A stretch of DNA of 64,000 nt from contig NW_008805064.1 in NCBI RefSeq assembly GCF_000004825.1, forward strand, positions 2,976,001-3,040,000, in the 5' to 3' direction. The DNA comes from Heterostelium album PN500. Taxonomy: Eukaryota; Evosea; Eumycetozoa; Acytosteliales; Acytosteliaceae. Made by a program: the position numbers and the translations under genes. Positions 1 to 64,000 of the stretch are shown piece by piece. Under the pieces are notes generated by a model. The model worked only from the letters and a program-made list of their open reading frames with translations. It was not told where the DNA came from and did not search any database. Position 1 is the first letter of the stretch, and every line of letters begins with the position of its first letter.

Positions 1-1440
1 TAGACAGTGACAATATATGATTGTGGCGGTATTTCCAAAGTGACATCACCAAGTAAACCAAGTTCAATAGTTGGGAACTTTTCAACAACAGAATCTGGTA
101 TAGAAATACACTAAGAAAATCAAAAAAATAACAAAAATTAATTAATATTTTAAGAATTTCATTATATTAATAAAAAAACTTACAAAACCATCAAATAAAG
201 TTTTTTCTCCACATAAACCCGGAAGAGTACAATTCTGAGATAGATGCTTTCTAAATGAATCATAACTATAATATTATTGAATTAGTGAATGTAAAAATTG
301 AGATAATTTAGTAAATTGGACCTACGCATCTGCAGCAAGTAAAGTGTATGAAGATCCTGTATCAAGTAGAGTAACACCAATCTCTTTTGAAGTTAATACC
401 AAACTCTCACCATTTGGGTTGGTTATTGTTGCATAGCTTGGCAGCAAACCATAGTGGATGGTATCGATTGCCATCAGTGGGGAGTACTTTAATGAACCTG
501 TGATAAACTGTGGATCTAAATCACCAATAGTCATAACACCACTGTACTGATCATCCAACCAGAGTGCAAAAGTTCTTTGCATATTCTTAACTTCTTCGAA
601 AACTGCATCAATTGGTGATTTTACACATTTGGCACACTTTTAACAATATAAATATAAATATTGAGTCAAAATTAAAATATAAACAAATTTACTTACAGTA
701 TTTCCCATTCCCATTATACCAAACTTTAATGGATTGCCTCCTATTTGACTGAAAATAGATCCAAAAACAATTGGGATATTATCCATATCCTCTGCCATCT
801 TGAAATTATCTCTAACAAGGAATGCTTATTTAAATAAATAAAAAAAGTTAATATAACACTAATAAACATTTGAATTTGAAATTGTGATAATTACAATTAA
901 TAACAGTATTATCTAAATAATGAATTTGAGTTGCACATATTCCATTTGGATGTACTTTTGTTTTTGCACAAAAATCACTCCTTAGTGAGCATTCTGAGGA
1001 ATTACAAGAAATAAACTCTACATCGGGAGATGGTCGATAGTATGGTTTTGGTTGGGAGCAAGTATTACAAGCAACTGATGGAACAATGAGCGTAATTGAT
1101 CCAGAATCTACAACAACTTCTTGTCTTTGATCTGCTACCCAAACGTATGTTCTAATCTCAATAGGGTCACCAATCATTCTCATTGAGAACATTGCTAAAA
1201 TAATTATTTGTTTAAAAAGGAAAATCAATAAATGTAAAATTTTTTAACAATCATAAAATCTATTTTTGATATTTACAAACTTCATTGGCATCTACCTCCC
1301 TGACCATTTTAGATCGAATGGTATCGGCATATTTATTATAAGGAAATATCGGCATTGTATAACTCTTGGAATAAACCAACTGGATCGAAAACAATATTAA
1401 AGCCAAAACTCTAATATACATATTTAATTTAGAAAATCCC
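1..1440 (-). CDS. Secreted/lysosomal aspartic protease, pepsin (A1) family; partial, 3' end outside window
   Basis: Begins at the ATG at 1440 with a hydrophobic signal-like stretch (MGFSKLNMYIRVLALILFS). Exons inferred from GT-AG borders and frame: 1440-~1271, ~1203-~894, 824-697, ~640-~327, 265-184, and 110 running off the left edge. The first catalytic motif is VVVDSGSITLIVP (Asp in DSGS) and the second is LLDTGSSYTLL (DTGS), so both active-site aspartates of the bilobed pepsin fold are present. A Cys-rich stretch follows the first motif (ACNTCSQP), as in secreted members. After the second motif come paired cysteines (NCTLPGLC), also usual for the second lobe. Probably a digestive endoprotease of the endolysosomal or secretory route; substrate unknown. 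The small-exon borders are read by eye and could be off by a few bases. Confidence 0.8.
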
Positions 1441-2019
1441 ATTTTTAAAAAAACATAATAATAATAAATAATTTTATATAACAAATAAATAGATTTTATG
1501 ATTTGTATAAAAATATTTAGTTTTTTTTTTTATATTATTTTACTAATGATTTAAAAATAAATAGAATAGATAGATATATAAATAAATATCTAAATTAAAT
1601 AGCGTTTCGTTTGATGTGATGAGTGGGTGAAAATTGTGATTAAGAATTGAATTGAATGGGGGTACATTATATATACACAATTAATGTGTTATATTTTTCA
1701 CTTCACGCAAAACTGGTATTCGGACATGAGTGGGGTTGTGTTGAAAAATAGTAAGTGCAATGAGAGGTGTGGAAAACAAAAAAAAAGTCGTGAGTATTCC
1801 AATTAAGAATAGAATTACATTATAGACTATGTGCTCCACTCATTTGATTTTATAGGTGTTGATATACTGTTTTTGATGAACAGATTTTTATAGAATAATA
1901 TTTACAATCTACAAAAAAATATGTTGAATTTCTTGCTTGAATTGCTTCTTCAAAAAGTAGTTGTTTAAATTTGTCTTGTCACCAAAAGTGGTAATTAATC
2001 ATTGAGATATTGATCATCT
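1441..2019. other. Intergenic region between two minus-strand genes
   Basis: A+T-rich spacer holding the promoter of the aspartic protease gene and the 3' flank of the response-regulator gene. A few G/T-rich stretches (1722-1745 and 1763-1775) stand out from the A+T background and could bind a G-box factor of the dictyostelid GBF type, but I cannot show this. No coding frame is seen. Confidence 0.4.
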
Positions 2020-3147
2020 CTACAAAATATTAAGCTGATGGACATATCGATCAACAACATATTTCAATTCTTCAGCACGAATTGGCTTGGCAATATATCC
2101 ATCAAATCCTAATTAAAAATTAACAAGTTATTTAGTATCTATGTATAATATTTGAAAAGAATTGTAATACATACCGCTTGATAAACACTTTTCTCTTGCC
2201 CCCTTTGTTACATTGGCAGTCTAATAATAAAGAAAATTAAAAATATGAGTGTGAGAATGATTTGTGATTCAATATCAACTACTATAACATACAACAGTTA
2301 CTATCGGAGTGTGTCTTGATTCACCTTCAAGTTGTCGAATAATGTTTGTCGCTTGATAACCATCCATGTGTGGCATGAACAGATCCATTAGTATTAAACG
2401 GAAAGGATGTGTCGCTGCTTTGTACGCCTGTACAGCCTGCACACCATCGGTCACCCATTGACAACGCTTAGTATAGACACCAAACTTCTCCAACAACTTC
2501 AAGAGGAATCCCGCATTCATTTCGTTATCCTCGACAACCATGACATCAACCATGTAGTCACCCAAGTATAATCCAACCGATTGCTGCAACTGCTGTAGCT
2601 GTGAAACATTGTCGCCAGACGTCGAGGATGTACCTGCCATTACTAATTGCGCTGAAGGCGATCCAACAACGTTGGAAACAGTAGGTCCAACAGTTGGTGT
2701 TTTTAGTTTGAAATTGGTTGGCATTGTCAGAGTGGACTGTTGCGACTGTCTATCGTTGTAGTTATTTATTAACAAACGTTTGGTAAGATGATCGAATGAA
2801 CGTAGTGAAGGTATAAGAGTTCGACGATTGCTTTCATCGTGCCGCAGAGCTGAGCTGCTGTTGATAACCGACAACTCAGAGTCGCTACTGCTACTATCCT
2901 CCTTTTGTTGCTCGAGCAAATCCGTAACTTTTTGTCGATTTACCAACTTTTGATTCTCAATGATTTCTAGTGCACTGTCGATGTCCTCGATGGACGACAG
3001 TGTATTGGCCGCCAAGAACGGTGGTGATTCATCATTACTCCTCTTCAAATAAGGTATATCATCAAACATTCTTGCCTTTGGTGATGAGGATGTCGCTGAC
3101 ATTGAAGGATTATTACCAATAACTGAAATTCCATTACCAGTGTTGTT

Positions 3148-3198
<51 letters not shown>

Positions 3199-4785
3199 GC
3201 TATTGACTAATGATGCAATTGAATTGGTAACTGATAATGGAGGTGATATATACAACTTGTCATTGTAGTCGAATGAAGATCGCTTACTTGTTATACTATT
3301 GTCGATAGGAGATGGAATAGGCGATGACGATGAATCATAATCCATCCCAGACGATGAGATATCACTGTCACTATTTATAGGTGTATCACCACTTCTGTAC
3401 CCTCTAACATAATCTTGTATTGGCATATTATAATAATTATTATTTACATTGTTATTATTACTACAATTATTAATACTATTACTATTTATACTTCGATTTG
3501 TAGGTTGTCTATTGATAGTAGGATTATTTATTTGATTATCTAATATATTATTACTACTATTACTATTATTAATTACATTATCATTGCTATTTACATTACT
3601 ATTACTACCATTTCTAAAACCATTGTATTTATTATACAGCTCATCTTTACTGAAATTATCATCGAATCTATTTAATATTCTATCCACACTCTCTTTGTTA
3701 TTGTAGTACTGGTAACCAGTTTGATTCCTGCCAGACCCATAACCATTATTAAATCTGCTGTTAAAATTATTGGTATTGTCAACTACCGGCGCTGAAGATG
3801 CTTGTGAAGGTGTTATATTAGGTCTTGTTACTACATCACTATTTGTCGGTATCGAATATGTATTGTTAAAAGTAGTTGTTGTTGTCGTTGTCGTTGTTGT
3901 CGTTGGTGTAAATGTAGGTGTTGATGTGGATGTCGGTAATGAAGAAGTAGAAGTAGATAGTTTTGTAATTGTATAGCTATTTTGTTGTTGCTGCTGCTGA
4001 TGTTGCTGTTGTTGTTGTTGTTGCTGTTGTTGTTGTTGCTGCTGCTGCTGCTTGTTGGGTGTAGATGAAGAAGAAGATGTTGATGATGAAGTGGTCGGAC
4101 CAGCATTGACAAGTGAAAGATTCGGTGATAACTTGTTGGTTGGATATATTAGACTTAGAATCTGTTGGAATGCTTCTTTGGTGCGTGGAGGTGCGTCCGA
4201 TACACACCAGTAGCCACCCTGCATCTTTGACGCCAGCAGCTTCTCGATACGACGAGTGTGTGTAACTGAAGGTGACGGTGAATTGGTGCATACCAAAACA
4301 CCGTAGAGTGGTCGTGTAGTGTATCGCTGCACTGAAGATTGAAGATGTTGTAGACAATCGTTGAGAAAGTCAATGTCACTGTTTGCCAATATTCCATTGG
4401 TGGTAGGCAGTCCTATGTAGGCAAGCACCACACACTTGCCTGCACAGTTATCAAAGAGCGAGGTAGCAGCCAGCTCATTATCGATAATAGTATTCCACTC
4501 TTGATTAACAAGATTCAGTACCACCTTTATACAATGTTCAATAGTGAAGACATTGAAGAGATGACTTACATCTTGAACAGTTTTACTCTTATGATCTACA
4601 ACTATACCAACGATATTCGATGAAGTTGAAGATGTAGAAGGTTGTGGTGTTGTTGTTGTTGTTGTAGTTGTTTGTGAAGTAGATGTTGTTGTAGTTGTAG
4701 TTGTTGTTATATCATTGTTACTACCACTACTACTATTGCTATTGTTTTTTGTATCACAATAATTATCTTCTCTATCTCTTTTCAT
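2020..4785 (-). CDS. Orphan response regulator: C-terminal receiver (REC) domain behind long low-complexity regions
   Basis: Three exons, 4785-2293, 2220-2175 and 2108-2020, give about 875 residues in one frame. The last ~125 residues are a complete receiver domain: acidic pair in VVEDNEMNAG, phospho-acceptor Asp in LILMDLFMPHMDG, conserved Thr in PIVTVTANVTKGAREKC (spliced over intron 1) and Lys in YIAKPI. No histidine-kinase, phosphodiesterase or other output domain is seen. Residues ~60-230 are ordered and might be a degenerate second receiver-like fold (VVLAYIGLP, YGVLVCTNSPSPS) lacking the acid pocket. Poly-T, poly-Q and poly-N tracts fill the middle. By family knowledge it would accept phosphate from a hybrid kinase via a phosphotransfer protein; the output is unknown. 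No hybrid kinase sits beside it. Confidence 0.82.
3137..3200. repeat. Coding microsatellite (GTT)n, poly-Asn in the response regulator
   Basis: An almost unbroken GTT repeat on the plus strand reads as AAC, poly-Asn, on the minus strand. A second CAA/CAG run at about 3982-4052 gives poly-Gln in the same protein. Such tracts are common in dictyostelid coding DNA and are length-variable. Confidence 0.85.
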
Positions 4786-5063
4786 ATTTTATATTTACAT
4801 TCATTTATATATATTAATATGATATCATATTGATTTTATTCTTGTTCATTGACTAATGTTTCTTTAAAATAAAACAAAATAAGTTAACAGATTTAAAAAA
4901 AAACTTTAATTATATTTTAATTTAGAAAAAAAAAAGTTATTTATAAATAATAGTAATAACTTTTTTGTTTATTATTTTGTTTTTGTTTGAATAAAAACAA
5001 ATATTATTTTTAGAGATTGTTTTGATTTGTTTTGATTTGTTTTGATTTAGTTTTATTCTAGAT

Positions 5064-7061
5064 CTATTCATGAGACAATACAAAACATTCTTTGTGGTAA
5101 GACAATGCGCATTTGTTACATTTCAAAATTGGTCGGTTTGGCAAAGAATTGGAGGCTTTGCAAGTGAAACATCTGATTGGTTTGATACTGGTATTGTTAT
5201 TAGAGTGTGGTAACAAGATATGTTGTTGTTGAAGTTGTTGTTGATAATTTTGGAAATGATGATGATGCGGTGAGAATGATGATGTTGGTGAATGTGGTGT
5301 TTGTTGATCTTCACCATTATTGTTGTTATTGTTATTGTTGTTGTTGTTATTGGTAAAAGTAGTTATAGTACCACCTACTACATGACTATCGGAATTGGAT
5401 GGACAGATTTGTTCGGTGAGTATCTCGACGACCTGTACCAATGGGATAAAGTTTTGTTGGGTATTACCACCATTGTTTGAACGTTGATGGTTGAACAGAT
5501 CACAAACGTGTGATAAACCATATTCGAGTAGCAAGTTGAATGATGCCAACTCTTTGGTGGAGTTGCGGTGCTTCACCGGTGTTTTGAAGCGACTGGCTTG
5601 CAGTGGCTCTGGGTTGGGTGTACGACTGTTGCGCGAGATGTCCAACTGGAGTTGAGTTTGGAGTTGTTCCAAGAGCTCACCTGTCAGGACACTGGAGAGA
5701 CTGGATTTGATCTCAAAGTACTTGTTGCGTGACAGGATGCGTGGGATCTGACCGACGTCTGGGAAGACCTTGGCTTGCTCGGTGCTCCAGTAGTCAGAGA
5801 TGCGATCGAGAGAGTGTGAGTTGATAAACAGCGAGACAACAATGAATGACTCGATGATGGTGTTGGTAATTGGGAATCGGCTGCCCAAATAGTGTGTCGA
5901 TGCAGTGATGCTCGAGGATTCGTTGTTACGCACCTTTGAGATTATATCGGCGAGTTGACAAATAACATTTTGGAAGATAGTACGGAAGCAATCGAGTGGA
6001 GTGAGGTGTCCTTGTGAGAGATGATTAGCTTGCAATGGTATTTGTTGTGGATGTTGTTGTTGTTGTTGTGCTTGCAACTGTTGTTGTTGTTGATGTTGTT
6101 GTTGTTGCAATTGTTGATGTTGTTGTTGCTGTTGTTGTTGTTGATATTTTAGATGTTGTTGCAATTGTTGTTGCAATTTAGCATGTAAAATTTGATAATC
6201 CTCTTGGGAAAGAAGATGATTTAATATGACAGATGGGTGAATCTGTTGTGGTTGTTGCTTTGGTTGACAATTAACATTGTTGTTTGGTGTTGTTGTTGTT
6301 GAATTCAAAATAACAGGTGACATCAATGGAGAATTGGCAGGTGAAGATGCAGCTGAACTGAGCAGCTGACTTTGAATGTTTGTACGGGGCGACGCCATCG
6401 GTGAGGATGGCGGCGTTGGAACGCTGGTGGACATGGTTGGTGAGGTGATAGCACTTGAATCATCGCTAGATAGTTCAAGATTACCTTCCTCAAAAGAAAC
6501 CGTGTCCAACAACGTTCGGAATTGATGATGGGACAACAATTCGGTGGTTTGTTGGTCAGAGGAGCTCGCACCCTTCGATCCGCCACTGGTACGAAGTATA
6601 ACCTCAGAGTTGGCTTTATTGATTCCAAAGCTAGTGGCACTAGTTTGGTAGTGGTATGAGATTGGACGTTGAGTCGATGGGTATGGGTGATAGCTACGAA
6701 CAACTGGATTGTATTGTTCTTTGGACCTTTGCCTTTCATTTTGTTGTTGACCAAAACTTTCCACGAGCATCATTAATTGTTGAGCTGGGATAGAGGTTGA
6801 AACATTTTTGTTAATTGTTTGTTGTGGTTGTTGTTGTTGTTGTCTTGGTTTTACTTCGATGACTGGTGCGGATGGTTGTGGAAGTAACAGGTCGGATAAG
6901 GAAACCTTGCTGGCTCTCGAAAGATTTGACGAGATCGATGGCAAAACGTTGGTGTTATTATTTTTATCTTCAAATCCAGCCTCAAAAATCTTTTGTTGTG
7001 ACTTTGGCAAAGGCAATTTGTATAAAAAAGGTGTTTGATTATAAATTTGTGCTGAAGACAT
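5064..7061 (-). CDS. Host protein derived from a piggyBac-type transposase, catalytic core missing
   Basis: Single exon, 665 residues. Residues ~353-460 resemble the N-terminal part of the piggyBac transposase domain: TPLDCF, then a helical stretch with an FIVVSLF hydrophobic patch, then DYWSTEQAKVFPD and ILSRNKYFEI (family pattern DYWS...MSRNRF..I). Soon after come residues like the end of that domain (RFKTPVKHRNSTKELASFNL), and the C-terminus (~630-662) is a Cys/His cluster, CFTC...CNKCALSYHKECF, like the piggyBac C-terminal zinc finger. The catalytic segment with the three aspartates, about 200 residues in active elements, is absent. Long poly-Q and Ser/Pro tracts precede residue 350. No inverted repeats or TTAA borders were noticed. 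This looks like a domesticated DNA- or chromatin-binding protein; function unknown. Confidence 0.6.
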   Translation of the reverse strand: MSSAQIYNQTPFLYKLPLPKSQQKIFEAGFEDKNNNTNVLPSISSNLSRASKVSLSDLLLPQPSAPVIEVKPRQQQQQPQQTINKNVSTSIPAQQLMMLVESFGQQQNERQRSKEQYNPVVRSYHPYPSTQRPISYHYQTSATSFGINKANSEVILRTSGGSKGASSSDQQTTELLSHHQFRTLLDTVSFEEGNLELSSDDSSAITSPTMSTSVPTPPSSPMASPRTNIQSQLLSSAASSPANSPLMSPVILNSTTTTPNNNVNCQPKQQPQQIHPSVILNHLLSQEDYQILHAKLQQQLQQHLKYQQQQQQQQHQQLQQQQHQQQQQLQAQQQQQHPQQIPLQANHLSQGHLTPLDCFRTIFQNVICQLADIISKVRNNESSSITASTHYLGSRFPITNTIIESFIVVSLFINSHSLDRISDYWSTEQAKVFPDVGQIPRILSRNKYFEIKSSLSSVLTGELLEQLQTQLQLDISRNSRTPNPEPLQASRFKTPVKHRNSTKELASFNLLLEYGLSHVCDLFNHQRSNNGGNTQQNFIPLVQVVEILTEQICPSNSDSHVVGGTITTFTNNNNNNNNNNNNGEDQQTPHSPTSSFSPHHHHFQNYQQQLQQQHILLPHSNNNTSIKPIRCFTCKASNSLPNRPILKCNKCALSYHKECFVLSHE

Positions 7062-10000
7062 CTTCTTATTATATTTTTATTTCTAGATGGAAAAAAAAAA
7101 AAAATTTTAACCAGAAAGAAATAAAAAAAAAAAATTAAATGTTAATTAAATAATTTAATAATAGATAAATAATTATTGTTTGTGGTTTTTTGTAAAATAG
7201 GAAAGAATATTATTATTTTTAATATTGGTAGTTGATATTTGAGGATGATGATTTGGAATTGGTTCCTTGTGATATCGAATTCTACAAAAAATAAAATAAT
7301 AAAATTTTTAATAATTTTATCGTTGATAATTATAATTTTATCTATTTATTTGTAAACGATTATATTATAAAATCAAAGATTAATATTGAGATGAATTTGA
7401 ATAGGATGATAGTTTTGGGATTTTTAGGAGACGAGAGAAATTTAAATTAACAATTCAAACAACAAGTACTAAAAAAAAAAAAAGCAAAAAAACCTTTGTA
7501 GCCTCGAGTTTGAGTTACATACAAAAACCAAACAAAAATAAATAGGTGAAGTGGATTTGAGAGTATTTGCAATTCGATAAGGGCATACCTGTTGCAAAAT
7601 TATCCTGATTAATCTTAAAAAAAAAATATAATATAAAATAAAATTAATTTTAAAAAAAAACAGGAATCTTCTCTTAGGGGTAGAAGCAAAAAAAGAATCC
7701 AAAGAAATATCTTGGTGGCCAAATTGTTTGTTAAGATGAGATAGTTTGTTGAGTTGATTTGAGCTTAAGCTAGGAGTGCAAAATTTTCGAAAATTTTGAT
7801 CATAAAAGGTGATTTTTTTATTTGATTTTTTGGTTTTTTTTTACTGATGAGATTCTTTTTTTTTTTCTTGTGAATTTGGATATGGGGGTGAACAAAAAAA
7901 AAAAAGGTAAAAATAAATTAAATTTGATGGGCAGACATCTTGTTTGGACCAAAAAAAAGTTGAAAATTTGAAAGATTGGTGGTGGGTGTGAGTGTGTTTA
8001 ATAAAAAACAGGAGATGTCAAGCTTTTTTTTTATTATATTAATCGTTGTGCGTGTGATATTGGTTATGATGATGTTGGCGCTTATCAACCAATAAGTGTG
8101 TGATGGGTTAGTGTCAAATAGTGTAATGCCACAAATATGGTCAGCTTTTACTTACAAATTTCTGAAATTAAATTTTGTGATTCTCTCTTTGGTCGTGATC
8201 TGATAAATAGGCTGTCTCTCTATTTACCTTTAGGTGAAACAGATGACGTTGTATATAAAAGTAAAATAAATTTGAAAATAATGGTTTTATATTACTTGTA
8301 TTGTGTGTGAGTGTTTGTTTGAGTGAGTAAGTTTATTGAAAGATGGTTCTTAAAACAAACAATAAAATCTTTAAACTAAAGAGATGGTAGTAATTACAAA
8401 TAGGGTTACAAAGTTGTTGTTGTTCTTAAAAAAAAAAAACAGAACAGCCAACTAACAAATTGAATTGAAATATAGTTTAACATATATATGTGAATAGTCA
8501 GACAAATTTAAAAGAGGTGGTTGGATTGGGTTGGATTGGATTAGATATATATTTATAACATTTAAAATATTTTTATATATTTGAAAAGTTATTTATATGT
8601 TTGTGAAGTTGTATGTGTGTGTGTGTATATTTGGATGGTATTTTAAAAGACCAATTGAATAGGTGCAGTGTTTGTGGAATTAAGTATTGATTTTTAATCC
8701 TTTTGAAAGTGTGATGAAGAATTGCCGAAATGCACAATAAATAATAATAATAGGAAAGATTGATACCAAAATTAATTAATTCTGGGCAAAAGCAGAAATA
8801 AGTTGCTACTACCACAGTGGTATCTGAATGTTTTTTATTGAAATGAAAGAAGAATGTTGATTACCAATGGAAGAAAGACTCACAATTATCAATAAAATTA
8901 TTGTTATTGTTGTTGGTTCTATGTTTGATAAAGGAGATGTTTAGCAATACAACCCCGATGTGATGCAAAGTGTTTTGTTTTATTAGTTAAGTTTATTCAC
9001 ACATCCAAACATTGTGAAAACTTCCCTATTTTAACCAGAGCTTGGAACATTTCAAAGTTATTTTGCTAAGGTTCCTCGTCTGTCCGTCTAAGGACTCAGC
9101 AATTAGTTTCGCATTGTACTCTCTCAATGAATCAAAGGCAGAGTTGAAAGTTGATGCTATACCCCACTAAATGTATGTCGTCAACACTAATTGGGGGTGT
9201 CGCATCAACATTATTGGGCGAAATGCTCATCAATTTTTTATTTAATTTTATTATTTTGAATAAATTTTTTGGAAAACGGAAAAAAAAAAAAACAAAAAAA
9301 AAAAGTTACGTAAGATTTTTTGTTTTTTGGTGTTTAGATGATGATTCAGGGTGGGCAAGATGTTGAGTTGGTTTTCGATCATTTCAAAAAAATAATAAAA
9401 TCAAAAGAATTTTCATGATCAAAACACAACATTTTTTGCTTATTTTGTATTTTTGCACACCCTTTTTTCTGTTGATTTCAATTTATGATTTTGAAATTTC
9501 CTTTGATAAAATTCCCATTTTCATGGAATCGAAAAACGACACTTTATCAACAAATTTAAAAAAAATCAAATATAACCTTGTTTATAAAAAATAGATTTAT
9601 AGATTTTTTGCAAAACAAAAAAATTGTTTAAAATGAAACTGAGGATTGATCAAAAATATAAGATAGCTTTAGATATTTTAGATAAAATTTTATTCGAGAG
9701 GATATTTGAATAAAATCTTCAGAGACTGGTCTGCACGTCATACGACATAGAACAAATTAAAAAATAAAATAGAACACCGTTCTTGGCACCACCACACTAC
9801 AAATATTATGATAATTATCTGATGATATGTTTGCAAATGTTAAGTTCTTTTCTCTGAGAGTTACGAATACTGGTTTCAGAAAAATACCAACAAGATAACC
9901 TGGTTTGGTATCTGGTATTAAAATGTGTGAGTTCATTTATCAAAAAGGATATTATTTAACAAACTAATGATCATTAGTTTTTTTTTTCAAAAAAGATAAT

Positions 10001-10587
10001 TTGATTGATGATTATTTCAAAAGTATTTTTCCATTTTTTTTTTAAAGTTAAGATGACAATGTTTTTTTTTTTGACTCACCAAGATGATATTTTTTAAAAG
10101 TTTATCAAAAGAATCACTTTTTGGTATTATAATGGTATCAACATACTTTTCTATTTTAGTTTGTTCACAAAATAGTTTCAGCAAAGCTCTTGTGATTGGT
10201 CCAAATCTTTTTTTATAAATATTATCTTAAATATCTGTTTTTGATGATAAAATATTATAAAATTGGTTTTGGTCTATTGATATTAGATAATATCTAAACA
10301 ACATCATAACGAATCATCACGAAAAATAAATATGATGATCACATAAAGAGAAACAGTATTAGAGAAGGTGTTTGATGATTCAAAGTTTGGTTATAATTAA
10401 ATATAATTAATATTTAATCTATTTTTTTATTAAGGAGTGTGAGGAATGGGAATTATTACAATAAATTTGTTACAGATAATCGGATACTGATGAATAGAGT
10501 TGAGTTGAGTTGATGTTTGATAAATAGGTATTATTTAAATTTGTTGTAAAAATAAATAAATAAATAAATATAGAGAAAAAGTGATTA
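7062..10587. other. Long gene-poor region
   Basis: About 3.5 kb with no convincing complete gene. It is mostly A+T-rich with poly-A/T runs and G/T-rich stretches. It holds the promoter of the piggyBac-derived gene on its left and the 3' flank of DNase II on its right. Short open frames near 7.5, 8.6 and 9.2 kb (plus) have the low-complexity composition of chance frames. The only patch with a different, coding-like composition is 9030-9230, listed separately. Confidence 0.5.
9030..9230 (-). pseudogene. Short decayed coding remnant, family unknown
   Basis: About 200 bases are clearly less A+T-rich than the surrounding 3 kb. Read on the minus strand they give protein-like sequence (MSISPNNVDATPPISVDD; AFDSLREYNAKLIAESLDG) that does not run on as one long open frame. 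I do not recognise the family. It could be a gene relic or the remains of a mobile element. Confidence 0.3.
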
Positions 10588-11798
10588 TTATTTTGATTTG
10601 GTATTTGGACATTCACTGATAAATAATGAGGTATCTCTAAAGGATTTCCAAAGAGGTTCGACTGATAAACATGCCTATGAAAATTTAATTAATAAATAAA
10701 TGTTAGATTCTTGTGATAATTAATTTGGTATTTGTTTTTGTTTACTTACGGTTCCTCCACCTCTGTGGTATTGTGATTTCATTCTATTGATGTCACCGAT
10801 ACAAATATATTTGGTGGACTCTGAGGAATCAAGGGTGGCTGCCCATTTACTGTGATCGACAGTATATTTCCAAGAGTATTGAGATCCATCGGTTCCGTTG
10901 ATCGATAGCTTCATGATGTTGAGACTGTCATATTTATACTCTGGTCGGCAGTACGATGGCATGATTGTGCTGTTGGCACCGAGTCTCCACGATTGGACAA
11001 TCATATCCTGGTCGAATGTCACCTGGACAAAACCTTCATAGAGGTCATCGTTCCACTCGCTGTTCTTGGCGAATACATTCAACTGAACTCCACCTTTCGA
11101 TGTCAGAACACTGGTGATTGCAGTTGGACTCGATTGGAAACCACCGGCCAGCAACTGATTCAAAAGCGAGACTGGAAGACTTGTTTTGTCAGGGATATAG
11201 GCATTGTAGATATACGGACGATTTACCCAGAGTTTCTTCATGATTTGTTCAAACTGGTTCGATCTGTAGTTGACACAGAGGAACGATTGTCCTTTCAGAC
11301 GTTCGTTAGCTGGAAATTGGTAGGGCTCCTTCGATGGATCGAGTGGGAATCTTGGGGTGCTGTGAATCAGCCAGAATCCCTGGGTGTCGTCGAATGCAAT
11401 GACACCTTTGGAGTGGGCGTAGCTGCTGCTGACCTTGGACTCGGGTGGCTGGTCGTTGTAGAGTAACCAAAGTAGGTCACCAGATTGCGATGTATCACCA
11501 TAGATCGGTTCCAGAGTGTATGCCAAGGCAGTGGTAGTGTCATTGATTGCCATATCAGACATCACCAGCTCTGGTGAATCTGCATCTGCATAGGCATAGG
11601 CGTAACCATCGTGAAATTTGGTACCGCGAAGCTCTGACGAAATAACTGGGAGTTTACTGATGACCCACCAATCTACTGGTTTACCACTCTCATTCATGCA
11701 TGTTATTTCTTTTGACTTGCCACTGATGTTGCTGCTGTAACCACAAGTAAAAACTGAAAAACCACCAACACAAATAATATCTTTGAAAATTGAGGCAT
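10588..11798 (-). CDS. Deoxyribonuclease II family acid endonuclease
   Basis: The body (exon to 10750, then 10674-10588) matches DNase II: CMNESGKPVDWW at the N-terminus, YGDTSQSG and YNDQPP, the first catalytic-site motif SYAHSKGVIAFD with FWLIHSTPRFP, the second histidine motif TVDHSKWAA, and the C-terminal MKSQYHRGGGT/ACLSVEPLW that becomes continuous only after splicing the 75-nt intron. DNase II cuts DNA to 3'-phosphate ends in acidic lysosomes or phagosomes, here probably DNA of ingested bacteria. The best start, ATG 11798, opens a textbook signal peptide (MPQFSKILFVLVVFQFLLVV), but that frame differs from the body frame, which itself is open back to a possible splice acceptor at 11803. 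This points to an unrecognised exon arrangement, a recent indel or a sequence error. Confidence 0.88.
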
Positions 11799-12798
11799 AT
11801 TTCTAAAAATAATTATTTTTTTTGTTATTACTAACAAACTATTATAATACAATAAAATAAAAATAAATAAACAACCAAATATTAATATTTGCTTTAAATA
11901 AAATATAAATTTGATATAATATAACTATTTATCTATTATTTGTTGATGTTGATGTTGATGTTATTTATTTATTGATGATGATACATTAAGAGTTGATTAA
12001 ATCTTCCTTTTGAAGTGAAGTAACATTGAATGATTTATTTTTGAGTTAACAGGGTTGTCAAAGAGGAGCTGCTGTTAGCAAACTTTTTTTGTAACAGGTG
12101 TCTAAAACAAAGTGTGGATGCCATCACAAAAATAAAAAATAAAATAATATTATTGTTTGCAGAAATTTCAAATTCCAGAGTTATGAAAAAAACAGGCTTA
12201 CTCTCATTATCACCTTTTTTTTTTACAAAATATTTCTTTTTTTTTCCAAAATACCGGTACAACTTTTAAGATGTAAAATCAAAATTTTGAAGCGAAAAGA
12301 TGATGTTTGTTTAAACTCGTTCAAAAGTCAGAGTTGTTCAGAGCATCTTTGCAGTTTGCAAGAAAGATCTTTATCTATTTATCAAAAAACTATTCCAAAA
12401 AGATTTCTATCCTTTTAAATTTATTACTGAAAAAAAATACTCTAAATAATTTCAAATGTTATAAATGTCTTAAAAAACAAAAAAATAAAAAGTTTTATTC
12501 CATTGAATTAACAAAATTATTATTATTATTATTTTTATTCAAATGTTGGGTAAATTTTTAATCTACTAATAAATCTATATTAGAATTAGATATTACATTT
12601 TATTTTATATTTTATTTATAAAAAAATAAATATCTAATTTTATTTTCGTTAAACAAACAATTTTTTTTTATTTTTTTTGGGTTTTAACAAAAAAAAAAAT
12701 AGATCAACTCTCTGGTTTTGTGGGATGTAAAAATGGTAGCAAAAATTGTTTGTTAGTTTAATATCTTCATCTCCTAAAATCAATTAGATAAATATAGA
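11799..12798. promoter_or_regulatory. Divergent promoter region, DNase II (minus) and saposin gene (plus)
   Basis: About 1 kb of A+T-rich DNA between two divergent starts. It must hold both promoters, but I see no specific operator. Two small open frames, one on the minus strand around 12035-12262 and one on the plus around 12307-12561, are Lys/Phe/Leu-rich and lack family features, so I do not call them genes. Confidence 0.45.
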
Positions 12799-13426
12799 AT
12801 GAAACAAATACTTAGTAGTTTACTGTTATTAACAGTTGTATTATTATCGATCAATCAATGTAGTGCACTCGATTTAAAGACACCACAACAAGTAAGATCA
12901 GTTGATTTGAACCAAATTCGTATTCCAGAGAGATTACCACTCAAGCCAGTCGGTGGTTTGCCAGAGTGTATCATCTGTAGTTTCGTAGTCGACAGAGTTG
13001 AGCACTATCTCTTGAACAAAACCAATGAAACCGAAATCATTGCCGATTTAGATAAGGATTGTGGTGATTTCAAAGGTATTTATCATATATATAATTAGTT
13101 TATAATATTATACATTTAGTTCCGGTTTACTGATTAAATTATTATTATTATTACTATTGCTATATTAATTTGATATAGATGCTCATGATGTTGAAGTTTG
13201 TCAAGATATTGTAAACAAATACTTGTCTACCATCATCAAGTTGTTGTTGAATCACGAGAAGCCAGAGGCTATCTGTGCCGAGCTGCACATGTGTGGATTG
13301 ATGAACAAACCAAACATCAACAATCACCATCAATCACAACACCGTAGAATCTCTGCTGTACACAAAGAAGAAATTAAATCTAAATCGAAACTAATCCTTG
13401 ATCAAATCAGAAAAAAGATGAACTAA
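12799..13426 (+). CDS. Secreted saposin B-domain protein
   Basis: Two exons, 12799-13075 and 13179-13426, make 174 residues. Residues 1-23 are a signal peptide (MKQILSSLLLLTVVLLSINQ, then CSA). The single saposin-B domain has its six cysteines in the usual order: PECIIC, DKDC, VEVCQDI, AICAELHMC; the fourth to sixth lie in exon 2, which confirms the 103-nt intron. One N-glycosylation sequon (NKTNE) lies in the first half. The C-terminal ~40 residues are basic and His-rich. Saposin-B proteins bind lipids or disrupt membranes in lysosomes and phagosomes; the dictyostelid versions include amoebapore-like proteins, but whether this one is lytic cannot be read from sequence. It converges with the eIF2 gamma gene, 224 bases apart. 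Confidence 0.88.
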
Positions 13427-13650
13427 TTTGAATTCATCAAAGTTATAAATCTATATAGCATTATTAGTTTAATAAATCGGAGAAAACATCTCTTCCCATT
13501 CCCCACATTTCAAATTAATATAATCGCGTTGTTGTATTTAATAACAAAGATAACAATAAATATTTATATATTCTAATGTATATGTATATTTTTAATTTCT
13601 TTATATTTTTTTTATATTTTTTTATTTTATTTTTTCTTTTTTGAAAGATT

Positions 13651-15496
13651 TTAATCAGAGGTGCTGAGGATGGTACCTTTTTGGATGGTACCCCAACCGA
13701 TCAAACGCCAATTCTTATCGACACGTCTACTCAAAGCAATCTTTTCACCTTCTTGTGTGCAAACTGGAGAGAGGAGTGCAAGTTTGGCCAAATCGTGCTT
13801 GACGGCGGTGACACGACAACCAGTCGAGGTTGAACCAATGTTGACCATGAGTGTATCGTCTTTGAGCAACTTACGTACTTTCGATTGTTTCTCACCAGAC
13901 TCTGACTTGACACCAAGCAAACGACGCAACAAGAAGAAGTTGACTTCCAAACTGATAAAGATTTCTGGGAGCTTACCGACCGAACCCAAAACTTGACCGA
14001 CCAAACGATCGGCACGACACAACGATGGATCGATCTTGGTACCGACACCGATCAAACCACCTGGCACGGCGTATTGCAAGTCGTTCTCTTCGGCGTATAG
14101 TGAAATGATTCTGGAGAAAAGTGGTGAGCAACGCATGCGACCATCGAGATCCTTGGTGATGACACCCGGACGAACTTCGATTTCGTCACCGACTCTGAGG
14201 ACACCCTTAATGATGGAACCACCAGCGACACCACCCTTGAGTTCGTCGACCTTGGCACCTGGCTTGTTGACGTCGAACGAACGAATAACAATCAGACGTG
14301 GCTCAGAGGTGAAGTCTCTCACTGGGATTGGGATCTTCTTGACAATATATTCACAAATTACATCGATATTATATTTCATTTGGGCAGAGATTGGGATGAT
14401 TGGTGCACCCTCGGCGACGGTACCTTGAATAAACTTTAAGATTTGACCGTATTGCTCCTTGGCAGCGGCCTCCTTCACAAGATCGATCTTATTTTGCAAA
14501 ATGATAATGTTACGAAGATTCATAATTTCAATGGCGGCAATGTGTTCTGCTGTCTGTGGTTGTGGACATGATTCATTACCGGCAATCAAAAGCATAGCAG
14601 CATCCATAACTGCTGCACCGTTAAGCATAGTTGCCATAAGCACATCATGACCTATATATTATTAAATAGAAAAATCGTCGTTAACAATCTATTAAATTAA
14701 ACTATCTATTCTTCTTTCTGTGTAATATAATTATAATATTTACCTGGACAATCTACAAAAGATACATGACGAAGAAGTTTCATTCTACCACCGCATCCTG
14801 GACGTTCGCAAAGTGGGCTATCGTCTGTGCTACTTCTGTATGACTTGTAACATCCTGGTCTGTGACATTCTGGATTCTCGCACTTGTAAATCTTTGCATT
14901 GGCATAACCAAGTTTAATTGTAATGTTACGCTTGAATTCTGTTGACCAACGAACAGTCTACATAAATATTGAAAAAAAAAGTAAATTAGAATTCGAACTT
15001 TTTTTTTTTTTTTGTTAGATCTTAATTTCTATCATCAAATTCATCATCATCTGCTTCATTATATCATTATGAATAAATAAACATCTATATATATTACACC
15101 AAGATAATCTATCATGCTGTATTTTAACATTCGCATAATAACTGTTCTTGAAATAACCTGTTTACCTGTAGTAATATTTATACTATATATATAGTAGAGT
15201 ATTTATATATATGGGGTGATGATGAAGATGATATAATATGATTATGATTGTTGGATGACACTTACAAGAACGTCAGAGATAGCTTTAACTACAGTACTCT
15301 TACCATGTGCTACATGACCGATTGTACCGATGTTGATTGTGGCTTGTCTGGAGATGACATTCTTTGAGGTTGGTGTGAGTGTTGTTACATCGAGAGTCTT
15401 GAGGTCTTGGATCTCAAGTTGAGCTTTTGGTTTAGCTGCAGAGGCAGCGACTGCTGCCATATTGTTGGCAACGGCGGGTGGAACTGGTTCATCCAT
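13651..15496 (-). CDS. eif2s3: Translation initiation factor eIF2 gamma subunit
   Basis: Three exons, 15496-15266, 14957-14744 and 14651-13651, give 481 residues, close to the human protein. The GTPase motifs are clear: G1 GHVAHGKST in exon 1, G3 VDCPGHD formed across the exon 2/3 junction, and G4 NKIDL. Exon 2 carries the gamma-specific zinc-binding insert with four cysteines ([19 protein letters not shown]). Domains II and III follow ([35 protein letters not shown]). I chose the ATG at 15496, in good context (AAAATGG) and matching the family start MDEP; an upstream in-frame ATG at 15520 would add eight residues. With GTP and initiator Met-tRNA it forms the ternary complex delivered to the 40S ribosome in the cytosol. 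Confidence 0.97.
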
Positions 15497-15967
15497 TTTC
15501 TTTTCCAATATATTTAACAAATAATAACTAAAATTAACTAATTGACTAACTTTAACTTAATTAACAATAATAATCTAATTATTATTACTATTAACTATCA
15601 CTATTTATTAAAAGTATTTTAAATTTTAAAAAACTTTTTTTTTTTTTATAAATCAAAAAAATGAAGTGATAAAAAACCAAAGTTGAGAAATTTTCAAAAA
15701 AAAAAAATACAATTGCGATAACGTTATTTGGGTTTTAAGCGACAAAAAATGACCAAACATTAATAATAATAAAACGACCAACATTCTTTATCTATTCTCA
15801 GATACCAGATAAACAAAAGAAGAAAATGAATGATAATTTGATATAGCTATATCAACACTGTTTCGATTGGTAATTAAATTTAAATAAACTAAACTTATTA
15901 TATTTATTATTATTATTATTATTATTATACAAACAAACATCTTTCGTGTTATTATTTTTTTTTTAAA
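15497..15967. other. Intergenic region with (TTA)n microsatellite
   Basis: About 470 bases, very A+T-rich, between the eIF2 gamma start and the 3' end of the esterase gene on the same strand. A TTA/ATT run lies at about 15897-15928. It must contain the eIF2 gamma promoter; nothing else recognised. Confidence 0.5.
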
Positions 15968-17234
15968 TTAAATATTATATTCTGATATTAAGTAGTCCAA
16001 CATTTTCTTGACGGTCAACATTTGTACTCCTAGTTGACTGGCATAATCTGCACCAGTGTAACCCCACCAATCGAAACAACCTTTGGGATTCAAAGTGTTT
16101 GCTTGTGCCTGTGGATACAATATTATTAGGTTGTTGGTGTCTGCAATCTCATTGTATCCTGTGTTCACATAAAAGGTATCGCCAATTAATGGTATTGTTT
16201 GTAAACATCCATGATATGCAATATGAACTGAACAAACTATTTGATTGAATTGTTATTGATTAGCATATATACATACAAATGTTTAGTTTTATGGTTTTAA
16301 TTAACTTACCTCCTTTGTTTCTTTGTTGACACTGTGGTGGTATATAAGCGAATGCATAATCATATAAGCCAGCATCCAATGCTGTTCCATATGGTATGAA
16401 TTGTGATTGATCTATCTCGACAAACTATAGATGTAATTATAGTAATTAGATGATATTAATTCAGTAAAATAATTTAAGCCACCAAACATACATTTTCTTT
16501 TGAAGAGTTGGTAGTAGATGGTGGATTGATTTCGGTTGGCAAAATAAAAGATAGCAAGTTGTAGGCAGAGTTAAAGTTACAGTTGTTGATATAGTCTGGT
16601 CCCAAGTAGCTACAGTTGTTTCCAAAGTTGTCAGTGACGAACGAGTGTTCCGATGGAATGTTGTAGGTCGTATTGATTTGTGATGCATCTATATAGTGTT
16701 GGTAGTACGTCTCTAGTTTCTTTACGACACCTTGCACTACCACCGTATCTTTCATTCCAGAGTAGATCCAAACCTTGGTGCTTGCCAAATTGGAGGTTGG
16801 GTCGATCGTAAGTGTACTCGCTGCGAAATCGGTTGCAGCATACAACTCTGTGAGATTGATCAACGATGGATCTGCCATGCACGATGTCGTTGCAATCAAT
16901 ACATCGTTATTAGCACCTGAATATGTTTTAAAAATAATAAGTATTTAATATGTTTATCAAAATAACTAAAACATACAATAGTATGGACCACCAGCAATGA
17001 CACCTGCTCCTTGAACAACTGAGCTGAACGCAACATGAAACTATTTTAATAAAAAATTGTTAGAATTTGTAAAAACAAAACAGAGTGTACTTATATATTT
17101 GCTATACTTACTTGTACAGCCATGTAAGCACCACTGCTGATTCCACTCACTGTTACAGAACCAGCATTTGTAATACAAATACAATATTGTATTAATATAA
17201 ATATTGCTAATAATACATTTAAATCTTTATACAT
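15968..17234 (-). CDS. Secreted PHB-depolymerase-like esterase with circularly permuted motif order
   Basis: Five exons, 17234-17112, 17040-16977, 16916-16492, 16424-16310 and 16236-15968, make 331 residues, in frame at every junction. Residues ~5-24 are a signal peptide. The nucleophile motif GISSG comes unusually early (Ser33); the probable acid is Asp119 (YSGMKDTVV) and the base His153 (PSEHSF). The segment that normally leads an alpha/beta hydrolase, with the oxyanion HGC and the family signature IILYPQAQ...CFDWWGY, comes last. This order (Ser, Asp, His near 35, 120 and 155) is that of circularly permuted fungal polyhydroxybutyrate depolymerase. The likely reaction is hydrolysis of PHB or related esters; PHB granules of eaten bacteria are a plausible but unproven substrate. 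Confidence 0.85.
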
Positions 17235-18244
17235 TATAAACTCAAGTGAAAATGATCATTTATGAAACAGATTTTTATTTTTAATTCTCACTAAATTTTT
17301 GTAAATTTCAAATTGTAAAAATCAAATGAATATTCATGGCATCCCTTCCAATGGTACAGTTAAAGAGAAATATTAAGAATTTTTTGAAAGTTAGAGTTTA
17401 TTAGAGAGAAGCGTATCTGACTGAACTAGTTATAAAAAAAATATAATATGAAAATCAAATCCAATTAAAACATAATTAATTAAATGACAATTTTATTTTT
17501 AAAAGATCATTGAGATAATCAAGGTATCGAAAAGGTTTTTTCCAATGAAAAATCATAAAAAAATAATAGGGATTAAATCCCTCATCACCTCCAACTACAC
17601 TATCAACACTCTTTCAAAGCAATTCAAATTGACTTGATCAATGGTGAAACTAACTTTTGAAGAAGGGGAATTTGGCTATGTTTCAGTATTGGACATTGAG
17701 GTAAGTTGATCATCTCTCCTAATATTGATTATATATTTTTTTTATTTTTAGTTTAACGAACTTTTTTTTCTCCAACAAGACAAAGAATTTGACAACCAAA
17801 GGTTCATGAAATCATTGAATACAACCAATAATTATATCTCAAACTGTAAATCAATAATAATAGTGATGATCTTCGATCGGATTCAAAATCATCATCCTCA
17901 ACTGATACTAATAATAAAATATCTATCATCAATATTGGCGTTCGAAACAATATTCATTTAAGGAAACAGATGGATTTGAAGTATGAATGACTCTTTAGCC
18001 ACTAAGAATACAGATGGCAATGACCATATCTATATTCTATCGGACTTAGGATTTCACAGATTCAAGGAAAAGTTGGAAATTTCATGTTCTCACTTGAAAA
18101 TAACAAATGGGAATATATTCTCGAAAATGATCTATCTTGCAGAACAAATTGTTCCAACATTTTGTATCAAACAAATTTTAAAAAAATTATAAGAATTATA
18201 TTTTTATATCATATTATAATTTACATATAAACATATAAATATAA
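17235..18244 (+). pseudogene. Intergenic region with protein-like fragments of an unrecognised gene
   Basis: At 17641-17700 an ATG frame (MVKLTFEEGEFGYVSVLDIE) ends at a good splice donor (gtaagt), and a pyrimidine-rich acceptor follows near 17751 with an open continuation of modest quality. At 17983-18192 a second short frame reads MNDSLATKNTDGNDHIYILS and on to FHRFKEKLEIS. Composition is coding-like in patches, but no complete gene structure or known domain is visible. Most likely relics of a dictyostelid-specific gene. Confidence 0.3.
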
Positions 18245-19697
18245 TACTTACAACTTTGATATAAAATTAGGAATTACTTTTAGGAATAGTTTTGGTACAA
18301 GAAATATGGATTTAATAAATGTAATAAAGTTTAGAGATATAATTTACAGGATAAGATTTAAAGATAATAATTTATTTGATTTACAATTTGAAGATAAGAA
18401 TAATATTTGATAGTGTTGAATAAATGTCGGATTGTTGTTTAACAGTTGGATTATTAACTTTAGTTATTTGAATCGCTTCAATAAACTGTTTGAATTGTGA
18501 TCGTTGAATTCTTAATAATCATTGAAGTGTGAGTTGATTTGATTATTATAATTCTAAAATGTTAATTTTAGAACAGTAGTTTTCTTGCTTTTTGAAGCAG
18601 TTGTCTTCTCGACATTTGTTCACCATTTGGAAGTGTAATCGTTTGTTTGTTGTTCAGCAAAGTTAGTCCAATCGATTTGTAAACCATTCTTCGTCTATGA
18701 CCTATTCTTAGTGATTCCAATAATAGTTGTTGTTTTGTCATTCGAACACCATTATGGAGTGTTATTGTTTCATACCGAGATAGTGTAATGGCAAGGTTAT
18801 AATATGAATGGTATATGCTGGGATCACATTCTATTGCTTTCAAGTATAATTGTTGTTCTGTCATTGATTGTCCATTATTAAGTGTTATCGATTCACCTCT
18901 TGAAAGTGTAATTGCAAGGTTATGATATGAAATTGAATTGGTTGGATCAAATTCAATTGATTTCAAGTATAGTTGTTGTTTTGTCATTGATTGTCCATTA
19001 TTAAGTGTGATTGATTCACCTCTTGAAAGTGTCGTTGCAAGGTTATAATATGAATTGGAATTGGTTGGATCACATTCTATTGATTTCAAGTATAGTTGTT
19101 GTTTTGTCATTGATTGTCCATTATTAAGTGTGATTGATTCGCCATTTGAAAGTGTATTTGCAAGGTTATAATATAAATATGAATTTTTTGGATCACATTC
19201 TATTGATTTCAAGAATAGTTGTTGTGCAGTCATTGATTGTCCGTTATTAAGTGTGATTGATTCACCATTTGAAAGTGTATTTGCAAGGCTATAATAAGAA
19301 CTGTGACTGGTTGGATCATACTCTATTGATTTCAAGTATAATTGTTGTACAGTCATTGATTGTCCATTATTAAGTGTGATTGATGATCGATTTTCAGCTT
19401 TAAGTATTAATGCCAACTGGTAATAAGTATTAGCATAGCTTGGATAAAGATCGATTACTTTTAATAAAAGTTGTTCTTTCGTTGTTGATTCACCTGATGG
19501 TAGCACAATTGTTTGTTGATCTCTATTAACATGATCAAATGCCATTACAAGTTGGAGAAGCGCATCATTATCAACATTTGAACTGATATTATTCTGATCA
19601 TGTTTTCTTTTCATTGTTTTTTAATATATATGAATAATCTTTTGATATCAATTATCTAAATATCGATAAATAAGAAAAATATTTAAAGTGTGGTAAT
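18245..19697 (-). repeat. Long inverted duplication, arm A
   Basis: The TPR-like gene and its flanks at 18245-19697 are the reverse complement of material at about 60752-63433. Homology includes ~80 bases upstream of the ATG (a tract with tatcgatatttagataattg) and about 320 bases of 3' flank, ending near 18245 and 63433. The arms differ mainly in the number of 123-base coding repeats. Confidence 0.9.
18568..19614 (-). CDS. TPR-like repeat protein with 41-residue units, copy A (8 units)
   Basis: Single exon, 348 residues, starting MKRKHDQNNISSNVDND. From residue ~35 to the end it is a tandem array of seven full units plus a partial last one. Each 41-residue unit has a Ser/Asn/Gly turn with short beta-like strands (S.GESITLNNGQSMT) followed by a TPR-like helical pair core (QQLYLKSIE.DP....SYYNLA.TL). 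The end units diverge (TIVLPSGESTTKEQ at the start; TITLPNGEQMSRRQL at the end), typical of capping repeats. No signal peptide or membrane segment. Probably a cytosolic or nuclear protein-binding scaffold; no function can be assigned. The start is supported by identical sequence in copy B. A DNA transposon lies just upstream of it. Confidence 0.8.
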   Translation of the reverse strand: MKRKHDQNNISSNVDNDALLQLVMAFDHVNRDQQTIVLPSGESTTKEQLLLKVIDLYPSYANTYYQLALILKAENRSSITLNNGQSMTVQQLYLKSIEYDPTSHSSYYSLANTLSNGESITLNNGQSMTAQQLFLKSIECDPKNSYLYYNLANTLSNGESITLNNGQSMTKQQLYLKSIECDPTNSNSYYNLATTLSRGESITLNNGQSMTKQQLYLKSIEFDPTNSISYHNLAITLSRGESITLNNGQSMTEQQLYLKAIECDPSIYHSYYNLAITLSRYETITLHNGVRMTKQQLLLESLRIGHRRRMVYKSIGLTLLNNKQTITLPNGEQMSRRQLLQKARKLLF

Positions 19698-19771
19698 TGA
19701 TAAAAACAGTTTCGTTTTGATCCCTCAACACCTAAACAAAACTGGCTCTTGCCTGTAACCTTGATAATATT

Positions 19772-19931
19772 GTTGGAAATTAAGGTCGAAAAAGTAAAAA
19801 AAGTAAAAAAAAAAAGTCGAAAAAGTCGAAAAATTTTATATGGTGAACCACATTAAATTAATATGAGTCAAACAATACAAAAAATTGATTTATTGCAAAA
19901 AATACTTTTATTGTTATTTCCTCATATCAAC
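19772..19931 (+). repeat. Left terminal inverted repeat of the DNA transposon
   Basis: Pairs with 21968-22128. Starts GTTGGAAATTAAGGTCG and contains A-rich runs separated by gtcgaaaaa motifs, which may be transposase sub-sites. It ends 31 bases before the transposase ATG and so includes most of its promoter. Confidence 0.92.
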
Positions 19932-19962
19932 TTTTATAGTAAATTAAGATATTCTATTTAAA

Positions 19963-21985
19963 ATGTCTAAGTTATCAAATAATTTGACATGTATAGTTTG
20001 TGAAAAAAAAACGTATTCGATTAAGGAGTTTACACTTCATGGAGCTAATGAATGCATTCCAGACTTATTTGAATACTTTGGACTTCCAAAAGTAACAAAT
20101 ATTATGGAGCTATTGGAGGCACAAGAGAAAGTTGCGCAATTAGAGGAGCAGATAAATTCTTTAAAAGTTAAATTGGAAAGTGCAAAGACTAAGAAAAGAA
20201 GGTTGTCTATTGGTTCGACCTCTAGTACTTTCATGGATGAGGACCAATCATATCATTCACAAACATCAACAACAACAACATCATCAACACCAACTACATC
20301 ATCAACACCAACACCAATACCAAAACCAGCACTAACATCAACATCTAACTGTAACACTCCTGCGGCATTCAAAATCAAAGAAGAAAATAAACAAGAACAA
20401 TTTGATTATAGAATAGTATATGGTTCAGACAATATTGACATTGATAATAGTGAAGAGCCTAATTCTTGCTACCTTTCCCAAACGCTCATGCTTGAGTCTT
20501 CTCACGATAAGAGTATTCAGCCGGTCTTCAAATGTGGCATTCCTTCAAAAGGAGCAAACAGAGTCGTAGTTGTTAATGGTGATGTCTATATGGCAACTGT
20601 CTGCAAATTAAGTCACTTTAATGACCAGCAGGTCGTTCAATTATTGCAGTCTGCACTCCATATCGCAAATCCCAATACAAAAGATTCGTTAGTGGGTGTT
20701 GATAAATCATTAATTGACAAGTGTTCCAATTGTGGACAGAAGTGCACCACAAGAATCAAAGCTAAATCATCATGTATGCCTCCTGTTCCCGGATCCTATA
20801 TCCACTTTTGTACCTATAATTGTATGGTGGCATATCTTAGCAAAACATCTGCAGGAGTATGGAAAAATAAAGCAGACGAGTTATATAAACTAATATATCC
20901 ATTGGATTCAAAAGAAAAGAACAGCAAAGAGAAAGAGAAAGTAAAGAAGTGCAAGGAGAAAGAGAAAGTAATGAAGAGCAAGGAGAAAGAGGAAGAAGAA
21001 GAAGACGATGAAGAAGATGATGAAGACGAAGTGAAAGATGATAAAAAAGAAACTGAACAAGTTAAAGGTACTAGAAAAAATCCAACAAGAAATAAAAAAA
21101 AAAATTAACCTTATATTTTTATTTTAAATAGTAACAGATCATTATTTAAATACTTTGTCTCAAGCAGACTTAAAGTCACTGATAGGTTTATCTTTAAATG
21201 ACTTCAATAAGTTATTTGATTCAGTATTGAAACATAAAAAAAACATTGAAATTAAAAAAAAATCTAACCGAGGTAGAAAGCCACTCTATCCCTTAAAAGG
21301 GAAGCTGTTTATCACTCTCGTTTATTTAAAACACTATGTCAAGTCAATAATCACATCAATAATCTTTGGAATATCAAGGAGCACAGCTGAGGAATATTAC
21401 AACGAAATAATCGATTTAATGTATGAAATGTCACTGGAATCTTTTAAACATTTGGTAACCTCTGTCGTTGATGGATCCGAACAAAGAGTTGTTGTACCTT
21501 TGGATGAAGAAGAAAAGATTAACTTTTACAGTGGAAAAAAAGGATTTTCATCAATAACCAAATTGGTATTCGCAAGTCCAGACGGAAAGATTCAGCATAT
21601 GGCTGAATCTCGACCAGGTTCCAGGAATGATCAAGGAATGATGTACGAAGTCGATGAATTTCTCAAATCTTTCGATGATTCATGGGAGTACATAATGGGA
21701 GACAAAGGATTTCAAGGATCACACCATTTATACAAAAAATTTATAGTTATTGACAGGGAAAATAGAAAGGATGGAAAAGAGGATAGCTTAAAAGAAGCAG
21801 ATAATAGATTCAAGTCTGTAAGAATCATTATAGAAAATGTTTTTGCTCACATTAAAAAGTGGGCAATTACATGTAACTTTTTCAGATCAAAGGCTAAAAA
21901 TGTTAAACAATTGCTGCTGTCTCACCATAAAATATGGTGTTGTGTTGGACTATTGACTAATAGCTTTGTTGATATGAGGAAATAA
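19963..21985 (+). CDS. Transposase, two exons: zinc-finger N-terminal half plus DDE_Tnp_4-type catalytic half
   Basis: Exons 19963-21067 and 21132-21985, joined over a 64-nt A+T-rich GT-AG intron, give a 652-residue frame; unspliced, the first part stops at 21108 and the second lacks its own ATG. N-terminus: a C2HC cluster (CIVCEKK...LHGANEC), a coiled coil (~50-80), a Ser/Thr linker, a second Cys cluster (KCSNCGQKC...HFCTYNC) and a Lys/Glu/Asp-rich tail. C-terminal half: an HTH-like region (GLSLNDFNKLF...IFGISRSTAEEYY), then Asp in VVDGSEQRV, FYSGKKG, GSRNDQGM, Asp in GDKGFQG and Glu in IIENVFAHIKKW. All three catalytic acids are present. The last 18 bases lie in the right terminal repeat. 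Confidence 0.85.
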
Positions 21986-22128
21986 CAATAAAAGTATTTT
22001 TTGCAATAAATCAATTTTTTGTATTGTTTGACTCATATTAATTTAATGTGGTTCACCATATAAAATTTTCTCGACTTTTTCGACTTTTTTTTTTTGCTTT
22101 TTTTACTTTTTCGACCTTAATTTCCAAC
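21968..22128 (-). repeat. Right terminal inverted repeat of the DNA transposon
   Basis: Reverse complement of 19772-19931 with a few differences. Its inner end overlaps the last codons and stop of the transposase gene. Confidence 0.92.
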
Positions 22129-22134
22129 AATATT

Positions 22135-23409
22135 ATGACTCCCATTTTTGAACCCCACTCACACTTTGATTTTATCTAAACAACAACAAAAATCAGCAAA
22201 TCAATTAATTGTTTTTTTTATTATTTTTTTTTTAATTTTATTTTTTTTTCACTATTTAAGAGAATGAATTGTCATGGGTTTGTTCAAAAATACTTTTATT
22301 TATAAATATTTATAACCTCTATTGGATTTTGAAAGTAGATGGCTTCAGATTGAAATAAGAGTGTTTCATCAACTCTCATTCGCTCAAGAACTGAAATGCT
22401 TTCAAGGTGAGAATGAAAATCAAAAACTTGAGTTTCTATATACCAACATATGTTAGGATGGTATTTATTTAACCAACTCAAATCATGAGGAAAGTAAAGG
22501 TATGCTCCTATCCACACCAAGTTATATTTTCAACAAAATCCATGCTCTTTTCAATAAAGAAAACCTTACATTCCACAATGCCAATTTATTAATGAAAACA
22601 ATAGCTGTTGCAAAATTAAAAGAAGTTTTGCATAACATGGAATTCTTCATTAAAGATCGACTCATGGAATCAACAGTAAAGAATATGAGACCATACTGTG
22701 TTGGATCTATCTCACCTGGTATTTTCAATGATTACTTGATGAATCAATCACATGAAATAAATTTTCAATATGTAATTGAAAACGAATCTTACTCGTCGAA
22801 TGATACCAAAATGTCAGTTATTATACATCACTACAAGTGCACTCTACTTGACCCAAATGGAGAGAGAAGTTACAAGTATCCAAATTTATATATAATTTAT
22901 ATATATAATTTTGGAACATACTTTTGTTTTATTTCATTTATTTTTGATTTCATACTAATATTCAAATACTAGTATTCGATCAACTTTCTATTCTTTGAAA
23001 TCAAAAGTTGCGTAATATCAACAATTAGAGCAAACGGAACATGAAATTGAAAGTAAATTCAAAGAGTTGCATGAATTCCTTGTTGTAGAATAACATCTTG
23101 ATACTCTTCAAACCACCTCACATACTGTCAATATTCAAAACCTATATTCGCTCAATGGCATGAATACAAACGTGTTCTGTCCACAATAATATTATTTGTA
23201 TAAAATGTTTTGTCTCCAATTATTTATAATAAATAAAATAAATCTAATAGTTTATGATAAATTGCGTTCAATGATTTTTGTTTGATTACAAGGTGTCCAA
23301 CAATGGTAGTGTAAAAAAGGTGGAATCAAAAAATAAATGAGATTAAGATGTTTTTGAATTGGAAAAGAATTTATAGTAATAGGGTTGATTAGTTGTTTGT
23401 TGGAAAAAC
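22135..23409. pseudogene. Region with oppositely oriented gene fragments
   Basis: Minus strand 22296-22510 reads as the tail of a protein (WLNKYHPNICWYIETQVFDF, LERMRVDETLLFQ) ending in a stop. Directly next to it, plus strand 22502-22930 reads NKIHALFNKENLTFHNANLL and on to VENMRPYC-like sequence (KNMRPYCVGSISPGIF) and HHYKCTLLDPNGERSY before dissolving into A+T-rich DNA. Neither has a recognisable domain, and the head-on arrangement suggests truncated or rearranged relics. The rest, to 23409, is A+T-rich with no gene seen. Confidence 0.35.
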
Positions 23410-26234
23410 TTATAATTGATCTAAGTGTGAAATGGCAGCTTGGAATGAAACAAGGTGATAACCAAATTCACCAGAGTTTTCAGCTTCTGTTGTAAAGTGC
23501 TCGAGAAGTGCTATGGTAAGTGAGGAATTTCCAATCACATCAGAGTGTATAAGTACATATACAAAAAGAGGGAATAGATCGTCGGCACTCATTGTTGAGT
23601 TACTATTTAAAGTATCAACTGATGATGCTTGAGGGTTCGATGGTGATGATGCGGGTGATGTCGATACCGTTGATGAAATAGATAAATTGGAGGAAGAGGA
23701 GGATGAAGAAGTAGTGTCATTGTTGGCATTGTTAGTGTTATTACTATTGTTATTTGATGTTGGTTGAAGATAATTTCTTAGGAAAGACGAGGAAGAACTG
23801 GAACTTTTGGAAATGTTTGTATTCTTTAATGCACGAGTGAATGCATTCGATGGTCTCTTGGCTTGGTAAGAGTTGAATAGCTCCATCGATATATTATAGA
23901 TGGAACTAATTGTCTGTTGAATTGTATATACAATATCAATTGGAACTACATGATATACAATCTCGTTGATCATCGAAATTGATTTATCAAATAGATTATT
24001 GTGTGAGAAATCGATATTTTCTGGAAAATTCTGGAAAATTATTAAAGTTAGTTTTAACGAATTCGTTTAAGATGATATTATAAATGTAGATGTAACATAC
24101 ACATGGAAGTAGTTTTAAATCTTGTATTGATTTAGTACGTAGGAAATCCATCTTTGATTGAAATTCACCGTTGTATTTTGTGATGGATCCACATTTGTTG
24201 AGGATGGATTTGGTGAGTGATTGGATACGGGGATAGAGTAGTCGCTTGGTGAACTGTACAATTAGGTTTTGAGTGGGAACCTCAAAGAGTGTGATAGTTG
24301 ATGGCAAGTTGTGGAGATCGATCATCTTGAGTGAGAATCGCTCGATAAAGTCTTCGATATCGATCGGTTTGATCTTCTTGTCGACGAGAACATCCTCGGA
24401 AAGTACCGATATCAGCTCCTTCAGGTGTTGACCCTCCATAAAACGACTGTCCATCGCCAGGATATCGAATTCTCGTTGGACGACCAGGTTTTCATCCCAT
24501 GGGAAGTAGTGATGGAAGTTGGTATGACACACAGAGCGGTTCAAGATGTCCTTGAGTTTCTTTGATCGTTTCTCAATCGTCTCCGATTGATATAAGAATC
24601 GCATATTCTTATAAATTGATTTCAACTTTTTCTCTTCTTGACCTAAATTCTATAGATTATTTAAATAAATACGGGTTAGTTTGATTATTAGAATTATTTC
24701 TGCCAACTTTCTGAACCAACTCACCTTTAATCTATTCAAATTGGTACGAATAGATTTGTTTATCATAACTTCAAATGTTTTTAAGAAAAAGGTAGAGTAG
24801 ACCAAGAGATTCTTTCGCATGGTGTCATCATCTAGAAATCTTGATAGATGACCAATATCGATGAGTCTTCGCTTTAGATTATCTTTCTTCTCTTTTGTCA
24901 CTATCAACTCTGTTTCCATCGAGAGGTTGCGGATAACGAAATAGTTGTGGTAGGCGTTAAAAAGATCGATTTGATGCTCCTCACGAAAGAATCTACAGGT
25001 TTTCTCACTCTTTTGTTGTAGATCTTGTCGTTTTGCCTGTAATTCATCCTCATCCTTGGCTATCTTATTTATTAAATTGATAATCTTTGTGTTGTATGAT
25101 TTCAATAATTCTTTCAACTATACAGTGTTGAATTGATGTATGAATTAATTAATAACTAAAAAAATATTACAACTAATTTCTTCTTTGCTTCTTACCCTTT
25201 TAACTTTTTGGTTATTTTCAAGATCTATTAGATTACGATATTGTCTGAGTTCATTGATGCTAGTTTTAATGGTTGTGCGTGGGTGATCTGAGTGCTCCAT
25301 TCCTTTTCCGCCGAAAATGATTGTGGAGTTGGGACCGATCGGTGTAGATGATGAGATCAATGGGATTGGGAGCATGTTCTCCATTAGTGAGTTCGAGTGG
25401 ACAATGGTCGCCTTTCTAGCTTGGCTAACGATACCGCTGTTTCTCGGTGATTGCATCTGTGGTGGTGTGACAGACGGTGATGTCGATGTTGAAGACGATG
25501 GAGATTGTTTGACTGTTGGCGACTTGCTACTTGGACTGCTTGTACCACTGTTTGTGTTACTGTTGCTGTCGACAGCAGCATTGAAACTACCTGGAAAAGT
25601 TGATCTATGCTTCAATCCAGGATTGACAGGTTCGATATTGACCACGGATTGTCTGGTGAACGAGTATTTGGAGGGGTCGGTTGAGGATCTTGGATGATTC
25701 CATGAAATCTTGCTGCCGTTACTACGCCATTTGCTAGACATAAAGTCAGATGGTTTCGATGAGCTACCAGAGAGCTTTGGTGAAGGAATCGATCCGTTGA
25801 GCCAAGAGGTAACTGGACTCGTTGTGTATGAACTATCTGATGATAGATCTGGAGATGTCGTTGATGATGAGTATTGATCATCTACAGCTTGTTGATGTTC
25901 CACGTGATGGACTTGATCTAGATTCTCTGCACTTGATCTTAGGAGAGTTGGTGAGGTGGTAGTCGATGGTGGAAGTGTTGGCAGACTCGGTTCTGATCTT
26001 GAGAATATTTTAGATGTAGAACTGATGGTGGTTGGTGCTGCGTAGTGCTTCTTAACTTCAGAGGTTGGTGGGATTTTGATTTCTCTTCTTGAATTTCGAA
26101 GATTGTCTTCAATCCCACGCAAATCGACCACAAGTGAATCAATATCTAATAAAAGTGAATTTAGGTCATCTTCATCATCATCATCATCCAAAATCTCTTT
26201 GAAATTTATATCTGGTGATTTAGCTTTGAAATTC

Positions 26235-26290
<56 letters not shown>

Positions 26291-26815
26291 GTTATTATTA
26301 TGGTGATGACGATGATTATTTTGATTACTTTGATTATTATTATTGTTGTTGCTATTGTTATTAATTGTTGAATTTTGTTGTTTTAACCAAATATTTGAAT
26401 AATATTTCGATCCATCTATTAAATCATCTAGAAAATCGGATGCTGAATTGAATACATCGTTTTCATTGCTATTTCGATTGTTGTTGTTGTTGCTTTTGGT
26501 TGCTTGTTTTGGAGATAAACCATTGTTGTTGTTGTTGTTGTTGTGATGGTGTTGACCAATCGAATTGTTATTATTATAGTTATAGTTTATTTTACTATGA
26601 GTGATGAACATGCTGCTTTTGGAGGAAGCTTTGTTCACTTCGATGTCACTGCCAAGCGATGATGATCCATTATCACTTTTCAGCTCCAACAGCTTGTCGA
26701 CTGTATCGAAAAGATTGACATCTAAATCCGATTTCTTAAATGTATTGTTGGCATTTGATACGGTACCAAAATTTTTATTTTTAGAAATCGACGAAATGGA
26801 ATTTAGGTATACCAT
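23410..26815 (-). CDS. VPS9-domain Rab guanine-nucleotide exchange factor
   Basis: Four exons, 26815-25196, 25117-24725, 24649-24101 and 24030-23410, give 1060 residues with every junction in frame. The first ~540 residues are low-complexity (poly-N, His-rich, Ser/Thr/Pro) and probably disordered. Residues ~540-680 are charged and helical, likely coiled coil. The VPS9 domain occupies the end: RFMEGQHLKELISVLSEDVL region, then the signature SADDLFPLFVYVLIHSDV and GEFGYHLVSFQAAISHLDQL, interrupted by a ~100-residue Ser/Asn insert. VPS9 domains activate Rab5/Rab21-type GTPases in endocytosis and phagosome maturation. No ankyrin, RUN or Ras-association domain is evident, so the closest animal counterpart is unclear. 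Confidence 0.85.
26236..26290. repeat. Coding microsatellite (TTA/ATT)n, poly-Asn in the VPS9 protein
   Basis: An uninterrupted ATT-type run that reads AAT, poly-Asn, on the minus strand inside the disordered N-terminal region. Confidence 0.85.
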
Positions 26816-26917
26816 TATTATGGATTTGGATTATGTGGGTCGAAAAATATAAAAAAAAAAAAAAATCTACTTCTTTTGCTACTTCTTTGCTACCTTTTAA
26901 TTATTCTACTATCTATC

Positions 26918-26979
<62 letters not shown>

Positions 26980-27815
26980 GTCTCTCAAAATAAACATATC
27001 TTTTTTTTAAATTTTTAAAAACATATTATGTTAATTTCGTAGTAGTATCTTAAGATGAATTGAATTGAATTCAATATGCGGAATGTGCAATGTAGTGTAG
27101 TTTGAAGTAAAATGAACAGCAAAAGTAAAAGTAGCAAGAATTATAGTATTTTAATTTGTGTAGTATGTAAAAAATAATAAGATATTAAATTCAAGTGAGA
27201 AGATGTGCAAAAAAAAAAAAAAAAAACAAATTTTATTGGTGGGAGAGAAACTTTGCCTACTTTGAAGCAAAAAACTATTGAAAAACTAAAAAATAAAAAT
27301 AAAGCCTCTCCGATACATTAAGCACCCCATTTCTTTGATCATTCATCAACACACCAAGATATTTTGTTGCATCGATGATTGTTATGTTTTTTTTTACTGT
27401 TTTCGAAAAAAAAAAAAATCAAATCTTGAATAAAAAAATATTTTGTCTTTTTTGATAATGAAAAGGTTTTATTTCAGTGAACCAATGTAATAATACAGAT
27501 CTTTTTTTAATTTTCTATTATTAATTTTAGAGAATTCGTGTTATTCTAAAAAATAAAATAAAATCAACAATAATAATAATAATATAATTACAGAAAATAA
27601 ATAAATAAAAAGTACTAAGATTTTAATAGTAAATGAAAATGATAAAGAAAAATAATTCTATTATATCTTTAGTTTGTTTTTTAAAGAGAAAAATTTTTTA
27701 AAGAGAAGTTAAATTTATTTAGTTCTCTTTATTCGACGGCTATCAGATGTATTTTCTTGTTTACGTTTGTAGTTTGTTTCTTTCTTTAAATAGTATGTTG
27801 TAAAGTTAATTATTC
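26816..27815. other. Upstream region of the VPS9 gene with (TTA)n microsatellite
   Basis: A+T-rich. A long perfect TTA/ATT microsatellite lies at about 26919-26979, followed by poly-A tracts near 27210 and 27405. It contains the VPS9-gene promoter; no coding frame recognised. Confidence 0.5.
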
Positions 27816-28110
27816 TATTATTTAAAGTTGTTCGGTTTACCATTTCTTTGGCAATAAACACGCGGACGTAAGTAGCCATTGGTCTTTGCAGTTGAAGGAG
27901 TTGGTTGACTCAATTCGTCATCAATGGTGTCTTCTATCTCACTACTGGATTCCACAGTATCAACAGACTCTACTTCTGTGTCAGTACCTCCCAAGTTATC
28001 CGATTCCTTCTCTTTTCATCAGCAGACTGTACTTCTGTGTCAACACTTTCCAAGCTACCACAATCCATATTGGAGTTTTCAGTACCAGTCCCCTCAACCC
28101 TCTAAAATAT
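27816..28110 (-). pseudogene. Decayed coding remnant with acidic repeats, family unknown
   Basis: Minus-strand reading shows protein-like, clearly non-random sequence in more than one frame: SLESVDTEVQSADE and GTDTEVESVDTVESSSEIED (two related acidic stretches), ending YLRPRVYCQRNGKPNNFK and a stop near 27818. Composition is much less A+T-rich than the flanks. It looks like the C-terminal part of a lost gene or of a mobile element; I cannot say which. Confidence 0.35.
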
Positions 28111-28234
28111 CATTCTTAATATATCGAGGTTGAAAGTGAGTTGACCAATGAAAAATCGAAATAAATAAAATTTAATTAAATTTTTCATTTTTTTTTGCTT
28201 TTTTGTATATGTTAAAAACAATGATATTTTGTAG

Positions 28235-28880
28235 GGAAGCATTGGTCTATGGAAAAGGGAGATCCATTGGCACTCATATTAGAGTTTAACCAAGATATAC
28301 CTCTTGAAGGTGAACATCCTTGTACTATTTGGGTAAAGACAAAATAGGTAGATATTCATATCCATCAAACAAAACACCTGATTCCACTCCAGATCAAATC
28401 CATCGACACATCTTGAGTAATTGGTTGTTCAATTCATTGCTAGGAATATTTGAAAAGGATCGAACTTCAATTTTAAAATCTGGATGACTTGGAAAAGCAT
28501 GAATGTCTTTTATATGCAGGAGGAACGGCATTAAATCTAGCATTGGAAATAAATGCTGAATCTGGTTTACTATATGTTATTGTGAGTAATTGTTTTTAAG
28601 AAGAATTCTTTAACTGTGTTAATACATACCAATAAAATATATGTCCATTAGCATTGAGTCTAAACAATGCTTGTCCATCTACATCTGAACCAAGACCATT
28701 TTTTCATTCCAATGGATAAGTTGGCTAATGAATGAATTGTTTGAATACATGGAGTAGTAGCCATATCCTTTACCCAAATAGTACAAGGATATTTGATATC
28801 TTGAAGGTGAATATGGTTAAACTCTAATATGAATGCCAATGGATCTCCCTTTTCCATAGACCAATACTTTGAGGGAGTAA
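28235..28880. repeat. Local inverted repeat of a gene fragment
   Basis: Plus strand 28237-28352 and minus strand ~28875-28760 carry diverged copies of the same ~110-base coding piece: HWSMEKGDPLALILEFNQ... and WSMEKGDPLAFILEFNH..., both followed by PCTIWVK. Between them, further fragments (plus ~28520-28580, GGTALNLALEINAESGLLY; minus ~28700-28630, VDGQALFRLNANGHIFYW) appear to belong to the same unknown protein. The plus copy has a pyrimidine-rich acceptor just before it, so the source was an intron-containing host gene. Confidence 0.5.
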
Positions 28881-28891
28881 TAGTGCAATAT

Positions 28892-29101
28892 TTATTGGTG
28901 TTCTACTAGGAATAATAATTTATTTGACGGGGATGTCTTATTATTAAAATATGGAGGATTAATAATCTTATTACTAGTTACTAGTTGTTGATATACCCCA
29001 ACAGATATTTGGTTACAATCTTTGGGTATTAATATTTCACAATTATTCATTTTTGATATTCTGTCAAAACTAAAAAATAATAATTTAAACATATGTAACA
29101 A
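28892..29101 (-). pseudogene. Short open frame upstream of the fragment cluster
   Basis: Minus-strand frame containing MNNCEILIPKDCNQISVGVY and ending LLFLVEHQ. It precedes, in the same orientation, the minus copy of the KGDPLA fragment, so it may be the first exon of the same lost gene. No family recognised. Confidence 0.3.
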
Positions 29102-29431
29102 TTTTTATTAACAGAGTTCAAAATGATGTAATAAAACAAAAATTGTGGGGATTTTTTTTAAAACAGGAGCTTTTTACCAAAAAAATTCATTGTCAATGTA
29201 TAAATATAGATTATCATATTTCTTTCAAAATCTATTGGAATATAGATTGTGGTGATCTAAATCAATGTACCATATATGGAATCGATTACTTTTGTTAATT
29301 CCGTCATAAATATTAAATGAATGTTGTTTTGATAGTATATTACGAATAATAAATATCTGTAATTATTTCAGATTAACATATCATTAATTTCCAAATAATA
29401 AAGAAACATTGATATATGGTAGTAGTAATGG

Positions 29432-29637
29432 GGTATACATAACGATGTAGAGGAAGTCAATTTAAAGAAGGAGAAAATCGGTAAAGTGATGAACTTAAGA
29501 GGTCATCTCTCTGGTATCAATCCTAAATTCCTGTATGGTCCGGGTGACTTGGAGATTCATCGATCATTGAAGAACATGATTACTTTGCAATTGATTTCGG
29601 AAGATTTTTACCACCACGCATATTTCGATGAATACAA
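29432..29637 (+). pseudogene. Orphan exon-like fragment
   Basis: About 200 bases of good coding composition read DVEEVNLKKEKIGKVMNLRG and on through INPKFLYGPGDLEIHRSL to YHHAYFDEY, then meet a consensus donor (gtaagtc). No partner exon is found downstream before the next gene, and no start or upstream exon is clear. Probably a stranded exon of a host gene. Family not recognised. Confidence 0.4.
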
Positions 29638-29858
29638 GTAAGTCATAGTATATTTATTCTTTGTTTGATAAATATCATATCATTCTCTTATCTGTTATTA
29701 TTCTTTTTTTGGAAAATGATAATTAATCAATAAAAACTTTCATTTTCAAGATTATTTAACAAAAACAATTTTTTTTTGGAATTCAAATTATTAAATTAGT
29801 GTGAGGTGTTTGCGTTGTTTTTCTTTTGAGATGTTGTTTTTTTCAATCAAAAGTATAA

Positions 29859-31739
29859 ATGAATGAAACACAACAACAACAACAACAAGATTATATTGGA
29901 GGTATCAGTTTAATTAAAAAGAGTGAAGTATGTCTGTTAGTGTTAAAGTATCTGAAGGATGAACGATTCAATGAGAGCTATGAGGTGTTCTCACGTGAGA
30001 GTCAGTCGATCACCAAGAACCTTCAGAAGATTGCGAATCGCGGTGTAAAGAGTCTTCCTACCATTCTCAATGAATACGTTGTTCTCAAAGATACAAAGCG
30101 TAGACATGATTCATTCGTATCGACATTACTCTTGAACAATCGTATTGGTACTGCAGATCCATTGTATCAAACCATTCAAAGCACACTGATATCACTTCGC
30201 ACCGTACTAGATGATTACTCATCCTATAGATCTAATCTTTTCACAAATCCAACAACCGCTATACCTACAACATCATCGTCAACAACAATTAATAAAACAA
30301 TACCTAACAATAACAATAATAATAATAATAATCCGACAATAACAGCAACGACAACAACAAATCCAATAATAAACAAACCACAAATAAGCAATAATAATAG
30401 CAATGAAAAGAAAAGAAAGTTTGAATTTAATAATAGCAATAATAGTAGTAATAGTAGGTCAAATCAATTTAAACAAATTAATAGTAATATAAATGTAAAT
30501 AGTAGTAGTAATAGTAACAATAATAGTAATAGTAACAATAACAATAGTAATAAAAATAGCAATAATAGCAATAATAATATTAGTAGTAGAAATGATTTGG
30601 TCAGTGCAACTATTGATTTAACAACACCAACTAAATCATCAAGAGTAACACCACCTGGAGGTGTTTCAAAGAGAAAGAATATGACACCAAAGAAACTGAC
30701 GAGAACAGGTGATACCGATATGTTTGAACAAGATTCACCTGTAACCACTTCAAACTCTAATGTGTTACCACTTACTGATTTCGGAAAGAGTCTAGAGGAA
30801 CTCCTTAGTAATCCTCATATACAAGAAAAGATAGCTGATCACATTAACTATGGTTTATCACAACAACAGCAACAACTACAACACCAACATCAACATCATC
30901 AGTATAATCAAGTTATCAACAACAACAATAATAATAATAATTCAGATATGATTAATAATAATAATAATAACAATAATGCATTTGATACAAACAATAATGA
31001 TTTAACACAGCAGCAACAACAACAACAGTTTCAGAACAATCAACATCTGCAAATTCAACAGCAACCGCTAGCATCACTGTCAGAGACAGACGGTATGGGA
31101 CTGTTACTACCGGATATCGAATGGGATCTTGGTGATATTGTATCTTCGATCGAAGCGGATCCAGAGATTGGTGGATACGTACAACAACAACTACAACAGC
31201 AATTTAACAAAACATCGAATTTCAATGATCATATGAATATTGATTTCACTACAGATTACTTTGATTCAACAACCAACAACAATAATAATAATAATATGAA
31301 TAACAATAATATAAATCAGTATAATTCGTTATCTCCAAGGAGAGATAATGATAATGAGAATGAATATCTATATCACTCGTTGCAGTCTACGCCAGGAAGC
31401 GGTAGAAGCACGACATCTATGTACAGATCAACAAGTAACAAACGACATCAACCTCTTTTTCCAATCAATGAACAAGCCGATGAACATCAAGAAAAGAACG
31501 AACAAACTAATACATCGACTACGACAACAACAACAACAACTACCACGACAACCTCTACAACATCATCTGCATCTACGTCATTAACAAAACCAAATGAAAA
31601 CAACAATGAAGATAACAATAACAATAATAAAAATAATCCTGACAACAATAACAATAATAATAATAATAATAACAATACAAATATGATACCTGACAATATT
31701 GACGAATTTCTTTCGACACTTAACTATAATGAAGATTAA
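29859..31739 (+). CDS. LisH-domain protein with an NPAT-like N-terminus
   Basis: Single exon, 626 residues. Residues ~22-55 form a LisH motif (EVCLLVLKYLKDERFNESYE), followed by SLPTILNEYVVLKDTKRR at ~65-82. In animal NPAT, the histone-gene activator, the LisH motif is likewise followed by a TTILNEYV stretch, so the N-terminal ~130 residues look homologous. The rest is mostly poly-N, poly-Q and poly-T, with conserved-looking islands: GKSLEELLSNPHIQEKIADH (~310) and the acidic MGLLLPDIEWDLGDIVSSIE (~410), the latter resembling an activation segment. Inferred to be a nuclear transcription regulator. LisH motifs occur in many families, so NPAT identity is tentative. Confidence 0.7.
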   Translation: MNETQQQQQQDYIGGISLIKKSEVCLLVLKYLKDERFNESYEVFSRESQSITKNLQKIANRGVKSLPTILNEYVVLKDTKRRHDSFVSTLLLNNRIGTADPLYQTIQSTLISLRTVLDDYSSYRSNLFTNPTTAIPTTSSSTTINKTIPNNNNNNNNNPTITATTTTNPIINKPQISNNNSNEKKRKFEFNNSNNSSNSRSNQFKQINSNINVNSSSNSNNNSNSNNNNSNKNSNNSNNNISSRNDLVSATIDLTTPTKSSRVTPPGGVSKRKNMTPKKLTRTGDTDMFEQDSPVTTSNSNVLPLTDFGKSLEELLSNPHIQEKIADHINYGLSQQQQQLQHQHQHHQYNQVINNNNNNNNSDMINNNNNNNNAFDTNNNDLTQQQQQQQFQNNQHLQIQQQPLASLSETDGMGLLLPDIEWDLGDIVSSIEADPEIGGYVQQQLQQQFNKTSNFNDHMNIDFTTDYFDSTTNNNNNNNMNNNNINQYNSLSPRRDNDNENEYLYHSLQSTPGSGRSTTSMYRSTSNKRHQPLFPINEQADEHQEKNEQTNTSTTTTTTTTTTTTSTTSSASTSLTKPNENNNEDNNNNNKNNPDNNNNNNNNNNNTNMIPDNIDEFLSTLNYNED

Positions 31740-31884
31740 TAGCTAGATAGTTAGCTAAGCGACAACTCGAACAAGTTGTCTATTGTTCGATTATTTAGAT
31801 GGTTTCTCAAAAGAATAATCTAAAAATATTTATTTTTTTTAAATAATAAAATTTTTATTAAATAAACATTATTATTTAAATCAT

Positions 31885-32340
31885 TTAACAGTAATGAATG
31901 TTCTTAATGTAGAGGTTGGCCATACAGTTCTTGTTAATGTAACCGAATTTGAAGGTTTGACCGACGTTGATGGTTGGGGTGGCAGATGGGAGAGTGAAGT
32001 CATTGGAGCTGAGACATTGGATGTTCCAGATTGAACCACTGGTTTGATCTCTCAAGTTCAAAGTACCGTCAGCAGCACCAATTACGACATTGTTGACATT
32101 GTGTGGTCCGTGGTTGGTAATGGAGACTTCGACCTGGACGTAGTGTTGTGAGTCAACATTCCATTCCTTGACAACGTGTTGGGTAAGGGTGACCATTTCA
32201 CCACATCCGTAGATACATCCGTGATTGTGTCCGTCAAAAACACAACTGTAATTTGGATTACAGAAGTTTGGACCACACATGTAGTGAGCACTCGAAAAAG
32301 CAACAGTCATCAAGACAAAAAGAGCAAAAATAATCTTCAT
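31885..32340 (-). CDS. Small secreted CBM49 carbohydrate-binding protein
   Basis: Single exon, 151 residues. Signal peptide at 1-18 (MKIIFALFVLMTVAFSSA), a short Cys-rich segment with six cysteines (CGPNFCNPNYSC, CIYGCG), then a CBM49-type beta-sandwich: VQVEVSITNHG, VVIGAADGTLNLRDQTSGSI, W in SIWNIQ, FTLPSATPTINVGQTFKFGYI. CBM49 modules bind crystalline cellulose. Dictyostelids secrete many single-domain CBM49 proteins into sheath, stalk or spore coat, which is the likely site here. The gene converges with the LisH gene, ~145 bases between stops. Confidence 0.88.
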   Translation of the reverse strand: MKIIFALFVLMTVAFSSAHYMCGPNFCNPNYSCVFDGHNHGCIYGCGEMVTLTQHVVKEWNVDSQHYVQVEVSITNHGPHNVNNVVIGAADGTLNLRDQTSGSIWNIQCLSSNDFTLPSATPTINVGQTFKFGYINKNCMANLYIKNIHYC

Positions 32341-33059
32341 TGTTAGTTTGTTTTTTAATGTTTTAGAAATTTAAATGTTTTAAGTTTATAATGATAATAC
32401 ATTCATTTTAATTTCTATTTATAGTTGTTTATTTCTATATTCTTGAATTATATCTTAAAATTTATAATATTTAATATATTTTTGTTGGCATAATGCCCAT
32501 CTTTTTGAATAGATCAGATAAAGTTTACATAATTATTATTTACACAAAAATTTTATCTATAGATAAATATTGTTTTTTAATTTTGTGGGGGTGATTATAA
32601 ATCTTAAGTTTTGTGATATGTATTAATTATTAGTTAAAAGATATTAAGAAAATATTAAATATTATTTAAAATTGGAAATTTAAATAATATTTTTCTTAAT
32701 ATTTTATATCATTTTTGGAAATTAAAATCTTTGAATAAATTTTAAAAGAACAATATTTATGAAATAACTTTAAGAAAAAGAATAAAACTTAAAAATCTTT
32801 TAAAAACTAATTAATAATATAAAGATTTCTTGTCATGATTTGAATAAGAAATGAATTTATTTTAATATTATTACTTAAAAACATCTCTATGGAGTTTAAA
32901 AAATTATTATTTTTGTTCATGATATATTTCAGAATATTTATAAATAAAATTTCCAAACATAAAATAAAGAGTGTTATACAAATGAGAACATTGTTTTTTT
33001 TTAATTATTTATAATTTTAGTATTTTTTTTATTTTATTTTATTTTTTAAAAAAATTATT
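32341..33059. other. Intergenic region
   Basis: About 720 bases of very A+T-rich DNA holding the promoter of the CBM49 gene and the 3' flank of the PA2G4 homologue. No coding frame or structured element recognised. Confidence 0.5.
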
Positions 33060-34606
33060 TTAGTTGGTGGTATCCATGGCGTTTGAGGTCTTGGCGGCAG
33101 CCTTCTTCTCTCTCTTCAATGGTCTGGTGGCGATTTCCTTGGTGACTTCATCGAGTGAGTAGGCAGAGTTGACGTGTGGGAGTGGGATGTCTGTGCAGGT
33201 CAACTTTTGGTTACCGGATGGCAACAAGAGAACGGTGGTCTTGAATTGGACAACGAATTCACCGTCCTTTTCGTAGAGAACTGGGAAAGCATTGAGCATT
33301 TGGTGAGTGAGACACTCAGAGAGACCCAACTTGGCCTTCTTTTCGTCAGAGACGGCACGGAGGGAGAATGGCAAGGCTGGGAAACGGGTGTTGACCTCTT
33401 GGATAAACTCACGAGCAGACTTCAACTTGAGATTGTAGTTTTGGTTGACGTCACGCTTGAAGATGGTGGTACGGTCGTTGAGCTCTCTGACCTTACCCTC
33501 GGCGGTGGAGACAACAATGTCGATGCAGTAGACTTCGTTCTCCTCAAAGACAGCGTCCTCAATCTTTTGACCGACTGGCATCTTGTTGAAGATGACCTTG
33601 TCACCGTCCAAAAGGAAACGCTTCAAGTCGTGTGAGAGGATACCTTGGACGGCATTGACGTGGAAGGTGTCGCAAATCTTGGTGATGCAATCGGTGACGT
33701 CCGATGCCTTGTTACCCTTCTTGATCAAACGGAGAGCGCACTCCAAAGCAAAGTGAGCGGCGCAGATGGCGTCGGCAGCCTTTCCGGTGAGTGGAGCGGC
33801 GGCACCACCAACGATGACGGTGAAGGCACCGAGTGAGATGTAACCGTCGATGTGGACACCAAGGTCGATCTTGGCAACATCACCGTTCTTCAAGGTACGG
33901 GTGTCTCCCTTAAGTGGAGAGAAATGACCGACGCAATTGTTAACAGAGACAGAGGTTGGGAAAGCAATACCCTTCTCCAAACCCTTACGTTTATTGAAAG
34001 TCTTGGCAACTTCCTTCTCAATGAAATCGTCACCAGCAGCACAAACATCGACAATGACTGCACCTTCAACACACTTGGCAATAACTTCCTTCAAAGCCTC
34101 TATAATAATAGTTATTTGGTTAATAATATTCACTTTTGTTTCAACAACAATATTATATAATCTGTGGTCATTTCATCTTTATCATAAATATTCCATCCTA
34201 TATATATTTTTCTATATCTGTATTTGTATCTCTTATAAATTGTATCTTTTTCTTTTATATTTCGATGTATTCATTCTCTAAATATGGTAATCTTCTTTAT
34301 CTTGTAATCGATCGATCAATCAATCTGTTTATCCATTCATGTGATCTTTCACTTCATTATCGTTTTCGTTTTTTGTAAAAACTCTTTTTTTTTTTTTATG
34401 ATTTTATGGATATTGATTGATAAAGATGTTATGCTTGACTAAACTATATTGTAATGCTATTATTATTAGTTGTTGATTGTTGATAAATTACTGTTGGCAA
34501 TGAGGGCAGCGGATTGGTAACAGGTTACAACCCATGGTGAAGTAAGATCTTCAACGATGTTTTCATCTTCGTCTTCAGAGTGGTGATCGTGTTGCATCTT
34601 TGACAT
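33060..34606 (-). CDS. prlA: Proliferation-associated protein 2G4 / EBP1 homologue (M24 pseudo-peptidase)
   Basis: Two exons, 34606-34492 and 34099-33060, separated by a 392-nt intron, give 384 residues (human PA2G4 has 394). After an acidic start (MSKMQHDHHSEDEDE) comes the M24 fold: ANKALKEVIAKC, GIAFPTSVSVNNCVGHFSPL, GDVAKIDLGVHIDGY, and near the end the basic segment PLKREKKAAAKT. As in other family members, the metal-binding set of true methionine aminopeptidases is not conserved, so it is not expected to be a peptidase. The family binds 60S ribosomal subunits near the exit tunnel, rRNA and some mRNAs. The symbol follows the D. discoideum name as I recall it. Confidence 0.95.
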
Positions 34607-35673
34607 CTTTATATATTCTGTTTTTGTTGCTGGTTATCTAAATTGAATTGAGTTAGAGTTTATTTAATTAATAATTGTTTAAATATTATTATTAGATTTG
34701 TGATTGTTGATTGAATTGTGATTTATGATAAAATTTATATGAATAATGATAAATTTAAATAAATATCATTATAATTTGATATCTTTTATTTCCTTTTCGA
34801 AAAGCATAACATAATCATAATAATAACAGATCATTCTAATTAAAATAAATCAAAAATAAATAAACAAATAAAAATTGTGTGATTTGTTAATTTTTTTTTT
34901 TGTGTGTTGTGTTGTTATGTTTATGTTGATTGTTTTGTCTCTTGTCTTGTCTTGAATTGAATAGAATTGACTGTGTGTGTTTGTTTATTGTTTTGTGTTG
35001 TGTTTTGATATGTTTTATTGATTTGATGAGATATGATAGTATGATAATTCTGTATCACTTCATGATTGAACTTTCGTTGCTTTAATAGATGATAATATGA
35101 TCTCTGGATAAACGATATAATCGATGATTAAAGATATAGATACATACTGCAATCTACTCAAGGTATCTATCTGTATCCTTTATCTCTTTTTTACTGCGGT
35201 GTGGTGTTGCTCGTTCGACCACACAATCCAACTCGCCAAAGTTTTCAATTTTTTTGAACTTCGATTTTACTCATTCGATCATTGTTCGTCTTCATTCTAT
35301 ATATTTTATTATTTACAATGTTCTCAATATAAAGATTAAATTTATATCTTGTCTTAATTAATCAATCTATTATTATTGATATAAATAAATAAATAAAGAT
35401 ATAAATATTTAAAAAAAAAATATTACTTTTTTTTCATAATTTTTATTTTTTATTTAATAAATTTAATTTTTAATCTAACACCACCTATAGATATAATCTT
35501 TATTACGATATATCATATTTGTTTGATTTACAGTTAAATATATATTTATAGCATTTTAATTTTTTTATTTTATTTTTATTTTTTTGAGCATATTTTTTTT
35601 CATTCAACCTGAAAAGTTTATTGATCAAGTTTAATTGTTCTCTTTATAATATATAACACTTTAGGATATAAAG
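34607..35673. promoter_or_regulatory. Divergent promoter region, PA2G4 homologue and mitochondrial EF-P-like gene
   Basis: About 1.07 kb between divergent starts. It contains a G/T-rich stretch with TGTGT and TTGTCTTG repeats at 34880-35010 and long poly-A/T runs near 35410-35600. Specific factor sites cannot be assigned. A short Phe/Tyr-rich open frame at 35124-35339 has no gene features. Confidence 0.45.
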
Positions 35674-36511
35674 ATGATGAGTTTTACATCTCATTTAGTT
35701 AGAAGATCAGCTTCAAGATTGTTGTTCAATGGACAGTTGCAATATAATAAGAGATTCTATGAAATCGAAGCAAGCGAACTGAAGAGAGGTGTCATGATCG
35801 AACACAAAGGAAAGCTTTTGGAAACAATAAAGACTGAACATCAGAAAGTCGCTATGAGAGGTGGTTTTATTTTGGTAATCTATCTATCTATCTATCTATC
35901 TATTATAAGAAATGAATGAATCAACATTAGAATGTAATCAAAAAAATTAATCAAATTTCGTATAACATTATAATTTCATCGGATTTAATAGGCAGATTTT
36001 AGAAATGCTTTGGACGGTACAAAGAGTAACTATAAATTCAGAAGTGCTGAAACTTTGGAAGCAATCGATTTAGAGAGAACTTTTTACAAGTTTACCGAGA
36101 AAACCAAAGAGGGTCTCGTTTTCAAGAGTGTCGACGATGAAGATGCCGAACCGGTAGTAGTTAAAGACGCAAAGCAACTCGGTGTCTACAGTCACTATAT
36201 AGAGTATTTCCCACAAGGTAAGTGACTAGATTACTAGTAATAATAATAACAAGATTGAACTAATATCATCATTATTTATTATAATTAATATAGATGAAAC
36301 ACAATACAGTTTCTTAGAATATAATGGTAAGGTTTTAGATTTCAGAGGACCAACCGAAGTAAAGATGCACGTTGATTCGATCAGTGATTTGAGTAACAAT
36401 TTAGTTTTACATTTTGCCAATGGAAGATCATGCAAAGCACCATCTCATTTAACAAAAGGATGTGATATCATGCTACGACTTCCTGAGGAAACATACGTAA
36501 CCAAAGCATAA
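35674..36511 (+). CDS. Elongation factor P-like protein, probably mitochondrial
   Basis: Three exons, 35674-35874, 35992-36217 and 36294-36511, make 214 residues. The first ~28 residues are basic and amphipathic (SHLVRRSASRLLFNGQLQYN), like a mitochondrial targeting peptide. The KOW-like N domain follows (YEIEASELKRGVMIEHKGKL), then the OB domains (ADFRNALDGTKSNYKFRSAE; FLEYNGKVLDFRGPTEVKMH). Bacterial EF-P has PGKG at the tip of the modified loop; here the loop reads EHQKVAMRGG, so the modified Lys or Arg is not obvious. EF-P helps ribosomes join difficult residues such as consecutive prolines; this copy would act on mitochondrial ribosomes. Confidence 0.85.
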
Positions 36512-36752
36512 TAAATAATAACAAACAAACTTATAGATAATAATAAAAATAAATAATTTATATTATTAGAGAAGAATTAGATTTAGATTTAGATTTAGAT
36601 TTTTAAATAAGTAATGAAAATTACTATAAATATAAGAGTTTTATTACACACAACAAAACAGAAAAAAGAGAAAAGTAGGGGGTGTTGGTTGGTTGGTATG
36701 AGGTATGGAGTAGTTATTATTTGTTATTATTATTGTTTTGTTTCTATTCAAT

Positions 36753-39221
36753 TCAATTGACCATTGTGAATCCATCTAAATCATCTTCACTATCTTCAAA
36801 CTTTGTATTGTTGTTGCTGTTGCTGTTGTTGTTGGCACCGATGAAATCAGAGACTTGACCTTGAAGATTATTGATAAAAGAGTTTTCACATTCCTCTTCA
36901 AACTCATCGAGATCGACATCGTCACTCTCAACTTGGTAATCGGGACATTGCTCTCCTACAGAGACAACGGGGAATCCTCTCTTCTCAATCTCCTTGATTC
37001 TCACACAAAAGTCTTCAAAGTCACTCTGAGTGTGACAATAGAAACCGATAGCCATCGATGGATCCAGCTGTGATATCAACATCTTTTGAGGTACACAATG
37101 ATGATATGACTAAATATTGATTGTTAAATTAATATAACCATTTAAAAAATATGATATGTAGATCGTGATCAAACAAACTTACATCTGAAAAATTAATATC
37201 ATTTGGACTCACTGTATCATGAACAAAATGAGGATCTAAATAAATAATGTGTTCATCTTGATAGCCGACAAAGTAGAACGATTGTTTCGGTTTGCCACCG
37301 ATGAGACCGATGCTCTGAGGCAGCTCCAACATGGATTTGATTTCACGGAAATAGACCTCATTCAGTTTATCGAGACCCAATTTAATGGGTACCAATATGA
37401 TGATGGATTTCCAACGCTGTGGAATGCAGCTACTACTGAAAAAGTCGGAGCAGGTCAGTGGATCCTTGAAGGAACCGCTGTTCTCGCCGACGAGGTAGTT
37501 CTCCTCTTCCATCGAGGATGGTGGTGATTTCGAGGGCACAAACGATGAGAACGCCGGATTGCTCGGTGAATTCTGACCGAAACTCGAAGCACTCTTGTAT
37601 TGATAGGATTGCATCGAGGGGACACGCGCGGCATTGCCATCAATAATATAGGAATTGCAACCACTGTTAATACCACTGCTCTCTGGATCGAACGACAACC
37701 TCTCGTCTGTACACAGCTTTCTAACGTAGTCCTTATAGACTACACCATCGGAAGGCACGTACATTGTAATATCACTCAATCCATGTGATTTTAATAAATG
37801 TCTAATAATAATAATAATAGCTGTTAGTTTGAATTGCTTCTTAAACTGATCAGATAATAATAGGCTAAGCTTACTTTAAAACTACTGATATTTTAGTTGG
37901 AGCAAACCATTCATCGACATTCAAAAGATCGATATTCTCATCGGTTTCGATATCGAAATCTTTCAGCTTGCTATTATGGTATTTGGCAATGATTTTGTTT
38001 TTATGTACAATTTGGTGAATACTATAGTAGTGTTCTCTCGTCGGTAGATCACAGAACCAATTCATTACTTTTCTATATTTTGAACTTGGTCTTGTTCTAT
38101 CTACTTCTGGTATATTTTCTAATAGAAAATAATAATAATATTAATTAGGTTATGATTACTGGGGGTAATAAAATAATATTATTATCTTACCATTTTGATA
38201 TAAATGTCTTAGTAATGCTCTGGCTAACAACATTTGACCGGTTCTGACCATGCAACCCCAACCTATATCGGTGGTTATATTTGTATTTTCAATTGGTGCA
38301 AAATCCTTTCTATAACTAAACCACAGAATATTCTTAAAGTCTGCAATGAAACGATCAATCTCTTGATTTGCTTCTTCTCTGTTGTTGATGGTGTTATTGT
38401 TGTTTGGTGAATAGTGTGTTGGTGTAATGATTTGTGATTGATGATGTAATGGTGTCATTGTATTATTACATTTAGGTGTTGGTAGTTGTTGTGATGATGA
38501 AGAGGAGGAGGAGGAATTGGAAGAGGAGGAATTGGAGGAAGAAGATGATGATGAGTTTGAGTTGTTTGATGATTGAAAAATTGAACTAAATAAACTATTA
38601 ATATTTAATGAAGTGGATTGTTGTTGTTGTTGTTGTTGGTGATGTTGTTTTTCAAATTGATATGGATTCTGCTGGTAAATCATATTCTCAGAGGAACACG
38701 ATGAAAATCCACTGGTTACAATTAAGGCAGTGGATTTCGATGCTCCGTTGTGAGTGTTATATGACTTTCCCATGAGCCACAGTGGAGAGTTGGCGGAAAA
38801 CGATGGTGGATTTGACGGGTAGTTTCTATAGATATTATAAAAAGATATCATAATCTTTTGCTTTCCACTCTTGTAGAAATCAAAGAAATTCTTTTTCTTT
38901 TCATTCTTTTGGTTCTGTTGTTGCTGTAGTTGTTGACCATTCTGTTGTTGCTGCTGCAGCTGACCAAACTGTTTAAACTGTTGTTGATGTTGTTGTTTTT
39001 GTTGTTGAATGATTTGTTGTTGTTGTTGGTGCTGTTGATTTTGCTGTTGCTGTTTTTCAAGTTGTGGTTGTATCTGTAGGTGTTGAAATGAATATGATCC
39101 TTGATCTATACAATATGTAAATAGTTATGAAATTAATATCTATTTATTTAAAATTATAAATGATATTAAAATAAACAAAAAACATACCAGATATTGTTTG
39201 ATGATTAAATTTAGTGAACAT
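36753..39221 (-). CDS. atg4: ATG4 cysteine protease of autophagy
   Basis: Five exons, 39221-39188, 39105-38191, 38118-37875, 37801-37183 and 37109-36753, give 722 residues. The catalytic Cys lies in DIGWGCMVRTGQML; the Asp-His pair in IIYLDPHFVHD, preceded by GLIGGKPKQSFYFVGYQ. A poly-Q/poly-S region of ~200 residues separates the start (MFTKFNHQTIS) from the protease, and a Ser-rich insert splits the protease domain. The C-terminus (DDLDGFTMVN) looks like an LC3-interacting motif, acidic residues followed by F-x-x-V, as at the end of human ATG4B. ATG4 trims ATG8 to expose its C-terminal Gly and later removes it from lipid. The gene converges with the EF-P-like gene. Confidence 0.93.
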
Positions 39222-40879
39222 TCTCTAAAATGTTACAAATAAAGCTATAAGATCTGAACAAAGAGGTGAGATTATTAATTTTCTGTCTGAAACTTATAAC
39301 AAGAAGAGTCTCACTTTCTTGTTAATTCCTTTTTCTCTTTCTTTTTTCTTTTTCTTTTTTAATGATAAATAATGAAGAAATCCAATTGTTCAACAATTAT
39401 TATATTTTCTTCCAATCATTCCTTTCATAAAAAAAAAATTAATAAATAAATAATAAATAAAATAAATAGTATATTGATATATAGATAAGTTGTTTTGTTT
39501 TGTTTTGTTTTTAATTAAAATATTTTTATAATTTTTAATGCTATATCTTAATTAAATTTAAATTATTTTAATAAAAATAATAAAAATAATAATATTCTAA
39601 TTTTAACACCTATGTTCTATTCCTAAAAAATTGATAATGATTTAATTATTATTATTTCTTAAATTTATAAGAAGGATGGATGAATGGTTGGTTGGAGGAA
39701 GATGAAAATTTAATAAAAATATAAAGAAGTAGAAGCAAGCAATGTTTTTTGTTGTGTGAAAGGTGAAAAAAATTAATTATTGTTTTTTTTTTTGCTTTTT
39801 TTATTGTATTTATTTGTTTTTATTAGGAGTGTGGTTATTATTGATTGCCAAAAAACCAAAAACAAAAATAATTAAAATTAATTTAATTTAAAATTATGAC
39901 CAGTTTTTTTGTGACACTCTAAAAAAACAACAACAGAACAGAAATTAAAATTAACCAGATTTTTTTTTGTTGTTTTGTTTTATTTTAATTTATTTTTTGT
40001 TTTTTTTTTTAAACACATTAAAATAAAGCTTTGTTGAGGTTATTTTTTTCCTTAAAAGATAAGAATGTTGTTGTTAACCATCATCCATCAATCTATTAAA
40101 AGAGAAGGGAACAGAGTGCAGTATCAACTACAACCAACCTTAATATTTAGATAGAGACAATGAAAGCGCGACATCAAATTTTCGATGTTTAATAAAAACA
40201 TTTTTATTTTTTTATAATTATTTTATATTTGATTGATCAAATTACAAATTAGGAACAGAACAAAACATAATATTAAACAATCAACCAACCAGAGTGTAGT
40301 AAATAAAATAAAAATCTAATTACTTTTTTTTTTGGTTAAGATCAGATTGTATTGAATACTACGTTGTTAACAACTTTGATTAAAAAACAAAAAAAACGTA
40401 AATACAACCTTTCAATTTAATATATCTTGTATAAATAGGAAAAATACAGTCATAACCTATCAGCTGTAACGACTTAACTACCCACTTCACATTTATCTTA
40501 ATATAAAATGAATAAAAAAAAACAGTAAATTAGCAATATACTTGAGATTTATTTTTGGAAATCTATACAATTATTTTATTTCGTATCATCACCAAAATTA
40601 AACATATGTATACAGATAAATTAAAATTTGAATAAAAATAGCAACAAACAAAAATATATTTTTCACATAAACTTTTTAAAAGAATGATTTTGCTGAAAAA
40701 CAAACAAGCCTTTTTTTGATTGATCTCTGTTTTAAGTTTTTTTTCTTTTTTTTTTTTGAACATAAATTTGAGATCTGTTATTGATTTATATTAATTTGTA
40801 TTGTGTTGCAACAATAGTAAAAGTAATTGTAATAATAGTAATAGTAATAGAATAGTAATAATATATATATGTATAAAAA
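39222..40879. promoter_or_regulatory. Divergent promoter region, ATG4 and isoprenylcysteine methyltransferase
   Basis: About 1.65 kb of A+T-rich DNA with poly-T and poly-A tracts and GTTTT repeats near 39491-39511. It serves two divergent genes. An open frame at 40563-40763 (minus) is Lys/Phe-rich with chance composition. No RNA gene recognised. Confidence 0.45.
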
Positions 40880-41704
40880 ATGAGTGAATCAAATAATTAT
40901 CAATCATCTGATCTATCAAAACAACAGGAGGTAAAGATGGCCATGACAGCATGGAATGAAAAAGGTGCAGCTAGAACTGTTGCATATGCATTCGGTTTGG
41001 GTATTTTGTTTGGTGTAGGATTGGTTCTTTCTCTTTCAACAGTCAACCATGTCAGTTATGGAATATATATGATGGGATTGGCTGCTTTTCACATGTGGGA
41101 ATACATTTGGGTATCAATGTATGATCCAACTAAACTTTCATCCAATTGTAATTATTATCAATTATTTCACCACTGTTCTGTTAAACTGTAGTAATATTTT
41201 CAAATATATTTACACTTATCACACTTTTCTATAGCATTTTTATTAAATCATAGTACATCTTTTAATCTTGCATTGTTGGCAGGATTCATAGAGTATTGGA
41301 TCGAGTACCTTTTATTCCCATCGATGAAGCTGATGGGATGGATTTCGACGCTCGGTTTCATTGCGATGGTGTTTGGACAGGTCGTTAGAACCACAGCAAT
41401 GATAACAGCCGGTAGAAACTTTTCACATATCGTTCAACAAACCAAGAAGAGTTCACATGTACTTGTTACCAATGGAGTGTATTCGTTAGTTCGTCATCCC
41501 TCTTATTTCGGATGGTTCATCTGGAGTATCTCAACTCAATTGGTTTTATTCAACCCTATTTGCACGGCTGCCTATGCCTATGCCTCATGGAAGTTCTTCG
41601 AGGATCGCATAGAAGATGAAGAGGAAGCATTAATCGATTTCTTTGGTAACGACTATGTAGAATATAAGAAAAAAGTATGGTCTGGAATACCTTTAATAAA
41701 ATAG
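40880..41704 (+). CDS. icmt: Protein-S-isoprenylcysteine O-methyltransferase
   Basis: Two exons, 40880-41147 and 41235-41704, make 245 residues. Several membrane segments are visible (YAFGLGILFGVGLVLSLS; ISTLGFIAMVFGQVV; FGWFIWSISTQLVLF). Family motifs: SFLLNHS just after the splice junction, AGRNFSHIVQ, HVLVTNGVYSLVRHPSYFGW (S-adenosylmethionine site) and RIEDEEEALIDFFGNDYVEY with the catalytic Glu/Arg cluster near the C-terminus. The enzyme methylates the prenylated C-terminal Cys of CaaX proteins such as Ras, Rho and G-gamma in the ER membrane. Its 3' end converges with Elongator subunit 1, 93 bases apart. Confidence 0.95.
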
Positions 41705-41797
41705 GTTATATGTGGAATAATAAATAATATTTTTTTGTAAATTAAATAAACTTGTGTTTTTAATTTTTATTTATCTATTTTTTTTTTTTTTTTTTTC

Positions 41798-44700
41798 CTA
41801 AAAGATATTTAATTCCCATTTAATTGTATCCATTGTAATTGTTACTTTGTTAATTGTCATCTTTTCAAATGTTGAATTTTGATGATTACTATTTTGTTGA
41901 TTGTTGTTATTGTTATTGTTGTTGGTATTATTGTCATCTTGTTGTTGCAAACTGATCAATCTTTGATATTCCAATTCTTGAACTCTTTGTTCTTCTCTGA
42001 CATTCTCTGGGAGTACAGCGGTGGCCGATTGTGAAAGTAGATCCAACGATTGTTTGATCAACTCTAAATATTGCTTGAATCTGTTTTGTAGTTGTTCGGC
42101 CTTGTCGCTCCAACCGAGGAGTACCAAACCTCTGAGCAAGTTGGCGACGACCTCTTGTTGTGACTGACCTGGAATCATCTTTTTCATTGCTTCGACGATG
42201 AATTCCTCTTCGTGAACGCTACCTTCTTTACCGGTGACTCTCACCTTGTTGACCTTTCGCTTCGATTGATCTTTCTTCTTATTTCTGATCTTGGTGGCCT
42301 GTGAGAAGGTTCCGGTGGCCGACGAGTATGTCGAACGGTACGACGATGTTGTCGAAGCGCTATTCATACTGTTCATCGATCCCATCGATTGTTCACTGAA
42401 CATTCCACTCATGCCACTCATCATCGAGCTGGTTTCATCGTTGAAACCGGCGGCGCCAGGCATCAAACGGAGAGGTACGTGATTCAACTTTGTGGTTCTC
42501 ACAACACCCAGTCTAACATAGGATTTGTTGTAGGTCGCATGATTCTCTTCGATCTCCTTCATGTGATTATTATACGATTCCAATAGCTGTTCGGCAACAA
42601 TGCTATCGACCAAGTCTTTACGGTTCGAGTCGACAGCCAAGTCGTAGGCATCCTCCCACAATCCACCCTCGCAATGGCTACGGAGTGCATTCTCAATGTC
42701 GCCACAGTGCTGCGAGAAGATAATTGCAGAGTCCAAGAATTTCGATGCTCTTCTCATGTGTTCGGCCAACTCTTCGCACAAAGTCTTTGTGTCCTCGGCG
42801 CTGTAGTTTAGCTTCTTGGCTTCCTTCAACGCCAACTTCCACTTTCCAGCGTCCTTAAACGATGCCAATGCTTTCTTGTGATTCTCAGCGCTAAAGTAGA
42901 GGAAAGCAGCTTCCTCGAATCTGTTGTTCTGCATGAGATGATCGGCGTACAGCTCTTGTACAACTTTGAGTTCCGGACGTTTTGCGAAAACTTTGATTGC
43001 GTCGTGGTAGAGCGACTTCTCGACGGTCAAATCGTAGCACTCTTGGAGGTGTTCGTCACCGGCCAACGCCAAATTAGCCAAAGCTTTTGGCCAACGCTCC
43101 AAATGCTTATCGATAGTGAATCGCTGGTAGTTGATCTCCATCGATTGTAATTCACGCAGGAATGCAATGTATTCCTTTGGATCCTTCTGAGATTTCTGTG
43201 CGACCATCAACACCAAGTCGAAATCATAGGTACCGAGAGCGACGTCATACAACTTATTGACATCCACCAAGAATACAATGTAATCCAACGATTCCTCAGC
43301 GAGACGATTAACAATAGTCTCACCGTGTTCACTGACCTCTTCGAGACCACGGAGATTCTGAATGAGACGGAGAGCTTCGTCGAGTTCGGGTGGTGATTTC
43401 TTTACGTAGGTAGTGAGAACCGGTTGAATGAATCGGTTTTGATCGATCTTTACGAATACTTCACGCAGCTTGTCGCATACCAAGTTGACTTTACCCGGTG
43501 TGTCGCCGTAGGTTTCGTTGACCGACTTGATGGCGGACTTTGGTGGTGGAGCAACTGGATTCTCCAAATCGACAAACAACGTCTTTGATGTATCTTGATC
43601 ACGAAGCGATGTGATAAACAAGTTTAGATAGTCGATCTGTGGAATCTGCTCGACAAACATATCGATATGCTTGAGGAAATCCGCTGGGTTGTGATCGTAG
43701 AGGAAGTTCATATCGATTCTATTTCTTCTCATGGTGGAGAATGCCTTGCCATATTGATGTTCATTGAGAAGTTCACGAATAGTTGAAAGCGTCAATGAAC
43801 GTGGTGAAATAGCTTCCAAATTACCTCTTGGCATTTGAAGTACAACTCTAGTATCATGTGGAACAACGACAGCAATTCTTGATCCACGTTCAACTTCTCT
43901 TGTAGAATCATCATAAGTTGTAACAGCCTTATGATGGTGATGATGACCTTTTCCATTTGGTTGTTGTTGTTGTTGTTGTTGATTGTTATTGTTATTTAAA
44001 TTTGTTGTATTTGATGGTGTTGATGCTAATGTTGTAGTGTTGAGTGGAACGGATAATGGAATGGAACGAAGAACATGTGAGACAGTTGTGTAGAGAAGGA
44101 ACTTGTTGTGGAGTGCGAATGAATTACAGTCCGATGCCAAAACAGTTTGATTTACATAGAGTTTGTTACGGTCGTTCAAACCGATGAGAACTTCCTCACC
44201 GGCAATCTTTGTGACTGCAAACCATGTACAAACCGATGGGAATTTGAAGATTCCACTTGAATCCTCTTGGAGATACGGAGTGATAGAGTCAGAGTGTTCA
44301 ACACCTGCCTGTAAATGATAATAGTATACTGCACCATCATTGGTTTCAAAGAGTACTTGATCTTGGTGATCCAAATGTTTAATTAATCTGATGATACGAC
44401 TGTTGTTGTTTTGAGATGACGATGATTCAGGTGCATTTGTTCTGTGAATATGTTGAATAGCTATTGAGGATTGTGCCAAATCAACTTTGAATCCGATTTC
44501 AACGATTTGATCTTTGGCAGTCGACAGTCCATCGACTGCGACGAGCGTGTAGAGGTTGGCGTTGGACGACGACACCCAACAGAGATGACGAAGATTATCC
44601 AAACGGAGTGTCGCGGTTGAAATCAACGACTTGGCCAACAAACCAGCGGAATCTCCTTTGAAGATGGCAATCGAGTTGTTCACTTGGAGAGTGACGACCG

Positions 44701-46119
44701 AGTAGTCGGTCTGTGAGAAATCAAATGCCGAACAATTGGCATCGAGCTGATGTTGATAGTGTGACATGGGTGGTGGAATCACCAACTTACGGAATGGTGT
44801 CATCTTTAGGTGTTGACCATCTACCATCGCAACCGTCGCAGGATTGGTAATGGCGTCACCCAACGACGCGTTATAATCCCATGCAAACAGATGCTCATGC
44901 AACTCACCGAGTTTTGTCAAAACACGAAGAATCGAAGCTTGGCTAGCATTGTCGAAACGAATACAAACAACACTGTCATTCTCAGCGCAGTGCAATTCAT
45001 GCTTCAAGAACCAATGGTAATTACTACGATGCCAAATCTGAACAACAGAACTACGTTGTTGTTGTTGTTTATCATCTGCTGCTGCTGTTGAATTTGTTAA
45101 ACGAAGATGCAGTGCCAATATTTCGGAATCTGCTGACCACTCCAACGCCAAAACTTCGGCACCGACACGAATGTTGAACTCTCCGTGTTTCAAACCGTTA
45201 CGCTCAAATAGCGCTATTTCATGCTTGTTTGGAAGACGGTTGGGACACGCCACTAGCGAGCCGGAAGGACGCCAAGCGACGACGCTCTCCAAGCCGGTAA
45301 TCAGTGGCTCGGAGATGGCGTGCAACACAAGTGAACGCTCCCAAGTACGCAGCATCACTTTGCCTACGGCAGGATCGAAACTCGAACAAACAAAGTATTG
45401 TCCGTCGCCACGCCACGAGATCGAAGGTGGTGTCTCACGATAGCGGTTCGCTTGCGGTGCTCCCGCCGGTGCAGCCATTGTCTCTGGTGCATAAGCGGAT
45501 TGCGAGTAGATCGATTGTGGCAGCGTCGAGTTGGTAATGATATTCGCTGTGAGTTTTCCACCGGCGAGCAACGAGTGGATATTAACCTCACCCAAGATAT
45601 CCCAGTCTTTGTTCATCTGTACCAATGTCTGTGTTTCCGTTGCCAGTATCAACAATTCGTAGTCCGGTGACCAAGACATACACAAAATACCGCTACCAAC
45701 GATACCGACACACTCCAACTGATGTGTCATCGTGCTGTACATCAGAATATCACCCAAATCCGATGCCATACAAATCGATTCCAAATCGGGAATGAATTGA
45801 ATCGCATTTATCTTTGCGCCTTCCGACAATATATCTTGTTGATTTAATTCAATCTTTACATTTACCTAAATAATAATAATAATAATTGATATCAAAAAAT
45901 ATTTAGAAACTTTAATATCACGATAACGACGAATACACAAATCTGTGTTTGTGTTCTTTTTATTACCTTTTTTAAAGATGTATCATATGCAATGAATACA
46001 TTTGTATCTGTAATTGTATATACTATATTATTGATACTGTCAACAGTGAAAAGAGTGTAGTTACCTACATCTTGTGGTAACTTGTCACACAATTCAATTA
46101 ATCTACAAATATTTCTCAT
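41798..46119 (-). CDS. elp1: Elongator complex protein 1 (ELP1/IKAP)
   Basis: Two exons, 46119-45967 and 45865-41798, make 1406 residues, the usual family size. The N-terminal ~700 residues are beta-propeller-like (INAIQFIPDLESICMASDLG; LCMSWSPDYELLILATE; SISWRGDGQYFVCSSF), as in the ELP1 WD40 pair. The helical TPR part follows (RNRIDMNFLYDHNP, the IQNLRGLEEVSEH region, AAFLYFSAENHKKALASF). Near the C-terminus comes the conserved basic stretch KIRNKKKDQSKRKVNKVRV and then the dimerisation helices (EEEFIVEAMKKMIP). A poly-Q/His insert interrupts the propeller region. ELP1 scaffolds the Elongator that modifies wobble uridine in tRNA. Confidence 0.95.
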
Positions 46120-46665
46120 TCTTTCTTCTTCTTTTTGTTATTTATTATATATAAATGTGAAAGTTGAAAGAAATTGAATATATTTGTTTAATTTATATAA
46201 ATATAGATCTATATTAAACAAGAATGATTGAACAAAAGGTTGACGATAACTCCTTTTTAGATTTCTCCTTAAAAAAAAAAAAAAAAACTAAATTTCGTGT
46301 GGTGAGAAAAAAAAACGAAAAAGATCATAGTTTTGACTGCAATGAAAACTTGACAAATTATAACTACATTGTTATATTATATGATGAATTAGAATAGAAT
46401 AGATATAACAATTATAATGTTTTATTAAATACATATAATTTTAGTTTATTTATTTTATTTGTTATTGTTATTATTATTATTTCAATTTAACTATTATTAT
46501 TATCTTTTTTTTATATGAATACAAATGGTTATTTTTTTTGTTTTTTTTTTACTGATTTAAAAAAGTTAAACAATTATTATTCAGCTATCTTATCATTGTT
46601 ATTGTTATTGTTGTTATTGTTATTGTTATTTGATTATAAATATATATTACTGAATGGTTTGGTTA
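46120..46665. other. Intergenic region
   Basis: About 550 bases between the ELP1 start and the 3' end of the SH3 gene. Contains a poly-A run near 46271 and ATT/GTT microsatellite pieces at 46455-46640. Presumed ELP1 promoter; nothing else recognised. Confidence 0.5.
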
Positions 46666-48081
46666 TTATTTGTTAATTTTTGAAGGTTTCCAAACTTGAT
46701 CTTCTTCTTTCTTCTTTTCTTTCTTTTTCTCTTTTTCTTCACGCTCTCTTTCCTTCAATTGTTCTTTCTCTTGTTTCTTTGCTTCTTTTATTGACTTTCG
46801 TTTGTCTTTTTCCGATAGTAGTACAGTTGTTGGTGTTTGGAGGAATGCTGGTGGACCACCGCCAATCACTTGTATGGGTGGTGGCGGTAGACTGCCTGCT
46901 GCAGTTGCTGCCGCCGGCGTCAACGTTGACGCGTTATATGTTGGTGGCGACGCCGACGACGACGACGCTGCCGCTGGTGGCGGTGGCGGAAGTGGCAGTC
47001 CACTGACCTGCTCGTTGATCTGAAGCAGCTCCAGCTCGTTCTGAAGCAGTGCCAGATCCATCTGGACGGATTTCTTGAGGTTGTCGCAAACGTCGAGGTT
47101 GTTGAGGTTGGCAGCCATGCGCTTCTCGAGTTCCTCGAGTTTCGCGTCGAATTGCTTCTTGGGCAGCTCGAGCTGCGCCGACTTTAAGCTGGCGAGATAA
47201 GTGCGAATGGCGCGCAGGTCCTGTGTGATACCGATACCGGTTTGTCGCGCCTGCATAGAGACGTCCGAGTCGAGTTCAATGTCGGTCTCTGTCTTGTAGA
47301 TCTCGAGATCCATGTAGCGGAGCAACTTCATTCCGTGGATCTGATTCTCGACGGCTTCTTTCTCCTTCTCGAGCTTATTGATCTCGGCACCGAGTTCATC
47401 TTTATCGAGCTGCTGCTGCTTCAGCTTGTCTTGCAGTTCTTTCATCTCCTTCTTGAAGGCTTCACGTTTCTGTCGCATCTTCTCCTTTCGAAGATTGTCG
47501 TCTTCTTGTTGGCCGTTGTCGTCGTCGTCGTCGTCATCGCCATGATGTTGTTGCGCACCTCCGGCACTAGCAGTGTCATAGTGTTGTTGTTGTTGTTGGT
47601 TATCATGTTGATCGTATTGTTGATGATGCTGATCATCGTATTGTTGTTGTTGTTGTTGATCGTCGTATGATTGCTGATTACCTCCTGCTGCTCTATGACC
47701 ATATCCGGAGTGATCTTGATCTTGATCTTGATCGAGATACTCAAAGTAGTTGGCTGGAACTCTTCCTACGTAACCGTTGAGATCGCCACACCACCAACCG
47801 TCGTTGTAGTCCTCAGTGATACAAACGATGTCATTCGCTTTGAAACTGATCTCCGTATCGTTGGTGGCATCGAAATCGTAGATGGCACGCACCCATATCG
47901 GTTCGAAAGCATTCGGGTCGTATTCCTGATAGTATTGATCATCATAATAATTGTTATCTACATGCTCTTGTTCCTCAAATCCATCATCATATTCATGTTG
48001 TTCATCTTCATCCCCACCACCACCATCATGATGATATTCATTTTCATTTGAATCATGATAGTGATTATCACTATCTTCCAT
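46666..48081 (-). CDS. SH3-domain and coiled-coil adaptor protein
   Basis: Single exon, 471 residues. An acidic His/Glu-rich start (~60 residues) is followed by one SH3 domain (~64-120: RAIYDFDATNDTEISF, GWWCGDLNGYVGRVPANYF), whose ALYDF-like, WW and P..Y ligand residues are intact. Next come a Gln/His-rich linker, a long coiled coil (~195-275), a helical region with heptads (~275-355), a Pro run (LPLPPPPPA) that could bind another SH3 or profilin, and a strongly basic Lys/Glu tail. The layout suggests a cortical-actin or endocytic adaptor. I do not recognise a named orthologue. Confidence 0.75.
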   Translation of the reverse strand: MEDSDNHYHDSNENEYHHDGGGGDEDEQHEYDDGFEEQEHVDNNYYDDQYYQEYDPNAFEPIWVRAIYDFDATNDTEISFKANDIVCITEDYNDGWWCGDLNGYVGRVPANYFEYLDQDQDQDHSGYGHRAAGGNQQSYDDQQQQQQYDDQHHQQYDQHDNQQQQQHYDTASAGGAQQHHGDDDDDDDNGQQEDDNLRKEKMRQKREAFKKEMKELQDKLKQQQLDKDELGAEINKLEKEKEAVENQIHGMKLLRYMDLEIYKTETDIELDSDVSMQARQTGIGITQDLRAIRTYLASLKSAQLELPKKQFDAKLEELEKRMAANLNNLDVCDNLKKSVQMDLALLQNELELLQINEQVSGLPLPPPPPAAASSSSASPPTYNASTLTPAAATAAGSLPPPPIQVIGGGPPAFLQTPTTVLLSEKDKRKSIKEAKKQEKEQLKEREREEKEKKKEKKKEEDQVWKPSKINK

Positions 48082-48705
48082 GACTAACTATATTACTATA
48101 TTATATACAAAATATTCAAATAAAATCTATTAAATATCACTAGTTTAAATCTAATTATCTAATTAATTATCTAAATATCTAAAATCTAATAATCTATAAC
48201 TATATATCTTTAAAAATAAATAAAAAATAAGAAACTTGTTTAAAAAAATCAACAAATTTATAAATTAAAATAAAAATTTACAAAAATTAATAACCCTTTA
48301 TTGTTCACACCACCAACAAAAACATTATTTTAAAAATTTTTCATTCCCAATTTTGGTTGTCAAAACAAAGATAATTTCAATTTCATTGTTTGGTTACTGC
48401 TGAATTAATAACAATAAAAATACAGTTAATAATCAGTTATTTAGTTATATTTCAATATCTATTAATAATATTTGTTTATGAAATTTTTTAAAATATTTAT
48501 ATTTACTATTATTTTTTTTTTTTTGAATAAAGTTATATAACTTTTTTAGTTTTTTTTTTTGGGTTTTATTTGGGTGATGATATGAACTAGTTTTATGGTA
48601 ATAAGTTAAGTTCAATTTGTTCGTTCTTTTGTTGTTATTATTGTTTTTTGTTAAGTTATTATTATTGTTTTATTGTTATTGTTTAATATTGATTGATTGT
48701 TTAGT
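48082..48705. other. Intergenic region
   Basis: About 620 bases, A+T-rich, holding the SH3-gene promoter and the 3' flank of the RWDD1 homologue. Short TTG/ATT microsatellite pieces lie near 48620-48690. No gene seen. Confidence 0.5.
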
Positions 48706-49674
48706 TTAATTATCTTCTTCATCGAAATCATCGTCATCTGGTAAATCTTCTTCTCCAAATAATGACCAATCGACTTGTGCAGCGACCTCCTCGAGTTTCG
48801 GTTTGAGTGCGGCGACCGAGATATTCGATGTCTCTTCGCCTTCCTCCATGAATTTCGAATCGGAGAGAATCAGAGATGAATCGATTTCAAATAGTTTTCT
48901 ACCGGTGATCTTGCCCTGCTTCGACAGGTCCTTCTTGATCGGCTGTGTCTCTGCAATGAACTTCTTTCGCCACTCTAAAAACGCTTCCACTGTCACCGGT
49001 GTACCTTCAAACACCGGTTCTTCCTCCTCGGACTCTATCGATTCTTCGTTGTCCTCTTCCTCCTCGACCGAACCATCTGTATTATTATTATCTAACCATT
49101 CTTTAATTGTACCTGCCTATAATTATAATATAACAACACTTATATTAATAAAAACAAACAAACAAACAAACAACAAATCATCTTTTTCTTCACCCTCTTG
49201 AATATCTTTAAACTTACAAGCATAAAAATCATTGATGTTCCTATATTCTCTTTTGCTTGACAATCTATATTCTGAATCAATTCTTTGATTCTATCTTTTG
49301 TAAGTTTTTCAGTTGGTATTAATTCTATAATCGGTACTTCATTTGGGTATTCAGGTGTAAACTTTATATCTAATATAACTCCAACTATATATATATGTAA
49401 TGTATTAACACATTAATAAATGTTAAAATGAATTGTATCTTTATTGAATTGTATTATTTACCATGATTATCTTCACCACTTGGATTCGGTAGTAGTGTTA
49501 TCTGTATATTATCATCGTTGATCGCTATATATTGTAAAATCAAAGAAAAATGATCATAAATGTAAGTAAGCTAGATATCACATGTGATCTAACAATCTTT
49601 TTCAACATACACTTAAAACTATCCATATAGATAGCACTTAAAGCCTCTATTTCCATTAACCTTTCTTCTGACAT
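48706..49674 (-). CDS. RWD domain-containing protein 1 (RWDD1/DFRP2/Gir2) homologue
   Basis: Four exons, 49674-49611, 49524-49462, 49384-49218 and 49116-48706, make 234 residues; human RWDD1 has 243. The RWD domain is split over the first three exons: EERLMEIEALSAIYMDSFK, then INDDNIQITLLPNPSGEDNH, then VILDIKFTPEYPNEVPIIEL. Exon 4 carries the DFRP2 part: TPVTVEAFLEWRKKFIAE, ITGRKLFEIDSSLILSDSKF, and the acidic end VDWSLFGEEDLPDDDDF. The family binds and stabilises the translational GTPase DRG2 and, in yeast as Gir2, binds Gcn1. Three introns in the first 300 coding bases hide the start from a simple frame search. Confidence 0.92.
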
Positions 49675-49938
49675 GTCTTTATACTATATAAATATATAAA
49701 TATATATAAAATTAGATATGATTAAAGAAAAAAAATAAATATATCTAATTTTTAAAAAAAAAAAAAATTAAAAAAACGAAATTGAAAGAGTCTGTGTGTG
49801 ATCAAGATTAATGATCAGGCAGTCAGTTTTTTTTAATCAAAATTATTACTAAATTTATTTATTCATATGTATTTGTGTGTTTGTGTTTATTTGGGTGTAT
49901 TATGCGTATTTGTGTGTTTTTATCAAAACATTTAATAT

Positions 49939-51944
49939 TTAATGTTTTCTGGTAATTTGGTTTGTTATTTTTATAACAGGATCGACTACTTTTTTGTTGT
50001 TGTTATTATTGTTGTTTTTGTTTGATGATGGAGTTAACCATTTGGTGAGATATGACTCGATGGTTGCTTGAGCAGCTGGTAGTGTTGGTGGTGATGTTGG
50101 CAGTGGAATCAACATGTCATCGCAGTGAGAGGTTCCATGGATGAGGAGAATCGAGCTTGACGATGGACTCTTTCTGGTGATTGGTGTGGTGATTCCAAGC
50201 GCGTGCCATGGATCGATGTCACCGTTGACATAGAGAATGTTATCGGCATCGGGATTGATACCACCGTACTTGGTAATGGTCCATTCGACATTCGGAGTAA
50301 AGTTGAATCCGAACACCTCTTGACATTGTTTGGTCAAGTATTCAATTGGAATTAGATTTCCAAATGGTTGCTTAGTAGAGTCTGAGCTTTGGTAATATCC
50401 AAATTCTATTATAATAATAATAATAAAATGTTAAATTAATACAAAACAAACTATTTAGTTAATTAGTTTACAATTCTCTATTTGTTTTGTTACTTACCGG
50501 TACATGTTTGGTAGAACCACATCTTTCCACCTTCTACAGATGCATCATTGGTATTATTCTTCATTAGATCAATCATGGTTTCATAGGAGGTATCAGTACA
50601 ACCATCGGTAAATCCTTGCCATACTTTTACATAGTTTGTAATTGGATCGTTATCTGGATTTGTCATAATTTCACATAACTTGGAGAGAGAAAAGTAAGTT
50701 AATATTTGGTTTGTTATTAGTGTTAACAATTTATATTTACATTGGTAATGGTTGCAGCACCTGGAGCTTCAAGATTATATTGAACAGTACCCATGAAATT
50801 GCCTGCCAAACTTTGCATGAATGTGGAGATATCGTCTTGTGTTGCCAATGGTGGACACAAATCAAACAAATCCGATACCTTTTGGAGACCATCACTTGTC
50901 TGCAATAATGTTTGTATCTTTTGAGTTGCAGAAGCAATATTGTTAACACATTCTTGTCCTTTTGAAGTTGTTACTAATTTAAAAATAAAATAATAATTAA
51001 AATTTTGTTAATTAACAAACAAACAATAAATTTCTATTTAATAGCTTACATAATGAATTTTGTACAACCTCTAGGTATTGATAGAAATCGACTTCTGCAA
51101 GAACTGGAGCACTTGAGGAAATGGTGAAATCAACTAAATTTGGATATTTCAATCTGAACCAACTGGTAAGTGCACCACTGTAACTTCCACCAAAACTAAC
51201 CCACTTGGAAGAGGATGTCACATTATATTGTTTTGCAATAAATTGTCTAAATACTGCATTATCTGCCAATCTAAAAAATGAAATGATTAATATTAATCTT
51301 TGGATATTTTTAGATCTAAAAAGAATATAACATACGCTTGATCACTAGATAAATATTGTAAATTCTCTGTTGATATATCTGGAGTTGCAAAGGACTATAG
51401 TAATAATAAAAATTTCAAAATAACTAATTAATTCTATTCTATAACTATCTATAGATTAATAAAGATACATACGGCACCATAATATCTATGTTCAAGTGCG
51501 ACAACAAGAGCATTAAATTGTTTTGCCCAATCTATATATTTTAATCCTAAAACAGTACCAATTGTCATTGGACCTTCACCATTGATCATTATAAACACAG
51601 GTCCTTTTCCATCCCAATATTGATCATTAATAAGATATCTTTGTTGGAATGTCTTTGTATTTTGTTGATCAAAATGGTCCAATTCCTAAAAAAAAAAACA
51701 AAAAATCTTTGTTAACAAATTTTAATTTTATTTTAAATAAAACAATGCTTACTTGTGTAAACCACTGATATTCAACGCCTTTTGAGGAATGTCTATTTTG
51801 TTTTAGGGCATAATCGATTGAGAGTTGGAATTTAGGTTTTTTTCTTAAATCAAAATGTGGATTGAATGCTCTACCTCCGAAAATAACATCAGGTAATATG
51901 GCTAGAATACATAGTGTAACAATTAAAGATAATATTATTTTCAT
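49939..51944 (-). CDS. Serine carboxypeptidase, S28 family (lysosomal Pro-X carboxypeptidase-like)
   Basis: Seven exons, 51944-51753, 51685-51473, 51394-51336, 51270-51050, 50973-50741, 50678-50498 and 50405-49939, give 521 residues. Signal peptide at 1-22 (MKIILSLIVTLCILAILPDV). Family motifs in order: QELDHFDQQNTKTFQQRY across intron 1, VFIMINGEGP, ALEHRYYG, nucleophile Ser in VSFGGSYSGALTSW, catalytic Asp in YVNGDIDPWHALG, and His in IHGTSHCDDM. It should remove residues after proline or other small residues at acid pH in the lysosome, alongside the other digestive hydrolases here. Four sites fit N-glycosylation. The C-terminus ends in an Asn/Lys-rich tail. Confidence 0.93.
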
Positions 51945-52626
51945 TTTATATCTTTATAAAATTATCTATAGATAAATATTAATTGAAAACAAAGAAAAAA
52001 ACAAAACAATAATATTTTATATAAATCTAAAGAAAATTGAACTATTCAATTTAAATTTATTAAATAATTGGGTTGGTTGATTGATTGGTGTTCAGTTATT
52101 ACTTGATAAATAAAAATAATATTTAGTTAGCACACTAAATAAACCATTCTACCACTACATCATATGATTTGGGGGTTTTTGATAAAATTATACTTAATAT
52201 TCTGACAAAGCTGCCAATCATTTTAGTTTTTATTCCACTCATATTTTTAATTGGTTTTTAATACAAAATCCCAATAAATAAATATTGTTCATTAGAATAT
52301 TCTTTTGCATTATCCCATTTAAATGGTAATTCCTGAAGGACTCAATAATTGATTTACAACATATCTTTTTAGTGTTTTAATTATTTTATTTGAATTCTTT
52401 TTCTTTTTCTTTTTCCAAATAAATATTATATTTATTAAATTATCTTTTCTTTTCTTTTTTAAAAAATCCAATAAAATATTGAATATTAAAGGATTGTTTG
52501 GTGAACTAAAATTAATTGAGAGATGTAGTAAAGAAGTTCTTTTTACAACACGATCTAATTAATATATATGATATTATTTTGTTATTATTGATATAATTTA
52601 TAAAGTTATAATGCTGCTGCTGCTAT
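51945..52626. other. Intergenic region
   Basis: About 680 bases, A+T-rich, with the promoter of the S28 peptidase gene and the 3' flank of the RING gene. No gene or structured element recognised. Confidence 0.5.
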
Positions 52627-53701
52627 TTAACTAAATACTACGTCTGTTTTACAAACAGGACAGACAGATTTGATATTCAACCATTTGTCTACACATGTCG
52701 AGTGATAATGATGCATACATGGCAGTGTGCGAAGATTATCGCCCACCTGGAAACTATCCAAACAAATAGAACAATCTTTTTTACATTCTCGTGAGTTATC
52801 TCCATCCGTTTGGAACAGATCATCCAGATCCTTTTGAGTCTCCAGACAATGTAATGGTAAAAGTTCGATTTGCTCCGTTTTAGCACCTGAATAATTTTGA
52901 TTATCAGAGTCTAATGCCAATAACATTTCATAATCTAAATAATATATTAATATTTAAATTTTCATTTGTTTTTAATCTCTAATTTAAGTGAATTATATTC
53001 ATAACACACTTACCATTGGAATTGAAATCTCTGTCAATAAGAGTTAGCTGTAGATTTAGTGGAGCGTTGAGGAGGTGTGAGAAACGGGTGAGTGAAGGAT
53101 GCTGAAGTCTGCCGTGAGTGGTGGGGTTGTGAAGACGATTGACACCCCAGCCATGATGTTGGCCAGGATAAAAAGTGTGTGTATAGACTCCACCCATTCT
53201 ATTCTGAATGATATGACATATCTGAAGGGTGGTAACCAATGAAGCCAACAATATAAAAAACCAAAGTATAGAGTGTGTATAGGTAACATTCACCAACGCA
53301 AACAACAAAAGGAACATCATAAATATTAAAAATGAATTTACACTTCTCTCCACTAAAAATCTCCTTATTATTGTTGAAATATCATTTAAATTATTATTAT
53401 TATTATTTCTATTATTATTATTATTACGATTTATATTATTATTACTACTACTACTACTATTATTATTTATACTACTACTATTATTATTGTTATCTATTGG
53501 AGGTGTTGTACTTGTTGGTGGTGGTAATGGAGTTGGTGACTCTATTACTTGTTCATTATAGTTATTATTGTTATTGTTGTTGTTGTTAATGTTATGTATA
53601 GATAGGCGTCTTGAAGTAGTGGAAGAAGATGCGAATGAAGGTGATGTACCGCCACTTGTTGAAATATCATCTTGTTGATGTTGCTGTATAGTTGAAGACA
53701 T
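52627..53701 (-). CDS. Membrane-anchored RING-H2 E3 ubiquitin ligase
   Basis: Two exons, 53701-53014 and 52934-52627, make 331 residues. The N-terminal ~110 residues are Ser/Asn-rich. Two adjacent hydrophobic segments (~125-145 FLIFMMFLLLFALVNV; ~150-170 ILWFFILLASLVTTL) should cross the membrane as a hairpin. The C-terminal RING-H2 finger reads CSICLDSFQVGD, then LPCMHHYHSTCVDKWL, then CPVC, with all eight metal ligands in order. E3 ligases of this kind attach ubiquitin to membrane proteins in the ER, Golgi or endosomes. Target unknown. The DYEMLLALD sequence before the RING starts at the splice junction. Confidence 0.88.
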
Positions 53702-54113
53702 TGTATTACTGTATTATTATTATTTTTAGTTGTTTGATTAGATTTATTATTGCATATTAATAAAAGTTTAATTAAAAAATTAGTGAATATATAAAAAAAA
53801 AAGATGTTAATGTATTATATTATATTTGCATTTTCGCACACAATATATTGACTTTCAATTTTTTTATTTTTTTTTGTTTTTTTTTATTTTAAAATTCCAA
53901 AAAAAATAAATTACCAATAAAGGTAATAATAAAATAAAATAAAATCGAATAAAATTGTTAACAATAATAAATTTGATCGAATTAGATGATGAACAATTTC
54001 TTAAAAAAAATAAAAAAAGATTTTAATTAAATTTTTAATATAATTAATATATGAGAGAGAGTGTGTGTGTGTGTGTGATAAAACTATTATTATTATTGTT
54101 ATTATAATTGTTG
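53702..54113. other. Intergenic region
   Basis: About 410 bases, A+T-rich with poly-T runs; a short GT microsatellite (gtgtgtgtgtgtgt) at 54059-54078. Holds the promoter of the RING gene; the next gene ends at 54114. Confidence 0.5.
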
Positions 54114-56719
54114 TTATACTATTTTTGAATTACTATTGTTGTTGTTGTTTAGATTTGTCTTGGTGTCTTGTACCATCGAGCGTATTAGTTGACGATAGAA
54201 GTTTGCTTCTTTGGAGCTCTCTACGTAGCGTTCGAATTGATCGAGATTCTCTTGTAGTTTCAGTCGGAGTGTGACGTAGTTGTCTTTGATGAGTGCTATC
54301 ACCTGATCGGAGGTGAGCGATACCTCTTGGTGCTCCGATGACCACTGTTGAATCTTGCCGTTGAAATGCTGAATGATCGTCTTGATATTCAGTAAGCTAT
54401 TCATCAACTGACCGGTAGGATCCTCGATTTCCACCAGCTTTGAGAATGACTCTACCGCTTGGCCAGCTCTAATGATCTCGTAGAACAGATCATCGTAGTC
54501 ACTTGGTTGCGGTAGGAAAAGGTCACCATAATTGATGAATAGATTGAAAATATTAATTGTCTATAGAGTTTATAATTAGCATGTTTAGTTAGTTAGTTGA
54601 TATGTTATGTGGATCTTCCATTTTGTCGATTGTGATTTGATTAATGGTTTACTTACATCGATACCAAGTGGAAGTAATTCAGAGTGTTGTACTTTTTCAG
54701 AGGCGTTAATCGCTGAGATGAAAGAGATAAGAGATGTCCATGTGTCGACCCATTTGATTGGTAATCTTGATTGTGTTTTCTTCTTGTAGGAAACCACTCT
54801 TTGGACACAACTGATAGCTTTCTGATGAATTTCAACCGGTAGTTTACCTTTGAGATTACACTTGATAATTTGATTTACAACATCAATAATATAACATGAA
54901 ATTGGATGTTTTTCAACTTCTTTTGGATCTGGATATAATGATTTCTATTGAGCGTCAATTAACAAATAATTATTAATATTTTTTAAAGAATAATTAATTA
55001 ATCAACAAAAATTATTATATTTACCTTTGAATAAATAAAAATATAGCTTGACGTTTTAACTTCATGGAAATAATCTTCCAATTCTTTCTTTTCAGTCATA
55101 CAAATCAAGATGTTCAATGAGAGCTTGGTAAATAGTACCTTTGATTCTTTGGCGTGATCCGATGCCAGATATCCACCAAACACCAAAAACTGTTTGAGAA
55201 CCTCCGGACAAGTACTGTTGGCCGATGTCAATCCACCATTTATCAAAAGTTTAATGAATGTTTCATTTTGATAGAATAGTTCATATAATATCATTAAACA
55301 TGATCCTGTATCACTTAGAGAACTGTACATTATGAAGAACAAGAAATAAAGAGTTAGAATATCAAAGATAACGAATTAATATTGTGATAATACATACCAT
55401 GGTTTTGCAATAACCGGTGTGTATACCCAACTACTTAGGTAACCACCGAATCTTGACATCACTGTTTGATTTGGTTCTCTGAATTGATCGGCATAGTATT
55501 TGTTTTGATCGTCGAGTTGCGAGGTGATCAATTCCACCAGACCTTTGATTCTCTCGGTGTCGGCCAACGAAGAGAGATTCCTATTGTACGGGTTCAATAT
55601 TTCATATTTCTGAAAGTTTGACAGGTACACCAGTATTGTCAATGCATTCAATCTCTGTGGTTTGGCCAATTCCTTATCGTTGATGGTATCGACCAACGAC
55701 ATAAACATATCGACCACCATAAAGAACTGTAGCAATGTATTTTGATTGATAAATTCCGTTGCAGTCACAATAATATTCAACAAATTAATAGTCAGCGATT
55801 TTACTTTTGCTAAAAAACAACAAATGACATTATTAGTCAAACCCGCCGATATACTTTAATAACATAATAAATACATACCATCTGGATTTTTTAAGAGTTG
55901 TTGTAAATCGATAATCAATTGTTTGAATACATTATCTGCATTCTCAATACCACATAGAATATTCAATATGTCAAATCCAAAGTTATTAAATTTCTTTCTG
56001 AAAATACTTCTTAAAATAATACTAAGTGTCTGGAAATAATGATAATAAACAAGTTAATAAAAATGGTTGTTATTATTGTTGTTGTTATTGTTATTGTCTG
56101 CTTAACAACTTACCTCTAAAATATGAACGATTCTAATTGAATCGGAATTCTTTAGCCAATTGCAACATTGTGTAAAGATTAGGTTGATGTTTGGTTTCAG
56201 TGCGAGGAGATGATCCTCGGAGGTCAAGATGATGCAACGCTCCAAGAATGGGGTGTTCACTTTGATGAGGAACAGCTGCTCCCAGAACGATGGTTGGTTG
56301 GCCGATGGATCTTCGCCGTTGAAGAACGCTTCGTAGATCTCTACGAATTTCTCTTTGAGTGCTTTACGACCACCGACATTGTCTTCCTTGCGCAGCAGGA
56401 TCTCAGTGTGTCTCGGTCCTTGTTGTTCCTGTAGCATCTTCAATCGATCGTATTCCTTCATAACAAATATGTCAGTATCGATATTCTGTGGAAACTCCAT
56501 GAGAAACATTGAGAATAGCATCTTCTTCTCATAGCAATAATAGTAGAAAGGATCGGAAAGTGAATTCGAACAACTTTGAAATTGTTGTTGTTCTTGTTTT
56601 TGATGTTGATGTTTTTGTTGTTGATGATGATGATGATGATGTTTATTTATATAATAATTATAGAATCCAAGATTGATTGTTGAAGTTATAATTTCATCAT
56701 TCTGATCTCTGTCAGACAT
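54114..56719 (-). CDS. ARMH3 (C10orf76/UPF0588) homologue, armadillo-like helical protein
   Basis: Six exons, 56719-56114, 56029-55879, 55809-55398, 55322-55025, 54944-54657 and 54560-54114, give 733 residues in one frame. The family's N-terminal motif is clear: LKEKFVEIYEAFFNGEDPS and SFWEQLFLIKVN. The remainder is helical ARM/HEAT-like (LTINLLNIIVTATEFINQNT; FGGYLSSWVYTPV; SLSDTGSCLMILYELFYQN; LPIKWVDTWTSLISF), ending near GDLFLPQPSDYDDLFYEIIR. A His/Gln insert lies near residue 25-50. Human ARMH3 binds the Golgi exchange factor GBF1 and PI4KB and supports PI4P at the Golgi; a similar role is inferred. Confidence 0.85.
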
Positions 56720-58294
56720 ATTATTAATATTAAATATATACTTAAGAGAAATATGACAATGTTATTGTATTTTTAACAACAACATTAACAAAAACAATAT
56801 TGATTTTAAAACAGCAGCAACAACAACAAAAGACGATAGTTGTAATTAAAAGTCAAAGTAGGAGGAGAGACACAACAAGCCTAACAACAAAAACAAAAAG
56901 CAAATATACAATGAACTAATTATAAACTTTAATTAATATAATTATAATGTTATATTTGAAATGAGTGTTATCTAATCAATTATTTTTAAATTATTATTAT
57001 TATTGTTTTTGTTATTTTTATTATTATTATTATTGTTTCAATGTTAGAACATTGATCATCAATATATAGTAATACTACTTATTATTAGCCACTACTATTT
57101 TATTATATTGTTATTGTTACTGTTACTGTTATGCTATTGTGTTGAACAACAACAATATTCATTCATTAAAATGAACACTAATAGTACATAGACATTGTAA
57201 TATCACTTCAGTTTTTATAGTGAGTGTAATTTAGTGTTGATTTTTTGATTTTATCAGGTTTAACACTCTAAGCACATTCTAAATCCTATGGGTGTTAAGA
57301 GAAATATAAAGACCCACTCACTACAACCTTTATATATTTATATTTATTCTAAACAAACCATCATTTAGTGGTATGACTGTGTTGCTTTACTATATTTTTA
57401 TTACTATATCTTTGTGTGATTGGTTGTTGGTTCGATTTGTATTGAATGAAGTAGCTGTACTTATTATACTTGATGTATATGTGTGTATTGTAGTTAATCG
57501 AAACTATATTAACTTATATGTTTAAGAAAGAGAATGAATGATGATTCGATTGCTATGAGAGAATTATGAAAAAAGCGGGAAATATTTATCATACATACTC
57601 TAAAGTTCAGTAATTACAGATATTTTCGAAACTATTTTAACAAATGTTATTATTGATTGAACTAATATAATATTATCTATCTACTAACTAATATATGAAA
57701 GTAAAGAAAGTCAAAGACTATATATATATATTAAATTGCAAGTCAAAAAAAAAAAAAAGAGCAATTTCATAAAAAAAAAAAAAACAAACAATAAAGTCCA
57801 AAAATAAAGTCAATAATGTTTGTCTATTTTTCAAGTTTGGTGTTGTTAGGTTGTGTGTATTTAACTATTCTATTCTAATATATATCTTGTTGTTATAACA
57901 TTTAGTTTTGTATTTTTTTATTCTCTCTTAACCCTAAAACCTTTTTCATTTATTTTTTTTCAGTGTGTGAGTCACCACCACATATTTTTCAATTTATTTT
58001 TAATTTTTTTTTTTTTTTTTGGATATTTATTCTCCGACATGTCTTTGTCTGTGATTTGTGTCACTTCAATTATTAAATTTATTTTTTATTTATCATAAAG
58101 TTAACTTATTTGAATATCAATTCTGATACAAAATCTTGCCTTTTTTCTGTTGTTGAATTATTTCCGCGGTTATTTTTATATAGTATTTAAAACTTTTATA
58201 TTCAATTATTATGAATGACATTCCATCAAAAATAAATTAAAAAGAAAATTAATATTGTTATAAAAAGATAATAATATGTTTAAGTTCTCTTCAA
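56720..58294. other. Gene-poor intergenic region
   Basis: About 1.57 kb, A+T-rich, between the ARMH3 start and the ankyrin relic. CAA-rich stretch at 56808-56900 reads as short poly-Q in one frame without a start. TTA/ATT and GTTACT microsatellites at 56990-57130, poly-A at 57745-57785 and poly-T near 58000. No gene recognised. Confidence 0.45.
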
Positions 58295-60411
58295 TCACTT
58301 ATTCTTTTTATTTGCTTTTAATTTATTTTCTGTGATGTATTGAAGTATGTTGTTTCTATTGAATTTCTTTGCGTTGTAGAATGTTTGTTCTGTAAAACCT
58401 TCGGTTCTATTCTCTATTAGATATTTGAAAACTTTGAGGTAACCACCTTTAGCGGCACCGTCATAAGCAGATGAAGTACAACCTTCTGTTCGATTTTCAC
58501 TGAGGAATCTAACAATCGAGAGATAACCACAACTTGCTGCAATATCGAAAACAGTGGTATCGCACTCTGTAATCAAATGGTTATAATGAAGGAATTTAAG
58601 TATTGCAAGGTTACCTTCTGACACTGGATGATACGGTAATGAGACAATCGGTACAACTGAGCTCGAAACCATATTGGTGTGTAGATAATCTTGCGATGTC
58701 AAAGTAGTGGAAATCGAATTGCCTGAATGAAAGCAATGTCCGAACAACCTTCGGTCCTATTCTCAGCGAGATATCGAATCATCTCCAAGTTGTTTTGGCC
58801 AACTGAAAAGTCGATGGCAGCGGTGCTACATCCCTCACTACGATTCGCATGGAGGAATTGAACCACCTCGATGTGATTGCTGCTGGCGGCGTTATCCATT
58901 GCCCGTTCAGAGCATTTGGCATATCGGTGATTCTCATGAAGATACTTTAACATTTTGCAATTTACCATAGGATGCCACTCCATTCATTTCATTCACACCG
59001 ATGATTCCAGGTTGTGATATCGCTTCTCTATTGAAAGTGCGTAGCAGTTCAATGTTACCATCTAACACTACCACCTTGATAATGTTATCTGTCAGCATAT
59101 CCGGTCGCAGTTTCATGAAATATTCGACCACATCATTATATTTATCGTGAGCTGCGTGGAATAGTGAGTTTCTAATCGATCTGGAACATCCTGACCAGGT
59201 AGTTGTGATAGTATCTTGATTGCCACTGGAAGATTACCATGTTGAACAGCCATTTGGAAAACAAGTTGATTGTAAACCTCTTGAATATTATTTAACAAGA
59301 ATTCCATGATATTATTATCTTTCTTCTTGAGTGCTTTCGAAGCAATTTGGTTTGAATACTTAAATAAACCATTGTCATAGAGATATTTAATCGAATCAAC
59401 ACCAGCATCGGCTGTATTTGCAACTGTTTGAACGGTTACGCTTACACCCTTAGGAAGATAATTCTGTATATATTTAAATATTTCAATGTTTGAACATGAT
59501 GCAGCTGAATCTAGAGTTGATTGTGTAATTTCCAATTGTTTTTCTTTAATAAAGTAGTCAAGGATTGAAAGATCACCTATAGTTGCTGCCTTATCGAGTG
59601 CAGACTTCAAACTAAGGTGACTCCTATCTACTTGATCGAAAATGTTACGAACTACCATCAAATTACCATTTTCAATAGCTTTGTTTATCATTGTTTGATC
59701 GAATAGATAGTATTCCGAAACTTTCGGGATTTTAGATCCCGAGATACACACGAATATTTTGGTTCGATTGGTTGTCACTGCCAAATTCATTGCTCTGCCG
59801 ATATCAAAGAGATCGTGTGGCTGTGTTTCGACTATATACTTTACAGTTGATAGACTTCCACTTTGTATTGCTAGTTGTAAAACTTTGTCTGTAATATGAC
59901 CACTCAATTGACCATTTCCAACCTTTTCAACTATTTCCAATTGATCGCTCTTACATGCATCTTCCAACACCTTTGTTTCGAACCTCTCATCGTATACCGA
60001 GCAATCAATAAACTCTGAATATCTACTTCTAATTAATGTACACTGTTCATCACTACCATTATATCTTGCACGTCTAAATGCATCTGCTAAACAATAGGTA
60101 TATGATAATAATTTAAATTCTCTTGAAAGATTTGTTGGTGGTGATTTTTCTGATTGTTTTGATGTTTGTTGTGATTTTTGTTGATTATTAATTGTTGATT
60201 CCTTCAAACACAGATCTAATTCATTTATATATCTATCAATATAGTTATAGTAAACAAGCTGTATAGGGTTGTCTGATAGACAATAATAATTGTAATATCT
60301 TGTCTTTGGGAATTCTCGATCATCTATAAACAATCTATTGATTTCACGTACATATTTAAATATACAATGTCTGATTACTAAAGAATTAATTATACATTTA
60401 AATTTATCCAT
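58295..60411 (-). pseudogene. Ankyrin-repeat protein gene with several frame breaks
   Basis: Reading from ATG 60411 (MDKFKCIINSLVIRHCIFKY) gives a dictyostelid-type ankyrin protein: an N-terminal helical region, then degenerate ankyrin units of ~30 residues (LQLAIQSGSLSTVKYIVE; KAIENGNLMVVRNIF; DKAATIGDLSILDYFIKE; DSAASCSNIEIFKYIQ; later DNAASSNHIEVVQFLHANRS and YDGAAKGGYLKVFKYLIENR). The reading frame changes three times, near 59130, 58960 and 58730, and the repeat pattern continues on the other side each time. No intron-like A+T-rich sequence lies at these points. So it is a fresh pseudogene or the assembly has indels. Intact, it would be a cytosolic protein of unknown partner. Confidence 0.75.
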
Positions 60412-60751
60412 GAAGATAAAATAAGTTAAATGAGAAGTTTTTTTTGATCGATCAAAAAATTTATTTTTGTTTTTTTTACCTGTTCGTTTTGGTTCTTAGC
60501 ATAATTAAATATCTCTACCCTAGATACTTTTAAATAATTTTGTATTATCTAGTATGATTATACTTATTTATTTTTATAATTATGGAAACTTTATTATTTA
60601 GTGAATTTGAAAAATTCATGGAATCTTATGTTGGTACCAAAAATGAAAGAGTAAAAAAAATAGAAGCTAATAAAATATGATAAAGATACTTATTTTAATA
60701 ACCCCTCTATTTTTTAATTTTTACTTTTACTTTTTTTTATACTTTTAGTAC
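60412..60751. other. Short intergenic region with a 32-codon frame
   Basis: Between two divergent genes. A small plus-strand frame at 60582-60680 (METLLFSEFEKFMESYVGTK and on) has coding-like helix composition but no known family; it may be a relic or chance. Confidence 0.3.
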
Positions 60752-60831
60752 CACATTTTACATATTTTTCTTTATTTATCGATATTTAGATAATTGATAT
60801 CAAAAGATTATTCATATATCATTAAAAAACA

Positions 60832-63109
60832 ATGAAAAGAAAACATGATCAGAATAATATCAGTTCAAATGTTGATAATGATGCGCTTCTCCAACTTGTA
60901 ATGGCATTTGATCATGTTAATAGAGATCAACAAACAATTGTGCTACCATCAGGTGAATCAACAACGAAAGAACAACTTTTATTAAAAGTAATCGATCTTT
61001 ATCCAAGCTATGCTAATACTTATTACCAGTTGGCATTAATACTTAAAGCTGAAAATCGATCATCAATCACACTTAATAATGGACAATCAATGACAAAACA
61101 ACAATTATACTTGAAATCAATAGAGTATGATCCAACCAGTCACAGTTCTTATTATAATCTTGCAAATACACTTTCAAATGGTCAATCAATCACACTTAAT
61201 AATGGACAATCAATGACAAAACAACAATTATTCTTGAAATCAATAGAATGCAATCCAACATATTCCAATTCATATCATAACCTTGCAATTACACTTTCAA
61301 ATGGTGAATCAATCACATTAAATAATGGAACAACAATGACTCAACAACAACTATACTTGAAATCAATAGAAAGTAATCCAAAAAATTTATATTCATATCT
61401 TAACCTTGCAACGACACTTTCAAATGGTGAATCAACCACACTTAATGATGGACAATCAATGACAAAACAACAACTAATCTTGAAATCAATAGAATATGAA
61501 CCAACATATTATCTGTCATATTTTAGCCTTGCAAATACACTTTCAAATGGTGAATCAATCACACTTAATAATGGACAATCAATTATAGAACAACAACTAT
61601 ACTTGAAATCAATAGAATGCAATCCAACATATTATCGGTCATATTATAACCTTGCAACGACACTTTCAAATGGTGAATCAATCACACTTAATGATAGAAC
61701 AACAATGACAGAACAACAATTATACTTGAAATCAATAGAATGTAATCCAACATATTCATATTCATATCATAACCTTGCAACGACACTTTCAAATGGTGAA
61801 TCAATCACACTTAATAATGGACAATCAATGACTGCACAACAATTATACTTGAAATCAATAGAATGTGATCCAACCCAATTCCAATTCATATTATAACCTT
61901 GCAACGACACTTTCAAATGGTGAATCAATCACACTTAATGATGGACAATCAATGACAAAACAACAATTATACTTGAAATCAATAGAATGTGATCCAACTG
62001 ATTCAAATTCATATAATAGGCTTGCAATTACACTTTCAAGAGGTGAATCGATAACACTTAATAATGGACAATCAATGACTGTACAACAATTATACTTGAA
62101 ATCAATAGAGTATGATCCAACCAGTCACAGTTCTTATTATAATCTTGCAAATACACTTTCAAATGGTCAATCAATCACACTTAATAACGGACAATCAATG
62201 ACAAAACAACAATTATTCTTGAAATCAATAGAATGCAATCCAACATATTCCAATTCATATCATAACCTTGCAACAACACTTTCAAGAGGTGAATCAATCA
62301 CACTTAATGATGGAACAACAATGACACAACAACAATTATACTTGGAATCAATAGAATGTGATCCAACCAATTCCAATTCATATCATAACCTTGCAACGAC
62401 ACTTTCAAATGGTGAATCAATCACACTTAATGATGGACAATCAATGACAAAACAACAATTATACTTGAAATCAATTGAATGTGATCCAACCAATTCATAT
62501 TCATATCATAACCTTGCAACGACACTTTCAAATGGTGAATCAATCACACTTAATAATGGACAATCAATGACAAAACAACAATTATACTTGAAATCAATAG
62601 AATGTGATCCAACCAATTCATATTCATATCATAGCCTTACAAATACACTTTCAAGAGGTGAATCAATCACACTTAATAATGGACAATCAATGACTGTACA
62701 ACAATTATACTTGAAATCAATAGAATGTGATCCAACCAATTCCGATTCGTATTATAAACTTTTAATTACACTTTCAAGAGGTGAATCAATCATTCTTAAT
62801 AACGGACAATCAATGACTCAACAACAATTATACTTGAAATTAATAGAATGTGATCCCAGCAAATACGATTCATATTATAACCTTGCCATTACACTATCTC
62901 GGTATGAAACAATAACACTCCATAATGGTGTTCGAATGACAAAACAACAACTATTATTGGAATCACTAAGAATAGGTCATAGACGAAGAATGGTTTACAA
63001 ATCGATTGGACTAACTTTGCTGAACAACAAACAAACGATTACACTTCCAAATGGTGAACAAATGTCGAGAAGACAACTGCTTCAAAAAGCAAGAAAACTA
63101 CTGTTCTAA
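60832..63109 (+). pseudogene. TPR-like repeat protein with 41-residue units, copy B (about 18 units, one frame break)
   Basis: The first ~75 residues and the last two units are nearly identical to copy A, but the array is longer: about seventeen full units plus a terminal partial unit. The frame opened at 60832 closes at 61896, and the next unit continues in another frame to 63109. The break is at about 61871-61880, where the text has caaccc while the corresponding place in other units has caacc, i.e. one additional C. Units before and after are otherwise open and in good register, so this may be a very recent mutation or a sequence error. Within the array, units 2-3 and 10-11 are nearly the same block. 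If intact it would be ~758 residues. Confidence 0.75.
61021..62960 (+). repeat. Tandem 123-base coding repeats (copy B array)
   Basis: About 16 direct repeats of 123 bases, most carrying tcaatcacacttaataatgg and caacaattatacttgaaatc. Copy A has about six such central repeats on the minus strand at ~18760-19390. The high similarity makes this region prone to slippage and to misassembly. Confidence 0.9.
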
Positions 63110-63433
63110 AATGTTAATTTTAGAATTATAATATTCGAATCAACTCACACTTCAATGATTATTAAGAATTCAACCATCACAATTCAAACAGTTTATTGAC
63201 GCGATTTCAAATAACTAAAGTTAATAATCCAACTGTTAAACAATACTCCAACATTTATTCAACACTATCAAATATTATTCTTATCTTCAAATTGTAAATC
63301 AAATAAATTATTATCTTTAAATCATATACTGTAAGTTATATCTCTAAACTTTATTACATTTATTAAATCCATATTTCTTGTCCAAAACTATTCCTAAAAG
63401 TAATTCCTAATTTTATATCAAAGTTGTAAGTAA

Positions 63434-63545
63434 TTCATATTTTTTTTTTTAATTTTTTTTTTAATTTTTTTTTAATTTTTTTTTTTTTTTTTTAATTGTT
63501 ACCTGTATACAGAATATATTATATTATTCTAGTTAGGAAAACTAT
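63434..63545. other. Poly-T/AT tract at the edge of the duplication
   Basis: A run of T with sparse A (63438-63494) marks the end of arm B. It is an ordinary low-complexity tract of this genome. Confidence 0.5.
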
Positions 63546-64000
63546 ATGTTTAAGTTGGAGCAACCAGAGTCTACCAAAGAAAATGATAACAAGAAGTGTG
63601 TATTCAATGATGAGGAAATTGAAATTATAAATGATAACCCAAGAGATCACGTTCGGCTGATTATGGCTTAAATATTTTGTTCGAAGTGATTGAAAATGAA
63701 AATAATTATATTAGTAGTATTAGTAGTAGTAGTGGTAGTAGTAGTATTAGTAATAGTAATAGTTCAGTTTCTAAAATAAATACATACCACGTTAATAGTG
63801 TTAAATTCAAGTGTGAGCATTGTTTATATTCTTATAGTGAATTGACCAAACTCAATAGGCACAAGAGAGAAAAGCACCCCAATGAAATGAAAAAGTCACA
63901 TTGGGAGCAACCACTCCAAGTGAATGCAGATATAAATTCGAAGCAGTGTTGTCATAACAACTGTCAAGTAAAAGTGACTCTATCAAACTATGCAAGCATC
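63546..64000 (+). CDS. C2H2 zinc-finger protein fragment, running off the right edge
   Basis: An open frame from 63638 to the window end contains a Ser/Asn tract and then a C2H2 finger: FKCEHCLYSYSELTKLNRHK with the second His in REKHP (C-x2-C-x12-H-x4-H), followed by a further Cys/His group (QCCHNNCQVKV). A short ATG frame at 63546-63671 (MFKLEQPESTKENDNKK) lies in a different frame upstream and may or may not be its beginning. Family not recognised; it could be a host regulator or mobile-element-derived. Confidence 0.45.

Follow-up and report, generated by a model that had tools for sequence, protein, structure and literature searches.

The locus discussed here raises three questions: what kind of element occupies it, where that element begins and ends, and whether it can still move. 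It lies in a stretch of 64,000 nucleotides of the Heterostelium album PN500 genome, all of which is referred to below as the window (GC 31.9%). The assembly searched for relatives comprises 32,926,113 bases in 39 contigs. Judged by its ends, its gene and its copies, the element is a genuine DNA transposon, rare in its genome, and its features are collected in Table 1. The long, nearly identical inverted repeats described in the first-pass annotation are present. In the repeat listing, 19830-19931 pairs with 21968-22069 at 100% and 19764-19837 with 22063-22136 at 96%, and a single substitution and a 1-nt indel are all that separates the arms of ~168 nt. An Rfam scan of 19300-22600 at gathering scores returned no matches.

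Table 1. Features of the transposon and its target site (window coordinates)
Feature	Position	Strand	Basis
Left target duplication copy, TGA	19762..19764		letters; TSA-TAAT layout of the four both-end copies; empty sites
Transposon, 2,371 bp, termini 5'-TAATATTGTTGG...CCAACAATATTA-3'	19765..22135	+	terminal inverted repeat (TIR) pairing; comparison with other copies
Left TIR, 167 nt	19765..19931	+	repeat listing and arm alignment
Exon 1: C2HC-like finger, coiled-coil-like/low-complexity stretch, second cysteine cluster, acidic/basic tail (by eye)	19963..21067	+	open reading frame, splice reading
Putative zinc finger 1, C10-x2-C13-x12-H26-x4-C31	19990..20055	+	sequence, by eye; spacing same in the C17 relative
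Putative zinc finger 2, C254-x2-C257-x3-C261...C283-x3-C287	20722..20823	+	sequence, by eye; last position His in C17/C3b
Probable 64-nt intron GTACTA...AAATAG, GT-AG	21068..21131	+	frame analysis
Exon 2, catalytic half of the transposase	21132..21985	+	frame and profile analysis
HTH_Tnp_4 match, E 2.1e-14	21284..21430	+	Pfam
TTT at the junction of the missing 66 bp (22 codons)	21451..21453	+	comparison with relatives
DDE_Tnp_4 match; catalytic D 21470-21472, D 21701-21703, E 21833-21835	21467..21913	+	Pfam, alignment
Right TIR, 168 nt	21968..22135	-	repeat listing and arm alignment
Right target duplication copy, TGA	22136..22138		same basis as the left copy

Relatives of the element were found within its own genome. 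Thirteen copy loci were examined. The genome search returned 14 regions, two of which are empty sites; the remaining 12 and the window make up the thirteen. Copies are labelled by their contigs in this genome (C25, C17, C3 and so on), C3b being the copy C3:1472k. Both ends are present in four of the 13 (the window, C25:697k, C17:883k and C3:1472k), and all four follow the layout TSA-TAATAWTG...CAWTATTA-TSA with identical three letters on the two sides; in gene direction, each has TGA on both sides. Three further loci preserve a single end, which is preceded by TSA at C4:847k and, with an altered second TIR base, at C3:2118k, while the third, at C11, shows TGC in gene direction. When 22 DDE_Tnp_4 loci were scanned for inverted ends with a matching TNA, a scan that presupposes TNA, a convincing pair was seen only at C25, C17 and C3b.

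This layout moves the borders of the element from 19766 and 22134, the outer edges of a supposed 6-bp AATATT duplication, outward to the positions in Table 1. AATATT does stand on both sides, at 19766-19771 and 22129-22134. Nevertheless, it is palindromic and runs on into the TIRs, and at its place C17 and C3:1472k have AATAAT at the left end and ATTATT at the right end, a pair that forms no direct repeat. It is also absent, together with the element, from C14 and C7, which are paralogs of the window's flanks. Joining these flanks with a single TGA gives CTTGACTCCC; the C14 empty site reads CTTTACCCCC, and the C7 site has gaps right at the insertion point. As paralogs, the two sites match the right flank at 91% over 82 nt (C14) and 83% over 181 nt (C7). 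Flank searches for C25, C17 and C3b recovered no empty site; the right flank of C17 is repeated, not across the site. Because the paralogous empty sites lack AATATT and the relatives read AATAAT/ATTATT, the hexamer is placed inside the element, and the reading of a 6-bp duplication that would set the lineage apart from PIF/Harbinger is almost certainly wrong. A palindromic element end had been misread as a target duplication, and the empty sites and relatives settle that question. The empty-site comparison thus changed the borders and left the transposon itself standing.

The target duplication is best read, from the copies and empty sites, as 3-bp TSA (TGA/TCA), of the TNA type. The same letters would also fit a 1-bp duplication (G or C) whose target is a fixed T-S-A, the termini then being ATAAT...ATTAT. 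This is an improbable reading, since it needs a fixed T and A additionally on either side, and 3-bp duplications are published within the superfamily: TWA for PIF/Harbinger, ANT for Pangu, CWG for NuwaI and TNA for NuwaII (PMC4482050), though the range given for the superfamily is 0-4 bp (PMC10045372). A 2-bp TA duplication was rejected: although it fits letters within the ends, the both-end copies share the TAATA stretch and the empty sites lack it. With the 3-bp TSA duplication preferred, the target site gives no argument for an unrelated lineage. The earlier statement that the duplication is not PIF/Harbinger-like therefore falls, as TSA is a TNA site like those of PHIS/Harbinger kin, though not a strict TWA.

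The empty sites came to light through a recurring upstream stretch, which is probably promoter-like. It is seen as ACAAAACTGGCTC at the window, C14 and C12 sites and as CCCATTTTTGAACCC at the window, C14 and C7 sites; the coordinates are 19734-19763 and 22138-22316 in the window, C14:715137-715229, C7:452519-452692 and, in C12, near 1185.1k.

The gene inside the element had been called open, with the three catalytic acids in VVDGSE, GDKGFQ and IIENVF. All three acids are found in the open catalytic exon. The frame as a whole is open only if the 64-nt intron is spliced, as a stop at 21106-21108 otherwise closes the frame of exon 1; with the intron removed, a single open frame of 652 residues runs to 21985. 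Alternative acceptors ending at 21137, 21164 and 21167 likewise keep the frame, and we infer the exact intron from the frame analysis. C17 also needs an intron near the same place with different splice sites, and the intron position differs between the subfamilies. A spliced transposase gene of two exons is thus probable on these frames. Both subfamilies carry a stop between the frames, at almost the same position, and it could instead separate two proteins, a DNA-binding partner and a transposase as in PIF/Harbinger. This is distinctly unlikely, as no ATG of the second frame precedes the HTH (the earliest is at 21419) and plausible splice pairs restore a single frame in both the window and C17. 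Programmed frameshifting from one frame to the other was likewise set aside, because in C17 the frames stand in a different register to each other than in the window. Besides the exons, the element contains a single open reading frame of at least 60 aa; it has 65 aa and lies on the minus strand within exon 1.

The spliced chain, as we prefer to read it, carries a catalytic half of the IS5/DDE_Tnp_4 type, as had been proposed. The DDE_Tnp_4 match of exon 2 (E 1.1e-19) and its HTH_Tnp_4 match both lie above the Pfam cut-off, bacterial IS5-type proteins match, and the catalytic acids align; NCBIfam IS5-family profiles match exon 2 weakly, below their cut-offs. In exon 1 the Pfam scan gave nothing above cut-off, and neither exon gave a Pfam match to Myb/SANT, THAP or YqaJ. 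The C-x2-C-x12-H-x4-C motif and the second cysteine cluster are also present in the C17 relative. A search of solved structures with exon 2 gave no match, and the predicted structure of this exon (pLDDT 37) is uninformative and is the basis of no claim. Further structure matches were taken as chance, namely eight with E up to 1 for the profile A2 (TAL-effector/TALE repeat proteins, TOD entries) and four with E 0.15-0.41 for exon 1.

In a tblastn search with exon 2, 111 plasmid records match, and in 35 of them a single match spans at least 80% of the query. Of the 111, the best 20 cover 73-92% of the query at 22-28% identity; Streptomyces and cyanobacteria are prominent among the plasmid matches, and one phage record matches. 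Nine proteins were aligned, three from the own genome and six bacterial or phage proteins picked among the 21 matches listed. All nine share the first D and the E; the second D is present in eight of them and is replaced by N in the damaged C3b. All six bacterial or phage relatives scanned carry HTH_Tnp_4 together with DDE_Tnp_4. At the loci of related bacterial insertion sequences, a 3-bp duplication, AAT or ATT, was parsed in four of eight, two of the four being sister copies in Leptolyngbya; at the other four no 3-bp duplication was parsed.

The ends of L095, L096 and L098 (about 408-1423), cyanobacterial IS5-type elements and one cyanophage, read AGAGTTGTTGG, with one L098 end reading AGAGCTGTTGG; L099-L101 end in AGACATCTCC or AGACCTCTCC. 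The former three share TTGTTGG with the TIR of the window, which may be chance. Short, narrow patterns fit 262 stretches in viral_contigs and 133 in genome_contigs, none confirmed as relatives. The own genome holds 26 DDE_Tnp_4 matches, comprising the described copies and others, e.g. C4:1296098-1296562, and three of the matches have an open frame of 165 residues (C11:287083, C3:619 and C10:335860). The additional loci may be further transposon families; a scan of C4:1296098 for inverted ends gave no convincing pair.

The copies of the element are few in the genome, and the both-end copies form two subfamilies. Identities over aligned bases, gaps set aside, are 96.5% (exon 1) and 97.8% (exon 2) between the window and C25, 98.5% and 98.2% between C17 and C3:1472k, and 49.5% and 65.7% between the window and C17. 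Within subfamilies the divergence is near neutral: dN is 0.037 and dS 0.046 for window/C25 exon 1 (350 codons), and dN is 0.022 and dS 0.021 for C17/C3:1472k exon 2 (169 codons). Between subfamilies, window/C17 exon 2 gives dN 0.23 with dS beyond the range of the method (199 codons), which is consistent with past selection on the protein.

End patterns were counted against reversed controls in the own genome, and these counts showed no family of miniature derivatives. The pattern of the window's ends occurs with at most two mismatches at five places, two of which are the window itself, and with three mismatches at 25; its reversed control finds 16 places in all vs 30. The C17/C3b pattern occurs exactly at four places, which are the ends of those two copies, and with three mismatches at 38 vs 30 in the control.

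The suggestion that the element is young and possibly autonomous is weakened by these comparisons. Compared with its relatives, the window copy has an in-frame gap of 66 bp (22 residues) immediately ahead of the first catalytic D. Five other copies of the own genome were found covering this stretch, which is whole in C25, C17 and C3:1472k and partial in C11 and C3:2118k; autonomy is doubtful for this reason. The gap might be harmless and the copy intact and autonomous. Its frame is open after splicing, the catalytic acids are present and the TIRs are near-identical; moreover, the gap lies outside both Pfam matches, and the bacterial relative L102 has a short linker at the same place. Set against this are the whole or partial retention of the stretch in those five copies, the linkers of five of the six bacterial relatives, which fall short of the C17 linker by just a few residues, and the near-neutral divergence of window and C25 in exon 1. 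An intact, autonomous copy is thus unlikely, and the window copy is probably now inactive or mobilisable only in trans, as judged by the missing stretch. The remaining copies show stops, frame breaks or truncations or, in C3:1472k, an altered second catalytic D; among the best 40 of 101 candidates scored, no plainly working copy was seen in the assembly.

The youth of the insertion is likewise unproven. The near-identical TIRs speak for it, and the left flank shared with C9 may mean an older insertion. At C9:1395k, the window's left flank continues up to CCCTCA (19722-19727). Next come a gap, an element end that lacks its initial letters, and the 3' end of the transposase gene in reverse. This arrangement could be due to an inversion through the long TIRs or to a second insertion. 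C9 could derive from the occupied site by duplication and rearrangement, in which case the insertion would be older than its TIRs, perhaps homogenised, suggest; or it could be a separate insertion.

We also note the surroundings of these copies. At C9 the element end and reversed transposase 3' end occupy 1395712-1395939, beside the window-type left flank. The gene left of the element belongs to a repeat-bearing family with units of ~123 bp, TPR-like by eye, other members of which lie in the window (18568-19614 is the one beside the element; another is at about 60749-62973), at C9:1394311-1395707 and on other contigs. The element copies at the window, C9, C11 and C12:1184k lie close to family members or their flanking sequence, and some copies may therefore have spread by gene duplication rather than by transposition.

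With high confidence, the element would have moved by ordinary cut-and-paste transposition of the PHIS/IS5-like kind with a 3-bp TSA duplication, the window copy being probably inactive or mobilised in trans. This reading is based on the matching inverted ends, the DDE_Tnp_4 domain with its HTH, the copies at distinct TSA-flanked sites and the empty paralogous sites, from which we infer transposition activity. The transposase would bind the ends of the element through the HTH and probably also through the N-terminal zinc fingers. Its DDE site would then excise the element and join it to the target with a 3-bp stagger at TSA (TGA/TCA), and gap repair would leave the 3-bp duplication. The window copy, without the 22 residues before its first catalytic strand, would probably be inactive or be moved in trans by another copy.

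A literature search for dictyostelid DNA transposons, covering titles and the beginnings of abstracts with most subscription papers and Repbase outside its scope, gave no description of the element and no paper in which dictyostelid, Harbinger and transposon occur together; this absence from print is weak evidence. Among dictyostelid DNA transposons, Tdd-4/5 of D. discoideum are of the Ginger2 type (PMC2836005). A review states that D. discoideum DNA transposases have no significant similarity to known ones (PMC5633606), which the Ginger paper contradicts for Tdd-4/5. Sola2-type elements are known in D. fasciculatum and P. pallidum, and the Sola2-Fanzor chimeras of the latter have 21-bp TIRs and 4-bp target duplications (PMC3627910). 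Like these and the DDT, Tdd and Thug elements of D. discoideum, the present element is a dictyostelid DNA transposon. One of the PHIS type would widen the list of DNA transposons known from dictyostelids.

Set against the published group definitions, the element appears PHIS-like (PHIS/IS5 superfamily) and is filed under no single group, because it departs from every named group in one or more of the features tested. It fits PHIS in the broad sense by its DDE_Tnp_4/IS5-type transposase and by a target duplication within 0-4 bp (PMC10045372), whether 3-bp TSA or 1-bp S. With PIF/Harbinger, whose duplication is given as 3 bp (PMC9179366), it shares a DDE transposase with HTH and a 3-bp T-N-A duplication, a looser TNA pattern being termed classic Harbinger (PMC12477816). 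In contrast to the TWA of that group (PMC4482050), all four both-end copies have TGA/TCA. The second gene with Myb/SANT was not found here: the exons give no such Pfam match, and the one other frame of at least 60 aa is the 65-aa one within exon 1. The termini are TAAT, the TIRs are longer than most, and two putative zinc fingers lie in the transposase chain. The first TIR base, usually A or G in PIF/Harbinger, is T here under the 3-bp reading and A under the 1-bp reading.

NuwaII shares the DDE transposase and the 3-bp TNA duplication (PMC4482050), but the C before and G after it (CTNAG) are seen in none of the four both-end copies, the GG termini are lacking, and no Myb/SANT domain was found in the exons. 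ISL2EU resembles the element in having HTH and DDE behind an N-terminal zinc-finger region, which is THAP there and of another kind here, by eye; it differs by an AT duplication in AATT and by THAP and the YqaJ nuclease, neither of which was found in the two exons. Other groups differ in their target sites, namely Spy with no duplication and an AAATTT target, Pangu with ANT and NuwaI with CWG (all PMC4482050), PHISTA with TA (PMC12730594), and IS3EU with 6 bp, although TA-starting ends are common to IS3EU and the element (PMC10045372). Bacterial IS5-type elements are alike in HTH_Tnp_4 with DDE_Tnp_4, in the aligned catalytic acids at 22-28% identity and in the 3-bp duplications at four of the eight loci tested; their duplications are AAT/ATT (an ANT pattern), their TIRs are shorter, and zinc fingers or an intron were not seen in them.

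Through its TSA target and its transposase in one chain, the element would provide a modest natural test of the region with which a PHIS transposase reads the central base of TNA. As a tentative proposal, possible though on balance doubtful, the element may represent a separate PHIS lineage of dictyostelids. Its single intron-bearing transposase would then carry its own DNA-binding zinc fingers and have no partner protein, and the lineage would be marked by TAAT termini and by a target fixed as T-[G/C]-A in place of the AT-rich TWA of PIF/Harbinger.
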